NCBI RefSeq assembly: GCF_000276665.1 | Contig: NW_004955467.1 | Span: 1,391,397 to 1,455,396, forward strand | Source: Chinchilla lanigera | Taxonomy: Eukaryota; Chordata; Mammalia; Rodentia; Chinchillidae | Direction: 5' to 3' | Length of the DNA: 64,000 nt | In this document: one piece after another, positions 1 through 64,000 of the stretch | Numbering within the stretch: the stretch's first letter is position 1 | Layout of the letters: every line of letters starts with the position of its first letter | The notes under the pieces: generated by a model | The model's database searches: none | What the model was told of the DNA's origin: nothing | The model's input: the letters and a program-made list of their open reading frames with translations, nothing else | Position numbers and translations under genes: made by a program

Positions 1-89
1 GTGATATTAATGAACTCTTTGAATTATTTCTCTACAGAAATTACAGATTTCTAATTATTCTCATTTTTAGGGTGGAAGGGAAGGGGGAT

Positions 90-190
90 TTATTTATTTT
101 TTTTGGTTTTTCTCCGGTACCGGGAACCGAACTCACGACCTTGCACTTGCCAGGCAGGCGCTTTGCCGCTGAGCTAAATCCCCAGCCCCA
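90..190 (-). repeat. ID SINE
   Basis: Near-consensus ID element in reverse: T tract, CCGGTACCGGGAACCGAACT, then AGCTAAATCCCCAGCCCC. ID elements are tRNA-derived and moved by L1 enzymes. Confidence 0.92.
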
Positions 191-263
191 GGAAATTTAT
201 ATTTCAGTTGTATTTTTCTGGATAGTCTATAATTTTTTACTACAAGTTTTTAATATTTATTTA

Positions 264-412
264 TTTAGTTTTTTTGAGATAGGGTTTCACTGTGCAGTTC
301 AGGCTGGCCTTGAGCTCACTTTGTAGCTCAGGCTGGTCTCAAACTCACAGCGATCCTCCTGCCTTAACCTCCCAAGTGCTGAGATTATAGGTGTGTACCA
401 CTACACCCAGCT
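264..412 (-). repeat. B1 SINE
   Basis: Reverse B1 with the internal duplication: GAGATAGGGTTTCACTGTGC, two CAGGCTGG copies, CAAGTGCTGAGATTATAGG. Confidence 0.92.
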
Positions 413-669
413 ACTACAAGTTTATATTTGTCTTTTTAAACTCAATTTCTGCTGCTCCCTACATAGTATAATAAAAAGTCAATAGTATTACAGAGCTTCA
501 TATAAAGGAGGATTTTCTTGCCATATCTCAACCAGTGTATTCTTAACCAGTGTCTTCTGGTATTTACTTCCACATTTCTAAGTAACAAAATTGCTATTTC
601 TTGATTTATTACTCTGGGAAACTCATGGATAAGTGAAGATTTTTTGTTGTTGTTTTCTTTCCTTTTTTT

Positions 670-965
670 TGTCTTTTTAAAGACAGGGCTTCACTGTGCA
701 GTTCAGGCTGGCTTTGGACTCACTTTGTAGCTTAGGCGGGCCTGCAACTTGCGGGGATCCTCCTGCCTCAGCCTCCAGAGTAGTGGGATTACAGGCTTGC
801 ACCACTACACTCGTTATTTCCTTTCTTTTTTTAGACAGAATGTCACTGTGTAGTGCAGGCTACTCTTGAACTTACTGTGTAGCCCTGGCTGGCCTTGCAC
901 TCACAGTGATCCTCCTGCCTTTGGCTCCCAATTTCTGGGATCACTGGTGTGTAGCACCACACCTG
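670..965 (-). repeat. Two B1 SINEs in tandem orientation
   Basis: A B1 spans about 672-815 and a second, more diverged one about 829-965. Both begin with a T-rich tail and GACAGGGCTTCAC or GACAGAATGTCAC and contain GGGATTACAGG or GGGATCACTGG near the 7SL head. Confidence 0.88.
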
Positions 966-1209
966 GCTTGGATGAGTGCTGATTGAGCACAGTTTTTGGT
1001 TGTGTCTGTTATGCGTATGTAAATATTGGTATTTCTGTGGAGCCAGGTAACAGTATGGTTACATAATTAGGTTTGCAATGTTATGCACAACTTTTTGCTT
1101 TTTCTGTATTAACTTGGTTTTTTTGATTTCTTGACATATTTGTCACTTAACCATATGCTCTTTCCTATGCTCTTTATAGTTTTTTGTTGTTGTTGTTTTA
1201 CGAGTTTTT

Positions 1210-1335
1210 GGTGACAGAGTCTCACTGTGTTGTGTAGGCTAAACTTGAACTGATTGTGTGGCCCAGGCTGGCCTCAAACTTAGTGCCGTCCTCCCAAGTT
1301 CTGGGATTACAGGTCCACGCCACTGAGCCCAGGAG
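1210..1335 (-). repeat. B1 SINE
   Basis: GACAGAGTCTCACTGTGTTG through CTGGGATTACAGGTCCACGC, reverse orientation. Confidence 0.85.
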
Positions 1336-1819
1336 TTTCTCACTTCAGGCTCAGCTGGGATCTGGGGAGCATATCGGCTACTACTCGTTGCTTGTCAGGC
1401 TTAATCATTGTGGTGCTTTGTATCCTACAGCTCTGATGCGCTCATCTCCCTTGATTCTTCTCTACTTCCGTCATCTGTGTAGTGTTCACTTGTTTCGTCC
1501 CTGAATTTCTGTTGTGGTGTTTTAGGAAGGAGTGGAGACAAATTCGTGTATTCAGTTCAAAATGGTGTATCTGCATTTTAGTCCAGGTTCTGATTATTGA
1601 ACATCAAGGTAGTGTCTAGATCTGTTTGTTTAGAGCACATTCTTAGCACTGAACTTCCTGGATCAAAAGCACATTTTAAGGTTGTTGAATATTGCCAGGT
1701 TGCATTTGAAAGAACTGTGTGGATTTTCCTTTCTCAGTTTTGCTATTTATTTACTTTGTGACTTGGTTAAACTTTTTAATTGTTATGTGTTTTGGATCTC
1801 AAGAGTAATATTTCTTTAG

Positions 1820-1912
1820 GAGGAGTGAATGAGTTAATGTATATAAAACACTTAATGCCTAATACACAGTAGCTGCTCAAAACGTTTTTAGTTTATTACT
1901 ATTAGTTTTGTC
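1820..1912 (+). repeat. MIR SINE fragment
   Basis: Contains the MIR 3' part: GAGTTAATGTATATAAAACA, then TACACAGTAGCTGCTCAAAA and an AT-rich end. Confidence 0.6.
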
Positions 1913-2699
1913 ATTGGGGTAAGGCCATGTGCCCCTTCTCCCTAAAACACATTATTTTTTATAGCCATTTAGCTTTGTGATAAGACATTACTGGATTATC
2001 TCGAGTTTTGTTTGGGGAGTTTTTTTGGTAGGTGGTGAGGTGACTTGTTGTTGGCTCTTTTTGTAAGGTCTTAAACTCTTTGTGGGTTCCCCCCCATTTG
2101 TGTTTATGTAATGGTTGGTTTGCTGTTTTTAATAAAAGGGGAATATGAAGCAAACATTTGTGTAAAGAGTTACAAAAATATACAGTGGTACTGTACTACC
2201 AGTACCTTGGAAGCTCTGGGTATGCCTGGTCCCAATTCCATTGCTCTCAGTCTCAAGGGATTTAGATAGAAATCATCCAAAGTATGCTCTTCTGAAAATT
2301 GCCACTAGCCCTTTACTTGCTTTTCTTTAGTTTTACCTGTGTTTCCCTTAAGGTAGCATTTAGTTTTTCTGTGTTTCTTCTTAAAATTTAGAGATAAATG
2401 AATCATAACAGTGCTCTCAGTTCAGACGTTTTTGTTGCTTGCATGAGACTTTAGAATTACATCTGAATTTATTTTTATGTCCTTTATTTTTCTTAAGTTT
2501 TGACAAATGTTAATTCAGTAGCTGTCATGTTCCAGATAGTCTAGGATTCAAACAGCAGCAAATAAGGTAAAATTTGTTGCTCCTTTGGAGCTAAATGCTT
2601 ACAAAGACACTTTTCAGCACTGAGGTTTTGTTTTTGTGTTTCCTTTTGAAAATGTCTAGTCAGTTTTAATGTTTAAACTTTTTAATTTATTTGGAATTT

Positions 2700-2912
2700 T
2701 TGTTTTGTTTTTTGTTTTTTTCCGGTACCGGGAATCAAATTCATGACCTTGCGCTTGCCAGGCAGGTGCTGTGCCGCTGAGCTAAATCCCCAGCCCCCTG
2801 GAATTTATTTTGGTGTGAAATTGATAAGTACTTTTTTTCTGTGCTAGGAATTGAACTTTAGGCCTTACGCATTCTAAGCAGGCCTTTTACCACAGAGCTA
2901 CAGCCTTGACCC
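2700..2912 (-). repeat. ID SINE and adjoining older ID-like copy
   Basis: A clear reverse ID at about 2700-2798 (TTCCGGTACCGGGAATC to AAATCCCCAGCCCC) is followed at about 2833-2912 by a diverged tRNA-like copy (GTGCTAGGAATTGAAC to CAGAGCTACAGCC). Confidence 0.8.
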
Positions 2913-4577
2913 ATTCCCCCCTAACTACTTTCTTGAAAATGATAATCATCATTTAAAAACTTTGCTTTCTTTTAGGGTTTTCTGTTTTGAATTTACTATA
3001 CGTTGTTTGAATTGTGCGAATTGTATATTTGAGTTATATATTAATACCGTTCACAAGTGCTTTTGTTGTAAAATTTCTTTCCATTTTCTACCCAGTTTTC
3101 ACATGAACTTTAATTTGTTTTTTCAAGACCCTAAGGTACTTGAAGATCAAATTATTATATTTACATTATATTTATAAATTACTCTGGGATGATTTCCATC
3201 TAAATAAGAGTATACCTTTACTGCAAATAGCAGGAAATGTCCACTAAAATTAGGTAGTAAGGCCAGTTACTGTCTCGTATAATTGGCAGTTGAGTGATAA
3301 GGCAAGACCGTTGAGTTAGTCGATATGTGGCTCCTCCATATCGTGAAGGATCAGGTTCTTCCCATCTCTCCTCAGTGTCATCTCAGTGTATTATTAGCCT
3401 TTTCCTTATGCTCCCTTTGGGGTTGAAAAGTGACTGTAGAAGTTCCCAGGAATCTCATATAAAAATGGCACTGTCCAGAGGGAAAGAAGACATCATTGAT
3501 GTTTCTCTTAGGGTCAAGGCAGTCTTTCCTGAAGTACCCAGGTAGATCTACCCTTATTTCTGATTGGCTAGAATTGGGTCACAAGCCATTTCTAACCTGG
3601 TCTTTGACAAGAAGATGGGGTTATGCTGACTGGCTAACACTGGCCAGTGCCCATTTCTAGCAGAGTGGGAGCTCACCCCTGCTGAGTCATGTGAGGGAAG
3701 AGTGGGCACGGGGACAGACAGCTGCTCTGCTAGCAGAGGACTTCAGCATCCACCGAGGAGCACGGTGTATTAGGGCATCCACCGAGGAGCACGGCAGGCT
3801 CCTCTTACAGTTTTCTTCATCTAAATGCAACAGCTGTCTTATTAAATTTGATTCTAACTGGCACTTCACTGAACTATTTGATTTTTAGTTGATTTTCATG
3901 TTATTTCCAGATGTATAATTACATAGTTGGGGAATCATGACAGTTGTTTCCTCTCAGAAAATTGTACTGCTGTCTCTTTCCCCTCATTTATTAAATTTAG
4001 CTTATTGAATGGAACTTTAGACTAACATTAAATAGTAGTGGCATTTGGCAGCTTCATCTTATGTCTAGTTGTGTGGTGTGCATAGATTTGTTATTCTATA
4101 TCTAGAGCAAATCAGGCTTGCTTGTAGGTTAATTATTCATATACTGCTGGATAATATTTAATGGTGATAGTTTATATAAAACATTTGCAATTATTTTCTT
4201 ATGTTAGATCCATAGTTTATTTTTCTTGTCATTTCAGGATTGTATTTATGTCAGAAGGTGAACTTATTATGTATTTTATGCATTGGAATGATCTGACCTA
4301 TGACCCAGCCCTCCTTTAGAGTTGATTCTCCGGTGCCATTTTTCTTGTTTTGCTGTTACTTACACATTTAAATTTCTACAGTTTTCATGATTTAATTTCA
4401 GTACCCAGGACAGTGCCAGACACACAATAAACATTAATAAAAACCTGTTGAAAAAAAATAAATGGGTGAAAGAAATTGAGATTTTATTTTCCTTAAAAGA
4501 AACTTTCTTAAAGAATTGCATTTTTAAGTATAATATACAGTATTGTCTTACATATCTGAGATCATATTCCTTTTCCC

Positions 4578-4712
4578 AGTTTTTTTTTTTTTTTTTTTTT
4601 TTTTTGAGACAGGGTCTCACCATGTAGTTCAGGGGGCCTTGAACCCCAGGCTGGGCTTGAACTCATGGCAATCGTCCTGCCTCAGCCTCCTGAGTTGAGG
4701 GATTATAGGCTT
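4578..4712 (-). repeat. B1 SINE with long T tract
   Basis: A run of T precedes GAGACAGGGTCTCACCATG and CAGGCTGGGCTTGAACTCA; the head reads GGGATTATAGG. Confidence 0.88.
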
Positions 4713-4869
4713 TTTCAGTTCTTAATTTTCTTAATTTATTTCTTTAAAAATTAATAAAAGATTTTTCATTTTGATTCCTTCACCTCCTATCTTTGAAAGT
4801 TTTATCATCATATTTTAAATAAAATATTTCTGGACAGTTGAAGTGTTTTGGTGGAATAATTGGTTTCAT

Positions 4870-5035
4870 GAATGCTTGAAATAGAGCCTGACTTGAATCC
4901 TGGATCAACTACTGCTTAGCACTGGAGAGCTTATTTAGCTTCTGTGTTCTCATTTTTTTCATTAGCACGTCCAGATAATAATAGAACCTACTGCGCAGAA
5001 CTGTCATGAGAATTAAATGCTTTAAACTATGACTA
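4870..5035 (+). repeat. MIR SINE
   Basis: MIR-type run: TTGAATCCTGG, AGCTTCTGTGTTCTCAT, GATAATAATAGAACCTACTG, GTCATGAGAATTAAATGC. Confidence 0.8.
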
Positions 5036-7064
5036 ATATGTATCTACAGTGTAAGAGTTTTGTGGGATGGATATATTAATTAATCTGTTTTATTAAATGG
5101 CTTAGTTCCTGTGTTGTGTTTATTGCTCTAAATTTGTGAAGGATCTTCCTAGCTAGTCATAGTTTTTCCTTGGTTTTTGTCAGTTTTGTTGATCTTTTCA
5201 AGAACTAGTTTTATAACTTACTTTTTTTTGTAGTTAGATAAAAGTTTAAATTTTAATATTTTTTCTCTTTCAGCAGTGGCTTTTAGAAATGTAAGCTTTA
5301 CTTGCATCCCATAAATTTTGGTTATGCATTTATTTTCATTAGTTTCATGGTATTTTGTAATTTTTCTTATAATTTTTAGAGTATATTGATTTCCAAATTT
5401 TTGTGAATTACCTAAATTTCTTTCTGTTGTTCTCAGTTTATGTCACTGTGCCTGGTCAGTGGATTTGTATGGTTTTGGTTCTTCTGAATTTATTGAGACT
5501 TGTTTTATGTGTGTTCTCTTGTTGGAGTGTCCTATATATATTAGTTAGGTCTAGTTGGTTTATAGTGTCATTACTGATTTTATGTAGTATTTCTAGAAAA
5601 AAAATTTATTATTTTTTATTTGATCTGTTTAAGCTGTATGTATCTTTATTATGAGTTATCAAAGTTTTTTCTTTTTAGGGTATTTGTTAGGTTTTAGTTT
5701 TACGTTATCTACTGTATCTTCAAGTTTTTCTAAATCATTTTTTCAGTGTCTTTTGTAGATTCTTTTTAAAAGAATTGGATTCTTTTTAAAAAACCTGAGA
5801 ATCAGTTGTCTTGTGATAAAATTAGTATCCTGAGTGGTAATTTTTACATTTAAAAAAATGTTTTCCACATTTGTTACTTCTTTCCTGTTTTCAGTCTCTC
5901 CTAGAGGGCTTTTCCCTCGTCTGCCTCCGTTTATATTCTAGAGGGAAGGCATATATGATTTTCAGTTCCTTAAGTAGTAATCTAAAATTTTCTTTAGACA
6001 TGTTTAACTGATTATAGGAAGAAAATACCTGTTTTCAGATTCTTCTGTAAAATAAGTAGTGTGACGTTCTGCCTTTTGCTTTTCCCCATGATCTAGAAAT
6101 CCTAATTTTTCTATATCATCTGGAATTGTAGACTAAATTTATCACAGATTTTGCAGCCAACTTATTTGTGTGTTTTTGAGGTAGTCTATTTCCTCTTGCC
6201 TGGACGGCTTGTAAGAAACAAAACTTAATACCAGCCTACGATGTGGGAGTAGTCGCCATTAGAATTATCTGGGAGTTGTCTCCATTAGAAACATCCATGG
6301 TGAATGTTTTTAGGACCAGGTCTCTTAAACCTCCTACCCTCCAGAACTTGTCTTTTAATGACTTTTCCAGTTGCTCTAGACTACTACTTAGGAATATCAT
6401 CAGACGCTTGCTTCTGTCTTCTTTCACATTTACCCTTTCTCCAATTTTCTTTTCCATATTTTGGGCATTTCTTCAGTTATATTCTACATTACTGATTTAT
6501 TATTCAGAAGGGCCAGTTCGGGGCTTTTCTTCTTCAGATTAGTTAAAATAAAGAGATTTTCAAGCATAACTAGAAAATTTAGTAAGTAACCAGTTTACCT
6601 TCCCCTTAGCCTTATCGTATTTCAGTATTTTGCCATCTATGCTTCAGAAAGGTTTTTTGTTTCCATTTTTTTTTGTAGGGAAAGTAAGTTTAAACTGCTA
6701 TATACCTGCTTTTTGCCTCCGTGCAACTGTTCTCTTGAATTTGGTCTTGTTCACCTATTTACTACGTAGTTAATATGGCATCATACCGTACAGTTGTTTC
6801 CGCAGTTTGCTGTTTTCAGTCAGCAAAATGTTGACATTTGTCCTTGTTGATACTGAAAGCAGTTTTTGTAGCATAAAAGCCCTGTTTGCTTGCTGTGGTG
6901 CATCTGTCCGAAAGGGGTGACTTTTTGTGATATTCTTGTATCCTAGGAATAAATGCTGCCTGGCCATCTTAGTGTACAATACAGCACATTTGTGAGTTTT
7001 GTTTGGCTGTATTTTGAGTAAAAGTTTCTGTAATGAATCCTGGCTTCTTCAGGTACTGATTTTT

Positions 7065-7190
7065 TCACCCCTTTTTGAGATGAGATCTCACTGTGTCACT
7101 AAGTTGCCTGAGTTGGGCATTCCCTTGTGTCCGTCTCCCAGAGCGCTGGGATTGCAGCCATGTATTCCCATGTCTGGATTCATGTCCTGA
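7065..7190 (-). repeat. B1 SINE, diverged
   Basis: GAGATGAGATCTCACTGTGTC through GCTGGGATTGCAGCCATG, reverse B1. Confidence 0.75.
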
Positions 7191-7794
7191 TTTTTCAGTA
7201 GTGTGTCTATTTTTCTGTAACTAGAAATAATCCATGAAAAATATAATTAAATGTGTCCCTTTTCTCAGGTTCAGGTGAGTCTTTGGGGGCTTCATATAAA
7301 CAACTTCAATTTATTGTCAGTTATTAAGCTATCTGATTGTATTTAACTTTTAGCAGTTTCTGTATTATTTCAAGAACCATGTTTCAATAGATTACTTAAA
7401 TAAGTAATAATAAGTAAAGAAATTCTAAGAAAGGGAGCTCTTTTTTGATGTTTAAATCTATGAAATTTTCTCTTGGCATTATGCTAACAATTTTTTTATG
7501 GAGGCTTTTTTTCTGAAAGTTCTGTTATAGTGTACTTTTTTATTTCTTCCTTGGTCATGTTTTTAGTTTAGTCTTTTCAAAAGATATTTCTATTTTTGTT
7601 GTGGTCAGAGTGTTGTATAAATTTATATGTGTTTTGAAAATACTTCATAGAAATATAGCTAGAATTATACCTCATCAATCACGCTTTCCTTCTTTTCTTG
7701 CACTCTAGTTATTGCCATTCCTGATAACAGGACTAATAATTTTCTGCTAGAATTGTTTGTTCATTTTATTCTTGTATTTTTGTAGGGTTGGTTT

Positions 7795-8015
7795 GTCTCT
7801 GGCAGTGTGACAGTGGAACCCAGGACCATGCATGCTAGACAAGGACTCTACAACTGAGCTACATTTCCAGCCCTATACTCTAGTACTTTTAAAGTTACAC
7901 TACTGAACATATCTTCTAATTATGAACTGTAGGGCCGGAGAGATAGCTCAGCAGCACAGCCCCTGCCTGGCAAGTGCAAGGTCCTGAGTTCGATTCCAGG
8001 TACCAAAAAAAAAAG
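7795..8015. repeat. Two ID SINEs facing each other
   Basis: A reverse ID-like copy at about 7795-7874 (GTGGAACCCAGGACCATGC to CAACTGAGCTACATTTCC) is 57 nt from a forward ID at about 7932-8015 (AGGGCCGGAGAGATAGCTCA to CGATTCCAGGTACC and an A tract). Confidence 0.85.
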
Positions 8016-9384
8016 TAACTGTAAAAGCACATATTTTTTTAAACTGTAGTAAAACTATAGTAGCATTTAAAGACAATACAAATATGAGCAGCTGTTTTGA
8101 GGATGATGATACGCAGTGTGCTAACCATTGTTATGCTCTTATAATCTTGTTTTGAAATTTTATACCATTAGTTTTATTGTTTATTTTTCTTTTCAGTAAA
8201 ATAAAATTTAAAAAATACAAATCCAGAAAGATAATTCAGCTATCATTTTTGATGTATATTCTGTAGTGTCTAGAATTAAAATAATCATACATGTTCTGTG
8301 TGAAAAATAACAGAAAAAAATCATGTTCTGTGATACTTTTTGGTTTATCTTGAATAGTTTTCATCTTTAAGTATTTTCAGAGAATATGAATTTTAGTAGC
8401 TGCACAGTATTCCAAGTCTTCTCAGATTTGTTAAAAATCATTTATCTACGTGGACTTGTTTGTACTTGAAGGGTTATTATGGAGATTTATCTCATTCTTT
8501 TCATTTTAACTGTCTTGTTTCATCATAATTTATCTCAGAATTGTAAATATTAGCTATTTGATAAGTTTTTGCTCAGTATTTAAAAAAATTTTGAGTGCGC
8601 ATAGTAATTTTTTGTCTTAGTATTTTCTTTTAGTAAAGAAACATAGTGTCTTTACATGGGAGATTTTGTTGGTGTCATGTTTTATTTTTCCAGTTGTATT
8701 TATCCATAAATTAATAGACTTTACATTTACAAAAATAATTTTCATGCACATTGTTTCCTTGAATATAAATTTGTGAGACGTCTAAAACTACTCCTACCTT
8801 GATTTTTAAGAGATGATTAGTACTGACATTTTATATATGACTAAACAAGAGCAAGTAACTTTAGATTTCTGCTGAAAGACAAACTTCATTTTTTTCACTT
8901 TATCCTCTGATGTTATCCCAGCAGTTATCTTCACCCACAGCTGCATTTGATTTTAAACTGCCTTCAATAATTGGTCGGTTTTATTTAATAACATATCTTT
9001 AAATTGTGTGCCATTTCTAACCTTTCTGAACGTTTAGAAGCTGTGGAGAGGGTTTGCTGTGAGTTACAGCTTTGCTGGTCAACCCGGCTGGGCCTCTTCA
9101 GTTGGGCGTCTGCTCATTTAGTTACATGAGATCCAAGGCAACCTGTCTGTAGTCCTTCAATGAACATTTACTTTTTGCTGAGTTGTTGGCCTTATGTCCA
9201 TTTTACACTGTATATTATCTTCTCCACATTATTTGGGTTATTTTTCAGAAGCCTTTACTTATGTAAGTTGACACTGGTTACTAGTCTCTAGATCTTTCTT
9301 CAGTTGTTTTTACATGGTGGTAGGTGTTCTGAGTTTATTCCTTTTCAGATATTGTGTGGCTCGTTCTGTAATGTTAATTCTGTA

Positions 9385-9475
9385 ACTAGGCATGAGGACA
9401 CAGCAACGAATTTTGTTTACAATGAGTGTGGCATTTCAGGCATCTCTCAACACTGTTTTCCTTTGTTACCTGTGG
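9385..9475 (-). repeat. Left arm of 91-nt inverted duplication
   Basis: Its reverse complement matches 10089-10179 over 91 nt without gaps, with six mismatches by my alignment (about 93 percent). It holds an antisense copy of the TTC19 exon A end and donor. It lies in the intron 464 nt upstream of the exon. Confidence 0.95.
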
Positions 9476-9939
9476 GTTGAGAGATGCTATATTGCTCCAG
9501 CCTTTATTAATCTTCTTGAAAACTGTATTAACTGTTCTTTAAATTTGGTTTGAGGCTTTCCATTCAGAGTTTGACAATTCTCTCCTTTCTTACTGCTTTT
9601 CACCTTTTTCACTGACCCTAGACTTTCGTTGTTAATTCTTCCTCCTTGGGTTTATGTTCGTCTGTTTCTTTTGATAAACTACTAGTTTCAGTTTTCATAG
9701 CTCTTTAGAACGTTAATCTACCTAAAACATGTGTGGGGAGTTCCATGATTTCAGCTAGTCCAGCATGACATTTAATTGGATCTTAAACCACCAGAATTTA
9801 AATTGCCTTCTTTCAATATAATGTGACAGGAAACATTTGTGGCTCCTTGTAACCCAAATGATGAGTAGGTTGGCTAACTCTTACATGCCTTCTGTAACAC
9901 ACTTGTTACATCCCCACAATGTTCTTATTTCCTTCTTAG

Positions 9940-10094
9940 TGGAAGAAAAAGCCAATACCCACCTTCTCCTGGGCATGTGCTTAGACTCTTGTGCACGATA
10001 CCTTCTGTTCTCCAAACAGCCATCCCAGGCACAAAGGATGTATGAAAAAGCTCTGCAGATTTCTGAAGAAATACAAGGAGAAAGACATCCACAG
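9940..10094 (+). CDS. TTC19: TTC19 exon A (third from last coding exon)
   Basis: The exon follows the acceptor tttccttcttag and starts with TG, completing a Val codon begun in the previous exon. It reads VEEKANTHLLLGMCLDSCARYL then the TPR segment SKQPSQAQRMYEKALQISEE and ends HPQ at CAG|gtaaca. The donor has a weak +5 position. The last six bases and the donor are also part of a 91-nt inverted duplication whose other arm lies 613 nt upstream. Confidence 0.95.
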
Positions 10095-12460
10095 GTAACA
10101 AAGGAAAACAGTGCTGAGAAGTGCCTGAAATGCCATACTCATTGTAAACAAAATTCGTTGATGTGTCCTCAAGCCTAGTCCACTCAGCTTGTGACTACCA
10201 ATCCATCTGTACTCAATTATGTGTTTCAGAAAGGACTTGAGATTGCTGAGTAGTTAGTAAGTCTGCCCAGAATGCATTGCATGGCTTATGGTTTGAACGA
10301 GAGACCATACTTTCTATGAGGCAGATCTAACCAGGCAACTTGTGCTTCTTTATCTCTAGTTTTAATGTATAGAGCCTGTGCTGAACAGACTCTGCAGACA
10401 TTCCATTAGAATCTTGTAACAGTCAAGTTAATACATGAGTTTCCTTGCCTCCCTTGTTCCACAGTTTAAAAAAGGATTAAGGAAAAGAGGGACTGCATTA
10501 CTTTTTTTTTAATGAGAGAGGGTTTTGCTACATAGTTCAGGCTGGCCTTGAACTTGCAGGGATCCTCCTGCCTCAGCCTCCCGAGTGCCAGGATTACAAG
10601 TGTGTGTCACCATGCCTGGCTGGCATTAAGTTTTAAAACACTGGGAGCCGGGGATATAGCTCAGTGGCACAGTGCCTGCCTGGCAAGCACGAGGCCGAGT
10701 TCAATTCCCGGTACCAGAAAAAAAAATTAAAAACATTTACGTAGTGTTACAGAATTTAAGCACAACATGCAAAACTTTGTGTTAGAACTCTAAATGCACT
10801 GAATTGAAATCTGACTGTTCTATCAAAGTAATTCTTAGAGGTAAGGAGGAGATTGCTTTGTCAGCGAATGCTTTCAGCTGCAGCATAAAACAGACTTTAA
10901 CTGCACTGAACGTGAAATGTTTGGAAGATAATTTGAGCTATGAATTAACTCCAGGAAAGGAATTTTGAACATTTTACTGAGTGAGCTCTAAGGGGACTTT
11001 CATGAAGTTAAGATGGCAAGCACAGAATTCAGATTACCAAGTATTAGAATCAGATGTCCAAAAGCATATCTTCAGTGGAGGGTAAAGTATAGAAGCTTGT
11101 CTCTTTCTCAGTACTAAAATTTTAAATACTCATAATGAGACTCCTCCTAAAATAGATGTTTCTTTTTATTTTGATGAGCTTCAAGATCCCTAGCAGGAAC
11201 GGCATTATAATGTTCTAGAGACAAACAGATGCTAGGAGGCTGGCTTCTCAAAATTGCTGAACCTTGTGTTGGATTTTTTTTTTTTTTAAGAGTAGCAAGT
11301 ATTTATTGAGAGAAAGAAAGCGTTGCCTAAGAGGGACAGAAGGGGGTCCCTCGTGGTTGGTCCCAGGACCATGGTTGGTCCTGCTTCTCAAGAGTTTTGT
11401 AGAGTGAAACCATGAGGTGAGGGGCATGAAACAGGACAAAACTATAGTTAACTAATAAGATTACAAGTGTAATCCTTAGATAATATTGATCCAATGGAAA
11501 ATCACAAGGTAGGTATGAAGTGGGACAAAATTATGGTCAACCAATAAGATTAAAAATAAAAAATAAAACTATAGTTGTTTAGGTAATATTGATTAGATGG
11601 GGATCTAATGGAGAAGTCACCTAGCAAGTGCACATGGGACAAACAAGGATTATCCTGGAAGGGGTGGGTTAAGAAGGTTTTGGTCTTACACCCAAGGTGA
11701 TTGATGTCTATTTTATTTTATTTTTTGTCTTTTGAGACAGGGCTTCACTATGCAGTTCAGGTTGGCCTTGAACTCACTTTGTTGCCCAGGTTGGCGTTGG
11801 CAGCTATCCTCCTGCCTCAGCCTCTAGTGCTGGGACTACAGGCATGATATCTATTTAGAATATAAATAACTGCCATTCACTCCTAAGGGAAGTATGTGGG
11901 TGTAGTCATTCCTTTGTCCTGAGGCCTGACCTTCAACAAATGCACCTCCAGCCTCAACTGTCTTCTGCCGTGACCTCTTGAGGGCCAACCCTGTCTGACT
12001 ACCTGTATTTCTAAATAACTTAGCTGTCTTTAATACTAGTAATATAGGGGAAATGCTAGGTGTCTGATACTCCGAGTTCATGATCCCTGACTTCAAAGAC
12101 TGAATTCTAAGGAACCATCGAGGCTAAGAGTAGGAACATTTATTGGGAAAAGGAATACAGAATAGGAATAGCTCCTGAATGGGCTGCCCTTCAGTCAGAT
12201 AGCTTTTTTCCCTTATTTTTCACTTAGTGCTTCTGTGATAATTATTTGAATTAATAATACTCACCCTAACCCTAATTACTGCATTTGTATCATTTGTCAG
12301 AGTTGAACTAATACGCTCCACTATACTGAATGAATGATAAGTGCCTGCAGGTTGTTCAAGGCTAGCATCTCTCACTTTTTGTGGAATGTTAGGAAAGATG
12401 AAATTGTGTATACTCTTAGTTTAACAAATGTCAGATTAGCATTTTGTGTAGGTGTGTTTT

Positions 12461-12491
<31 letters not shown>

Positions 12492-13618
12492 CCGGTACCG
12501 GGAACCGAACTCACGACCTTGCACTTGCCAGGCAGGCGCTTTTTGCCGCTGAGCTAAATCCCCAGCCCCTGTGTAGGTGTGTTTTTAAGGAAAAAGCTAG
12601 TTTCTGTTTTCTGTGTACAGACAATTGTGCTGATGAGTGACCTGGCTACTACATTGGATGCACAGGGGCACTTTGATGAGGCCTATGTTTATATGCAAAG
12701 GGCATCGGATCTAGCAAGACAGATAAATCATCCTGAGCTGCACATGGTACTCAGTAATCTTGCTGCAATTTTGATACATAGAGGTAAGTAGCAAAGGAAA
12801 CTTGACTGGCTTGCTTTACAAAGGGATATTACTGAGTCTATAAATTAGTGAAAAGGTGTTTAGGGAGGGCAAGGGGCAATGAGGAGATTCCTAACCTAAA
12901 AAAGCTGGTTGAAGAAGGGGAGAAACATCATGTTAAGGTCAAGTACCATTTTTCTTAATCACGTAACATGTGTCTGCACTGGCCTGAGGAACTGTATAGT
13001 TTACAGAAAACTTGGCAATGATAGTATCTTATCTTTATGACAGATTCCTACATGTTCTCACTTTGCAATCTGTTTCTCACACTATGCTGGTGAAGCTGCA
13101 GTGACAGGGAGGATCAGTTTAACAGGTGTTTCTGAGGGTCATCACTCAGTATACTGCTTAGGGCTTCACTTGTCATTTTCAGTAACCTTAGAGGACAGCT
13201 ATTACATGGAAGGCCATTGTGAAGTCCTTGGCTGATTGAGGGCCCCAGTGTATATTAAAAAATGCAGTGAGGAATCCTACAACACTCAATAATTTGTAGT
13301 TCTTAGACCCGGGTCAGATCTGACAGCCTAAGGCAGCTTGCTAAATAGGTCTGAAATGAAGCAGGATCAGTCTGTCAGGTAGTGTGCACACAGGAAATTA
13401 GACCTGTATCCCCATTAGTACTATCTCTTTATAGTCACTTTGAAAATGCACATTTTCTTCTTCTTTTTCTTTGGGTTATTTTAGAACGATATACACAAGC
13501 AAAGGAGATCTACCAGGAAGCACTGAAGCAAGCAGAGCTGAAAAGAGATGAGGTTTCTGTACAGCACATCAGGGAAGAATTGGCTGACCTGTTGAGAAAA
13601 AGTAGATCTTTGACTTAA
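9940..13618 (+). CDS. TTC19: TTC19, last three coding exons (C-terminal TPR part)
   Basis: TTC19 is a tetratricopeptide-repeat protein of the mitochondrial inner membrane that supports complex III (cytochrome bc1), helping to clear Rieske-protein fragments (established knowledge). Joined exons 9940-10094, 12621-12783 and 13485-13618 give 452 nt in one frame, about 150 residues. Recognisable pieces are VEEKANTHLLLGMCLDS, QAQRMYEKALQISEE, SDLATTLDAQGHFDEAY and RYTQAKEIYQEALKQAE, forming three TPR-like helix pairs. All junctions are GT-AG and phases agree. The mitochondrial targeting sequence and first TPRs are not in the window; none of the earlier exons was found in 1-9939. The gene converges on NCOR1, as in human. 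The C-terminus is five residues short because of a one-base shift at the end of the last exon. Confidence 0.96.
10089..10179 (+). repeat. Right arm of 91-nt inverted duplication, spanning a 5' splice site
   Basis: This arm begins with the last six bases of TTC19 exon A (CCACAG) and continues 85 nt into the intron, ending GCCTAGT. In the transcript it could pair with 9385-9475 around a 613-nt loop. Confidence 0.95.
10510..10727. repeat. B1 (reverse) followed by ID (forward)
   Basis: B1 at about 10510-10622 in reverse; ID at about 10645-10727 forward, GAGCCGGGGATATAGCTCAG to CAATTCCCGGTACC. Both lie in the intron between TTC19 exons A and B. Confidence 0.88.
11272..12150 (-). mobile_element. 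Possible LTR-derived retrotransposed segment
   Basis: On the - strand the segment starts near CCCAATAAATGTTCCTACTC and ends CAATAAATACTTGCTACTCTT followed by a poly(A) run. Two similar AATAAA blocks at both ends resemble the R regions of an LTR transcript. Inside are two imperfect copies of an about 90-nt segment (around 11425-11500 and 11515-11600). A B1 interrupts it at about 11722-11848. No gag, pol or env reading frame was seen. The family was not identified. Confidence 0.35.
11722..11848 (-). repeat. B1 SINE
   Basis: GAGACAGGGCTTCACTATGC to CTGGGACTACAGGCATG, reverse orientation. Confidence 0.88.
12445..12585 (-). repeat. Young ID SINE with target-site duplication next to TTC19 exon B
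   Basis: Reverse ID with a long T tract, body close to consensus, ending CCCCAGCCCC. The 16-nt sequence TGTGTAGGTGTGTTTT flanks it at 12445-12460 and 12570-12585. Exon B starts at 12621, 35 nt further on. Confidence 0.93.
12621..12783 (+). CDS. TTC19: TTC19 exon B (second from last coding exon)
   Basis: The exon starts on a codon boundary after ctgtgtacag (ACA ATT GTG, TIV) and ends CAT AGA G|gtaagt, a strong donor. It reads SDLATTLDAQGHFDEAYVYM, then QRASDLARQINHPELHMVL and SNLAAILIHR, one full TPR plus the first helix of the next. A young ID SINE ends 35 nt upstream of the acceptor, counted from its duplicated target site. Confidence 0.96.
13485..13618 (+). CDS. TTC19: TTC19 last coding exon, with shortened C-terminus
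   Basis: The exon follows ggttattttag and starts AA, completing the Glu codon (G|AA). It encodes RYTQAKEIYQEALKQAE then LKRDEVSVQHIREELADL and stops after RSLT with TAA at 13616-13618. In human the chain continues NSVKL. Omitting one T, the next codons read AAC TTT ATC AAG CTC TGA (NFIKL stop, 13617-13634), so a one-base insertion explains the early stop. Confidence 0.94.
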
Positions 13619-15762
13619 CTTTATCAAGCTCTGAATCTACTTTGTTGTAGGAAGGCTAATTTCTGGTAACCAGCAGGCATAGTTATTCCAGTGTCTGTGG
13701 AATTCAGATCAATTGTGTAAACCCTTTGTTCTTGATATTCAGGTGTCCTCCACTTAGCTTTGGTGAAGGACATGTGTATACACTGCCACTTTTGTTTTTA
13801 AAGGAAAAGTATCTTTGACCCAACTAATTGTGACTTCTAAGGACTGATGTTAAGTGATGCTTTCTCTTGTAACATGGGTATTCATACTAGTCCAATTACA
13901 GACCGAGATGGGCCAGTTTTCCTTTGGGGTGTGTGTATGGTAGTTATACTTGGTATCTCTACCATACGATTTTGGTTCACTGATATACTGCATTTCTTCT
14001 CTTTGTCAATATCTGGCAGACCAAGATACTTATCTCATGGCAAAGGGGAATTATGGTGAGTTACTTCTCTTACAATCTCTTTCACAAAGCACATTGTGGA
14101 TTTAACGCATAAAGCATTGCCACCAGCACTCTACATGAAGTTTTAACGTGGACAGTGGGCCCTTGGGAGTATAGTACCCACTTGATTATAAATAAAAGTG
14201 AACTATGTGCCTGGTTTTATGTAGCTATTAAAAATGGTGGTGGTGGAGGAATGATGTAACCTCTTGTCAGTACTATCTGAGCATTCAATATTCTTCACAG
14301 CTGTGGTGACAAGAGGCCCTGTTTAAAGATACACCTAGACTGCACTTTTAAATTAGGACCTTACAAGAGCCTTACAAAACAGCTATTAATTGTGATGTGT
14401 GTTGCTGGTATAGTAGAGCCACTGACCAGATCCTGGTTAGTCCTGGCCTTTTGATTTTGTGTTCTCAGTATCCTCACCTATAAATGAGGTATAAACAAGA
14501 TTCTTTCTTAGCCATGGGGGAAGGAATCTGGTCATATGATTTTAAATGAATAGACCACTATGTTGAAAGAGATTCACCACACTGCCTCAGAATATGTAAA
14601 TACAAGATACATAGATCGATGCTTTTATGACAGTAGTCTTGCAACTAGCCATTTGTCTAGTGGGGGAAAGACAGTTTTTTTTAAGTACTGCAAAGGAACA
14701 CTGATATTGTTGGTATGTCTCATGCCGCTGTGTGTGTGCATGTGTGTATCTGGGAAGGTGGAACTGGTAAACTGGTATTTTTGGTTCTTATGTATATACT
14801 GGAAGAATCTTTTCATAATAAACCGGAAACTCTGTAACAATATTGTATGTATTCCAGTAATCTTTGGGTTAGTTGTAGAAAAATAACTTGACGTTAATAA
14901 AAACGAAGTAATAGAAACCTTGAGATTCAAATCAAGGATTACACTAGAGCTAGAATTTTATATTTTGCAGATACAAATTTATTCCTGCTTTCTATTTAGG
15001 CTTATTATTTACCACCCAGCTAACTCCATCAATCAGATCTAAATCTGAGAGATGATTAGATTTCTCAGTGCAATCCAGTCCTGATTAACTGATTTACAAA
15101 AAATTAATGTGAACCACTCACCTTGTGTTGAGAATGTTTTTTTACTTTTTCACAATTGCAAGAGTTACTAAAACTTTTAATTTTAACTCCATGTTTTATT
15201 TAAGTATTTAGTCCTACACAGTGATTGAGCCCATGATCCCATTTCTGGAAAAACTATTAGTTTTCAAAAAAGAAGCTCCGCATGTGGGTATTTTCATTGA
15301 AGTTCATTTGCACTGGGGTAGAACAAAGTAGTAAAGCAAAAGGAGCATTGATCTCCTTTACTGATTGAGCTGAAAGTTGTTTAAAATAGTGTAAATTTCT
15401 GAACTGTACTGTCTTTGGAGTTTTCAGGGCATAAATATAAAGTAGAATCACTCAACCTTCCAAAATTAAAGCATTTACAAAATTCCCAACTGTGAACATG
15501 TACTGGAAAATTGGCTGTTGTATTATTTTTACGAACAGTATTGGGAGACTTTAGTTTACTTGTGGGTACTAAAGAATTAGGACTATGGATACAGCATCAG
15601 AGTGCTGAGTTTAAAGCTTGCAGAGGTATGCCTTGTTTTGCAGCTGGCTTCAGCAAGTCATCAGCTACTGGCAGAGCTGTGTTTGCTGTTAGCAGCATTG
15701 TAAGATGAATGTCCACCCTTCTTAGGGTTTGTTCCATAATAAACAAGTTGTATGAGAATTCT
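13619..15762 (+). other. TTC19: TTC19 3' UTR (approximate end)
   Basis: No splice-consistent coding sequence follows the stop. AATAAA signals lie at 14191, 14817, 14896 and 15738. The last one is followed within about 20 nt by a T-rich segment, so the long-form mRNA probably ends near 15.76 kb; shorter forms are possible. A degraded MIR-like stretch may lie at about 14402-14560. The end is inferred; 3' end reads were not available. Confidence 0.6.
15738..15743 (+). terminator. TTC19: Candidate TTC19 poly(A) signal AATAAA
   Basis: Canonical AATAAA followed by a TGT/TTTC-rich stretch. It is the rightmost such signal before the intergenic gap on this strand. Confidence 0.55.
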
Positions 15763-16119
15763 GTCCTTTCATCTATTTTAAGCAGTGATACTGGATTTTT
15801 AATCTCCTATTCTGAAACCTCTTCTCCAGGTGACGGTACTTGAAGCAGTCACACAAGTGCTGTGATGAGGGTGGAGTGAGTGGTTAGCTTCAGCTCACCT
15901 TGGGGTCCTCAACTAGAACTGCAAAGGTTACAGGTTAGGCGTTGATCTGACTTGCAATAGAGTAAGACACTCTGGGTTTTAAAAAATTAACTTGTTCTCT
16001 TTTGGGGTCAGTTGGCAATTACTAAGCTCTGGAATATTACTAGTACCTGAAAAAAATGGAGGGGAAAACTGTTCAAAACATTTAGTCATCACTTTTCATT
16101 CATGTTGTAATTATACTTG

Positions 16120-16208
16120 TAGGGCCAAGGGTACAACTTAGTGGTGTAGCGCCTACCTGCAAGCATGAGGTCCCGGAGTTTGATTCCTGGTACCCACAAA
16201 AAGAAAAA
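16120..16208 (+). repeat. ID SINE, diverged
   Basis: AGGGCCAAGGGTACAACTTAG to GTTTGATTCCTGGTACCC plus an A-rich tail; intergenic. Confidence 0.82.
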
Positions 16209-16329
16209 AATATATACTTGTAAATATAAAGGTATGAACTTTCCAAGTAAGAGAAACTCTGACCAGTCCAGCCTGATCTAAAGTTTGTTTTGAGGACCTC
16301 AAGGTACAAGAGTAGAACAGTGATAAGCG

Positions 16330-16500
16330 GAAAGGTCTTGACTCTGGACAAACACAAGCGGTGGCCTGTGTTTGTCACTTACTGAATTACATGAGTAAAG
16401 CATTATTAAGCCAATCTTCATCTGTAAAACAGGGATTAGACACCAGTGCTGCTGGTGATAGGAGGGTGTCAGTCAGCGGTTAATTGTAAAAGTGCTTTTT
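16330..16500 (+). repeat. MIR SINE, degraded
   Basis: Fits the MIR centre: TTTGTCACTTACTGAATTAC, then TTCATCTGTAAAACAGGGAT. Confidence 0.65.
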
Positions 16501-17009
16501 TAAGAGGCATGAACACTTTTGTCTAGAAGTTTTGGTTTACTTGAAAGTCTGTAAAGTGCTAGTTTTTATCATCCTGAGAGAGTGCTGTTTTTCCCCTTTC
16601 CAGTTATGAGGGGCATTCTCCCAAAATTGTTAGTACCTATATGCTATGGAAGGATGCTTAAATGCTATAATTATATGAAAAAAATCTGAAAATTCAACAA
16701 ACAAATATTAATGAAGGATAAAAGAGCCCCCTGTATCATACTATTACAATCCTTTACATTATTTGCACCTTACAGATCTATGAAATGAAAACATTAAACA
16801 GTAAACTCCTGTCCCAAGGAAGGAAAGTAGCTGCTGACAGAGGTGGGAAAGGTTTGTTTAGGACGCAGAACCAAAGCAAGTCAAAGAGACCACGATAATA
16901 CATAGATTTTCTTTTAACTCAACCAATCATATATATCAAGTTGAAGAAAAATATGTTTCTCTTTTGAAACCTGAGACACCAAGAGTCTTAAATAACAATC
17001 TGCTGTGGC

Positions 17010-17884
17010 TATGGACAGGGCAGTCAAATTTATTTTGAAACAAAAGCTTGGTTGGGCTGCATCAAATGCAGAAGAAAAGGAGTACTTAGGGGCATGGTTA
17101 AATTACCAGTGTGCATAACAGTGAGGTATGCCTCAAATAAGCCTTTAAAACTTTAAAAACTGAAGTATAACATACCCATGCAGTAATATTTTTTCAGTGC
17201 TACTAACGAAAAAAAGTTAAAGCCTGCACTGGAAATTTACAATATGGCAGAATTTTGTTGCTCCTACCTTTTGACCCTAATGTACAGATTTTATAGCAGG
17301 GTCTGTGTAAAAAATTAAAACATTTTCACAAGATTTTAAACATCACTGGGAAGCTGAATTTAGAGGAAAGAATATTAGATAAAAGTACAATGCCCGAGAC
17401 AGCCAACATTACGTAAATGGGCTGTATGAGGTTGTTTAGAAGGCAAGGGTTAAAAAGAGACAAAAAGGTTTTTAAAAATTACCCCCAATGTTGATGCGCT
17501 GATCTGAACATAAGTACACCAGATACTACAGCAAGGGGACACACTGCAAAAAGGTCATCTATTTACAGAGAGTGATTTTTCTTTACAAACAGATGTAAGA
17601 ACAGAAAATTGTCCACTTTTTAAAAACTCTACATTTCAACCCTCCACTAATTATTATAACCCACTGAACTGCCTGTATCAAAGGCAGTTTTTTTTTTTTT
17701 TTTTTGTCCCATTTGACTTTCCAAATGAATTGCCATCATTTCTTCATTTCTGTGGCCCTGGCTCTTCTGAAAAGTCTTTGGGCACGGTCATAGGAAAGCC
17801 AGGTTTTAACCTGTCATTAAAATGAAACCACCAAAAGCTGGAGCTCTTCGTTTGGGCGGTGACCCCAGTAAGCCCCTCTGCAGT
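17010..17884 (-). other. NCOR1: NCOR1 3' UTR (approximate end)
   Basis: The sequence after the stop is non-coding and AT-rich, with an A tract (T run on + at about 17688-17705). The only canonical AATAAA I found on this strand before the TTC19 end lies at 17029-17034, which would give a UTR of about 870 nt. Longer forms cannot be excluded. Confidence 0.55.
17029..17034 (-). terminator. NCOR1: Candidate NCOR1 poly(A) signal AATAAA
   Basis: TTTATT on the + strand reads AATAAA on the gene strand, about 850 nt after the stop codon. Confidence 0.5.
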
Positions 17885-18072
17885 TCAGTCATCACTATCA
17901 GACAGAGTCTCATACTGTGCTGAGAGGAGAGGGGCGGGCTCCCGCTCCCAGATCCGGGTCTGTTGGTGTGGGGCTGCTTGGTTCACAGCAGAGGGAGCAC
18001 ATGCAATCGGTGTTGGTGGAGTACTGCTGAGCATCCGCATGGTCAGAGGGTTATAGGGAAACTGAGTTGAAC
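17885..18072 (-). CDS. NCOR1: NCOR1 last coding exon (25 of 25)
   Basis: 188 coding nt including stop. Acceptor ttcttttgtcag. It reads [36 protein letters not shown] and [17 protein letters not shown], ending YETLSDSDD and TGA. The acidic SDSDD end is the conserved NCoR C-terminus. Confidence 0.97.
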
Positions 18073-21000
18073 CTGACAAAAGAAAAAGGTTTTCAGTATT
18101 AGAAGCACATTTGCTATTTCATCTAATCTAACCATTACCAGATGGGATAGCACAAGATTATTAAACTGAAGTATTAGTGTGACACGACAAAAACGAAATT
18201 AATACAACGTAGAAGGGCTAAGTTTTCACCATTATGCAACAATCAGTCCAAGTCTACACAGGACAAATAACATTGAATAAGCAAATGGGAAAGGGCTGCT
18301 GAGCCCAGAAGAGAAAAGCCCAGAGCTGGACTAAATGCAGCTGTGGAGTAGTGAGCAGTAACTGAAAGTCTGGTTACACTGAGATCCTCCTTGGCTTCAC
18401 ACAAGAAATGCAGGAGTACAATTTTCAGAAGATGAGGTGGCAAGTGCCCAGCAACTTCTGCAGACCAGGAGGCAGCAAGGTGTGTGTGAGCTACAGAACC
18501 TCCCTGAATAGATCCGGAAGTGGGACACATAAAGTGAAAAGAGCGCTGCTTCCTTTTGTGGATTTCTGTAAGTTAAATTATCCCCAGAACATCTCCTATA
18601 GTTTCAAAAACTAAAACCATTTTATCAAGTAATCTTCTGTGTGGTCTTACAGTAATTCCTTTACTAAGATATCTGAGAAGCAGCAATATTCATTTAAGTC
18701 ATACATTTTCAAAATAATATAAAATTTAAGGGAAAAGCCTTAAACTATTAGTATACTATTATATGAAATTTTTATATTATTATTATTTATTAGTTGGTTT
18801 TTTTGAGACAGGGCCTCACTATGTAGCTCAAGCTGGCCTTGAACTAAGTAACCTAGGCTGGCCTCAAACTCAGGGAGATCTTCCTGCCTCAGCCTCCTGA
18901 GGGCTGGGATTATAGGCATGTGCCACCATGCCCAGCTTGTTTTTATGTTTTATGGGAGAGGGGACAGTTCAGGTTTCTCTTTTATGTGTGTGACATGTAT
19001 GTGTATTTAACCTGCTGCTAAGAAAAGGAGGGCATAAAATTCTCTGAAACCTTGAAATTCACAGCACATACCCTAGTTTTATTTAAAAAAAAAGATTGTT
19101 CTCTTTTAAATCTACCAGTATCAGTTGTAACATTACAAAAAGGCATAAAATGGAAAACATAAGCTACACAGTGAGACCCTGTCTCAAAAAAACCAAATAA
19201 TAATAATATAAAAACTTCATATAATAACACCAATACAGTTTAAGGCTTTTCCCTTAAATTTTACATTATTTTGAAAATGTATGACTTAAATGAATATTGC
19301 TGCTTCTCCGATATCTTATTAAGAAAAGGAGGGCATAAAATTCTCTGAAACCTTGAAATTCACAGCGCCATATCCTAGTTTTATTTTAAAAAAAGATTGT
19401 TCCTTTTTAACTCTTCCAGTATCACAGTTACAACTTTACAAAAAGGCATAAAATGGAAAACATTTTGAACCCACAGATGATTTTTTAAAACTCTTCTATT
19501 TCTGACTTTGATTTTTTTGGTGTCTTTTTAAGAGCTTTCCCTAAGAATATCCGTATGAAAGGTAAAGGTGCTACTCATGAAAGAACTGAAACCATAGACT
19601 GTTGGCTTTGCAAATAGGAAATGTTGGCTAACAACAAGCATAAATCCAGAAATAGACTGGGTAAGACTTTTTCATAGCTCTTTGTTAGACCTTGGATTAA
19701 AAGTTGAGATTATATGCATTCAATTTCTATTCTGCAAAGTAGAATCTATTAATAAATGATACACAAATGGGAATATGCGTTTCCAGACTATAAACATTAT
19801 TGATGGTTTGAGGAGTGATAACAAAGTATTCATATGCATTGCTTTAAGTTGCATTTCCTACGAGGTAAACCCAGCTCCTCACCTGTAGAAGAGGGCCTGT
19901 CCTCCCAGGCCCACCCTGGTGTCTGCCTGTGGTAATCCCCTTCTGAGTGGACGGAGGAGACAGAGGAGGGTCGCTCAGCTCCCAGGTAGCCCTGCCCAGG
20001 AATGGGGGACTTAGACTTCCTGTTGCTGGACTTGCTGATGAGCTTTGGTTTGCAGACGCCTCCTAAAAAATCAAGTTAAACTACGCTAAGTGAAAAAGTC
20101 GGAATGATAGCATGAAGACTCCAGATCCTAGTAGCTGATGAAATAATACTATTTAAAAGCCAAAATTTCACTTCCAACAACCAAAGCAAAAGGATGCATC
20201 TTCATGCCATAAACTAAAAACTCTGGCAACTGAGGAAACAGAGTTCCTGAAACAGAAGCTTCTTTACTGGCTGGCACAGAAGCTGTGCTAAAGGAAAAAA
20301 AAAAAAGGCTGACAAAATCTTACATCCTTACTGCCTACCTACTTCCCTGTGCCCTGTTCCCCCAATTCAGGGTAAGCAAGCAGGGGAATTAATACACTGT
20401 ATTAGCAGGGCATCAGCACAGACTCAGCAAGTCTTTGTGGCCCTTTGTATTTCTGTGATGCTCATAGGTATCCCAGACTAGGCTCTGGGATAAAACATTA
20501 AAGATCTCAGACAAGATGAGAGCCCAGATCCCCAGCACAGCTTCTCCTCAGCCCGAGCAGAACAGTATCAGCATATCGCACAACCAGTGTCATTGTAATA
20601 TCATTGCAGTTCTGTAACAGTCACCAAGATTACAGCCTAAACACACACTTAGACCCATAAAAGTAAGAAATTAAGAGCAAGGAGGGGAAAATAATGCTTG
20701 TTTTGTAGAATACAAAGTAAATTGACAGTTTCCAAGTTACATGTAGATTTTTTTAAAAAGCAACTTCTAATCTCATTTTACATAACCACAGTGAGATGAA
20801 GATAGCAAAGGAAAGTAACCCTAAAACAAAATATTGCTGACCTTCAGGTAATTTTAAGTAGAAAATATACTAGTTCTTAAAAGATTAAGAAAAAAGTCAT
20901 ATATAAAAAGTTTTTTGTATGTTTTTGTTGTAAGAAGTTAAAATGATCAGACTCTGATCTTTGTTTCTGACCTGTCTGAAATGTTGCTTATCCCACAGCA

Positions 21001-24000
21001 CTAACTTTCTGGGTGATGTAATCTCATTGACTGGAAGTGGTGAAGTGCTGGTTTCCTTTTTTTATGGGTTAAAATTATACTAAGCCTATCAGTGTTTAGG
21101 ATATAGCTTAGTGGCACAAGCACCTGCTTGGCAAGTGGAAGGTCCTGAGTTCAATCCCCGGTTTAAAAAAAAAAAAAAAAAAATCCCAAAACAAAATACT
21201 AAGCCTATTATTTTTTATTCTAGTCCCAAGTCGCTTTTACTCAAAAACAACTTGTGTTGTCATTATAATGTATGGGTAAGAACAAGATACAAACAAAAAT
21301 AAAATCTTGATTCCAGGACAGTGACATTCTGGGTAAAAATTTTTATTTTTGGGCAAGTGAAAAAAATCTTTAAAAATTTAACAGGAACAAAGGTGTCTCT
21401 GAACCCATGAAGACAAATGGAATCTCTCAGTGATACGTCAGAACTTGGCCAATAAATTGGCTTTTTTTCAGGAAAGGCAGCAGAACACTAAAATAAAAAC
21501 TTTACCTGAGAGAGGTGATGGGTCCCCTTCGTCCCTCCGTGCCTCACTGCTGGTCACAAGTGAGGTGCTAGCACTGCCAGGTACTACGCCCACAGGCTGA
21601 GACAGGACAACTCCATGGTCCTCCACCTTGTCATCAAAGCTTCCCATGAGAGCCTTCCTGATAATGTCTTCTAGGCCAAGATTGCTGGCAGGGTCAGCAA
21701 AAGAATGGCTTCTAGAGCTCACTGCACCTGCAAGAGTACATTTCTGCTTGTTTCAGGATACAGGGAAGTGAACAGACTACATACACTCTCCCAGCCTGCT
21801 GAAATGAAGTTACCTAAAACACCAATGAGGGCCAGCACAGATGCTATCTCCACGCACAAGGAAATCTGCCTCCCCTGGGAATCAGTCACCCACGCTTCTG
21901 TTAATTTACTGCTTCCTTTAGTTCCCTAGTGTCTGCAATGATTTTTAATTCTCTGTTTTGATTCTCTGTTCATTTATCTTTCAGTGTTTTTTGAATCTCA
22001 CTTCCCTTCTGCGCTATTGACTCTTCTCTGACTAAATTACTCATTTTTTGCATACTGGAACAGTCCCCTAATACAGTCAGTACTTTACTTGTTGAATTGA
22101 CCCCTACTACACTAAATCCATACTGGTAAATGATATATTTTGAGTCTTACCTGATGTAGTAACTGCTGGCAGATTGAAGATCTCAGTTCCTGGCTGAGCA
22201 GCTGCTATATTTAAACACACATTTCAGTTAACTGAGATAAGACAATCTCATTTGTTGATAAAGTCTCAAAAAAACTTCCTACAGTAAAATTAAATTTTTT
22301 ACTTTCTATGATTTCAGCCTTTACTTTATATCTGTTAGGTGGAGATAAAATGAAACCACTTTGCTTTAAAAAAGGAAATTGGGAAATAAAAAATTAGGTG
22401 AGGCAGAGAACAAAAAACAAGTAGTAGAAACTCACAAAAGACGAAGAGACTGCACTACTAAAACATCATTCTCAGATGAGGAATCCAGGCTTTCTGGTAA
22501 AAAATAAACCTTAAACAGTAACTTGACTCCTAAAGTATCAATGGGTTTTAATTTTTCTTTTCTTTTTTTCCTTTTTGAGACAGGGTCTCACTATGCAGTT
22601 CAGGCTGGTCCTGAACTCACTTTGTAGCCCAGGCTGGTCTCAAACTTGCAACAATCCTCCTGCCTCAGCCTCCTGAGTGCTGGGATTACAGGTGTGTGCC
22701 ACCACGCCAGGCAATGGGTTTTAAATTAGAACCAGGGGAAAGCTATGTTAGTGACAGTGTGAAAAGGACTGTATTTCCCCACTGTGACTAACTGGAAGCT
22801 GTTCTGACATTCTCAGGTTATTCCCTGGATAAGAGAAAATATTCTGCCTCTTCATTCTTTCAGTCCTGCTGTGAAACTTGTCATTCGCAGTTTAAATGAA
22901 AACAGGTGACCTGGGAATTACAAAGCATTTTGTGCCAGGAAGGGAGGATTTGGGGACATAAACAGTGTCTTTTTTTTTTTTTTGGTTTTTTTCTCCGGTA
23001 CTGGGAACCGAACTCACAACCTTGCGCTTGCCAGGCAGGCGCTTTTGCCACCAAGCTAAATCCCCAGCCCATTTGATTTTATTGCTGGGGTTTTTTTTTG
23101 TTTTTGTTTTTGTTTTTGTTTTTTGTACCGGGAATTGAACTCAGGACCTTGCACTTGCCAGGCAGGTGCTTATGCCACTGAGCTATCTCCCCGGCCCAAA
23201 ACTACATCTCTTTTTTTTTTTTTTGGTTTTTCTCCAGTACCGGGAACTGAACTCACGACCTTGTGCTTGCCAGGCAGGCGCTTTTGCTGCTGAGCTAAAT
23301 CCCAGCCCCCATAAACAGTGTCTTTACGGCTTCCAACTTGATGTGTAAAATTTTAAATGGACATAAGAACCAGGAAGTTAAGTGGGTGCCCAAACAAACG
23401 ACAACCCATGGAGGAGGTAAGAGTGTAAGAGGGTCAGCTCTTCACCTGAGGGTGAGCACCAGCTGGGAGAGTAAGGGTACCTAGAAGCTAACTCTATCAC
23501 GTAGATCTGAAACTGACAAGAGGAGGAGAAGAATCTCCAGGAAGAACTACAATGTCACTTATGGGCCAAATAACAGTGAATAAACTGAACCTGAAATAAT
23601 TCAGCCTTATAGTTATCACAGTTTGTGGAATAGAACTCATTCATTTATTTGACAAATACTTGTTGAGCTACTATTGGTTAAATCTTAAATTACTTTTTAA
23701 AAACAGTACTAGAGATTAGTTCCAGGGCCTTCACACTGAGGTACATCCACATTGCTTTTTAAAAAATAGTTTTTGGTTAAGAGAGATCTTCTCCATGAAT
23801 TGCTGTTGTCCAGACTGGGCTTGAACTTGAGATCCTCCTGCCTCAGCATCCCAAACTGCTGGGATTACACGTGTGTGCCACCACACTTGGCTTAAAATTA
23901 CCTTGTTTTTTAAAATACAAAATGGTCAGACGTAGATAATTTCATGTCGTTAAGCCAATGATAATACTTAACATATTAATTCACAATGCATCTTAACATG

Positions 24001-27000
24001 TAATGTTTTCTTCATTCACAATGCATCTTAACATGTAATGTTTTCTAAACCGTGTCATAGCCACCTGGGTAGCTTGGTAAACATGCAGAATTTCTGCATT
24101 CCTGGAGCCTTGTAGTTCATACACTTTAGGCACTCAAGTGACGATGACAAATGTACATTATTGAGGGCCCTTGTTTAACAAAGAGTGTGGTGTGTACAAA
24201 AGCACTGAAGAGGTGGAGAGCACTGCTGTGCAGGGTAAACGAGAAAGCTGCTGAACTGAAGATGACGTTCACAATGTCGGCCTGGTCGACACAGTTACAT
24301 GTCCTTTTGTGAATGGTTTGCCATGCTCTTAGTTTTTGTTTGGGAAAGGAATAGTTAAAGCTAGTTAGTGGAAGTGTCAGAAATACCAAATAATGTTGGT
24401 TCGATCTGCTTTTATTAGTGGTCATTTTAGAAGATGTGCATTTAACATAGACTTTTTAAAAATTGCAGTTAAAATACTTATGTAGCTTAAAAAATGTGAT
24501 GTTACTCAGAATAAAGGGGAAAGAAAGGTAGACATGTGAGAGCTGGTTAGGAGGCAGATTTGACAGAGGAAGCTAATAAAGTAATGTGTAAAAGGAACAG
24601 GAAGGGAGGAAGCAAGAACTTTCTGTGTGGGGAGGTGGAATATAAATTCAACCGTGCAGACATTTGTGGAGCCAGTCAGCTATTCAAGAACAAAGGAGGT
24701 CTGCAGTCATACATTCCAATTTAGTAGGAAGAGCTGGCACCTAGACAGAAATGTGAGTTTTCAGCATGAAAGTGACAGTTTAAGACTCCCACATGGATAA
24801 AATGACTCAGAAGGGAAAGGGCAGAGAAGAGAGCCCTGGAAAAAACAAGGGCTAAGCAAAGCAAGACTAAGCTTCTAAGACTGAAGAAATGCCCAAAGAG
24901 GAAGACAGGAAAAAACTCAAAACAAAAAACCACAGGAGAATGCAGCATCTAAAAGAGAAAAAAGTGCTGTATTTCTGAAAAAGGAAAAGGACTCGTGTCA
25001 GAAGCTACAGAGATCACATAGCTTTTCATGTAGTACAGTTTTAAATGAATATACTTATCAACTGAATTGAGAGACAGTTTTCTGAAGAAAAACTATCTTG
25101 GTTGCTCATGGCTTTGATCTCTTAGTTCAGTTTCCCAGTGAGGACTAGTGCTCTGGGCTCCGAGGAGCTTACTAGTTCTTTAATACAAACTTCCCATTCC
25201 ACAAGTGAAATTATTAAAAAATACTAGACTCTAAAGCAGTTGTGTTCTAATATACTCTATCTTCCCTTAAAATAGGTAGTTTTTTCATTGTACATTTAGA
25301 GAGCAGACACCATCTCTCAGCGTAGTCAGTGATCGTTGAGTCAGCTGCTGTGAAGGGCAAGACAGAAACTGAAGAGGATGAGTGTAAACCACACCATGCT
25401 CAAACAGTTCCTGACAACTGCTTTTGCTCTGTATATTTCCAGACATTGACAAATTTATCTTTGAGTCATGAGAATTTGAAAATGAAGGCACTGTATTCTT
25501 ATTGGTGACATTTGAGGAGCTGTAAACAATACATGAAATTGTTGAAGATTGGAGACAAGAAACCCCTAATGGTAATTTTTTTTTTTTTTTTTAAAGGACA
25601 TCTGTCTGCTTGAAATCAATTCGGATACTCTAGAATACTTATCTCTGAGATCATCTGTTTACCACTTCTCTGAGATGACTTGTCGTTTAGAAAGATGATT
25701 TTAGTAGTTAAGAGCTAAACAGGTTCACAAACAAGTGACCCAACCTCACCCTTTTCTCTTTGATGTTCAACAATTGTTAATCACAAAGCGACAGAAATCC
25801 AAATACACATCCACCTGGCATTTCTTGTTTTGACAGGATCATTAGACAAGTATATGACACATTAAACAGAAAAAGCAGATGGAGGCAGACCTACGTTATC
25901 ACTGGGATGTAACTGGATGGGGGGGGTCATACAAGTGAGTGTGCTGTTAACAGTACAAGAAGGTTCTGGGGAATGTGTGCACATTAATCTAAATGCAAGG
26001 TTCTAACAGAGCTTTACTAGATATTTACCAGTAATGTAGGTAACGATGCTTTGAGTACCGAATTGTTAGAAGGCAGCCTGGGTTTGCACCATAGCCCCTT
26101 TACTTACTAGTTGTGTAACCCGTGCTAGTTATTAAGCCTCTCTGAGTCTCAGTTTCCTCATCTACAAAACGGAGACAATTGAATGTAGCATATACGGTTG
26201 TGAGGATAAATGAATGTACATATGTATACATTTAGAACACAGTAAATGCCGGTTAATCTTTCCCTACTATTGTTGATATTATTTGTGTTGCAGATGAATG
26301 CTGAACAACTAAACCGATCTAGACAGACCCTGGCAGAAAAAGTAGTTGGAATGGAATAAGTACATATTGTCTTGTCCTGTCCTTGGGACTAGTAATTGCA
26401 AAAGCAGAGGGAGAGGTATGGTTTAAGAGTAACGCTATCAGGAGACCTTAGCCATAACTTGAGTGTGCAGGTTGGCAACAAAAAAAGCTAATAAAATCTC
26501 AGGGTAGCTTAAAATAATGACACATTTAGGATATGCCTGACTGTGTCACACTATTTAGTATTACTTGGTGTATAACAGTTGGCATAGCTGGGGTACAAAG
26601 AACCAGGATGTGAGGAACCACTGATGAAATGGGATATTTACAGAGACAAGAAGACTCTGACACACACTTTCTCAAATGTGTGAAATGATATCACGTGGAG
26701 AGGATCCAAACAGATAAAATTAATGGGATCAAAAAGAAAAAACTACAGACAGTTAAGCCAAGCTCATATAATAATGGACAGCTTCAAAGAGGAGCAGTAG
26801 GACTACTCAGTAGGACTACTCTTTGTGAACTGGCAGACAGTTGGGGAGCAACTTAGAAACAGCTTATGGTGATGCTTTCTGCTTAACATCTTTTTTTGAA
26901 AAGATGAGGCATCACTATGTAGTTCAGACTAGCTTCAAATTAATGGCAATCCTCCTTCCTCAGCCTCCTCGATGTTGGGATTATAAGGTGTGTACCATCA

Positions 27001-30000
27001 TGCCTGCCAATATGAACTATTTTGATTACCACTCCAGCAGAATTAAAAAATTACTTCAGTATACCAAAGTTACAACTAATAGCATACTTGCCTATGAAAC
27101 AGATTAGATGTATTGGATAAATGCATTACAGAGCTTTCACCCTCAAAGATTACAGGAGAGGCAAGAATGGTGACACTAATTCATGTTTCATTTGGGGTTC
27201 ATGAAAGAAATCCCACTTACCCATATCAGAGTCACCTCCACCAGAGGAGTTCAACTTACGAAAAATCTCCTGCTTCTTTGATTTAACCATGGGTGATGTG
27301 TTTTCAAGCTTGGTGAAGAACGAAGGCAAGTAGCTTATACTCCCTGGTGAGCGGGAATCATTCCTGTCAGGAACACAGTTCAGTCTATTACACTCATGTA
27401 CCAAGAACATTCCAATTGATGATGATGACAGTAACAGAATACTTGGAAAAACTATTGCTTCTCAATCTGGTGTTTGTGGGTACAACCTTTAGAAAAACCA
27501 TACTACCGTAATCCAGTTAGTATGTCATTTAAGGTCACAGTCAAGTAACTTTAGCCCTCAAAGATGATACCATAAAGTAAGATTAAAATAGCAGTAATCT
27601 AGAATAGAGATTCTTAAGGAATGAACAGGCAGCAAATGAATATAATTGGAAGACTCAGAAACAGCTTATCATCATGTTTTCTGAAAGCTTCACATCTTTT
27701 TTTAAAAGATGAGGTCTCACTATGTAGTTCAGACTATCTTCAAACTCATGGCAATCCTCCTTCCTCAGCCGCCTCAATATTGGGATTATAAGGTGTGTGC
27801 CATCATGCCTGCCAACATGAACTATTTTGATTACCACTCCAGCAGAATTAAAAAATTACTTCAGTATACCAGAGTTACAACTAATAGCATACTTGCCCAT
27901 AAAACAGGAAACACTCCTACCTAAACAATTCGTTTGTTACAGTCATTTCAAGCCAGTTATCAAGAAAGCTATGTTTAATACAAAAGATTTTATATTTCAT
28001 TGGTACCTTCCAATATTAATGTATTTTTTAACACGGAAACAATTTAATATAAACCGGACACACTTAAAAATCTCCTTTTAGTGAGGCATCATTTCTCTTA
28101 TGTATGATCTCCAAAGCAGTTTTGTATCAAAGTACAGCATGACCAATTTCAGGAATAGTTCTTCACTTTGGAAATTATGTGAAATGACAAAAGAAAGCCA
28201 TGATTAAAATGATGCTCATGGGGGAGAGGAAGAATAGTACAGAAGAGACTACAGAGAAATGCTACAGGTGCAGGGAGCGAGGGAGGACCGCATGAACGTG
28301 GGCCGGCTGCGCTTGCCGGTGATGAAACATTTGTGAAAAACTGGACAAAAGAAAGTTCCTTTTAATTAAATGAGTGATCATGTTCCTATTTGTTAGGATT
28401 GCTTTAGTTATCATTTAAAATTATTATTGTATTACTATATCTCAGGTCTTCCCAATTTCTATTGTTTATTTTTTAAAAGTCTTGGTATGTTTTATATATA
28501 GTACCTAGATATACGAATGGGGCACATTAAAGAAGATTAGCACCTCCAAAAAAGTTGTAGCAAAAGGTTTAGCTGTTTGAAGAGTATTTTCTTTTCATAG
28601 CTTAAAGATTCGAATGCTACTGGTAATTAAAAAAAAAAATTCTTAGAATGTATTTGTGTAGGCTTAGATGCAAAGAACATTTTAAAATTTTATGATGACA
28701 GCGTTTGTTTTTCTGTATGAGAAAACAGCCAGAAAGGTCACTCGGGGCACACCTTGCCTGTCCGATAGTAAACGGGTGTGAGGTACTGTTCTCACTGGAG
28801 CCTTACTGTGTACCACCCGTGGCTACCTCCTCTGGGTACAAGCCCAGCTCTCAGCAGGACATGCTCTAAAGGCCTGGTAAGTAATGAGACAGAAGCCTGC
28901 ATTCACTGAGTGGGGTGACATAATCCCATGTGTTATGCCTAAGTCTGTTTTAGTTTCTCCTGCTAGTCAAGTAGAAAAATCTGTTAACCCCTCAGCCCGC
29001 ACGTTATCAGGTCGCTTTCTCTTGAACTAGAAGAGTCGAATAATAAAGTTAATCTAAGTAACTTTACATATATCTCTAGAAGCAAGCTGCTTCATTGTCT
29101 TCTCATCCGTCTTAGATCTTGAGACAGAACCCTACAACCTGAAAGCTGATCTGGAGACCAGTCAGTCTCAGCCTCAGAGAGGCTTTGCAGTGTGGCAGTG
29201 TGTAGTTATCCCTGCCCTGCTGCTGAGTCTCTGTTCACTGCTCATTGTCTCTGGCCATTTACTTTTTAAAAACAAGTTTACCCTACAGCTCAAGGCAGCC
29301 GAAGATCTAGCTAGAGCTAAGGTAGTAACAGAGAATGTATGAAAGGCTGCTGATAACCTAATCTGGTCATGTGGATTCACACACAAAATATTATTTGCCA
29401 AGAAAGAGAAGTGCGCTGATAGAAAAATGAGTTAAGACAAAGTCCCTGGCCTCAAAAAATTCAGGTACTCAAGGGAAATCATGTAAATAATTATATTTAA
29501 TATTTCCTCTCCAAAAATAAATTTCCTTCATTTCATTGAGGATAGCAAAATTATTTGATACCAACATTATTTGGCTACTTATAAGTATATATACTAAAAT
29601 AATTCTATATTCTAAGAAATGAACCAACAGTATTGAGTTAAACTTCAGACTATCCTATCAGTCTGACCAGAGGCAAATCACATATTCATCTCTCAGTCCT
29701 GGGGATCCTGATTAGATACCAAGAAACAGAACACAAAGGAATTCAGAGAGCACAGAATACAGCATTATGGTTAAATAATAGGAAACAGAACTGCGTAAAG
29801 CTTGTCCTGGAACTCAGATGTTGACCAGTCACCTAGTGCTTCGGCTGAAGTGAGTTTTAGACTACCACTGTGGAAATATGGCGAGTGAATGAATGCAAGG
29901 GGACAAACAAATGTCAGAAAGAGATAATACATAAAACAGTTAGATCTAATAAGCCAGTACTTGTGTTGGCTCAGTCAAGGTATGACTCTGCAGGCCTCTC

Positions 30001-33000
30001 TCCACCACAAAACTGGTTTTGGTAAAGATCTAGAAGGACTTAATTTTAAGAATAATGAGTAAATTTTCTTTTTTTAGATATGGTATTTTTTTGCTAAAAT
30101 CCACTAGCATTAGCTTACTGCAAACAAAGGTTAAATGAATGATCCTCTGAGAGTCCCATCCTTACATGTAAGACAAAAAAGACAGTAACTAAAAATTTCA
30201 AGGCACTAAACCTGCCCTAGCAGCAAAAACAACGACTACGAAGTACTGTGCTTACCTCTGCTCTGCAGGCTCCACACCCCTCTGCGACAAGAGCAGCATG
30301 CTGTCCTGCTTCTCATGCACAACTGGAACCTGGGGTGGGGAGATGGGCTCGTAGGGCTCTGAAGAGACATGACTCCTCTCTGGAGATTTTCCAGGCCTGC
30401 TGTTGTACATAACACGTAAATTAGACTTTGTTCCACAAGAGCTCACCCTAAACAGCAACTGTTAACTCATGACTTCTAAACAGAAATTGTTAACTCATGA
30501 CTTCACTCAGGAACAAAAGCTGATTTCACTCTGGAGCAAAGGCTGCTGACTTGCTATACCTAGGTATCACCTACAGTTCTGCTGCTTTCTCCACAGACGG
30601 AGAATCATATCACCAGAGTGTGCAAGGACACAGCGGCAGCAGCTGCCCATGCTAAAGCTCCACAGGTACAGTATTTCAACATCAGGCTCCATCCTCCCTT
30701 TGACCAGCTGTCCAGGTGAACCCTCATGGGTTTGGCTGCTTATTTTAGCTTAACCTACCAGGTCTTTCCTCATTAAGTAATTTCTCTGATAAGGACGTAA
30801 GTATTAAACTGATCCATAAGGAGTTTTGTCTAGTTACACATAGGCTCTAGTTAAACCATTTTAGCACTGAGAGGTTCCTGCAATTTTGTATTTTTCCTCT
30901 GGATACTGGTAAGGATAATGTGAGCTAAATACAGTTTAGACCTCCACCCTTGAAAAGTATGACTTACAGAGTATGCATACCAAGCACCACCTGACTTTCA
31001 ACATCTGTATTTATTACGACTGTAGTTAAGCCCTTGTATAAAATACTATTTCCTTTCCAAATCAGCCCCAATTCTGAATTTTTGGCAATTGTTTTTAGTT
31101 CCTTTGGCGTTTACTTCCGAAACTAATCTTACACCTTTACTTTCTGATTTATCAAACCTGATACAGTATCGGCTTTCTTAAATTTACAGACAGTATTCGA
31201 ACTTTGCCTTGTTTTGCACATTATAACCTGTAGTTTGTCTGTTTTTAACTTTACACAGCATACTATTTTAACCGTCTGTCTTTTCTTTTTGAAAAGTGAA
31301 GAAACTGGGACACATGCTGTGCTCATCTTCCCTGTCTACCCTTCCCTGTCCCAACATCTTTCAGCCATCTCTGTGCGATTTATAGCATTTAAACCCTATT
31401 CTAGAACTATAGTGTTTTGCTTACAGAGTATGTGAACAATTTAAACTATAAATCCAGGTAATTTCACCAAAACCAATGGAAAAAATATAACATTCTTCAT
31501 TCAGGTGCACAGGTACAGTGACAGTAGAAATTGCAAGTGAAAAAGCAAATGGATTCTCTTTTCATAAATGCCATCCATCAGGTGCTCAAAATCTGCTAGA
31601 CAGTACTTTATGTAAGGAATCAACCATCACTGAGAAAGAGCTTTCTGTTTTTTTTTGATAGCTACACTTCTTCTTTTTTGGTTACAGAGAATAAACATGT
31701 CCATCCTATCCTTAATAGCATCTAGTTTTGGTTCAGAATAATCCTGTATTGGGTATTATACTACTTGTGTATATGTTTGAAAATTTCTGCAATAAAGTGT
31801 TTTTTTTAAAGTTTCTTAAAATACATTATTCTTCTTTCTGTTCTTTGCTAATTTTGAGGAGTTTGTAGGGAGGCTGGATAATGATTTCTGCTGCAGATTT
31901 TCCCTTATCATGTGCTGAGCTATGATTTCCACTACTCTTGTTCAGCTGTTCTCTCTGTCATCCAGGTACCTGCCAGAATCTTTGTTCTGTTATTTCATGC
32001 TTATTCTTGGCTTTCTTATGAATTAATTCGCTTTGTGCTTTTTAATGATAATTTAACGTGCTGATGCTTAGTCTACCATTTTGAACTAAAAACCCTCCCT
32101 CCTTTCATTTTCAATCCAAGTACAGAATATCAAGTAAGAAAATATTCTTTATCAGATACTTCTCCCATATAAAATGTTTCTTCTTATGATGCCATCCTTT
32201 ATTTAAGACCTTCCTAAAGGTCTACTACTGCTGGCCCAGCAGAAACCACTGAGTGAGATAAATGTTGACAGATGATTATTTTTTGTTTGCATTTGAGACA
32301 AGATCTTACAATGTTGCCTAGGCTGGCCTCAGACTCATGATCTCCTACCTCAGCCTCCCATGTAGCTGGGATTACAGACATCATGTACCATTGCACCAAA
32401 TCGGGAAGATGATTCTGAAGGAGCACTCAGTTATCCCTAAACTGCTTCATAACCCACAAATAGTACAACCAACTTTTGAATATTCACTAAAAAGACAGTA
32501 TCAAATGCCCAGACAGTGGACATTCTAAGAATATGTACAAAGGAAAAATCCCAATTTACACTTTCCAGGGACAAAGGCAAGTGTACTTGTGATGTAAGAA
32601 ATTAATCCCCTATCTTGCAGATGTTTTTCAACTGTTTTAATGCTGGGAAATTTACATACAGTTCACAATAAAGACCATACCTTCCCCGGGCTTTGTCCAC
32701 AAGATTTTCTGGAGAGACTCTAGAACCTGGTCTTGGATGGAGGACAGACTGAGTTTGGGATTCTGGGCTGTAACGACTTGAGGTTTTAGCCCTGACAGGT
32801 GTAGACACCAAAGCTGATGGTGAATTTTGGAATGTAGAAGTGGGAGGCTGCTGGGGAGGCTGTGAGGAAACTTGATTTCTAGCAAAATCTTGTGTGATAA
32901 TTTGCTGTGAATAGGAAAAGGAAGTGATTAAACTCAGAATATATCCCCCAAACCATTGAAAAATAGACATTTTAACTGGTTTTTACTTTCTGTAAGAAAT

Positions 33001-36000
33001 CTGCTTTTTCCATGATCAAAATAGTAATAAAAAACATACACAGATGTGATCAGCAAGGGTGATAAGCCGATGGGTCCTGGGCACCTGCCCCATCCCATCT
33101 GCCTGTGAAGAAGGGGGCAGCTGCTGTTGTGGAGATGGTGATTCCTGCTGGGGTCGATAGTGATGCAGTGGTCCTTCATACTGTCTAGTGGGATCGTCTG
33201 AAGGGAGAACACATGGCTGTTTTACTCCAGAGGATGGCCCCATTTTTCACGCATCAAAGATTAAACATAATTCAGAAATATAATGTGAAAAGGATGTTGC
33301 ACAAATCTTTACAAACAATATAAGTATCTCAGTTATGAAGCAAAAGATATTCACCAATGGAAATCTGAGGACTAACAAAATGAATGCAGAAGTAAGCAAA
33401 ATAACTATTTCCTGTATCATTCAACTATAAATGAAAGAATAATAAATAATAGGTTAAAAGCTGCTTTTTCATCTGGGCATGCTGATTAATGCCTGTAAGC
33501 CCAGCACACTGGGAGTCAGACAGGAAGACCGCAAGTTAGAACTCAGCCTGAGCAACTTAGAAATTTAGGAAGGGAGAAAGGGATGGGGATGTAGTTTAGT
33601 GCAAAAGCCCTGGGTTCAGTTCCCCAATACTGCAAGAGAAAACTGCTTTTTGGGTGGTCCTGGGAATGCAGCTCACTGGCAGAATGCCTGCCTAAAACAC
33701 ATGAGGCCACAGGCTCAATTCCCAGAGCTATGCCCCCGCAAGTTGCTTCCATTACTACAGTTTTAAATTGCAGTTTTTTTCTCAAGCAGATTCACATAAG
33801 AGTACCTTCAAAAATACTTATCAGTGTGACTTTGACAAATAAGCAAATGATAAATGAAAACACGTAAGCGATGGCTAAAACAGACATACTTTCTGTTTGG
33901 TTTGCCTTAACAATCTCCGGCGGATAGGCCTGTAGTTTTTCCTGGGGCGGTGCAGGTGAGCTCGCAGGACTTATCACCTCAATAGCATCACTAGGTGTTT
34001 CATACCTATGAGAAGATACTTCAAGAAAAGAAGTCTTATTTTAAAATGAATGCATGGAAAGTTTCAAATGAACAACTTCTTCAAACCTATTTTCATATTT
34101 TAGTTTTTGAATTCTCACAAATAGTCAATGGCATTCAGGTTAATGATAAAACTTGTTGAGCCCACTGCACTGTAACAAAGGTGCCTCTGTTGCTAATTTC
34201 ATTAAGGTACAGTTTTCTAAAATTCTATGAATTCTTAAGATCATCTTTAAAAAGTGCATAATAAACATGAGGCTGAATAGAGAACAAATTTGTGATAGTC
34301 TCTTGGGAGCTGAAAAAAAAAATCACTATGGAAGCACTCATCAGAGATGATGAACAAATGAAAAAGTAGATCTCAATAGTTAATTGATGCCAATATTCCA
34401 ATTCTGAGGGACCATCTGTACAAGAAGTTTGGGGCTATAAAGCTGCTTCGTTACCACAATGATTTTAGAGCTGTGGGTTATGTAACACTATGATGGTTTT
34501 CTCAATTGGAGTACTACTGACAAAAATTACTCAGAATAATTGTTCTGCACTGTATTACATTGTAAAAATAAAAATGAATGATAGGGAATAGAAATGAATT
34601 CATAGAAAGGGAGGATATCAACCAACCCAACATCACCCACGTGAGAGAAGAGCTCCCTTAAAATGCAGTTCCCAAGAAAACTGAGGGGGTACTGGCAGGT
34701 GTTCATAGTCCTGCCCTATGCTGAGAGCTGAGAACTAGGAATAGGTCTAATCTGCTTAGGAACCTTCAGAATTACCTGGGTTCAGCAGAAGAGAAACCTC
34801 ATAAATGGGAAGGAAATAATCATTGAGGAACTATAATTTAAGCAATTTACACTAATTTGCAACTTTTGTTTCACTGTTAACACTGCTTATAAATCAGCGT
34901 CCTAAATCTGCTGACAATAATGTTCCGTTAGTAGAAAGTGTGATACTGGACTATGTTCACATTGCTCTTGAAGACACAGGGATACAGTGAAGCAATGCGT
35001 TTCTCTCACAGTGAAGGCAGCCCTCAGATCAAACTGAAAACCGCTTGATTAACTGTTTATAGTCTGTGGAGTTGATGTAACTGTCCAGTGACAAAAATGG
35101 CAATCAGATACCAAAACATGAACACTCAGAAAAGAACCAGTGATTTGTATTTTCAGATCCATTGAAAATCAAGACTCCTAGGCAAGGTTTGATTTATCAC
35201 ACAAACTGAAAAAGAAGTGTTTTAATCTGGTGATTTGGCAACCCACCTCCCACCTCATTCTATAAGCCCAAGTGAGGTCACTATATATGCTGATTACACC
35301 CCTACAAAATACCTGATCATAAACTGCCTCTTCCTCAGACAGCAGTTTTCTGCATGTTGAAAACCTATATTGTAGTGTAGACTTTCCAAATCCCAAGTTA
35401 AAAGTAATTCTCTTATACACTATATACTATACTAAGCTGCTCCCTTCTAACTCTCAGCAATGGGTAAATATGGACCCAAACGAGTCCTAATTAGACAATT
35501 GGAAATTTGGAGATAAAAAAGCTACAAATTGCATACTGCTGCACAACAAATTATTCTTTTCATTATCTCCACTATTACTCTCTTTCTGTAATGGAGGTAA
35601 CAGACAGATGACTACATAATTAATAATACTTCAAGTACTAACAGCTACTTGCTTAAATACCTACTTGTTTTTATGGAGTTCTGTACAGAATTTAGGAAAT
35701 GGTAAAAAAAAAAAAAAAAGACTTTCTTTCGGCCAGGTCTCGCTTTGTAGTTCAGACTGGCCTTGAACTCACTGTGTAGCCCAGGCTGGTCTTGAACTCA
35801 CAGCGATTCTCCTGCCTCAGTCACCCAAGTGCTGGGGTTACAGAAGTGTGCCACCACGCCCAGCTAAAAAAAGACATTTTACAAAGGAACTTTTCTAGCA
35901 TTTTAGTGGAAGATTTATGAATTTTTTACTTGAAAGCACTTATCACAATGACTAACAAGACTGGGTCAAAATCCAAGAAAGGTACAAAGTAAACAGCAAT

Positions 36001-38916
36001 TACCAATAATAAGGTAGTCTTCCTTTTTAATAATCTAGAAATTTTAGAAATTTACATAAAGGACAGAAGAGGCTTTGAAAGATTACCCTAAATAGTGAAC
36101 CATGTCCTAGCAAATGTTTCCTGAGAAATTACACCTCGGTAGCACAGATTTTGATGGCATATCTCTCATCCTTCAAATCCCTAAATAATGTTAATAAGCT
36201 CTGCCCTCTGTTTATAAACATATTACAACTTTGGCTCTATAAGATGTAGCTTTCTGGTGGAAAATACATCAATAAGCTTACACTTAGGAAACAAGATACT
36301 TAAATCACCTTGTAGAAGACACATATTTGCAGTGATCAATCAAGAAACTTCCTCTTACATTTAAAGTCAAGCATTAGGATTGCTTTATACCATAGAATTG
36401 TGCTTTACCTAAAGAATAAAGTAATTCTTTACTCAGATACCACATTGTGAAACTCAGATTGAGATACATACAGCTACTAGAAGAGTCTGAACTTTGAGAG
36501 CCACGTTCCCTTGCATCCTTGTCCGAGGCAATTTGCCGGGTGATGATCACGTCTATGAAGTTAGCTGCAGTAATGGTAGTCTTCCCTCGGGTTCTTAGCT
36601 CTTCCTCATATCTGGATTTTGGAGGAGGCCCTTTATCTTTCCCAGCCTCAGAATACACTACTGAAGCATGAGGCTGGGGCTTGCCACTTGGAAAGGCTGA
36701 AGAAGTGTACAGACACTGAACAGATCTCTTCTCCACCTCCAGGCTTTTCTGCTCTAGCTGCTGTTGTTCACTAACTGCTGCTGACCTGCTTCTCAAATTT
36801 TCTTCTAACCTGGCAGCTTCATGCTTACTCTCTTTTGTTTTGGAAACATCCATCTGGGGTGCAGAAGCTGCAGCATCCACAAGAGCAGCCAGGGCATCCG
36901 CAGCAGTGTTGTAACGGGAAGCTGGCAGGCCTTGGCTTATTGAAGGGCCCCCAGCAGGCAGTGGCCTGTAAATAAAACCAAATCACAGCTCTGTAAAGGG
37001 AAGATCATTTACTGGGATTAGGGTGGAGACAAGAAAGACAAATTGAAGAACAAAAAAGATTAGTGGATATAAAATCTTGACTGTTAAACTATTACAGTCA
37101 TAAATTTCAAAAAACATACAGTATATACAAGAAACTGGTATATTCAGGGAGTCAAAACATACACAAGAACCAGGCATGGTGGTACACACTTGTAATCCCA
37201 GCACTCATGAGGCCGAGGCCAGATGACTGCCATAAATTTGAAGCCAGTCTGAGCTACACTGTGAGTTCAAGTCCAGCCTAAACTACAAAGCAAGAACCTG
37301 TCTCAACACAAAACAAAACAAAGTATACAAGAGACTGACATGATTCGTAGCTGAGCAGTTGGATCCAAAGGTGTGATTACACTGGTTCCGTTGGTTCCCT
37401 GGAAAACACTGGGTCTCTGCTGCAACATGGTCTCCTGAGTTCTTAGTGAAGGGGAAGGGGAACGAACATATCCATGACTGCCAGGTCGGCCAGGCTGTTC
37501 TGCGCCTATAGAAACCAAAAAAGATAAAGTTTTAAGGAAGAAAGATAAACCATAAGAAGAAGCCAGAGATCAAAGGCAGGAACATTTATGGGCTGGTAAT
37601 TTCCTAATATTCCTCAATAGGAAACAAAAAATAAAACAAAAAACTAGATATTCTTTCTGGAAACATATTTCCTAAGTTCCTCAATAAAGATAAAATAAAA
37701 CCTACTAGTAACTTAAAATATCAATTATTTACTATCTCTTAATTAGTCTCAATCTTTTCTTTTTCAGTACTGGGAATTGAACTCAGGACTGCGCACTGGC
37801 TGGGCAGGAGCTGCACCATTGAGCTACACCTTTGGCCCATTAGTCTCAATCTTGATCACAAAGAGAGACAAAAACAGCACCAATAATGAAGTGTGAACAC
37901 CAGTCGGGTGAGTTCACTTCTCAGATACGTCCTCAAATTCTGCTATGTTTATGATTTCCAAAATCAAACTGGGAACAACATTCTAAGAATTATAATGACA
38001 ATAATATTCTACCACTGCACTCTGCACAAGTACCTTCCTCTCAGCGCGTTTCTCCTGTGAGAGGAAATCTGACCCTTTGCAAAAGCCCCCGCTCTAGGAA
38101 CCATGCTTCAAGATTTGAGACATTTTGTTCACTTATCTTTAATTCTCCCATAAGCGAGTGAGAGCTTGAAATGGGTCAGAAATCCTTCTGTCAGGCGTCT
38201 GGAACTTTTCTATTCCCTCACCACTTCCTTTTCTACTCTGTCTTGTTCTGTGCCCTCATGACAACTTTCTACTTTGTTCTTTGCCCTCATAAGAACTAAC
38301 GACTTTACCATGCACTCTTAAAGTACCACTTTAGCCAAACTCTTCAGCAGTTTTCTTCCTCTGACCCCTTACATCGGTTTATGTATTTTTGTGGGATATA
38401 ATCCTTGAAGTAGAAATGCTCAACAAATAGCATTGAAAATTTTTATCTCGAAAAGTACCTAATACATTTACCAATTAACATTACCACTGCTAATGTGATT
38501 GTTTATTCAGAAGCTGCAACAAAAAAATTCATGCTGCCATTAGCATTCATATGAACTACTGACAGTCTCACTGGCCTCTTGGTACCAGCACATGCCTACC
38601 TCCAGGGCTGTACTTCATCTCTTGGCACTGTTGTATAAATGTCCCTCTGATAATGTCAGAGATTGGCATTACTTCATTATAATTTAAGATATCCTGAAAC
38701 CTTCTAACCATATTCTCCATTCCCTCTTTAAACAAGTTCAGCCACACACCTTTCTAGCTAGAAACTTTGCTCAGACAGTTGTTTCAGCTTTAAGAGCTCT
38801 GTGCCCAGGATCTTCATATGCAACTAGGGACAACAGCTTGGGACAATCAAAACAATACCACAATCGCCAAAAGCTCTTTTTTCTAAAATTCATCTCTTCC
38901 ATCCCAAATTCTTCAT

Positions 38917-38947
<31 letters not shown>

Positions 38948-41900
38948 TTTTTGAAATAAGGTTTGGACTTGAACTCACTTTGTACCCCAGGCTGGCCACA
39001 AACTCCTAGCGATCCTCTTGCCTCAGCCTCCCAAGTGCTGGGATTACAGACATGAATCACCACACCCAGCCTCATCCCAACTTCAGTAAGCACTTTCACC
39101 TGCATTTTACTTGAGGCCTGTACTGATTTGCCATCTTGGAATTCCTGTTTACCCCATGGCATTAAACACAATGCCCCACCACACTAGATCAGCAAGACCT
39201 GTCTCTAGGAGGAAGAGCAGTCTCTCTCACTGACCTGGACGCAAGTAGAGGTCAGAAGAAGCCACAGCAATCCGCTCTCGCTCTCGCTCCCGTTCCTTTT
39301 CTCGCTCTCGCTCCCGCTCCCTCTCCCGCTCCCTCTCCCTCTCCGCACTTGCAGCTGCTGCAAGATGTGTTGAGTGTCCTGTAAAACACATGAATCTGTA
39401 ACTTAAAGACAAAAATGTCAAACTATCAGGTACAATTTTAAAATGCATATGTGAAATTTTTTTCAAAAAGGTCTAAATTTGGGACATAGGAAGTTTAAGA
39501 GTTTTATTTAACAACTGGAACACAACATAATCTTTCAGGGTATTCTGAGAGTTATCTAGTCACATTTGGCACATAGGTTCTACTAATAAATATTAAATGG
39601 AAAATAGCACAACAAATGGGAAAACCTGCCCAAAACACCTTAAAAGGCTATGTTGTAAAAATCTAAGCAAGTTGGTCCTATTAAGTGTGTAACTGTGGCA
39701 TCTTACCTGGGGACATAGATGCAGAGTTATATGGCCTGGGAGGGAAAGTAATCTGTGTACCAGGAATATAAGTGATTCTGTCCATGGGAGGAGTGCTTGT
39801 TCCTCCTGGATGAGGCACTAAAATTGCTGGAGGCATATTGGTCAGGTCAATAATTCCTATCCAAAAGACAAGTACACTTTATGTTAAATTTTATTCTAAA
39901 GGCACAGAACTATACATGGATTGTAGATTTTGTCCATCTGTATATAACCCAATGATAATTTGTATACAGCATAAATAAAAATATCTAAGGTCATGATCAC
40001 TTTTTAAGATCTTGAATCTAGAGAAGGTAATTAGACATTGTGCTCCAACTCAGTGACCTCACAATATAGCAGGTTGAAGAGAGTGTGGATTTCAAATGCA
40101 TAGCACAACGATTTAGTTATTTCAGTGTCCACAAAATACTCTGTCCCAATAAATTATTTTGTTTTCTTTCTAGGGCTAAAGACTATGGAGAGAAGTATTT
40201 GGCCTTCCTTTCTCTTTCCATCATCCATTCAACAAGTATTTATTAATTACTGAGTAAACATAGTAAATTCTAAAATATCTAAAGACCAAAAACACACACC
40301 TCTTGTTGCTGGATACGGGAGACCCAGCGGCTGCTCCCGTGGTGACAGCCCTCTGGCTACATCTGGGCGCAAGTTCACTTGCATCTGCTGTGAGGTAATA
40401 TAATCATTGAGGATTGTCTGTCTTGTGTTCTCCATTGCATAAAGCTGATACTGACTTGGGTAGCCCGGAGTTGGTGAAAGCTGTCTCTGAAACAGGTATG
40501 CAGCCGCTGCTGAGTGAGAGAATGAGAGAAAAGCATGGAGTATTATGTTTTCACCTGAAGTATATTTTCAGCTGTTTGAAAGTAAAATTAGTTTCTGTAG
40601 TACTGCTTATTCAAATACAACCAAGTATATACATGAAAACACTCTATGACACAACAGCCTTACTTTCCTGTTGGTAAAATTGATTAGTCTACAAGCATTT
40701 AAACTAGTGCCTATGTTTGGAATAGAGATCGCCCAACTTCTTCTTGTAAAAGGTCACATACTAAATGTTTTAGGCTTTGTGGGCCATGCAGCATCTGTCA
40801 CAGCTGCTCACTTTTGTCACTGTAGTACAAAAGAAGCTACTGATAAACAAATGGGTGTGACTGGGTACTAATGAAACTTTATTTACAGAAAAAGGTTGCA
40901 TCATGAATTGGCCTATAAGCTACAGGTTTGGCAATCTTTTGGCTAGAACATGATGCAAGGTATGATGAAGGGTTAAGTGTGGTAAAAAGCAGAAGACAGT
41001 ATCTCTAACTTCAAAATATTTATAATCCAGCTCAAGCTCAAGAAGGACAAGCAAATGCAACTGCTGCAAAATAAAGAGCTATCACAGACACTAAACAGAA
41101 ACTATAAACAATTCTAAGAACATCAGTGAATAATTTTGTATGTGTATGTTCTCCCTAGAAAATCTGCGGGTATTTTTTCTAGAACATCTGTTTCGCTTTC
41201 ATCCAGAACTTGAAGCCCCAACATCTGTCAACTAACTCTGTGCATCTCATCGCGAGAGATAGCCCCAAAAGTACAGATGCTTCTGGACTAAGGATAGGGC
41301 TATATCCAATAAACCTACTACTGTAAACTGAAAATATCTTAAATTGAAAATGGCCAGGAGTGGTGGTACACACCTGTAATCCCAGCACTTGGGGGGCTGA
41401 GGTAGGGTTACTGTGAGTTCAAGGACAGCCTAGGCTACACAGTGAGTTCAATGCCAGCCTGGACTACAGAGTGAGACCCTGTCTCAAAAAAACAGAGGGG
41501 TGGGTGGGGGTGGGGGAAAGAGAGGAGGAGGAGGAAGGGAAGGAGAGGGAGGGGAAGAAGGAAAGAAGGCAAACAGGAAAGAAGGAAAGAAAGAAAAAAA
41601 GAACAAAGAGAAAAAAAAAGAAAATACAGGACTGAATATGCCTAACCTACTAGATGACTTAGCAAAATAACAGCACAGTTGACAATATTGCTGTTTTCCC
41701 TCTGGACTATAGGGCTCACTGGGAGCTGTGGCTCACTACTACTGCCCAGCATAGTGAGAGGATTGCACCATGTTATTAGTTCCAGAAAATTCACAATGTG
41801 AAATACAGTTCCTGCTGATCATCTATCATTGTCACACAAATACGAAGTTTAAAACTCCTAAAGGGAATAAACCACTGTATGTTAGGGACTCTACACCAGG

Positions 41901-44900
41901 TTTGGGGTCCTCTGAAACTTAATTTTTTCAAGCAACATATAATTTGATGGCACTGACAGAACTCAGATAAAATGTCTTCTACAGGTTTTTTGCTAGTATG
42001 AAATATAAACTTTTAGATTCTTGGCTTTTTAAATGGGCATATTAACTAATAATGAAAAACTGCTTTTCAAGGTGAGACACACGTATTCTGTGTCCCACTT
42101 TCAATTCAAAGGATGTAACAAGAAATGAATTTAGAGGTCTGAGCAGAGAGCACATATACTTAGGCTCAGCTGGCAGCAACAGAGAGGAGCAAGGACCAGG
42201 ACCCAGGCTGTCACCGCTCTTCTCGCGGTATAAAGTGTGCTGTCCTGGGCCAGCACAGACTGCTCGTTAGTAACCTGAACACTCATGCAACTACCAGAGC
42301 CACGTTCACCAACATTACAGATGGTGAACAAATTTCTTCCAGTTGTACTTGTCATTAAGTTATATAGCTAATGAAATAGTCTGAAAATCAATGAAAGAGG
42401 AAAGAAAAGAATTGTTTCTCTGAAAATTGAGTTGGCTGCTTTGGAAAGATTCAATATTCAATCAGGTATGCACACTACAATTTTAAGGACAGGACAAAAA
42501 TCTGGAAAGATTCTGTATTTGGACTACTTGAAGCTATCTTCAAATTCTAGCTTCACTTAAAAAAATAACGCCAAGCTAGACGTGGTGGCACACGCCTATA
42601 ATCCAAGCCCTCAGGAGGCTGACACGAGGATAGCTGCGAGTTCAAGGCCAACCTGCACTACAAGGTAAGACCCTGTCTCAAAAAAACAAAAAAAACAAAA
42701 AACCCAAAACATAAAAAATGAAAAAATAAAGCCGAACTTGCAACTCAGATCAAGACTTAGGTAAACAACCATCTCTTTCTGTTGTCAAATAGCATGTTTA
42801 AGGTATGCCTGTCTTTAAAAATAATTCCTCATGTTTACCCACATTTTCAATTAGCTTCACCAGTTACCATCAAATAACATGGCTTTTCAGATATTTATTA
42901 TAGTATTTTTAGTTCTTTAAAGGGTGCCAGCAACGTTTTATTTCTTGATTTGGGTGCTGGTAACATGAGGTCTTCAGTGTGCAAAAATTTACTGAGCTGC
43001 ATATGTACAGTTGTCTGCATACTGAACTATAATAGAAAATTTAAAAGTCACACAGATATATTATTTCTCTGCCATAGGCTTCCGTACATGTCATGCTTAC
43101 CTGGATCCAAAGCCCTGTGAAAAGGCATGGCTGGATCCAAGTGCGTGGGAAGGTGGCTCCGATAAACCTCTCCCGCAGTGCTGCCCCTGTGATGGGGATC
43201 AAATGGGCTGTGGCTCACAACAGGATCCACCCCAGGCACTGGAGACTTGGCTGATATACTTTCCCTTTGGGTAGGGGTCAGTGTCGACTTCCTTTCATGA
43301 TTGGCAGACTTGCTAGAAGAAATCGTAACTGGAAAAAAAGAGCCAATGCCAAAAATCCTTAAGAAAACTAGTAGGCCAGTTGTGGTGGCACATGTTGTAA
43401 TCCCAGTACTCTGGGAGGCCTGGCAGAAGGACTGAAAGCTTGAGCCCAGTGTGAGCAAGTTAGTGAGGCCCTGTCTCCAAATGAAAGAATGAATGAAAGA
43501 ATGAATGCATGAATGGGGGCTGGGGGTGTAGTTCAGTGCAAAGGCCCTGGGTTCAATCCCCAGTCTTTCTTTCTCACATGAATGAATGAATAAATAGAGA
43601 AAAAGACAAAGTATGACCATATTAATTCATTTCTCAACTACATAAATAGCTTGATCATCTTTCTCCTAAACACTTAATATTCAGCTTTTCAGAATATGCA
43701 AGTGTAAGTAGGAAGCCTTGCGACCTAGAAGGGACTGTCTACTTTGGCAAAGTCTAACTAGTATTGTTCCATCTTATGATCCGATTCTGAAGTTAATGAA
43801 GTTCCATTACAATGACCTTGCTTTCTGTATGACACTAACATTCTACATTCTTCTGGTCTCTCTTGTAGGAATCCTCAGTTTTCTCTCATTGCCTGTGTTT
43901 CCCAACCACCTTGGTATCTGCCAATAATGAGTTACACTAATGATTTTCTTTGCTGTTTGTCCGATGATTTTCTCATTATTTCAACAACATCCACCTCAAT
44001 AACATCTGTTTTCCTCCCTGCTCCAGCTTCTCCTTTTCTAAATGATATTATTCAGAATGGTTAGAATGCCTCATCCTTGCTTATCATATCCAAGCCTTTC
44101 ACAACCACCACTCTGTGGTAAAATAAAAGTGTGTCATTTTAAGCTAAGCATGGTGGCACACATCTGTAATCCTAGCTCCTTGGGAAGCTGAGGAAGGAAG
44201 TTTGCAAATTCAAGCCCAGCCTGGGCAACTTAAGAGACTCAGAGAGACCTTGTGTCTAAAAATAAAAAAAACTGGCAATCCCAGTGCTAATACTCTGGGG
44301 TGAATCCTTAAATCTCTGTCTCTCTCTCTCTCACACACACACACATACACAAACAGAGTAAATAAATAGATGTACCTTTTTTTTGGAGACAGGATCTTGC
44401 TAGGTAGTTCAGGCTGGCCTTGAACTTACTTTGTAACCCAATCTGGCCTTGAGCTTGTGGCAATCCTCCTGCCTCAACCTCCTGAGTGAGTACTGGGACT
44501 ACAGGCGTGTGCCACCACACCCAGCCAAACATGCCATTTTAAAAAATACAATTCAGTGGCATTATGTTGTACAGTCATCACAACCATCTAATAACTAAAA
44601 CTTTGATAGTACTTTTTGCTACGATCAAACAAATCTGTTAGTCAAAACTAAGAAATCACACTAGTCTATCACAACTTGTTCAGTTGTTGTTATGGTTGAT
44701 ACACTGTGTCAACTTGGGGAGTCTAGAGGTTTGGCTAAGTGACTCAGCAGGAAGCCAGGGTGCTTACTTTGTATACATCCTGAGCCTGTGCAAGAGGAGG
44801 GCATGGAGATTATGTGAGAGCTACACGCCCCTTAGGTGGGGGTAGCCTGTTTACAGTGTAAGGGAGGGAAAGAGGCTGCTTGCCACCATTCCTCCCTTTT

Positions 44901-47900
44901 GCTCTGGCTGCTTTGCTGTTCCACTGCCATTCTCTTTGCTCTTGTTGCTTTGCTATCTTCTGCCTCGGAGCCAGCCAAGCATGGACTGAAACCTCCACAA
45001 ACTGTAAGCTAAATAAACCTTTCCTTCCTTCATTTTGGGCTTTGGGTGTTTTGTCTCAGCAAGGAGAGAAAAGTAACCAAGACAACTGTGTAATACCTTT
45101 CCACCTGCAGGGTAATTGTTTCTCCAAACTAGAGCCGAAAGGTTTGGTCTCATCCTCCTACCCACAAGCAAGTACTTTTCTCCCTCCTTCTCTTGTGTTG
45201 CTCCTCTCTACCCCAAACTGTTCATCTGTACCTCTCTATCCACCCAGGAGTATGCATATGAGGCCTCAATAAATACCTGTGTCAATCAAATTAAAAAAGA
45301 ACTGAATGTGTATTTGAGAGCCTCATGGCCACCTGGTTAAAAAAATCAGTGACTCTTCCCTTAGTGACACAGCTGCCAGCATCACGAGATTATGATTAAA
45401 ACAGTAAGAGGAGTGTACATTTATCAAGTTCTCTGTACATACTAGCCACTATCCTAAGTTCTTCAAATGTCCTACCTCGTTTTATCTTGGTTTTTTTGTT
45501 TTTTTTTTTTGTTGTTGTTTTGTTTTTCTCCGGTACCGGGAACCGAACTCACGACCTTGCACTTGCCAGGCAGGCGCTTTTGCCGCTGAGCTAAGTCCCC
45601 AGCCCCTACCTCGTTTTATCTTCATCAGAGTGCAGGCAGCTCTCGGTAGTACATTACCGTTTTATGGATGAGAAAACCAAGGCACAGAAAATTTAACTTG
45701 TCTAAGCTCATACAGTACAAACTTTAATTCCAACCTAAGCAGTCTTGTTCCAGAGCCGAACTTCCAACCATCAGACTACGCTCCCACTAAAGACCAACAA
45801 AACAGATACTAAAGACCTAAAGCAACATGCTGAAAAACCCACTCTAAATACACTCTGGAAAACTTCAGAGCTTCATCAGACCCAGACTTATTTAAATGCT
45901 GGTGCCTTATGTAAAATTATGCCTATTTTAAACCAGTAGCTTTCTATAGCCCTAGTATAAGCAGAACCTATATATCTAATAATAGCGTAAAGCTGATAGT
46001 ATGGAATTTCTTATTTGCCAGAGGTAAAAAACTAGTAAAAATGACTGGATGAGGTAAAGAAATAACATACCATCGGACGTTCTGCTCATCATGGGAGAGC
46101 CTCTGGACATGGTATTCTGGTAACTCACAGGGGTCCTCCGAGCACTGCTGTCATCATAAATTCCTGGGCTCAGCTGTGCTTTGGGTGCTTCATGAAGAGT
46201 GGACCTGAGGACAGAGGGGCCAGAGCTCACCACCGATGTGTGCCGTGAACGTACTGGCTCGCCTGCTTTCACATCCTCGTATTTTCCCCTTTCCACCACT
46301 TTTATGCTCTCTGGTACAATTTCCAGTGGAGGCATTCCACGGGGTAGTTTGCTGGGCCCCGTTATTAAGGATTTGACATTGTGTTTGATAGCAGATTGAC
46401 CTGAGTTGCTGTCAAACTTTATTGGTGTGCCCTAAAGGGAAAAAAAAGCAAACATTATACATAATCACATCATCTGGATATTGTTCTGTCTTGGGTCTAC
46501 TTTTGGGCTATGGCAGTTATACTGTGCCATAGTGACCTTTACAGTCTGTGTGGCTGTTTCAGGGACCTTGAGTTCTTCCTCAAATTATTTACTCCATGCA
46601 TACTATAGATTAAAAAAAGAACAAAAAAGCAAAACCAAAAACTGATGACAGAGAATACATAAAATTTTCATGTTTACTTCCAACAGGTCTGACACAGTAA
46701 GACATACTTTTGGCTATTAAGTCACACTTTTAAAATGTTTCATAATTGTCTCTCTGAAGTGGAACTGATGACAAAAAGAGCCATGATCTAGTTACCTGGG
46801 AAATAGAACCCTCAATTATTGGCCTCGTGCTCTGGACCACTTCTGGAGTTTTTCGGCTTTCCTGAGTTAGAATATCTTGCCGTGGAATCTCATGAATGGA
46901 ACGTCCCATTTCTTTGATGGTAGTGATGCCATCATATGGTTTTCCTTTGGTAATGGCACCTTCAAAGGCTCGAATGGGAGGGCTTTCCCTTTTAATCTGT
47001 TTGGGATACTTAAGGCCATCTTCAAAGCTTTCAGTTGTTGCCCTTGGTGTGCCTTCAAATAGAATTCAGGAAACATATTTATTAAAATAATGCTGATAGC
47101 TGTACAACACCACTACTGAATTATACTGATAATTAAAATTGGACCCATATCTTTCACCATGCACTAAAGTAAATTTGAAATGGATCAAAGATCTAAATAT
47201 TAAAACAGAAACAAATCTGTTGAACGACAGAATAGATAAAACTCTTGAAGACACTGGGATAGGCAAAGACTTTAAAAAGCTTTCTGCACAGCAAGAGAAA
47301 CCACCAACAGAATAAAGAGACAACCCACAATGTGGGAAAAAATGTTTGCCAGCTGTTCCTCAGACAAACGATTACTATCGAGAACATATAAAGGAAAAAA
47401 AAAATCAGACCTCCCAAATTCAAAGACCCAATCGAAAAATGGTCAACTGAGATGATGCCCACACTTCTCAGATGAAGAAATACAAACAGCAAATAAGTAT
47501 ATGAAAGAATGTTCAACATCACTGGTCATTTAAGAGATGCAGATTTTAAAAACACCCCAGAAAGAATAGCTGTTATTAAGAAATCAGCAAATAACAAATG
47601 CTGGAGGGCTGTTGGGAAAAAAGAAAGCTTCTCCACTGTTGGTGGGAGTGTAGACTGTGCAACCCACTGTGGAAATGAGTCTGGAGGTTACTCAAAACAC
47701 TAAGATTGCAGGTCCTATTTGATCTAGCTATTCCCCGTCTGGTATCTTCCCAGAAGAATTAAAAACACAGTATCACAGCGATATATGTCCACTCATGTTT
47801 ATAGCAGCACAATTTGTAATAGCTAGATCTTGGTAACTATCCAAATGCCTATCAACTGAGGAACAAATAAAAAAGATATGGTCTTTTCATACAATGGAGT

Positions 47901-50900
47901 ACTACTCAGCCATAAAGAAGGATAAACTGGAGACTTTTATAGGTAAATGGATGCAATTCGTTGTAGCCATTGTTAAAGATAACAATACAGAATGTATTAA
48001 CCATTGTTATCCTCCTATTATCTTGTTTAAACAACAACAAAAAAACTAATGCCTTGCCATCTTGCAGTTTCTAATCAATTTTCTGTTTATAAATTCTCAA
48101 GTAAGGATTCATCAATCATCATTTTGTAGGGTTATTCCAGATATAGTAAACACTTGTCACAGTCACAGAGTCGTTCTTGTATAGTAAGCCACCTCCAAGT
48201 TAAAAGATTAGGCAGCTATCATCTTGCAGAAAGTACGTAGCTCAGAGATGGAAAACTTACAGCTAAAACTTAATATTTCAAAAGGTACAAAATCTCAAAA
48301 AGCAGGTTCCCTATTTTGAAAATTAATGGCAAAACACTTTGCCGGCAAGGCAGTTAAAAATAAAAAGGTGAAACAAACAAAAGTTTACCCTGCATGATGG
48401 AGCCAGACAGCACTGTCCTTTCTTTGAGGTCAGAATGAGGGCTCCCCCTGGGTAATGCTCGGCATATCAGTCCTTTTGAAACAAGAAAGAAATCCAACTA
48501 TTAAATATGAAGTATTTGGCAATTCACATATACTTTCTTAAGAGTAAATTTTTTGATAAAGGCTCTATAGAGGAGGGAATGTCATTTTAAATTTCTATAC
48601 TATCCAGAAAAATATCATGGAAAAAACTAGAAGTCAGAAATACTTAATATGGCATCACATAGTTCTTCAGAAACATTTTTCTAAATACGAAATGGCCACA
48701 GAAGGCACCTGATTACAGATCAAAAAAGATGAACTTAGAAGCTAAATCTAAAATCTCAATTCTTTTTTATCAAAGGCAAATCCTCTTAAGAAACTTCACA
48801 TTAGCTGGGTGCAGCGGCACATGCCTGTAATCCCAGCACTCAGGAGGCTGAAGCAAGGGGACGGCTACAAGTTCCAAGCCAGCTTGAACTATATAGTCAG
48901 ACCCTGTCTTTAAAAAATGCCAAAAAACAAACAAAAATTTCACATTATATTGCCAATAAATATGAATCAAAGATTGAAAATAGTATTTACCCTAAATTAA
49001 AGGTAGATGATGTTTATTTTTTAATAGAATGAAAATCCAGCTCTTATGTTACATAGGATTTACCTTGCTTTTAGTATTTCACGTAAGAGTAAAATTTAAT
49101 TGGGACTAATTGAGATTTTTAAAGAAGGTGAGTCATTAACCAAACCTAACCAAACATAGTGATCATGTGTATCACATAATCAGCATCAAGTTGGAAAGCT
49201 GTCTTTTAATTCTCATGCAGTGTGATGGTACAATCTCTTAATTTATAGAGGAAGAAATGGGCACAGAGAAATCTACTAAAAAAGGGTAAAGCTAGAATTA
49301 AAATTTATGTCTGTATTCATTACATTTCATTTTATATGTGCCTCAAAATTAAAATTAAAAAAAATAAATTTTACATTTTTTGTTATTTATTTTCTTTTCC
49401 TTTAAGATAGGGTCTTGCTAAGTTGCCTACGCTGGCCTTGGACTCAAGACCCTCCTGCCTGAGCCCCCAAATAGCTGGAGCTACAGGCGTGTGCCAACAT
49501 ACTCGCCGTAGGAATTTTACATTCTTAAACTCAAAAAGGAGGTAGTCTACAAATCGTATGGGTACTGAAAAATAAGCTAATGGTCACCTAATTATGATTA
49601 TGTTCAATTTTTACTTTATTATCATGTGCCTTCTGATTTATATAGATACAATAATAATATAAACTCAAAATTACATTAATATAAATTTTGGGTAGAAATG
49701 AAAGAGATTGATTGAAAACAACTGAATTCAACAATGCAAACTTACTTTACAAAATTAAATATATCCAAATAATGTTCTGGAAACAACACTTTACCCTCTA
49801 ATGGTGCCGATACAGGAGACTCCCTCATTGACATTCCTTGCTTTATATTTCCTTCCACTGATTCATAGCTTCTTTTTAAACTGATTTCATGAGCTGTTCT
49901 TGGACTCCTAGTCCCTTCTCGAGCATTCTTGATATCTACAGAACACAGAAATAACTGTTCAGACAGAACTCAAGGGCTACAAAGTAATCAATGTAATTTC
50001 AGTCTGTTCAAAAAAAAAAAGAAAAGCAGATAAAAATGTGCCATAAGATACAATATATATCTATGCATAAGACTGGCATTCAGAGAAATGTTTTCATTAA
50101 TTGTAATGTATTTATCGAATGACTACAATGTGCCAAGCTTAAGCTATTCTTACAGGTAACATTTAAAAAATTAAATTCATAAATCTTACTCAACAGTGGT
50201 GGTTTCAGGTAATTTAATAGGTCCTTACTATTTGGTGTGATGGAGAAATACAATGTGTTGTGAGAGTGCTGGGATGGAAACCTCTAGCCTTCAAGTTCAA
50301 ATACAGTTGCCCAGAAAAAATAATATATAAGCTGAGAACTAAAGAATAGCTAAGAATAGCTTAGGTTAAAGGCAAAGGAGTATAGGCAGAAGGGATGGTG
50401 AACACAAAGACCTGCAGACAAGACAGAGTATGGTATGTTATAAGAGATTCAGTAGATGCTGACTGTAAGAGTGGCGTGAGGAACAAGACTGTAGGGAGAG
50501 GAAACATAGAGGAGTAAAGGAGAAAGTTGGAAGGAAACCAAACAGCAGTAAGTACGTCACAGAAAGCTGATAAAACCAAGGGAGGGGGCCTGCAGTTATC
50601 GTAAGGGTAACAGAGCACAAGGTAGCAACATGTACAGCTTAGAAGATGGGTCCGACTCAAGACAGGGAGATCAGGTGGCCGCTGAATTGTCCAAATGAAA
50701 GACAGCAATGGCAGAGAGTAATATAGAGTAATAGATGTATTCCAGAGACCACAGGAAACAGAATAAAAATGACTCCATGAATTGTTGGATGTGGAAAGAA
50801 AAGAAGCCAACAGGAAAGATGCTTAGATTTCTGGCTTGGATAATATAAATTAATGTCTCTCCTGCCCCAAAAACAAGATATGAATTGAAATACACCAGAA

Positions 50901-53900
50901 ATGTTTAAAAAAAAAAAAATGAAGGCATTTTTACAACAGCAGGTACTATGTACATACTTTATTTCTTTGTATTTGAACAGAAAGATGATGTATAGCTAGT
51001 GACTAAGGTCATAATAAGTTATAAATGAGAACTCAAATGCAGTCCTTTGGCTAATATTAACATCATAGTTGAATCATTCTCATAAAAATAACACTACAGG
51101 GGCTGGGGATTTAGCTCAGCGGCAAAAGCGCCTGCCTGGCAAGCGCAAGGTCGTGAGTTCGGTTCCTGGTACCGGAAAAAACCCAAAAAAAAAAAAAAAA
51201 AAAAAAAAAAACCAAAACAAAAAATAAAAATAACACTACAGGAAAGATATAACAATACATCTAAAGAAAATGTTCACATATACACACAGAAACAAACACA
51301 ATATAAACTAAGGAGAATTTAAAAATTCCATGATTATCAAATCATCTACTTCACAATTCTTGCCTCATAAATATGAATCTCATTAAAATAAAAATGATGC
51401 CATGTAAGTCTAATGATTCTTTTCCCAGTCTACTGACTAGTCAGTGGTGACATTACCACTTACATGACACTTCCCATGGGCTCTGCACTGTCAACAACTT
51501 ACCACTATTTTGTCAGGTTTTTCATAAAACTTTCATTAAAGAGGCATTATTATTAAGCCCTTTCACTGAGAGAAAACAGATTCCACAAAGGTAAACTGAC
51601 TTTCCCATAGCAAGAATGTGAGAAAGCCAGAGTCTGTGTTTGCAAGATTGGCTTCATTGTACACCCACCATACTTACTATCATATGATAAGATGTGTCCA
51701 CTTTTGCCTTCGTAAATGACATGGCCTTTGGATGCAGTTTCCTCTCTGCCTTTCTCAGGACTGCTGTCTTCAATGGGCATCCTAGAAATGGATCCTTTCA
51801 CCAAAGCCTCAGTTGGTATGCCAGCCTGGGACAGAGCTGGGGTCCCCTGCCATCAAATCAAACATAGGCGCCAGAAGAGTCACTTAAGGTTAGAGGAGGT
51901 GCAAGATACTCAGCAAATTTAACCTATGCTGAGTCAGATTTGTATTTCCAAAGACAGCATGAGCACATGAGAAGAAATCAGACTTTCAGTTTTTATAAAC
52001 ACAAAGAAATTCTGTACCTTCTGGAACCCTGTCATAAAAACTTCTTAAAATAATGCTAAGTGAATTAGCTTTGTTCTCCACCTAATAGTCAAACCGCTAT
52101 TAAGGGACTTAAATTAACTCTTAAAAGTTTATCTTGGGCTGGGGATTTAGCTCAGCGGCAAAAGCGCCTGACTGGCAAGCGCAAGGTCGTGAGTTCGGTT
52201 CCCGGTACCGGAAAAAAACAAAAAAAAAAAAAAAAAAAAACAAAAAAGTTTATCTTTAGGTTTAAAATCATGCAAATGTAATAAAATGTTTACAAAATAT
52301 CTAATAGAAATAAGACTTCACACATTAAGTTTTAAATTTATAGCGTATTATGACTTTCATGTTCTGGTAAGAGGAAACAGAATTTTCAATGACCAAATTT
52401 TCTGCTGCGATAGCCTTTGATCATCATTAAGAGGACAGGAAAAAAACATGTTTTGTTTTGTGACACTGACTTCATTTAGGCCATATCTGAATTTCACTAT
52501 CATTAATCTTCTAAGTTAAGTTATCAATAACTATCGTCTTTTTACTCTTCCTTAGAGAGAAATGGTTCATGAAACCTAGTAGAACACTTTGCAAAAGGGA
52601 GTACTTGGGTTGAAATGAGAGTGACGGGAGTAGAGATCCACTGACACAGGTAGGGCTCCTAGTTTACTCTGACAAGCCCTAAAACTCCAGTGAGTATTAT
52701 TTGAGACTACACCTGTATAGCAGGGAGAGCAATAAGAATAATACATTCAACTCATCTAGTCATGAAATGAACTCAGTAATAAACATGTGAAAATCCTAAC
52801 ACATACTTCAGACGTGCTCATATCACATGGACCGATATTTTAAAATAAACAGATAAAACACAACCTTATTTGACCTGGTTCTTCACTATTTTGCTACATA
52901 ATGTCTGAATACTACAATAAAAGGGAAAAATATGAAGAAAAATAATATATATAGGCCCATTTGCTTTTCTTTTGACTATATTAAAATGTTTGCTATGAAA
53001 GCACATACTTTAGCCAAATGTGGAAGGAGAGATATGAAGAGTTACTATGAAACTTTTTGGATCACTATTAGGTACACACTATATGAACCATGTCTCAAGG
53101 AGGAATCACCTGGGTATCTTGTTAAAATAGAGATTCTAGTTCATATAAGGTCTGGAGTGAGGACTATATCTCCACATTATTCTAGCAACCTCCCAACTAA
53201 TGCTGGTACTGTGGTGCACAGACCACACTCAGTAAGACCTCAGTGGAATCAGTGGGGGCTCAGAAAAAGATTGCTCGGCCCCACCTCAAGAGGAGACCTG
53301 AGGGTTTTTGACTATCAGCTTTCCAAGTGACACTGATGTTACTGGTTTAGAGACCGTACTCTAGGAAACACTGTCTAGGGAGCAGGAACAAGACAAAGAT
53401 GAGAAAGTATGTGACAGTTCGTGCAAATGCTTGTGTCAGTATACAAACAGTTCACAGTGGTTTCTCCAGACACTTCCCCTTCCACGTCTACATGATTAAA
53501 GAGATTAGGGGTTGTTTTATATTATAAATTAAGGAACTGGGGATTTGGCTCAGCGGCACAATGCCTGCCTGGCAAGCGTGAGGTCGTGAGTTCAATTCCC
53601 ATCACAGGAAAAAAAAAAACAACAAAAAAACCCAAAAAAATAATAAATAATATATTATAAATTAAGATTAACATCAAATAAGGAAAAGGATCTTAAATTA
53701 ATAAAAAATGGCAAGCCTACTCCCCATACTGAGGACTGAACCTCATGCCTTCCCTCAGCCCTTTTTTATTTTGAGACAGGGTCTCATTAAGTCACTAAAT
53801 TGCTCTGGTTGAGACTGAACCTGTGATACTCTTGTCTTAGCTTCCCAGACTATTGGGATTACAGCATGCACCACCACGCCCAGGTGGAAAAAAAACCCAG

Positions 53901-56900
53901 CAATATATTTAACCCAAAACTGGGAGAAGACATTTGACCTTATGCTTTTGTTAAGACCAGTCACTTTCCTTGTTTCACATCAGACTCAAACAGCAGCTTA
54001 TGAGATTACACAACTACAAAAGGCTGAAGGAAGTATATAATGTGAAATGATTTTCTTGATTTCTAAATAAACTGTATACATGGTAAAAGCTTTGCCACAA
54101 GGATACTGAGAGCTATACCAAGTTAAAGCATGTTTGTTCAGTCATTTTGCAAATAAGTGATTTTTTTCAAAGGAAACACTGCATACAAATATAGCTTGTG
54201 GTTAAACTGATCACATTATGCAGATACTTTGTAAATCTGGGATGTATATTATCCCTGAGACCCAGATCCATAATCCAGAACAATGAGTCAAACCTCAGAC
54301 TTCTATTTTTTTCTTAGTTATTGTTTAGTACATTTGAGATACGATAATTAACCTGAGTGATAGAGCCCCGTAGAGATGGGATGCTCTCTACTGAAATTTT
54401 GCTGGTTGGAGTTCCCCGAGTTATACTTCCTTCTTGGATGGCTCCTGTGGTACCTGAATAAAAACAAAATCATTACCAATTACCCCCATATCTCTGCCCC
54501 AAAAGACAAACCAAAAGAACCAGAAAACTGCCCCATAATGATAGAATAAGGCAGGCACTACTGAAATGTACTTCTAAAATTATAATTTAATTATTTAAAG
54601 GGACTGTTGAAATACAGAACTTCAAAGTATTTTCTGTTTTGTTTTTGCATCGTACTGGGATCAGACCCCTGGCCTTGCACATGTTACACTAAGGTACGCC
54701 CACGGCCAGGCGTCAAAGTTTTAAAATCATTTTTATAAGGAAAGAAAATCTAAATTTACAATTTAAAGGCTAAAACTTGAAAACCTGCCATTAAAATGTT
54801 TTTGTCAAACTGTATACTATCTTACCTCTGACCACACCTTCATGTTGGGCCCTAACCAATAAACCCTCAGGTTGGGAATTTTGGCTTCGGGGAGAAAATT
54901 CTTCCTGCTTGATGTAGGGCAAAGCAGCTGTGCATAAAACCAAGAGAAACATGAAGAGATCAAGTACTGAATTGCTGGCTGTGATGCTATAAATGCAGAT
55001 ACACTATGACTTTATTAACTCACAGACCTGATTTGGTGGATTCCTGCTGCCGCGGCAATCCAAGAGAGATGGACCCCACTGAAGGTTTAGCTGTTTCTTG
55101 AGTATAGGAAGCCTGATTATGAGAAGTCAGATAAGTGCCGGGTGTTCCCTAAAACACAATTTTAAAAGACCAAACACTGTCTTTTTTCAAAGTCATTTAT
55201 AAAGTCATTGTTCACATTTGTTTATAAAACTATACCTTTGCCACCTAAAATCAAGAAAAGTACTTCTAATGCAAGAAAAATTTTAGCATAGATTAAATTT
55301 CTAAAAATTTTAAGGGGAGTAAGATATGTCTTCTGACATTATCATAAATTATATGCATGTAATATTTACTATTAAATTACACAAGGCAGTGAAACCGTGT
55401 ATTCAAAATGTAAGACATTACTATGAGCAATGTTTATTCCTCTTAAATATGCTATACAGGTGCTGTTTCAGCAGCATATATACTAAGAATATATATATTC
55501 TCTATACTAGAGAAGCCAGGCATGGTGGTGCATGTCTGTAACTCCAGCTCTTGGGAGACTGACAGGAGGGTTGCAGAGAGTTTGAGGCCAGTGTGGGCTA
55601 CACAGTGAATTCAGTATCAGCATCAACTACTGAATATAGTGAAACTCCATTTCAAACAAAAGGCAAAAGCTATAGAGAATGACATCAGCAAAAGTAGCAG
55701 AGTAAATAAGATTTCTGAAAGCTCTCCTGCAGTAAGTCAGCAAAAACTAGGATCAACCTTTAAAGAACTCTAGAAATTAATCAAACTTACAAAAACCTAG
55801 GAGCACTTATTTAAGAAGAGTACATGAGTTTTGTCACAATTTAACTTGCTCTACTGCCTCTTCCATCTTCCCCTCCAAGCTCTGTGGAAGTCTTAAAGAC
55901 AAATGGCCCACAATCATGGTGCAAACCAGCAGCCTGGCAGGCACCTAAGAAGAAAGAGCAAGAATGGAGGTCCTTAAAAACCTAATTCAGAGACAACTCT
56001 CATTATTTAACTTCTTTGGTGGTTCTCTGGGATGCTCCATTAGTAAAGCTGTCTTTATTTGATCTGCCTAGGAATGGGGAAAAGATGTAGGCTTGTCAAA
56101 AACAGAGGCAACTGATGAACTTCTCTGCTGCCTGATAACAGTAGGTAACAGAACAAAAAAGGGCTATCCAGAAACCTTAAAAGGAAAAGTGAGATGTTCA
56201 CAGGGGTTGAAAAGCTCCAACATATTCCTGGGAAGCTCGAAAGCTATGTGCAGAAGGCTATGTGCACATGTGCATGTACCTCAGAAAGTCATGAGAAGGT
56301 CCTAAGCTCTCGTCTCTAGGTGATCCTAAGGCTCTGCAAAGCAAGAAGGAAGCACTAAAGCAGACCTGTAAACTGGCTGAGTGCTGACAGCATGCGATCA
56401 CACAGACAGTACCTCAGTAAAGACTCAGAAAAGCTGGTTTTAGGCAATAAAGGAAATATCTGTTCAATTATCAACTGACCATTAAGCAAACCAAGGATAG
56501 ACTTCAGTGGTCACACATGACAAATAATACAGACTTTAGAGAACTAATTCAGAAAAAAAATTGAGAAAAGTCACTAGAGAAACTAAAACGACGACCTCGA
56601 GGGGGTAGGGATATCTAATTTCTAGAGCTGTCACAAGTAAAATGTCCAGTTTCTGACCCAAAATTATAAGACATTATAAGAAACAAGAAAATGTGAACCA
56701 TAAACATAAAATAAAGAAATGAACAGACACTGTCCTTCAGGTGTATGATACGAAGACTGCACAAAGAACTATAGGGAAGCATGTCTAAAGAGTAAAGCAC
56801 ACACAGTAACGTCTGCCAAACACAGAACACCACTGAAGAGAAAGACATCATAAAAATGAACAAAATAGAAATTGTAGTACTGAAAAGTACAAGAATTGTG

Positions 56901-59900
56901 GGGTGGAGAGAGAAGTCTGTTAGCAAACTACGAATGGAAAGAAACACAGTAGGCATCTATGAAACATCTGTAAGTTAGTATTATACATAACAGTGAAATA
57001 CTAGATGCCTTCCTTTAAAGATTAGCAACAAGAAACTCATGTTCATGTTCACTTCTATCCAAGAATGCACAAAAAGTTCTCTACTAGCTAGTGCAGTAAG
57101 ACACAAAGAAATAAAGAAGTGAAAGCTGTAAGGAAGAAACAAAACTCATTTCTAAATGATATACATGTATTTAAAAATACTAAGAAATCTACCAAAACAA
57201 AACAACCCCACTAGAAGCACTAAGTGAAATGTCACAGGTGAGAAAGCCAAGATGCAAAAATCAATTACATTCCTACAAACAGACATACCTTGAGTTGTAG
57301 TTTACAGATGCTGTTGTTTTTAAATATTGCAGGTTTTGGGCAATATTGAGTTAAGCAAGTTTATTAGTGCTATTTTTCTAATCACTCAGATGACTGTTAG
57401 CATTTTTTAGCACCAAAATATTTTAATTAGAGCCACGCATGGTAGCACACACCTATAATCCCAGCATTCAGGAGGTTGAACGAGGAGGATCGCTGGTGAG
57501 TTCAAGGCCAGCCTGGGCTACAAAGTGAGTTTAAGGCCAGCCTGAACTACACAGTGAAACCCTGTCCCAGAAAGACCGAAATAAATAAATAAATAAAACA
57601 AATTACAAACACAAAATTTAAACTAAGATATGTATAATTTTTGATATAATGTTATTGCATACTTCATAAACTATAATATAATGTAAAGCATAATTTCTGT
57701 ATGCACTGGGGAGTGAAAAAATTCTTGTCTTGCTCTACAGAGATGCAGTATTTGCTGTACTGCAGTGGTGCAGTGGTCTGGAACTAAACCTATTAATACC
57801 TCCAAGGTATGCCTATACCACTGAAAACTGGAAAATAAAAAATTTAAAGATAGTATCTCATTTATAAAAACATAAAATACATTAAAAAAATGAAAAAACA
57901 ATGCATAAGTATAACAAAATATGCATACCACCTCTGAACTGAAAACTACAAGACAATGCTGACACAAATTAAAGACCTAGAGAAACAGAAAGACAAATGC
58001 ATATACTCATGGGTTACAAAATTCAATGCTGTGAAGATGTGTATTCCTACTCCGAAACTTATGTGTAGATTCAGTCCAAAAACAGCCAAAATCGTAGCAG
58101 GCATTTTTTAAAAAAAGAAACTGAAAGACTGATTATATAGTTTATATGAAAATGCAGAAGACATAGAATAGTAAGAACAATCCTGACAAACAATAACAGA
58201 AGACTAAACACTAAATAATTTTAAAATTCAAATTAAAAACTACAGTAATCAAAATTGGGGTACTGACAAAAAAAATGGGCAAGTCATTCAGGGAAATGGC
58301 ATTGAGAGTCCAGAAATAGACTCAAACTTTTAGTTAATGGCTTTTCACAAAAGTACTAAAATCAATCACATAAGGAAAGAAAAGACTCTTTAACCAATGT
58401 TTCTAGAACTGGAAATCCAAATGGAAAAATGAATGCCTATGTAAACATTACAATGTACAAAAATTAATTCGAGACTAATCACAAGACTTAATGTAAAAGT
58501 CAAAACAATACACTTTGGATAAGAAATACAGAAGAATATTTCACAAACTTGGAGCAGGCAAAGATTTCTTAGCAAAGTATAACTAATCATAGGAGAGAAA
58601 AAATTATAAATCAATTACATCAAAAATTAAAACTTCTCATCAAGACACAAAGAAAATACATACAGAAGTCACAAATAGAAAATAATATTTGTAATGCATA
58701 TATGTAACAAACAACTTTGAATTATATAAAGAACTTCTAAAATCTGATAACAGAATTAATAATATTGGATAATTTGACTGAAATACGTTGAATTATCCCT
58801 TATTCAAAATGCTTAGGGTCAGAAGTATTAAAGATTTTGGAATATTTGCACATACCTAATAAGATAACTTGGGGATGGTACCCAATTGGAAACACAAAAG
58901 TCATTTATGTTCCATATATACCTTATACACATACGTGGCTTAAAGATAGTTTTATGCAACATTTTTAATGTGCCTGTATTTTGACTACAATCTGCCCTTT
59001 GAGGTCAGTGTAGAATTTTTCACTTATGGTATTTTGGACTCAGATATTCAGATTAGGGATGCTGAACCAAAAGTCACTTCAGAGTCAGAAATACAGATGG
59101 TCAATTAGCATGCAAAGTAGTCAACAAGGGTTTGCCATGAAAAACCGAAATATTACCATGGTGAGATATTACACACCATCTAAATACTGTATACTTAAAA
59201 TGAAAAAGACTGACAACAGCAATTTGGTCTTGTACAATACTAGTGGCTATGTAGAATTGTAGGACCACTCTGGAAAATTATAAAGTAAAACATATACCCA
59301 GAAATTCTACTCCTAGGCAATTATACAAGAGAAATAAAAACATTATGTCTATAAAGAACATACTACAAAAATGTATAGCAGTTTTATCTATAGGAGTCAA
59401 AAACTATAAACAGCTCAGGTTTCCCTCAACAGAAAAAAGAATAAACCAGTATGTTTATTATTCAGCAATAAAAATTTTTGTCCACAGATTAGACAGAAAC
59501 CTGGATAAATCCTTAAAGCCATTATGCTGAGATAGACAAGGCAGACACAAAAGAAGAGACTGTAGGATTCCATTCATGTGAGATTCTACAAAAGGCAAGA
59601 CCAATCTATGACAACAGAAAGTTACATAGTGGTTGCTTCAGGCAGAAGGAGGGGGAGACTGCCTAGGAAGGAAAAGGAGAAAACCTTCTGAAGTGATGGG
59701 AATATTCAATAACTTGTCAGGGATATGGCTACTGTGGTACACATGACTGTAAATGGATTTAACCAAGATCAGACCATATCGGAGTTTATTTATTATTATT
59801 ATTTTTTGTCTTTTTGAGGCAGGGTCTTGCTATGCAGTTCAGGTTGGCCTTGAGCTCACTTCATAGCCCAGGCTGGTCTCGAACTCACAATGATCCTCCT

Positions 59901-61413
59901 GCCTCAGCCTCCTGAGTGCTGGGATTACAGGTGTGTGTCACCACGCCCGGCTCTCAGAGTTTAAAAAAAGTACTATAAAGACATTTTTATTGGCCAAAGC
60001 CAGAAGAGTATTAACCATCTACAATTTAATAGAGTCTTTAAAATATTCAACAAATATATGAGAATGAATCAATTTTCATTTGTATTACACCAAAAAGTAT
60101 GTGTCTTTGGTAAATTAAACCAGGTGGTATGTCATGGCCACTCAATCTGAAAGTATAACTCAATGAAAGCTCCTGTGTGTTGCATGGAATATAGCAATTA
60201 CTATATTTTCTATTCTCTGTCTCTGGAAGTTTCATATTCAGAAAGATTATTGCTTATTAGTATACTGACAAATTAGCATGAGAAAGAGGAAAGTTTTACC
60301 AAAGTAACATTCAACAGAAAATATGCCATAAGGAAGAAGAACAATTTTACCTGTGAGATGGAGCCTCCCATTATAAAAGATGGTTTTTCTGAAGCCACTG
60401 TGGTTTTTGATGATGGGATAAGAGGAGGTGGTGGCCTGGTTGGTCGAGTGGTTGAAAGCCGAACCCCCTCAGGGAGATTAGTTATCACTTGATGTGGAGC
60501 AGGCTGGAGGACTTTTAAAAGGAAAATATGACTTGAAATAGTCAATAGTCACTTGCCATGGGCTAGCTCAGTCATTCCTGAATTTTTCAATCACAAATTA
60601 AATTCTAAGTATGAGATGTGAACCCAAGGGTGAACATTTTTTAAAATTTTGTGTCACATATTCAAGTCTCAATGGCATTTGTGAAGTTGAAGTATTCAAA
60701 TACCTTTCAAACCAGAGCTTTTGATGCTCACTACAACCATTTCTCCTCAGCAAAGGCAAATATCAATCCTCAATATCTTTTTCTCTCTCTCACTCTAGAG
60801 ACCTCACAGCAGAGATGAGCAAAAAGGGAGCTTCTGAGGAACTACTGCTGTTACTACTTTGTAGCATAGGCAGACCTGACGACAACCCATTACACAGCCT
60901 CTGTGCATCTGGCATAATTTCAGAAATATTTACAGATTCTGGCTTTCACAGCAACTTGAATTTCTGGAGGGAAAAAAGGCTCAAGATTTTTGCAAGGGAC
61001 ATGTGCTCTTAAAAGGAAAGCCAGTCAATGCCACAGTATGAATGTATGAAACAGAAAGTTCCCAGTGGCCCAGTGAAACTGAACTGAATACGACTGATAA
61101 TGGAATGCAGAGAAACAAAGTCATCTTAAAACAGCAAGGACATGGCCTGGAAGAGCAGCTCATTTATGAGATTAAACCACCCACGTGGACCATCTGTGGG
61201 GGGATGGCAGCAGCCATTGCACAGAGAGGCAGTATTTACCTGGCGGGACACTATAGCAGGCTGTACTCCTATCGGGCTGTGGAACGGCTTTACTGACTTC
61301 TCTTGGAGAAAGCCTACCCAGTGAGGCTGACCTTGCTGCGGTACTGTGCATCTGTGCTTCCTGTTCTAGAGCACGTATGACCTCAGCATAAGGCATATAG
61401 GCGACTGATTTTC
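17885..61413 (-). CDS. NCOR1: NCOR1, last 25 coding exons (nuclear receptor corepressor 1, C-terminal part)
   Basis: NCOR1 is a nuclear corepressor that links unliganded nuclear receptors (TR, RAR) to the HDAC3-TBL1-GPS2 complex (established knowledge). I reconstructed 25 exons with GT-AG borders; together they give 4505 nt, about 1500 residues plus stop, in one frame. The chain includes GSI/GTP repeat motifs in its first part, an Arg-Glu tract, and three CoRNR boxes: IDVII (36472-36965 exon), ICQII (split between the 33040-33197 and 32681-32904 exons) and LEDII (21506-21727 exon). They lie 508, 386 and 178 residues from the C-terminus, the same as I recall for the 2440-residue human protein. 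It ends [12 protein letters not shown]. The SANT domains and N-terminal repression domains lie beyond 64000. No frameshift or stop was found. Confidence 0.98.
18664..18828 (+). repeat. Forward copy A of a locally rearranged segment
   Basis: This AT-rich unique sequence plus the tail and first bases of a B1 recurs in inverted orientation at 19162-19318, with only a few differences and small gaps. Confidence 0.93.
18795..18940 (-). repeat. B1 SINE
   Basis: GAGACAGGGCCTCACTATGT to CTGGGATTATAGGCATGTG; its tail end is shared by the inverted copy at 19162-19200. Confidence 0.88.
19020..19161 (+). repeat. Direct repeat C, first copy
   Basis: Starts AAGAAAAGGAGGGCATAAAA and ends AAAATGGAAAACAT; nearly the same 142 nt recur at 19321-19462. 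Confidence 0.93.
19162..19318 (-). repeat. Inverted copy of segment A
   Basis: Reverse complement of 18664-18828, including a truncated piece of the B1. It sits exactly between the two C copies. Confidence 0.93.
19321..19462 (+). repeat. Direct repeat C, second copy
   Basis: Second copy of 19020-19161, with scattered substitutions and one-base gaps. Confidence 0.93.
19883..20062 (-). CDS. NCOR1: NCOR1 exon 24 of 25
   Basis: 180 nt. Acceptor gattttttag; donor CTACAG|gtgagg. It reads [38 protein letters not shown] and [19 protein letters not shown], a basic then Ser-rich segment. Confidence 0.96.
21097..21183 (+). repeat. ID SINE
   Basis: TTTAGGATATAGCTTAGTGG to GAGTTCAATCCCCGG plus an A tract, in an NCOR1 intron. 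Confidence 0.82.
21506..21727 (-). CDS. NCOR1: NCOR1 exon 23 of 25, carries CoRNR box LEDII
   Basis: 222 nt. Acceptor actcttgcag; donor CTCAG|gtaaag. It reads [18 protein letters not shown] then [19 protein letters not shown], followed by [18 protein letters not shown] and [17 protein letters not shown] starts 178 residues before the C-terminus and is the most C-terminal receptor-binding box. Confidence 0.97.
22151..22204 (-). CDS. NCOR1: NCOR1 exon 22 of 25 (54-nt mini-exon, NAGNAG acceptor)
   Basis: 54 nt. Acceptor taaatatag|CAGCTG is a tandem TAGCAG; the first gives [18 protein letters not shown], the second would remove one Ala. Donor CATCAG|gtaag. Because the length is a multiple of three, skipping would keep the frame. 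Confidence 0.94.
22566..22716 (-). repeat. B1 SINE
   Basis: Full-length reverse B1, GAGACAGGGTCTCACTATGC to GGGATTACAGGTGTGTGCC. Confidence 0.92.
22960..23325 (-). repeat. Three ID SINEs nested in one insertion site
   Basis: Three reverse ID copies (about 22975-23070, 23090-23198, 23209-23310) lie head to tail. ATAAACAGTGTCTT occurs on both outer sides (about 22960 and 23311), suggesting one original insertion whose A-rich tail received later ones. Confidence 0.88.
23350..26045 (-). other. NCOR1 intron stretch, little recognised
   Basis: A diverged reverse B1 lies at about 23785-23893 and a 33-nt motif is repeated in tandem at 23979-24011 and 24014-24046. The purine-rich part at 24480-24960 may be a very old repeat. 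No exon or RNA gene was seen. Confidence 0.6.
26050..26280 (+). repeat. MIR SINE
   Basis: Well preserved: ACTTACTAGTTGTGTAACCC, CTCTGAGTCTCAGTTTCCTC, GTTGTGAGGATAAATGAATG. Confidence 0.9.
26855..27102 (+). repeat. Duplicated 250-nt segment, copy 1
   Basis: Contains a reverse B1 (about 26895-27005) plus unique flanks on both sides that also recur in copy 2, so the pair is a DNA duplication and not two separate SINE insertions. Confidence 0.92.
27221..27363 (-). CDS. NCOR1: NCOR1 exon 21 of 25
   Basis: 143 nt. Acceptor gttcctgacag; donor ATATGG|gtaagt. It reads [37 protein letters not shown] and [11 protein letters not shown]. Two copies of a 250-nt duplicated segment lie on either side of it (26855-27102 and 27657-27906). 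Confidence 0.96.
27657..27906 (+). repeat. Duplicated 250-nt segment, copy 2
   Basis: Same order as copy 1, about 802-804 nt downstream, with roughly nine of ten bases equal by eye. NCOR1 exon 21 (27221-27363) lies between the copies. Confidence 0.92.
28261..28345. other. Small CpG-rich patch in an AT-rich intron
   Basis: About six CpG sites occur within roughly 60 nt (GGGAGCGAGG to GCTTGCCGGTG). A 14-codon frame from ATG at 28292 runs through it, but I recognise no protein. It may be a fragment of a retrocopy or a small regulatory patch. Confidence 0.35.
28345..30255 (-). other. NCOR1 intron stretch, little recognised
   Basis: Mostly AT-rich. A weak U6-like piece (GAAGATTAGCACC) occurs near 28530. 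Around 28735-29160 the sequence is richer in GC with no exon signal. Nothing else is supported. Confidence 0.5.
30256..30399 (-). CDS. NCOR1: NCOR1 exon 20 of 25 (NAGNAG acceptor)
   Basis: 144 nt. Acceptor gtacaacag|CAGGCC is a tandem CAGCAG. The upstream AG gives [19 protein letters not shown]; the downstream one would drop Ser and keep Arg. It continues [18 protein letters not shown] and [10 protein letters not shown]; donor CAGAG|gtaag. Confidence 0.96.
30400..32288 (-). other. NCOR1 intron stretch, nothing recognised
   Basis: No SINE or exon stands out. A near-duplicate AACTGTTAACTCATGACTTC occurs twice at about 30458-30502. Confidence 0.5.
32290..32400 (-). repeat. B1-like SINE, old
   Basis: GAGACAAGATCTTACAATGTTG to GCTGGGATTACAGACATC; lacks the internal duplication, so an early B1 type is likely. 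Confidence 0.75.
32681..32904 (-). CDS. NCOR1: NCOR1 exon 19 of 25, second half of CoRNR box ICQII
   Basis: 224 nt. Acceptor cctattcacag; donor GGAAG|gtatgg. It starts [19 protein letters not shown], then [18 protein letters not shown] and [18 protein letters not shown]. With exon 18 it forms HICQIITQDF, the motif that binds retinoid-type receptors (family knowledge). Confidence 0.96.
33040..33197 (-). CDS. NCOR1: NCOR1 exon 18 of 25, first half of CoRNR box ICQII
   Basis: 158 nt. Acceptor ttctcccttcag; donor ATCTGT|gtatgt. It reads [38 protein letters not shown] and [15 protein letters not shown]. The phase-0 border falls inside the receptor-binding motif IC|QII. Confidence 0.96.
33470..33640 (+). 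repeat. B1-dID dimeric SINE
   Basis: A B1 head (ATCTGGGCATGCTGATTAATG, GCCCAGCACACTGGGAG) runs into GAGCAACTTAG and then an ID part (GGGGATGTAGTTTAGTGCAA, GGGTTCAGTTCCCC). Confidence 0.8.
33655..33735 (+). repeat. ID SINE, old
   Basis: GGTCCTGGGAATGCAGCTCAC to GGCTCAATTCCCAGAGC; diverged ID right after the dimer. Confidence 0.7.
33890..34018 (-). CDS. NCOR1: NCOR1 exon 17 of 25
   Basis: 129 nt. I chose acceptor ttttcttgaag|TATC because its first two bases complete Leu and give [19 protein letters not shown] as in human; an internal catag 13 nt later would break the frame. It continues [19 protein letters not shown] and ANQTE; donor GAAA|gtatgt. Confidence 0.95.
34019..35725 (-). other. NCOR1 intron stretch, nothing recognised
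   Basis: AT-rich intron without a SINE or exon signal that I can support. Confidence 0.5.
35728..35868 (-). repeat. B1 SINE
   Basis: GGCCAGGTCTCGCTTTGTAG to CTGGGGTTACAGAAGTGTGCC. Opposite in orientation to the B1 at 37165-37310; the two bracket NCOR1 exon 16. Confidence 0.9.
36472..36965 (-). CDS. NCOR1: NCOR1 exon 16 of 25, carries CoRNR box IDVII
   Basis: 494 nt, the largest exon here. Acceptor ttatttacag; donor AGCT|gtatgt. It begins [19 protein letters not shown], has a Glu/Gln-rich helical part ([17 protein letters not shown]), and near its end [22 protein letters not shown] is the CoRNR box favoured by thyroid hormone receptor (family knowledge), 508 residues from the C-terminus. B1 elements in opposite orientation flank the exon. 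Confidence 0.97.
37165..37310 (+). repeat. B1 SINE
   Basis: CCAGGCATGGTGGTACACAC to AAGAACCTGTCTCAACAC, forward, with the internal duplication. Confidence 0.9.
37340..37505 (-). CDS. NCOR1: NCOR1 exon 15 of 25
   Basis: 166 nt. Acceptor ggtttctatag; donor ATCAT|gtcagt. It reads [38 protein letters not shown] and [17 protein letters not shown]; the final AT joins G of exon 16 to make Met. Confidence 0.95.
37760..37840 (-). repeat. ID SINE, old
   Basis: CAGTACTGGGAATTGAACTC to TTGAGCTACACCTTTGGCCC, reverse. Confidence 0.78.
37841..38910 (-). other. NCOR1 intron stretch, little recognised
   Basis: Mixed sequence, possibly an old L2-type repeat at about 38080-38800. No exon signal. Confidence 0.4.
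38915..39072 (-). repeat. (TTTA)n tract and B1 SINE
   Basis: A TTTA repeat of about nine units (38915-38951) is the former A-rich tail of the reverse B1 that follows. Confidence 0.88.
39235..39378 (-). CDS. NCOR1: NCOR1 exon 14 of 25 (Arg-Glu tract)
   Basis: 144 nt. Acceptor gttttacag; donor TCCAG|gtcagt. It reads [12 protein letters not shown], then seven Glu-Arg pairs, Glu-Lys, and four Glu-Arg pairs, then [12 protein letters not shown]. The tract is coded almost only by GAG/GAA and CGG/CGA/AGG codons and is likely a single charged helix or disordered segment. Confidence 0.95.
39707..39856 (-). CDS. NCOR1: NCOR1 exon 13 of 25
   Basis: 150 nt. Acceptor ttttggatag; donor CCCCAG|gtaag. It reads [38 protein letters not shown] and [12 protein letters not shown] plus one base of Gly. 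Confidence 0.96.
40300..40509 (-). CDS. NCOR1: NCOR1 exon 12 of 25 (NAGNAG acceptor)
   Basis: 210 nt. Acceptor tcactcag|CAGCGG is a tandem CAGCAG; the upstream AG gives the [11 protein letters not shown] of human, the downstream AG would remove one Ala. It reads [38 protein letters not shown] and [17 protein letters not shown]; donor AGAG|gtgtgt. Confidence 0.96.
40720..40945 (+). mobile_element. hAT-Charlie type DNA transposon fragment
   Basis: Matches a familiar mammalian non-autonomous hAT element: TTTTAGGCTTTGTGGGCCAT, AACAAATGGGTGTGACTGGG, ATGAAACTTTATTTACAGAA. Old and inactive. Confidence 0.75.
41350..41640 (+). repeat. B1 SINE with long purine-rich tail
   Basis: The B1 runs to about 41490 and is followed by about 150 nt of almost pure A and G (GGGTGGGGGTGGGGGAAAG, then GGAA/GAAA units). 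Confidence 0.9.
42575..42695 (+). repeat. B1 SINE
   Basis: GCTAGACGTGGTGGCACACG to AGACCCTGTCTCAAAAAAAC. Confidence 0.9.
43101..43328 (-). CDS. NCOR1: NCOR1 exon 11 of 25
   Basis: 228 nt. Acceptor ctttttttccag, a strong pyrimidine tract; donor CCAG|gtaagc. It reads [38 protein letters not shown] and [19 protein letters not shown]. Confidence 0.96.
43375..43570 (+). repeat. B1-dID dimeric SINE
   Basis: B1 part GGCCAGTTGTGGTGGCACAT to GGCCCTGTCTCC, a GAAT-repeat linker, then an ID part GGGGGCTGGGGGTGTAGTTC to GGGTTCAATCCCCAG. Confidence 0.85.
44148..44526. repeat. Inverted B1 pair around a (CT)n(CA)n microsatellite
   Basis: A forward B1 at about 44148-44268 and a reverse B1 at about 44380-44526 flank CTCTCTCT and CACACACA runs at 44317-44346. 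Confidence 0.88.
44690..45095 (+). mobile_element. Possible URR1-like (hAT) rodent repeat
   Basis: Begins GGTTGATACACTGTGTCAAC and ends AAACTGTAAGCTAAATAAACC, then AGAAAAGTAACCAAGACAAC. This layout resembles the rodent URR1 family of non-autonomous hAT elements as I remember it. Confidence 0.45.
45405..45780 (+). repeat. MIR SINE split by a young ID
   Basis: MIR pieces lie on both sides of the ID: TTCTCTGTACATACTAGCC before it, and TTTTATGGATGAGAAAACCA, GGCACAGAAAATTTAACTTG after it. Confidence 0.85.
45471..45622 (-). repeat. Young ID SINE with target-site duplication
   Basis: Reverse ID close to consensus at 45489-45604; the 18-nt CCTACCTCGTTTTATCTT is repeated at 45471-45488 and 45605-45622. 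Confidence 0.95.
46071..46431 (-). CDS. NCOR1: NCOR1 exon 10 of 25
   Basis: 361 nt. Acceptor tttccctttag; donor GATG|gtatgt. It starts GGC ACA CCA (GTP), then [57 protein letters not shown] and [15 protein letters not shown]. It is the second-largest exon in the window. Confidence 0.96.
46796..47052 (-). CDS. NCOR1: NCOR1 exon 9 of 25
   Basis: 257 nt. Acceptor ctatttgaag; donor CCCAG|gtaac. It begins [19 protein letters not shown], continues [38 protein letters not shown], and ends [16 protein letters not shown] motif again sits exactly at the 3' border. Confidence 0.96.
47095..47985 (+). mobile_element. LINE-1 3' fragment (end of ORF2), inactive
   Basis: Typical L1 ORF2 3' sequence: GACACTGGGATAGGCAAAGA, AGCAAATAAGTATATGAAAG, TTTATAGCAGCACAATTTG, AATGGAGTACTACTCAGCCA. 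It is 5'-truncated, has stops and shifts, and lies in the NCOR1 intron antisense to the gene. Confidence 0.9.
48389..48472 (-). CDS. NCOR1: NCOR1 exon 8 of 25
   Basis: 84 nt. Acceptor gtttcaaaag; donor CAGG|gtaaac. It reads [19 protein letters not shown] then TVLSGSIMQ, and the next exon supplies GTP after the split Gly codon. Confidence 0.95.
48803..48925 (+). repeat. B1 SINE
   Basis: GCTGGGTGCAGCGGCACATG to AGACCCTGTCTTTAAAAAAT. Confidence 0.88.
49400..49505 (-). repeat. B1-like SINE, old
   Basis: AAGATAGGGTCTTGCTAAGTT to GAGCTACAGGCGTGTGCC, without internal duplication. Confidence 0.75.
49795..49935 (-). CDS. NCOR1: NCOR1 exon 7 of 25
   Basis: 141 nt. Acceptor gttctgtag; donor AGAGG|gtaaag. 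It reads [37 protein letters not shown] and [19 protein letters not shown] looks like a diverged GSI-Q-GTP unit. Confidence 0.95.
49936..51083 (-). other. NCOR1 intron stretch, little recognised
   Basis: The purine-rich part at about 50220-50830 has the look of an old interspersed repeat but I cannot name it. No exon signal. Confidence 0.4.
51084..51242 (+). repeat. Young ID SINE with target-site duplication
   Basis: Forward ID (GGGGCTGGGGATTTAGCTCA to GGTACCGG and a long A tail). AAAAATAACACTACAGG flanks it at 51084-51100 and 51226-51242. Confidence 0.95.
51450..51650 (+). repeat. MIR-like SINE, degraded
   Basis: Has CATTAAAGAGGCATTATTAT, ACAAAGGTAAACTGACTTTC and AGAAAGCCAGAGTCTG in MIR order. 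Confidence 0.6.
51678..51846 (-). CDS. NCOR1: NCOR1 exon 6 of 25
   Basis: 169 nt. Acceptor gatggcag; donor GATA|gtaagt. It starts GGG ACC CCA (GTP) and reads [36 protein letters not shown] and [18 protein letters not shown]. The last base joins the next exon to form Asn. Confidence 0.96.
52123..52256 (+). repeat. Young ID SINE with target-site duplication
   Basis: Forward ID at 52136-52243; AAAAGTTTATCTT at 52123-52135 and 52244-52256. Confidence 0.95.
52257..53517 (-). other. NCOR1 intron stretch, little recognised
   Basis: AT-rich. The part at about 53070-53340 resembles an old DNA-transposon remnant (CTGGGTATCTTGTTAAAATAG, AGGTCTGGAGTGAGG) but this is weak. No exon. Confidence 0.4.
53518..53666 (+). 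repeat. ID SINE with target-site duplication
   Basis: Forward ID GAACTGGGGATTTGGCTCAG to GTTCAATTCCC. TATATTATAAATTAAG flanks it at 53518-53533 and 53651-53666. Confidence 0.93.
53712..53885 (-). repeat. Old ID piece joined to B1, reverse
   Basis: ATACTGAGGACTGAACCTCA then TTTTGAGACAGGGTCTCATT to GGGATTACAGCATGCACCAC; likely a diverged B1-dID dimer in reverse. Confidence 0.65.
54353..54453 (-). CDS. NCOR1: NCOR1 exon 5 of 25
   Basis: 101 nt. Acceptor ttattcag; donor CTCAG|gttaat, off consensus at +3. It reads [19 protein letters not shown] then [15 protein letters not shown]. It holds one complete GSITRGTP unit and ends in another, completed by the GTP of the next exon. Confidence 0.95.
54640..54712 (-). 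repeat. ID-like SINE, old
   Basis: CATCGTACTGGGATCAGACC to CTAAGGTACGCCCACGGCC, a diverged reverse copy between NCOR1 exons 4 and 5. Confidence 0.6.
54826..54927 (-). CDS. NCOR1: NCOR1 exon 4 of 25
   Basis: 102 nt. Acceptor tatgcacag; donor AGAG|gtaag. It reads [18 protein letters not shown] then [15 protein letters not shown]. The IKQEE segment resembles a sumoylation consensus (psi-K-x-E); that reading is inference. Confidence 0.95.
55028..55148 (-). CDS. NCOR1: NCOR1 exon 3 of 25
   Basis: 121 nt. Acceptor gtgttttag; donor TCAG|gtctgt, off consensus at +3. It starts GGA ACA CCC (GTP) and reads [18 protein letters not shown], then [19 protein letters not shown] large 5.2-kb intron full of old transposons separates it from exon 2. 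Confidence 0.95.
55459..55492 (+). pseudogene. U6 snRNA 5' fragment
   Basis: GTGCTGTTTCAGCAGCATAT followed by ATACTAAGAATATA fits the first about 33 nt of U6 snRNA (GTGC..CTTCGGCAGCACATAT, ACTAAAATTGG) with several changes. It is truncated and lacks the rest of U6. Confidence 0.6.
55515..55665 (+). repeat. B1 SINE
   Basis: GCCAGGCATGGTGGTGCATG to GTGAAACTCCATTTCAAAC, just after the U6 fragment. Confidence 0.85.
57283..57815 (+). mobile_element. Possible Tigger-type DNA transposon inside the L1
   Basis: The left end CAGACATACCTTGAG and the right end CCAAGGTATGCCTAT are inverted, and the right end carries TAGTTCCAGACCACTGC in reverse, as in Tigger-type mariner elements. A B1 is inserted at about 57430-57585. 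Confidence 0.55.
57430..57585 (+). repeat. B1 SINE
   Basis: GCCACGCATGGTAGCACACA to GAAACCCTGTCCCAGAAAG with an (AAAT)n tail. Confidence 0.9.
58783..59067 (+). mobile_element. Tigger-type DNA transposon remnant
   Basis: Left end GTTGAATTATCCCTTATTC and right end CAGATTAGGGATGCTGAACC are inverted; inside are GGAATATTTGCACATACCTA and TATACCTTATACACATACG. This is a widespread mammalian non-autonomous element, here inserted in the old L1. Confidence 0.8.
59797..59955 (-). repeat. B1 SINE
   Basis: GAGGCAGGGTCTTGCTATGC to GGGATTACAGGTGTGTGTC, reverse. Confidence 0.92.
60351..60511 (-). CDS. NCOR1: NCOR1 exon 2 of 25
   Basis: 161 nt. Acceptor ttttaaaag, weak for pyrimidines; donor CACAG|gtaaaa. 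It reads [19 protein letters not shown], a Pro-rich [13 protein letters not shown], and ends with the motif MGGSISQ. The next exon continues with GTP, completing one GSI-Q-GTP unit. Confidence 0.95.
61240..61413 (-). CDS. NCOR1: NCOR1 exon 1 of 25 in window
   Basis: 174 nt. Acceptor ctttcatag, first bases GA completing a Gly codon; donor CCAG|gtaaat. It reads [12 protein letters not shown], then [18 protein letters not shown] and [19 protein letters not shown], ending SVPP plus one base. Upstream exons of the gene are outside the window. Confidence 0.94.
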
Positions 61414-61934
61414 CTATGAAAGTTAAAGTCATCAAAATAAAGGAACCCCAAATTAAAATAGTAAGTGTGAATGGACCAAGCCCACACTATCCAAGGGCAG
61501 ATCCATCTATATGCTATTAACAAGGTCTAAAACTCCTATGGGGAAAATCCACTCATGGAGAGATTAAGAAATCCTATAAATCTAAATCTGCTATGTATGG
61601 AACATCACTATGACCTAATAAAAATCTTCAAAAATTCAATTATGACATTGCCCTTTAAAAGACAATTAAATTCTCTTTCCTCTTAAGATGAATAAAGTGT
61701 TTTGACATGCAATAAAATCACAACAGGCAAACATCAGACTATCAAGCAATTTTGTGAATTCAAGACTGGCCTGAATTAGATAAAGATTAGCCCTTTGAGG
61801 ATTTCAACTATTATAATTAGCTTGTTGATGTTCCATGCTTAATACTTAAAAAACAAATCTAAGAAATGGAAGAAGCCTTTTTCAAAAGATGTAGGTCAAT
61901 TTAATTCAAAAATCCTACATAAGTTTTTAAAAAA

Positions 61935-62085
61935 TAAAACTGTTGGGTATGGAGGCACATGCTTATCATCCCCATACTTGCGAAGCTTAGGCAGTAGGTT
62001 TTCTGCAAGTTCAAGGCCAGCCTGGAATATGTACTGAGTTAAAGGCCAACCTCCTAACACAGTGAGACCCTGTTCCAAAAAAAAC
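61935..62085 (+). repeat. B1 SINE, diverged
   Basis: GTTGGGTATGGAGGCACATG to AGACCCTGTTCCAAAAAAAA. Confidence 0.8.
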
Positions 62086-62401
62086 ACAAACTGTAGTAAC
62101 TTTTGAGAGTCAAAAAAGTACAAAGTAAAAATCATCTGCAACCCTGACTACTTAAGATCTGCAGCATTTAATGTCTGCCAGAACAAATTCCCATTCATTT
62201 GGTTACTCTTTCCATTTCCTGGTCTTCTCCATTAATCCTTCCAGATAAATTTAGATTTAAAACCATTTTGAATAATTCCTCCCAAACAAAGTGTCACTGG
62301 AATTTTCATTTCACATAAATCAAACTTACAAGTAAATACAAAAAAGTTGACACTTTATACTATTCAATTCTTTACATGAGGAACCTAGTTTTTATAATAC
62401 A

Positions 62402-62421
62402 GGTGTGTGTGTGTGTGTGTG
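62402..62421. repeat. (TG)n microsatellite
   Basis: About ten GT units in a row. Confidence 0.9.
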
Positions 62422-62834
62422 TATACTGAATATGCATCTACATATTGCATATATATGGGAAAGATGTGGATTACTGTATAATAAGTTTTTAAAGGAAACT
62501 TAATGAACTTTTCTTGAAGCTCTAGTAACTTTTCAATTGATCTTTTACACTTTCTAGGTGGGTGATCTTATCCTATAAATAACAATTTTGAAAAAAAAAA
62601 TTTTTGTCTTCACCCTTTAGATACCTAAACGCATGTTTTCTTTACTATTCTGTTAGTAAATAGTGGACATTCTGGTAGTTCCCACCTAATGGTAAGGTCT
62701 CTAACATTTCACTATTAAGCGTTAAGGTCCACAGTTGGTTTCAAACAAAAATTTATTATGACAAGGCATAAAAATTGCATTCATTTACTAAGATGTTTTT
62801 TTAAAATCAGAAACTATTATACTATTACCAACTA

Positions 62835-63035
62835 ATATCCAAATGGTAGGCATTGTGCACTCTATGAAATATTACCACGTAGCCCTCACAACTCAGATTA
62901 TTATTACTAATTCATTTACAGATGAGGAACTGGAAACTAATGTTCAAAAGAATCACCTCATGGCCCAACCAAGGTCACCAAAGATTTGTTTAAAAGCAGT
63001 GTTATTCTAGACTCTGAGCTCTAAACCACAGTGCA
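62835..63035 (+). repeat. MIR SINE
   Basis: TTTACAGATGAGGAACTGGA, CCAACCAAGGTCACC and TCTAGACTCTGAGCTCTAAA follow MIR order. Confidence 0.8.
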
Positions 63036-64000
63036 AAAGTGTGTCCCTAATGGGCTGTGTGCTGAATTTTGGATGCTTCTAATGTGTCAGTCAAGATGAT
63101 GGTACTCTTTCCTTCTTTGATACATTAATACTGTATAAATACATCCCTAAAATCAGAAGAAAAATCACTTCTACCTTCCTAAAGAATTTAACTTGAAACT
63201 GTATTAAAAATTCAATGCCTGACTGTTGTACTATCTCTAGAGTACATTTATAATTAATGTAGAAAATTCTAGTGGTCATATTAGCATTTTTTAACCACAG
63301 AAATTTTAATCACAGCTATTTAGATCAATATATACCCAGAGCTGGGAAAACAAAACAAATAAAACAGTTTCAAAGTTAGCAGTAAGGCAGAGGTAAACTC
63401 ATGTAAATGTTACTACTGCAAAGTGAAAACAGTTATTTGCATTTTTACAAAGCTTTTCTACAGATGAGAAATGCTTTAAGCAATATAAAAAAGGTACATT
63501 TACAAATATTTGTAGCATTTCCATTAAGAAATGAATACAATCAAACAGGTGGCCAAGTGTTGCCTGATACTTTTTAAACGAGACCATGGGGGGAAAAAAA
63601 AGCAAAAAACAGACAAAAACGTGGTCTAAATTCAGGTGGGCTATGCCACTATTTGATGGTATTTTACACGTAAATCCACATTTTTGCTATTTTTAACATA
63701 CTATGAACTATTTAACATACTATGAACTGCATTTAAAAATGCAGCCCTCAAGCATTCTGCACACAAACAAGCCATGTAAGTGCAAACATTTCAATGTTAT
63801 TGGAAAGATTATCTCACACATTAATAGGACAGCTATAACTTCAAGGACAGAGATCAGATGCTTGGTTAAATAAGCTACTGGATGAATATACTATTTGTAT
63901 TAGGCAAAAACAAGATTTTGCCTTTGGATAAAATGTAACCAACTCTAACACTTTGTAGAGAGTCATCCTGAGCCAAACTATAAAATTCTTAATGTCACAG

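What the first reader, a model, noticed from the sequence alone, without database searches (positions are those of the whole stretch)
9385..10179. Inverted duplication hides a TTC19 5' splice site
Arms 9385-9475 and 10089-10179 are reverse complements over 91 nt with six mismatches and no gap. The right arm begins with the last six bases of TTC19 exon A and covers its donor (CAG|gtaaca, already weak). In the transcript the arms could fold around a 613-nt loop containing the exon and cover the donor. Neither arm is a SINE I know, so a local template switch is the likely origin. It could lower use of the exon, favour its circularisation, or attract RNA editing.
Basis: partly seen in the sequence, partly recalled or inferred. 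Interest (0 to 1): 0.75.

Follow-up and report, generated by a model that had tools for sequence, protein, structure and literature searches.

The report
Inverted copy of a TTC19 splice donor
In this rodent-like genome a 91-base stretch covering the end of one TTC19 exon appears to have been copied backwards into the preceding intron, so the transcript could in principle fold over its own splice site; this is a real but probably ordinary copying accident whose effect on splicing has not been measured.

Summary
Arms 9385-9475 and 10089-10179 are reverse complements over 91 nt with six mismatches, no gap and a 613-nt spacer, far beyond chance. The 155-nt TTC19 exon (9940-10094) lies in the loop; its donor is in the loop-side end of the stem. 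The left arm is probably the copy, since the right arm carries coding bases. Within the window each arm matches only the other. Local replicative template switching is the likely origin. Three of the six mismatches complete a perfect 12-nt hairpin between the left arm and its flank, as a second small switch would. The window holds another such event (18661-19463) with clearer compound anatomy. Equilibrium folding buries the donor (P unpaired 0.001; 0.18-0.50 in 12 left-arm shuffles). That is a prediction only: U1 timing, helicases and the need for the exon (skipping gives a stop after six codons) make mostly normal inclusion likelier. Circularisation is not specially favoured, because the donor is in the stem. 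No related mammalian genome, reads or RNA data could be reached, so direction, age, splicing and editing are untested.

The parts
9385..9475 (-). Left arm: inverted copy (probable daughter) of the exon end and intron start, in the upstream intron
   Evidence: 85/91 reverse-complement identity to 10089-10179; no other match in the window at E 1e-5; the next best, 39 nt at 77%, has E 0.049
9440..9451 (+). Stem half of a local hairpin inside the left arm; holds 3 of the 6 arm mismatches
   Evidence: exact reverse complement of 9476-9487; 9430-9495 folds at -21.7 kcal/mol
9476..9487 (+). Other stem half, just outside the left arm; probable template of the mismatch cluster or junction filler
   Evidence: 12/12 complementary to 9440-9451, but 9/12 to what the right arm predicts there
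9940..10094 (+). TTC19 exon, 155 nt (enters in phase 1, leaves in phase 0), in the loop between the arms
   Evidence: tblastn match to recalled TTC19, 51 of 53 residues (the last aligned codon is already intronic), with AG/GT borders
10089..10179 (+). Right arm (probable source): last 6 exon bases plus 85 intron bases, including the donor
   Evidence: begins with the codons CCA CAG (Pro Gln) of the exon
10092..10100 (+). Splice donor CAG|GTAACA, in the loop-proximal end of the predicted stem
   Evidence: mean P(unpaired) 0.001 native; 0.175-0.496 in 12 of 12 left-arm shuffles
12621..12783 (+). Next TTC19 exon (163 nt); skipping of the 155-nt exon would give D N C A D E then stop at its start
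13485..13618 (+). Coding part of the last TTC19 exon, to its stop TAA (13616-13618)
   Evidence: sequence

Best explanation
A 91-nt piece spanning the 3' end of a TTC19 exon and the start of the next intron was copied in inverted orientation about 0.6 kb upstream by a local replication template switch, giving a new intronic arm. A second, short template switch then matched part of the copy to its neighbouring flank (or left a templated filler at the junction), which accounts for three of the six differences. In the pre-mRNA the arms can form an 87-pair duplex over 91 nt that encloses the exon and covers its donor. Because U1 can bind as the donor emerges and nuclear helicases resolve such duplexes (both recalled), I expect the exon still to be mostly included, with at most a slight to moderate rise in skipping (degraded as an NMD substrate), intron retention or A-to-I editing. 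Shown: the sequence anatomy and the equilibrium fold. Inferred: direction of copying, mutational mechanism, and every effect in the cell.
For: Anatomy: 85/91 ungapped; null maximum 35.6 bits in 200 shuffles. At E 1e-5 every arm base has exactly one partner in the window. The right arm contains the coding end of the exon, so it is the likelier source. Hairpin: 12/12 between 9440-9451 and 9476-9487; 3 of 6 mismatches fall there (P 0.028, a stretch picked after seeing it); random 14-nt flanks against the arm as the right arm predicts it reach 9/12 or more in 256 of 2000 and 12/12 in 2 of 2000. The window has a second partly unique-sequence event: inverted copy 18661-18828/19162-19322 between direct copies 19019-19160/19320-19463, a layout that serial template switching can make. 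Great-ape work reports inverted templated insertions of median 12 and up to 128 nt, enriched in introns (PMC7954356, section 8 part 1 and passages). Folding: arm duplex -151.2 kcal/mol; donor P(unpaired) 0.001 native against 0.175-0.496 in 12 left-arm shuffles.
Against: No orthologous locus was available, so the direction and even the recency of the copy are not proven. PMC7954356 looked for templates only within about 100 nt, so a 613-nt spacer is outside what that survey tested. No flanking direct copy marks this event as it does the second one (flanks 9350-9384 and 9476-9560 have no strong match). The equilibrium fold predicts nearly total masking (from transcript end 10104 on), which taken at face value contradicts mostly normal inclusion; I set it aside on kinetic grounds that I did not measure. 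With pair span limited to 600 nt or less, masking vanishes, but nothing shows that such a limit applies.
Confidence: 0.66

Rival explanations
1. The inverted copy has become a working splicing switch: the duplex hides the donor and lowers inclusion of the TTC19 exon, adjusted by ADAR editing or helicase level.
For: Donor almost fully paired in the equilibrium fold once 10104 is transcribed; U1 pairing is moderate (-8.5) while freeing the donor-side 12 nt costs about 25 kcal/mol. In human genes, exons looped out by conserved pairings have lower inclusion and pairings over active splice sites are depleted (PMC8052449, passages). In mouse, a Ttc19 fragment named E018 changes with loss of Adar by qPCR: higher inclusion in liver, lower in bone marrow, no change in cortex (PMC7462079, passage).
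Against: No RNA data for this genome. The mouse fragment was not located on the gene, did not follow the predicted trend in bone marrow, and whether mouse carries the left arm is unknown. Skipping destroys the reading frame, so strong masking would be harmful.
Confidence: 0.16
2. The pairing is old and conserved among mammals; the arms are kept alike by selection or by arm homogenisation.
For: Arm homogenisation by template switching is a described process (PMC8604942, start of abstract in search listing only), so 6 of 91 differences need not mean youth. The mouse Adar result would fit.
Against: Four of the six differences break pairing and two leave G-U, so there is no sign of compensatory change within this one sequence. 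Not testable further here without orthologues.
Confidence: 0.08
3. The arms are two insertions, or the terminal repeats, of an unrecognised mobile element.
For: Genome-wide copy number could not be tested (genome search did not complete).
Against: The stretch between the arms holds a TTC19 exon and one arm holds its coding end; no other copy in 64 kb at E 1e-5.
Confidence: 0.05
4. Assembly or library artefact (chimeric inverted read).
For: Inverted chimeras are a known library artefact (recalled).
Against: A fresh chimera would be nearly identical; the arms differ at 6 of 91 sites, three of them in a structured cluster.
Confidence: 0.05

Closest known systems
Short-range template-switch mutations (inverted templated insertions), great apes, PMC7954356 (section 8 part 1 and passages seen)
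   Same: Local reverse-complement copy, in an intron, length within the reported range (max 128 nt)
   Different: 91 nt is far above the median of 12; the 613-nt spacer exceeds the about 100-nt search range of that study; no ancestor sequence here to test it
Template switching that perfects hairpins, PMC8794818 (abstract, outline and passages seen)
   Same: A mismatch cluster in the left arm turns a 9/12 chance quasi-palindrome into a 12/12 stem
   Different: Intronic, not an RNA gene; the direction of change is inferred from the other arm only
Long-range intronic pairings that loop out exons, PMC8052449 (abstract and passages seen)
   Same: Complementary stretches flank an exon; that study also allowed pairing regions to reach 10 nt into exons so as to overlap splice sites
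   Different: Those were chosen for conservation among vertebrates; conservation here is unknown
GRIA2 R/G and FLNA/FLNB editing sites next to a 5' splice site (named in a passage of PMC7462079)
   Same: Double strand next to a donor (that those sites lie in exon-intron duplexes is recalled)
   Different: No editing shown here; the partner strand lies upstream of the exon

Membership tests
Local template-switch (inverted templated) duplication | Reverse-complement copy of nearby unique sequence | tested here: met
   85/91, unique within the 64-kb window at E 1e-5; genome not searched
Local template-switch (inverted templated) duplication | Copy absent from the ancestor or close relatives | not testable with these tools
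   No collection of mammalian genomes answered or was offered; a try for contaminant sequence by exact patterns found 0 stretches in genome contigs and viral contigs
Local template-switch (inverted templated) duplication | Microhomology or templated filler at the junction | tested here: inconclusive
   12-nt complementary flank next to the arm may be filler or the template of a later correction; no target-site duplication seen by eye
SINE inverted pair | Arms match dispersed repeats | tested here: not met
   both arms have exactly one partner in the window, while 13 of the 15 inverted pairs listed within 5 kb lie in multi-copy repeats; genome not searched
Exon loop-out / splice-site-masking RNA structure | Stable predicted duplex covering the donor | tested here: met
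   (equilibrium model only; not met if pair span is capped at 600 nt or less)
Exon loop-out / splice-site-masking RNA structure | Measured lower exon inclusion, or evolutionary conservation of pairing | not testable with these tools
   no RNA data or orthologues
ADAR substrate | A-to-G changes in transcripts of the arms | not testable with these tools
   no RNA reads
circRNA-forming intron pair | Both arms intronic with both splice sites of the exon free in the loop (definition recalled) | tested here: not met
   right arm includes the donor and six exon bases

The most novel reading that the evidence does not exclude
A single template-switch mutation gave a mammalian gene an internal antisense of its own splice donor, turning a constitutive TTC19 exon into one whose inclusion depends on RNA unwinding and editing. 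The 12-nt hairpin holds the antisense in its loop and may delay masking just long enough for U1 to bind: with the transcript ending at 10100 the donor's P(unpaired) is 0.544, and 0.044 in 8 of 8 flank shuffles; from 10104 on this difference is gone.
Probability: 0.1. Interest if true: 0.75.

Novelty: new member of a known kind. Interest (0 to 1): 0.42.

Why it matters
If the fold forms in cells, one copying event is enough to place a splice donor in a long duplex, which would let one test how much double strand a needed exon tolerates and how helicases, ADAR and U1 timing rescue it. If it does nothing, it shows that very stable predicted pairing over a donor can be harmless. TTC19 loss causes mitochondrial complex III disease in people (recalled), so use of the exon is consequential.

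Tried and rejected
SINE pair: rejected within the window. Mobile element ends: rejected because of the exon between and the coding bases in one arm. Structured RNA family: Rfam at gathering threshold gave one match in the window, a tRNA-like element at 10650-10716, outside the arms; ARAGORN found no tRNA. Relatives by contaminant sequence: an exon pattern found 0 stretches in genome contigs and in viral contigs, a right-arm pattern 0 in viral contigs; these collections are not mammalian, so this says nothing about mammals. The flank hairpin as a lasting guard against masking: its effect is seen only at transcript end 10100 and is gone from 10104 (one scramble). Dating: 6/91 gives JC 0.069, 3/79 without the hairpin stretch 0.039; no age is claimed because species and rate are unknown and arms can homogenise.

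Papers: TTC19 with 'circular RNA' gave 2, with 'editing' and 'intron' 28, with 'exon skipping' 3. Of these I opened two, PMC7462079 and PMC12428622 (passages only; the latter just lists TTC19 among alternatively spliced genes); the others were not opened. From (8 papers) I opened PMC8794818 and PMC7954356; (3 papers) PMC8052449. From (24 papers, 12 listed; 3; 20 papers, 12 listed; 2) I opened none on their account.

Correction made on re-check: one search averaged donor accessibility over 10093-10101, one base off; one search repeats it over 10092-10100, with 12 new shuffles, and gives a wider range (0.175-0.496; one search had 0.393-0.665 in 5). The reading and the odds do not change.

Full report
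What was checked. In 200 dinucleotide shuffles of 9000-10600 the best inverted match scored at most 35.6 bits, against 138 here. The similarity ends sharply on both sides.

Gene context. A TTC19 protein recalled from memory matches three exons on the + strand: 9940-10094 (155 nt; 51 of 53 aligned residues), 12621-12783 (163 nt) and the coding part of the last exon, from 13485 to the stop at 13616-13618. The upstream exon was not found in the window by that search, so the intron holding the left arm is probably longer than 9.9 kb. A minus-strand reading frame at 45976-46335 looks like NCOR1, from memory. The species was not identified; repeats resembling rodent ID and B1 elements (names recalled) are common.

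Which arm is the copy. The right arm begins with CCACAG, the last two codons (Pro Gln) of the exon, and runs into the intron. The left arm lies inside the upstream intron. The simplest direction is right to left. This is inference, as no orthologue could be read.

Uniqueness. At E 1e-5 every base of both arms has exactly one partner in the window, the other arm; the next best match of the left arm is 39 nt at 77%, E 0.049. Of the 15 inverted pairs of at least 40 nt within 5 kb listed, 13 lie in multi-copy repeats; the two exceptions are this pair and 18661-18828/19162-19322. The copy number in the whole assembly is unknown, because the genome search did not answer in 8 tries.

A mutational signature. 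Positions 9440-9451 of the left arm are the exact reverse complement of 9476-9487, just outside it. The sequence that the right arm predicts there would match at 9 of 12. Three of the six arm mismatches (9443, 9444, 9450) are exactly those that complete the hairpin; three or more of six falling in that 12-nt stretch has a chance of 0.028, though the stretch was picked after seeing it. Random 14-nt flanks from the window, set against the arm as the right arm predicts it, reach 9 of 12 or more in 256 of 2000 draws and 12 of 12 in 2 of 2000. So a chance quasi-palindrome perfected by a small template switch is plausible. The alternative is that the flank is filler copied during the original event and the right arm changed later. 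PMC8794818 (abstract and passages) describes such perfecting of stems.

A second event of the same kind. At 18661-18828 a stretch of sequence otherwise unique in the window plus the start of a B1-like element is copied inverted at 19162-19322 (170 columns, 88.8%, 11 gap positions), and that inverted piece sits between direct copies 19019-19160 and 19320-19463 (145 columns, 90.3%). A duplication with an inverted insert at its junction is what serial template switching can produce (recalled). A direct duplication 26851-27102/27653-27907 (256 columns, 90.6%) is also present. So local duplications are not rare in this window. The TTC19 arm has no such flanking copies.

Predicted RNA effect. The arms alone form a duplex of 87 pairs and -151.2 kcal/mol. 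In the 9300-10260 transcript the donor (10092-10100) has mean P(unpaired) 0.001, against 0.175-0.496 in 12 left-arm shuffles and 0.487 when the transcript starts at 9489 (one search gave similar figures one base off). In growing transcripts from 9300 the donor is open (0.544) at end 10100 and closed (0.002) at 10104; one scrambled flank gives 0.044 and 0.001, one scrambled left arm 0.526 and 0.381; 8 of 8 flank shuffles give 0.044 at 10100. Limiting pair span to 600 nt or less leaves the donor at 0.41-0.45; at 700 or more it is 0.001. These are equilibrium values and ignore proteins and timing.

Why I do not conclude that the exon is lost. The donor is moderate, not very weak: -8.5 kcal/mol to U1, 81 of 3364 + strand GT sites (itself included) as good or better; the next TTC19 donor scores -12.3. 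It sits at the loop-side end of the stem, so only about 12 bp need be opened, at a modelled cost of about 25 kcal/mol. U1 may bind before pairing, and helicases such as DHX9 resolve long nuclear duplexes (both recalled). Skipping the exon gives D N C A D E and a stop early in the next exon, likely an NMD target, so strong masking would cost the animal its TTC19. Against this, human exons looped out by conserved pairings do show lower inclusion (PMC8052449, passages), and a mouse Ttc19 fragment responds to Adar loss in liver and bone marrow but not cortex, with a trend in bone marrow that the authors could not explain (PMC7462079, passage). Whether that fragment is this exon is unknown.

Circularisation. 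In the usual layout (recalled) both arms are intronic and both splice sites are free in the loop. Here the donor is in the stem, so pairing should hinder back-splicing as well.

Verdict. A real local inverted duplication of a known mutational kind, unusual in that it covers a splice donor, with an unmeasured and probably mild effect.

Noticed in passing
18661-18828, 19019-19160, 19162-19322, 19320-19463: Compound rearrangement: an inverted copy of locally unique sequence plus B1-like start inserted between two direct copies of a 142-nt stretch; looks like serial template switching.
   Followed up: partly
26851-27102 and 27653-27907: Direct duplication, 256 columns at 90.6%, about 60% of its bases with no other match in the window.
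   Followed up: partly
10095-10178: The exon's reading frame stays open through nearly the whole intronic right arm and stops (TAG) at 10176-10178, so intron retention would add 27 residues.
   Followed up: no
10650-10716: tRNA-like element that just passes the Rfam tRNA threshold (29.6 against 29 bits); ARAGORN does not call it.
   Followed up: no
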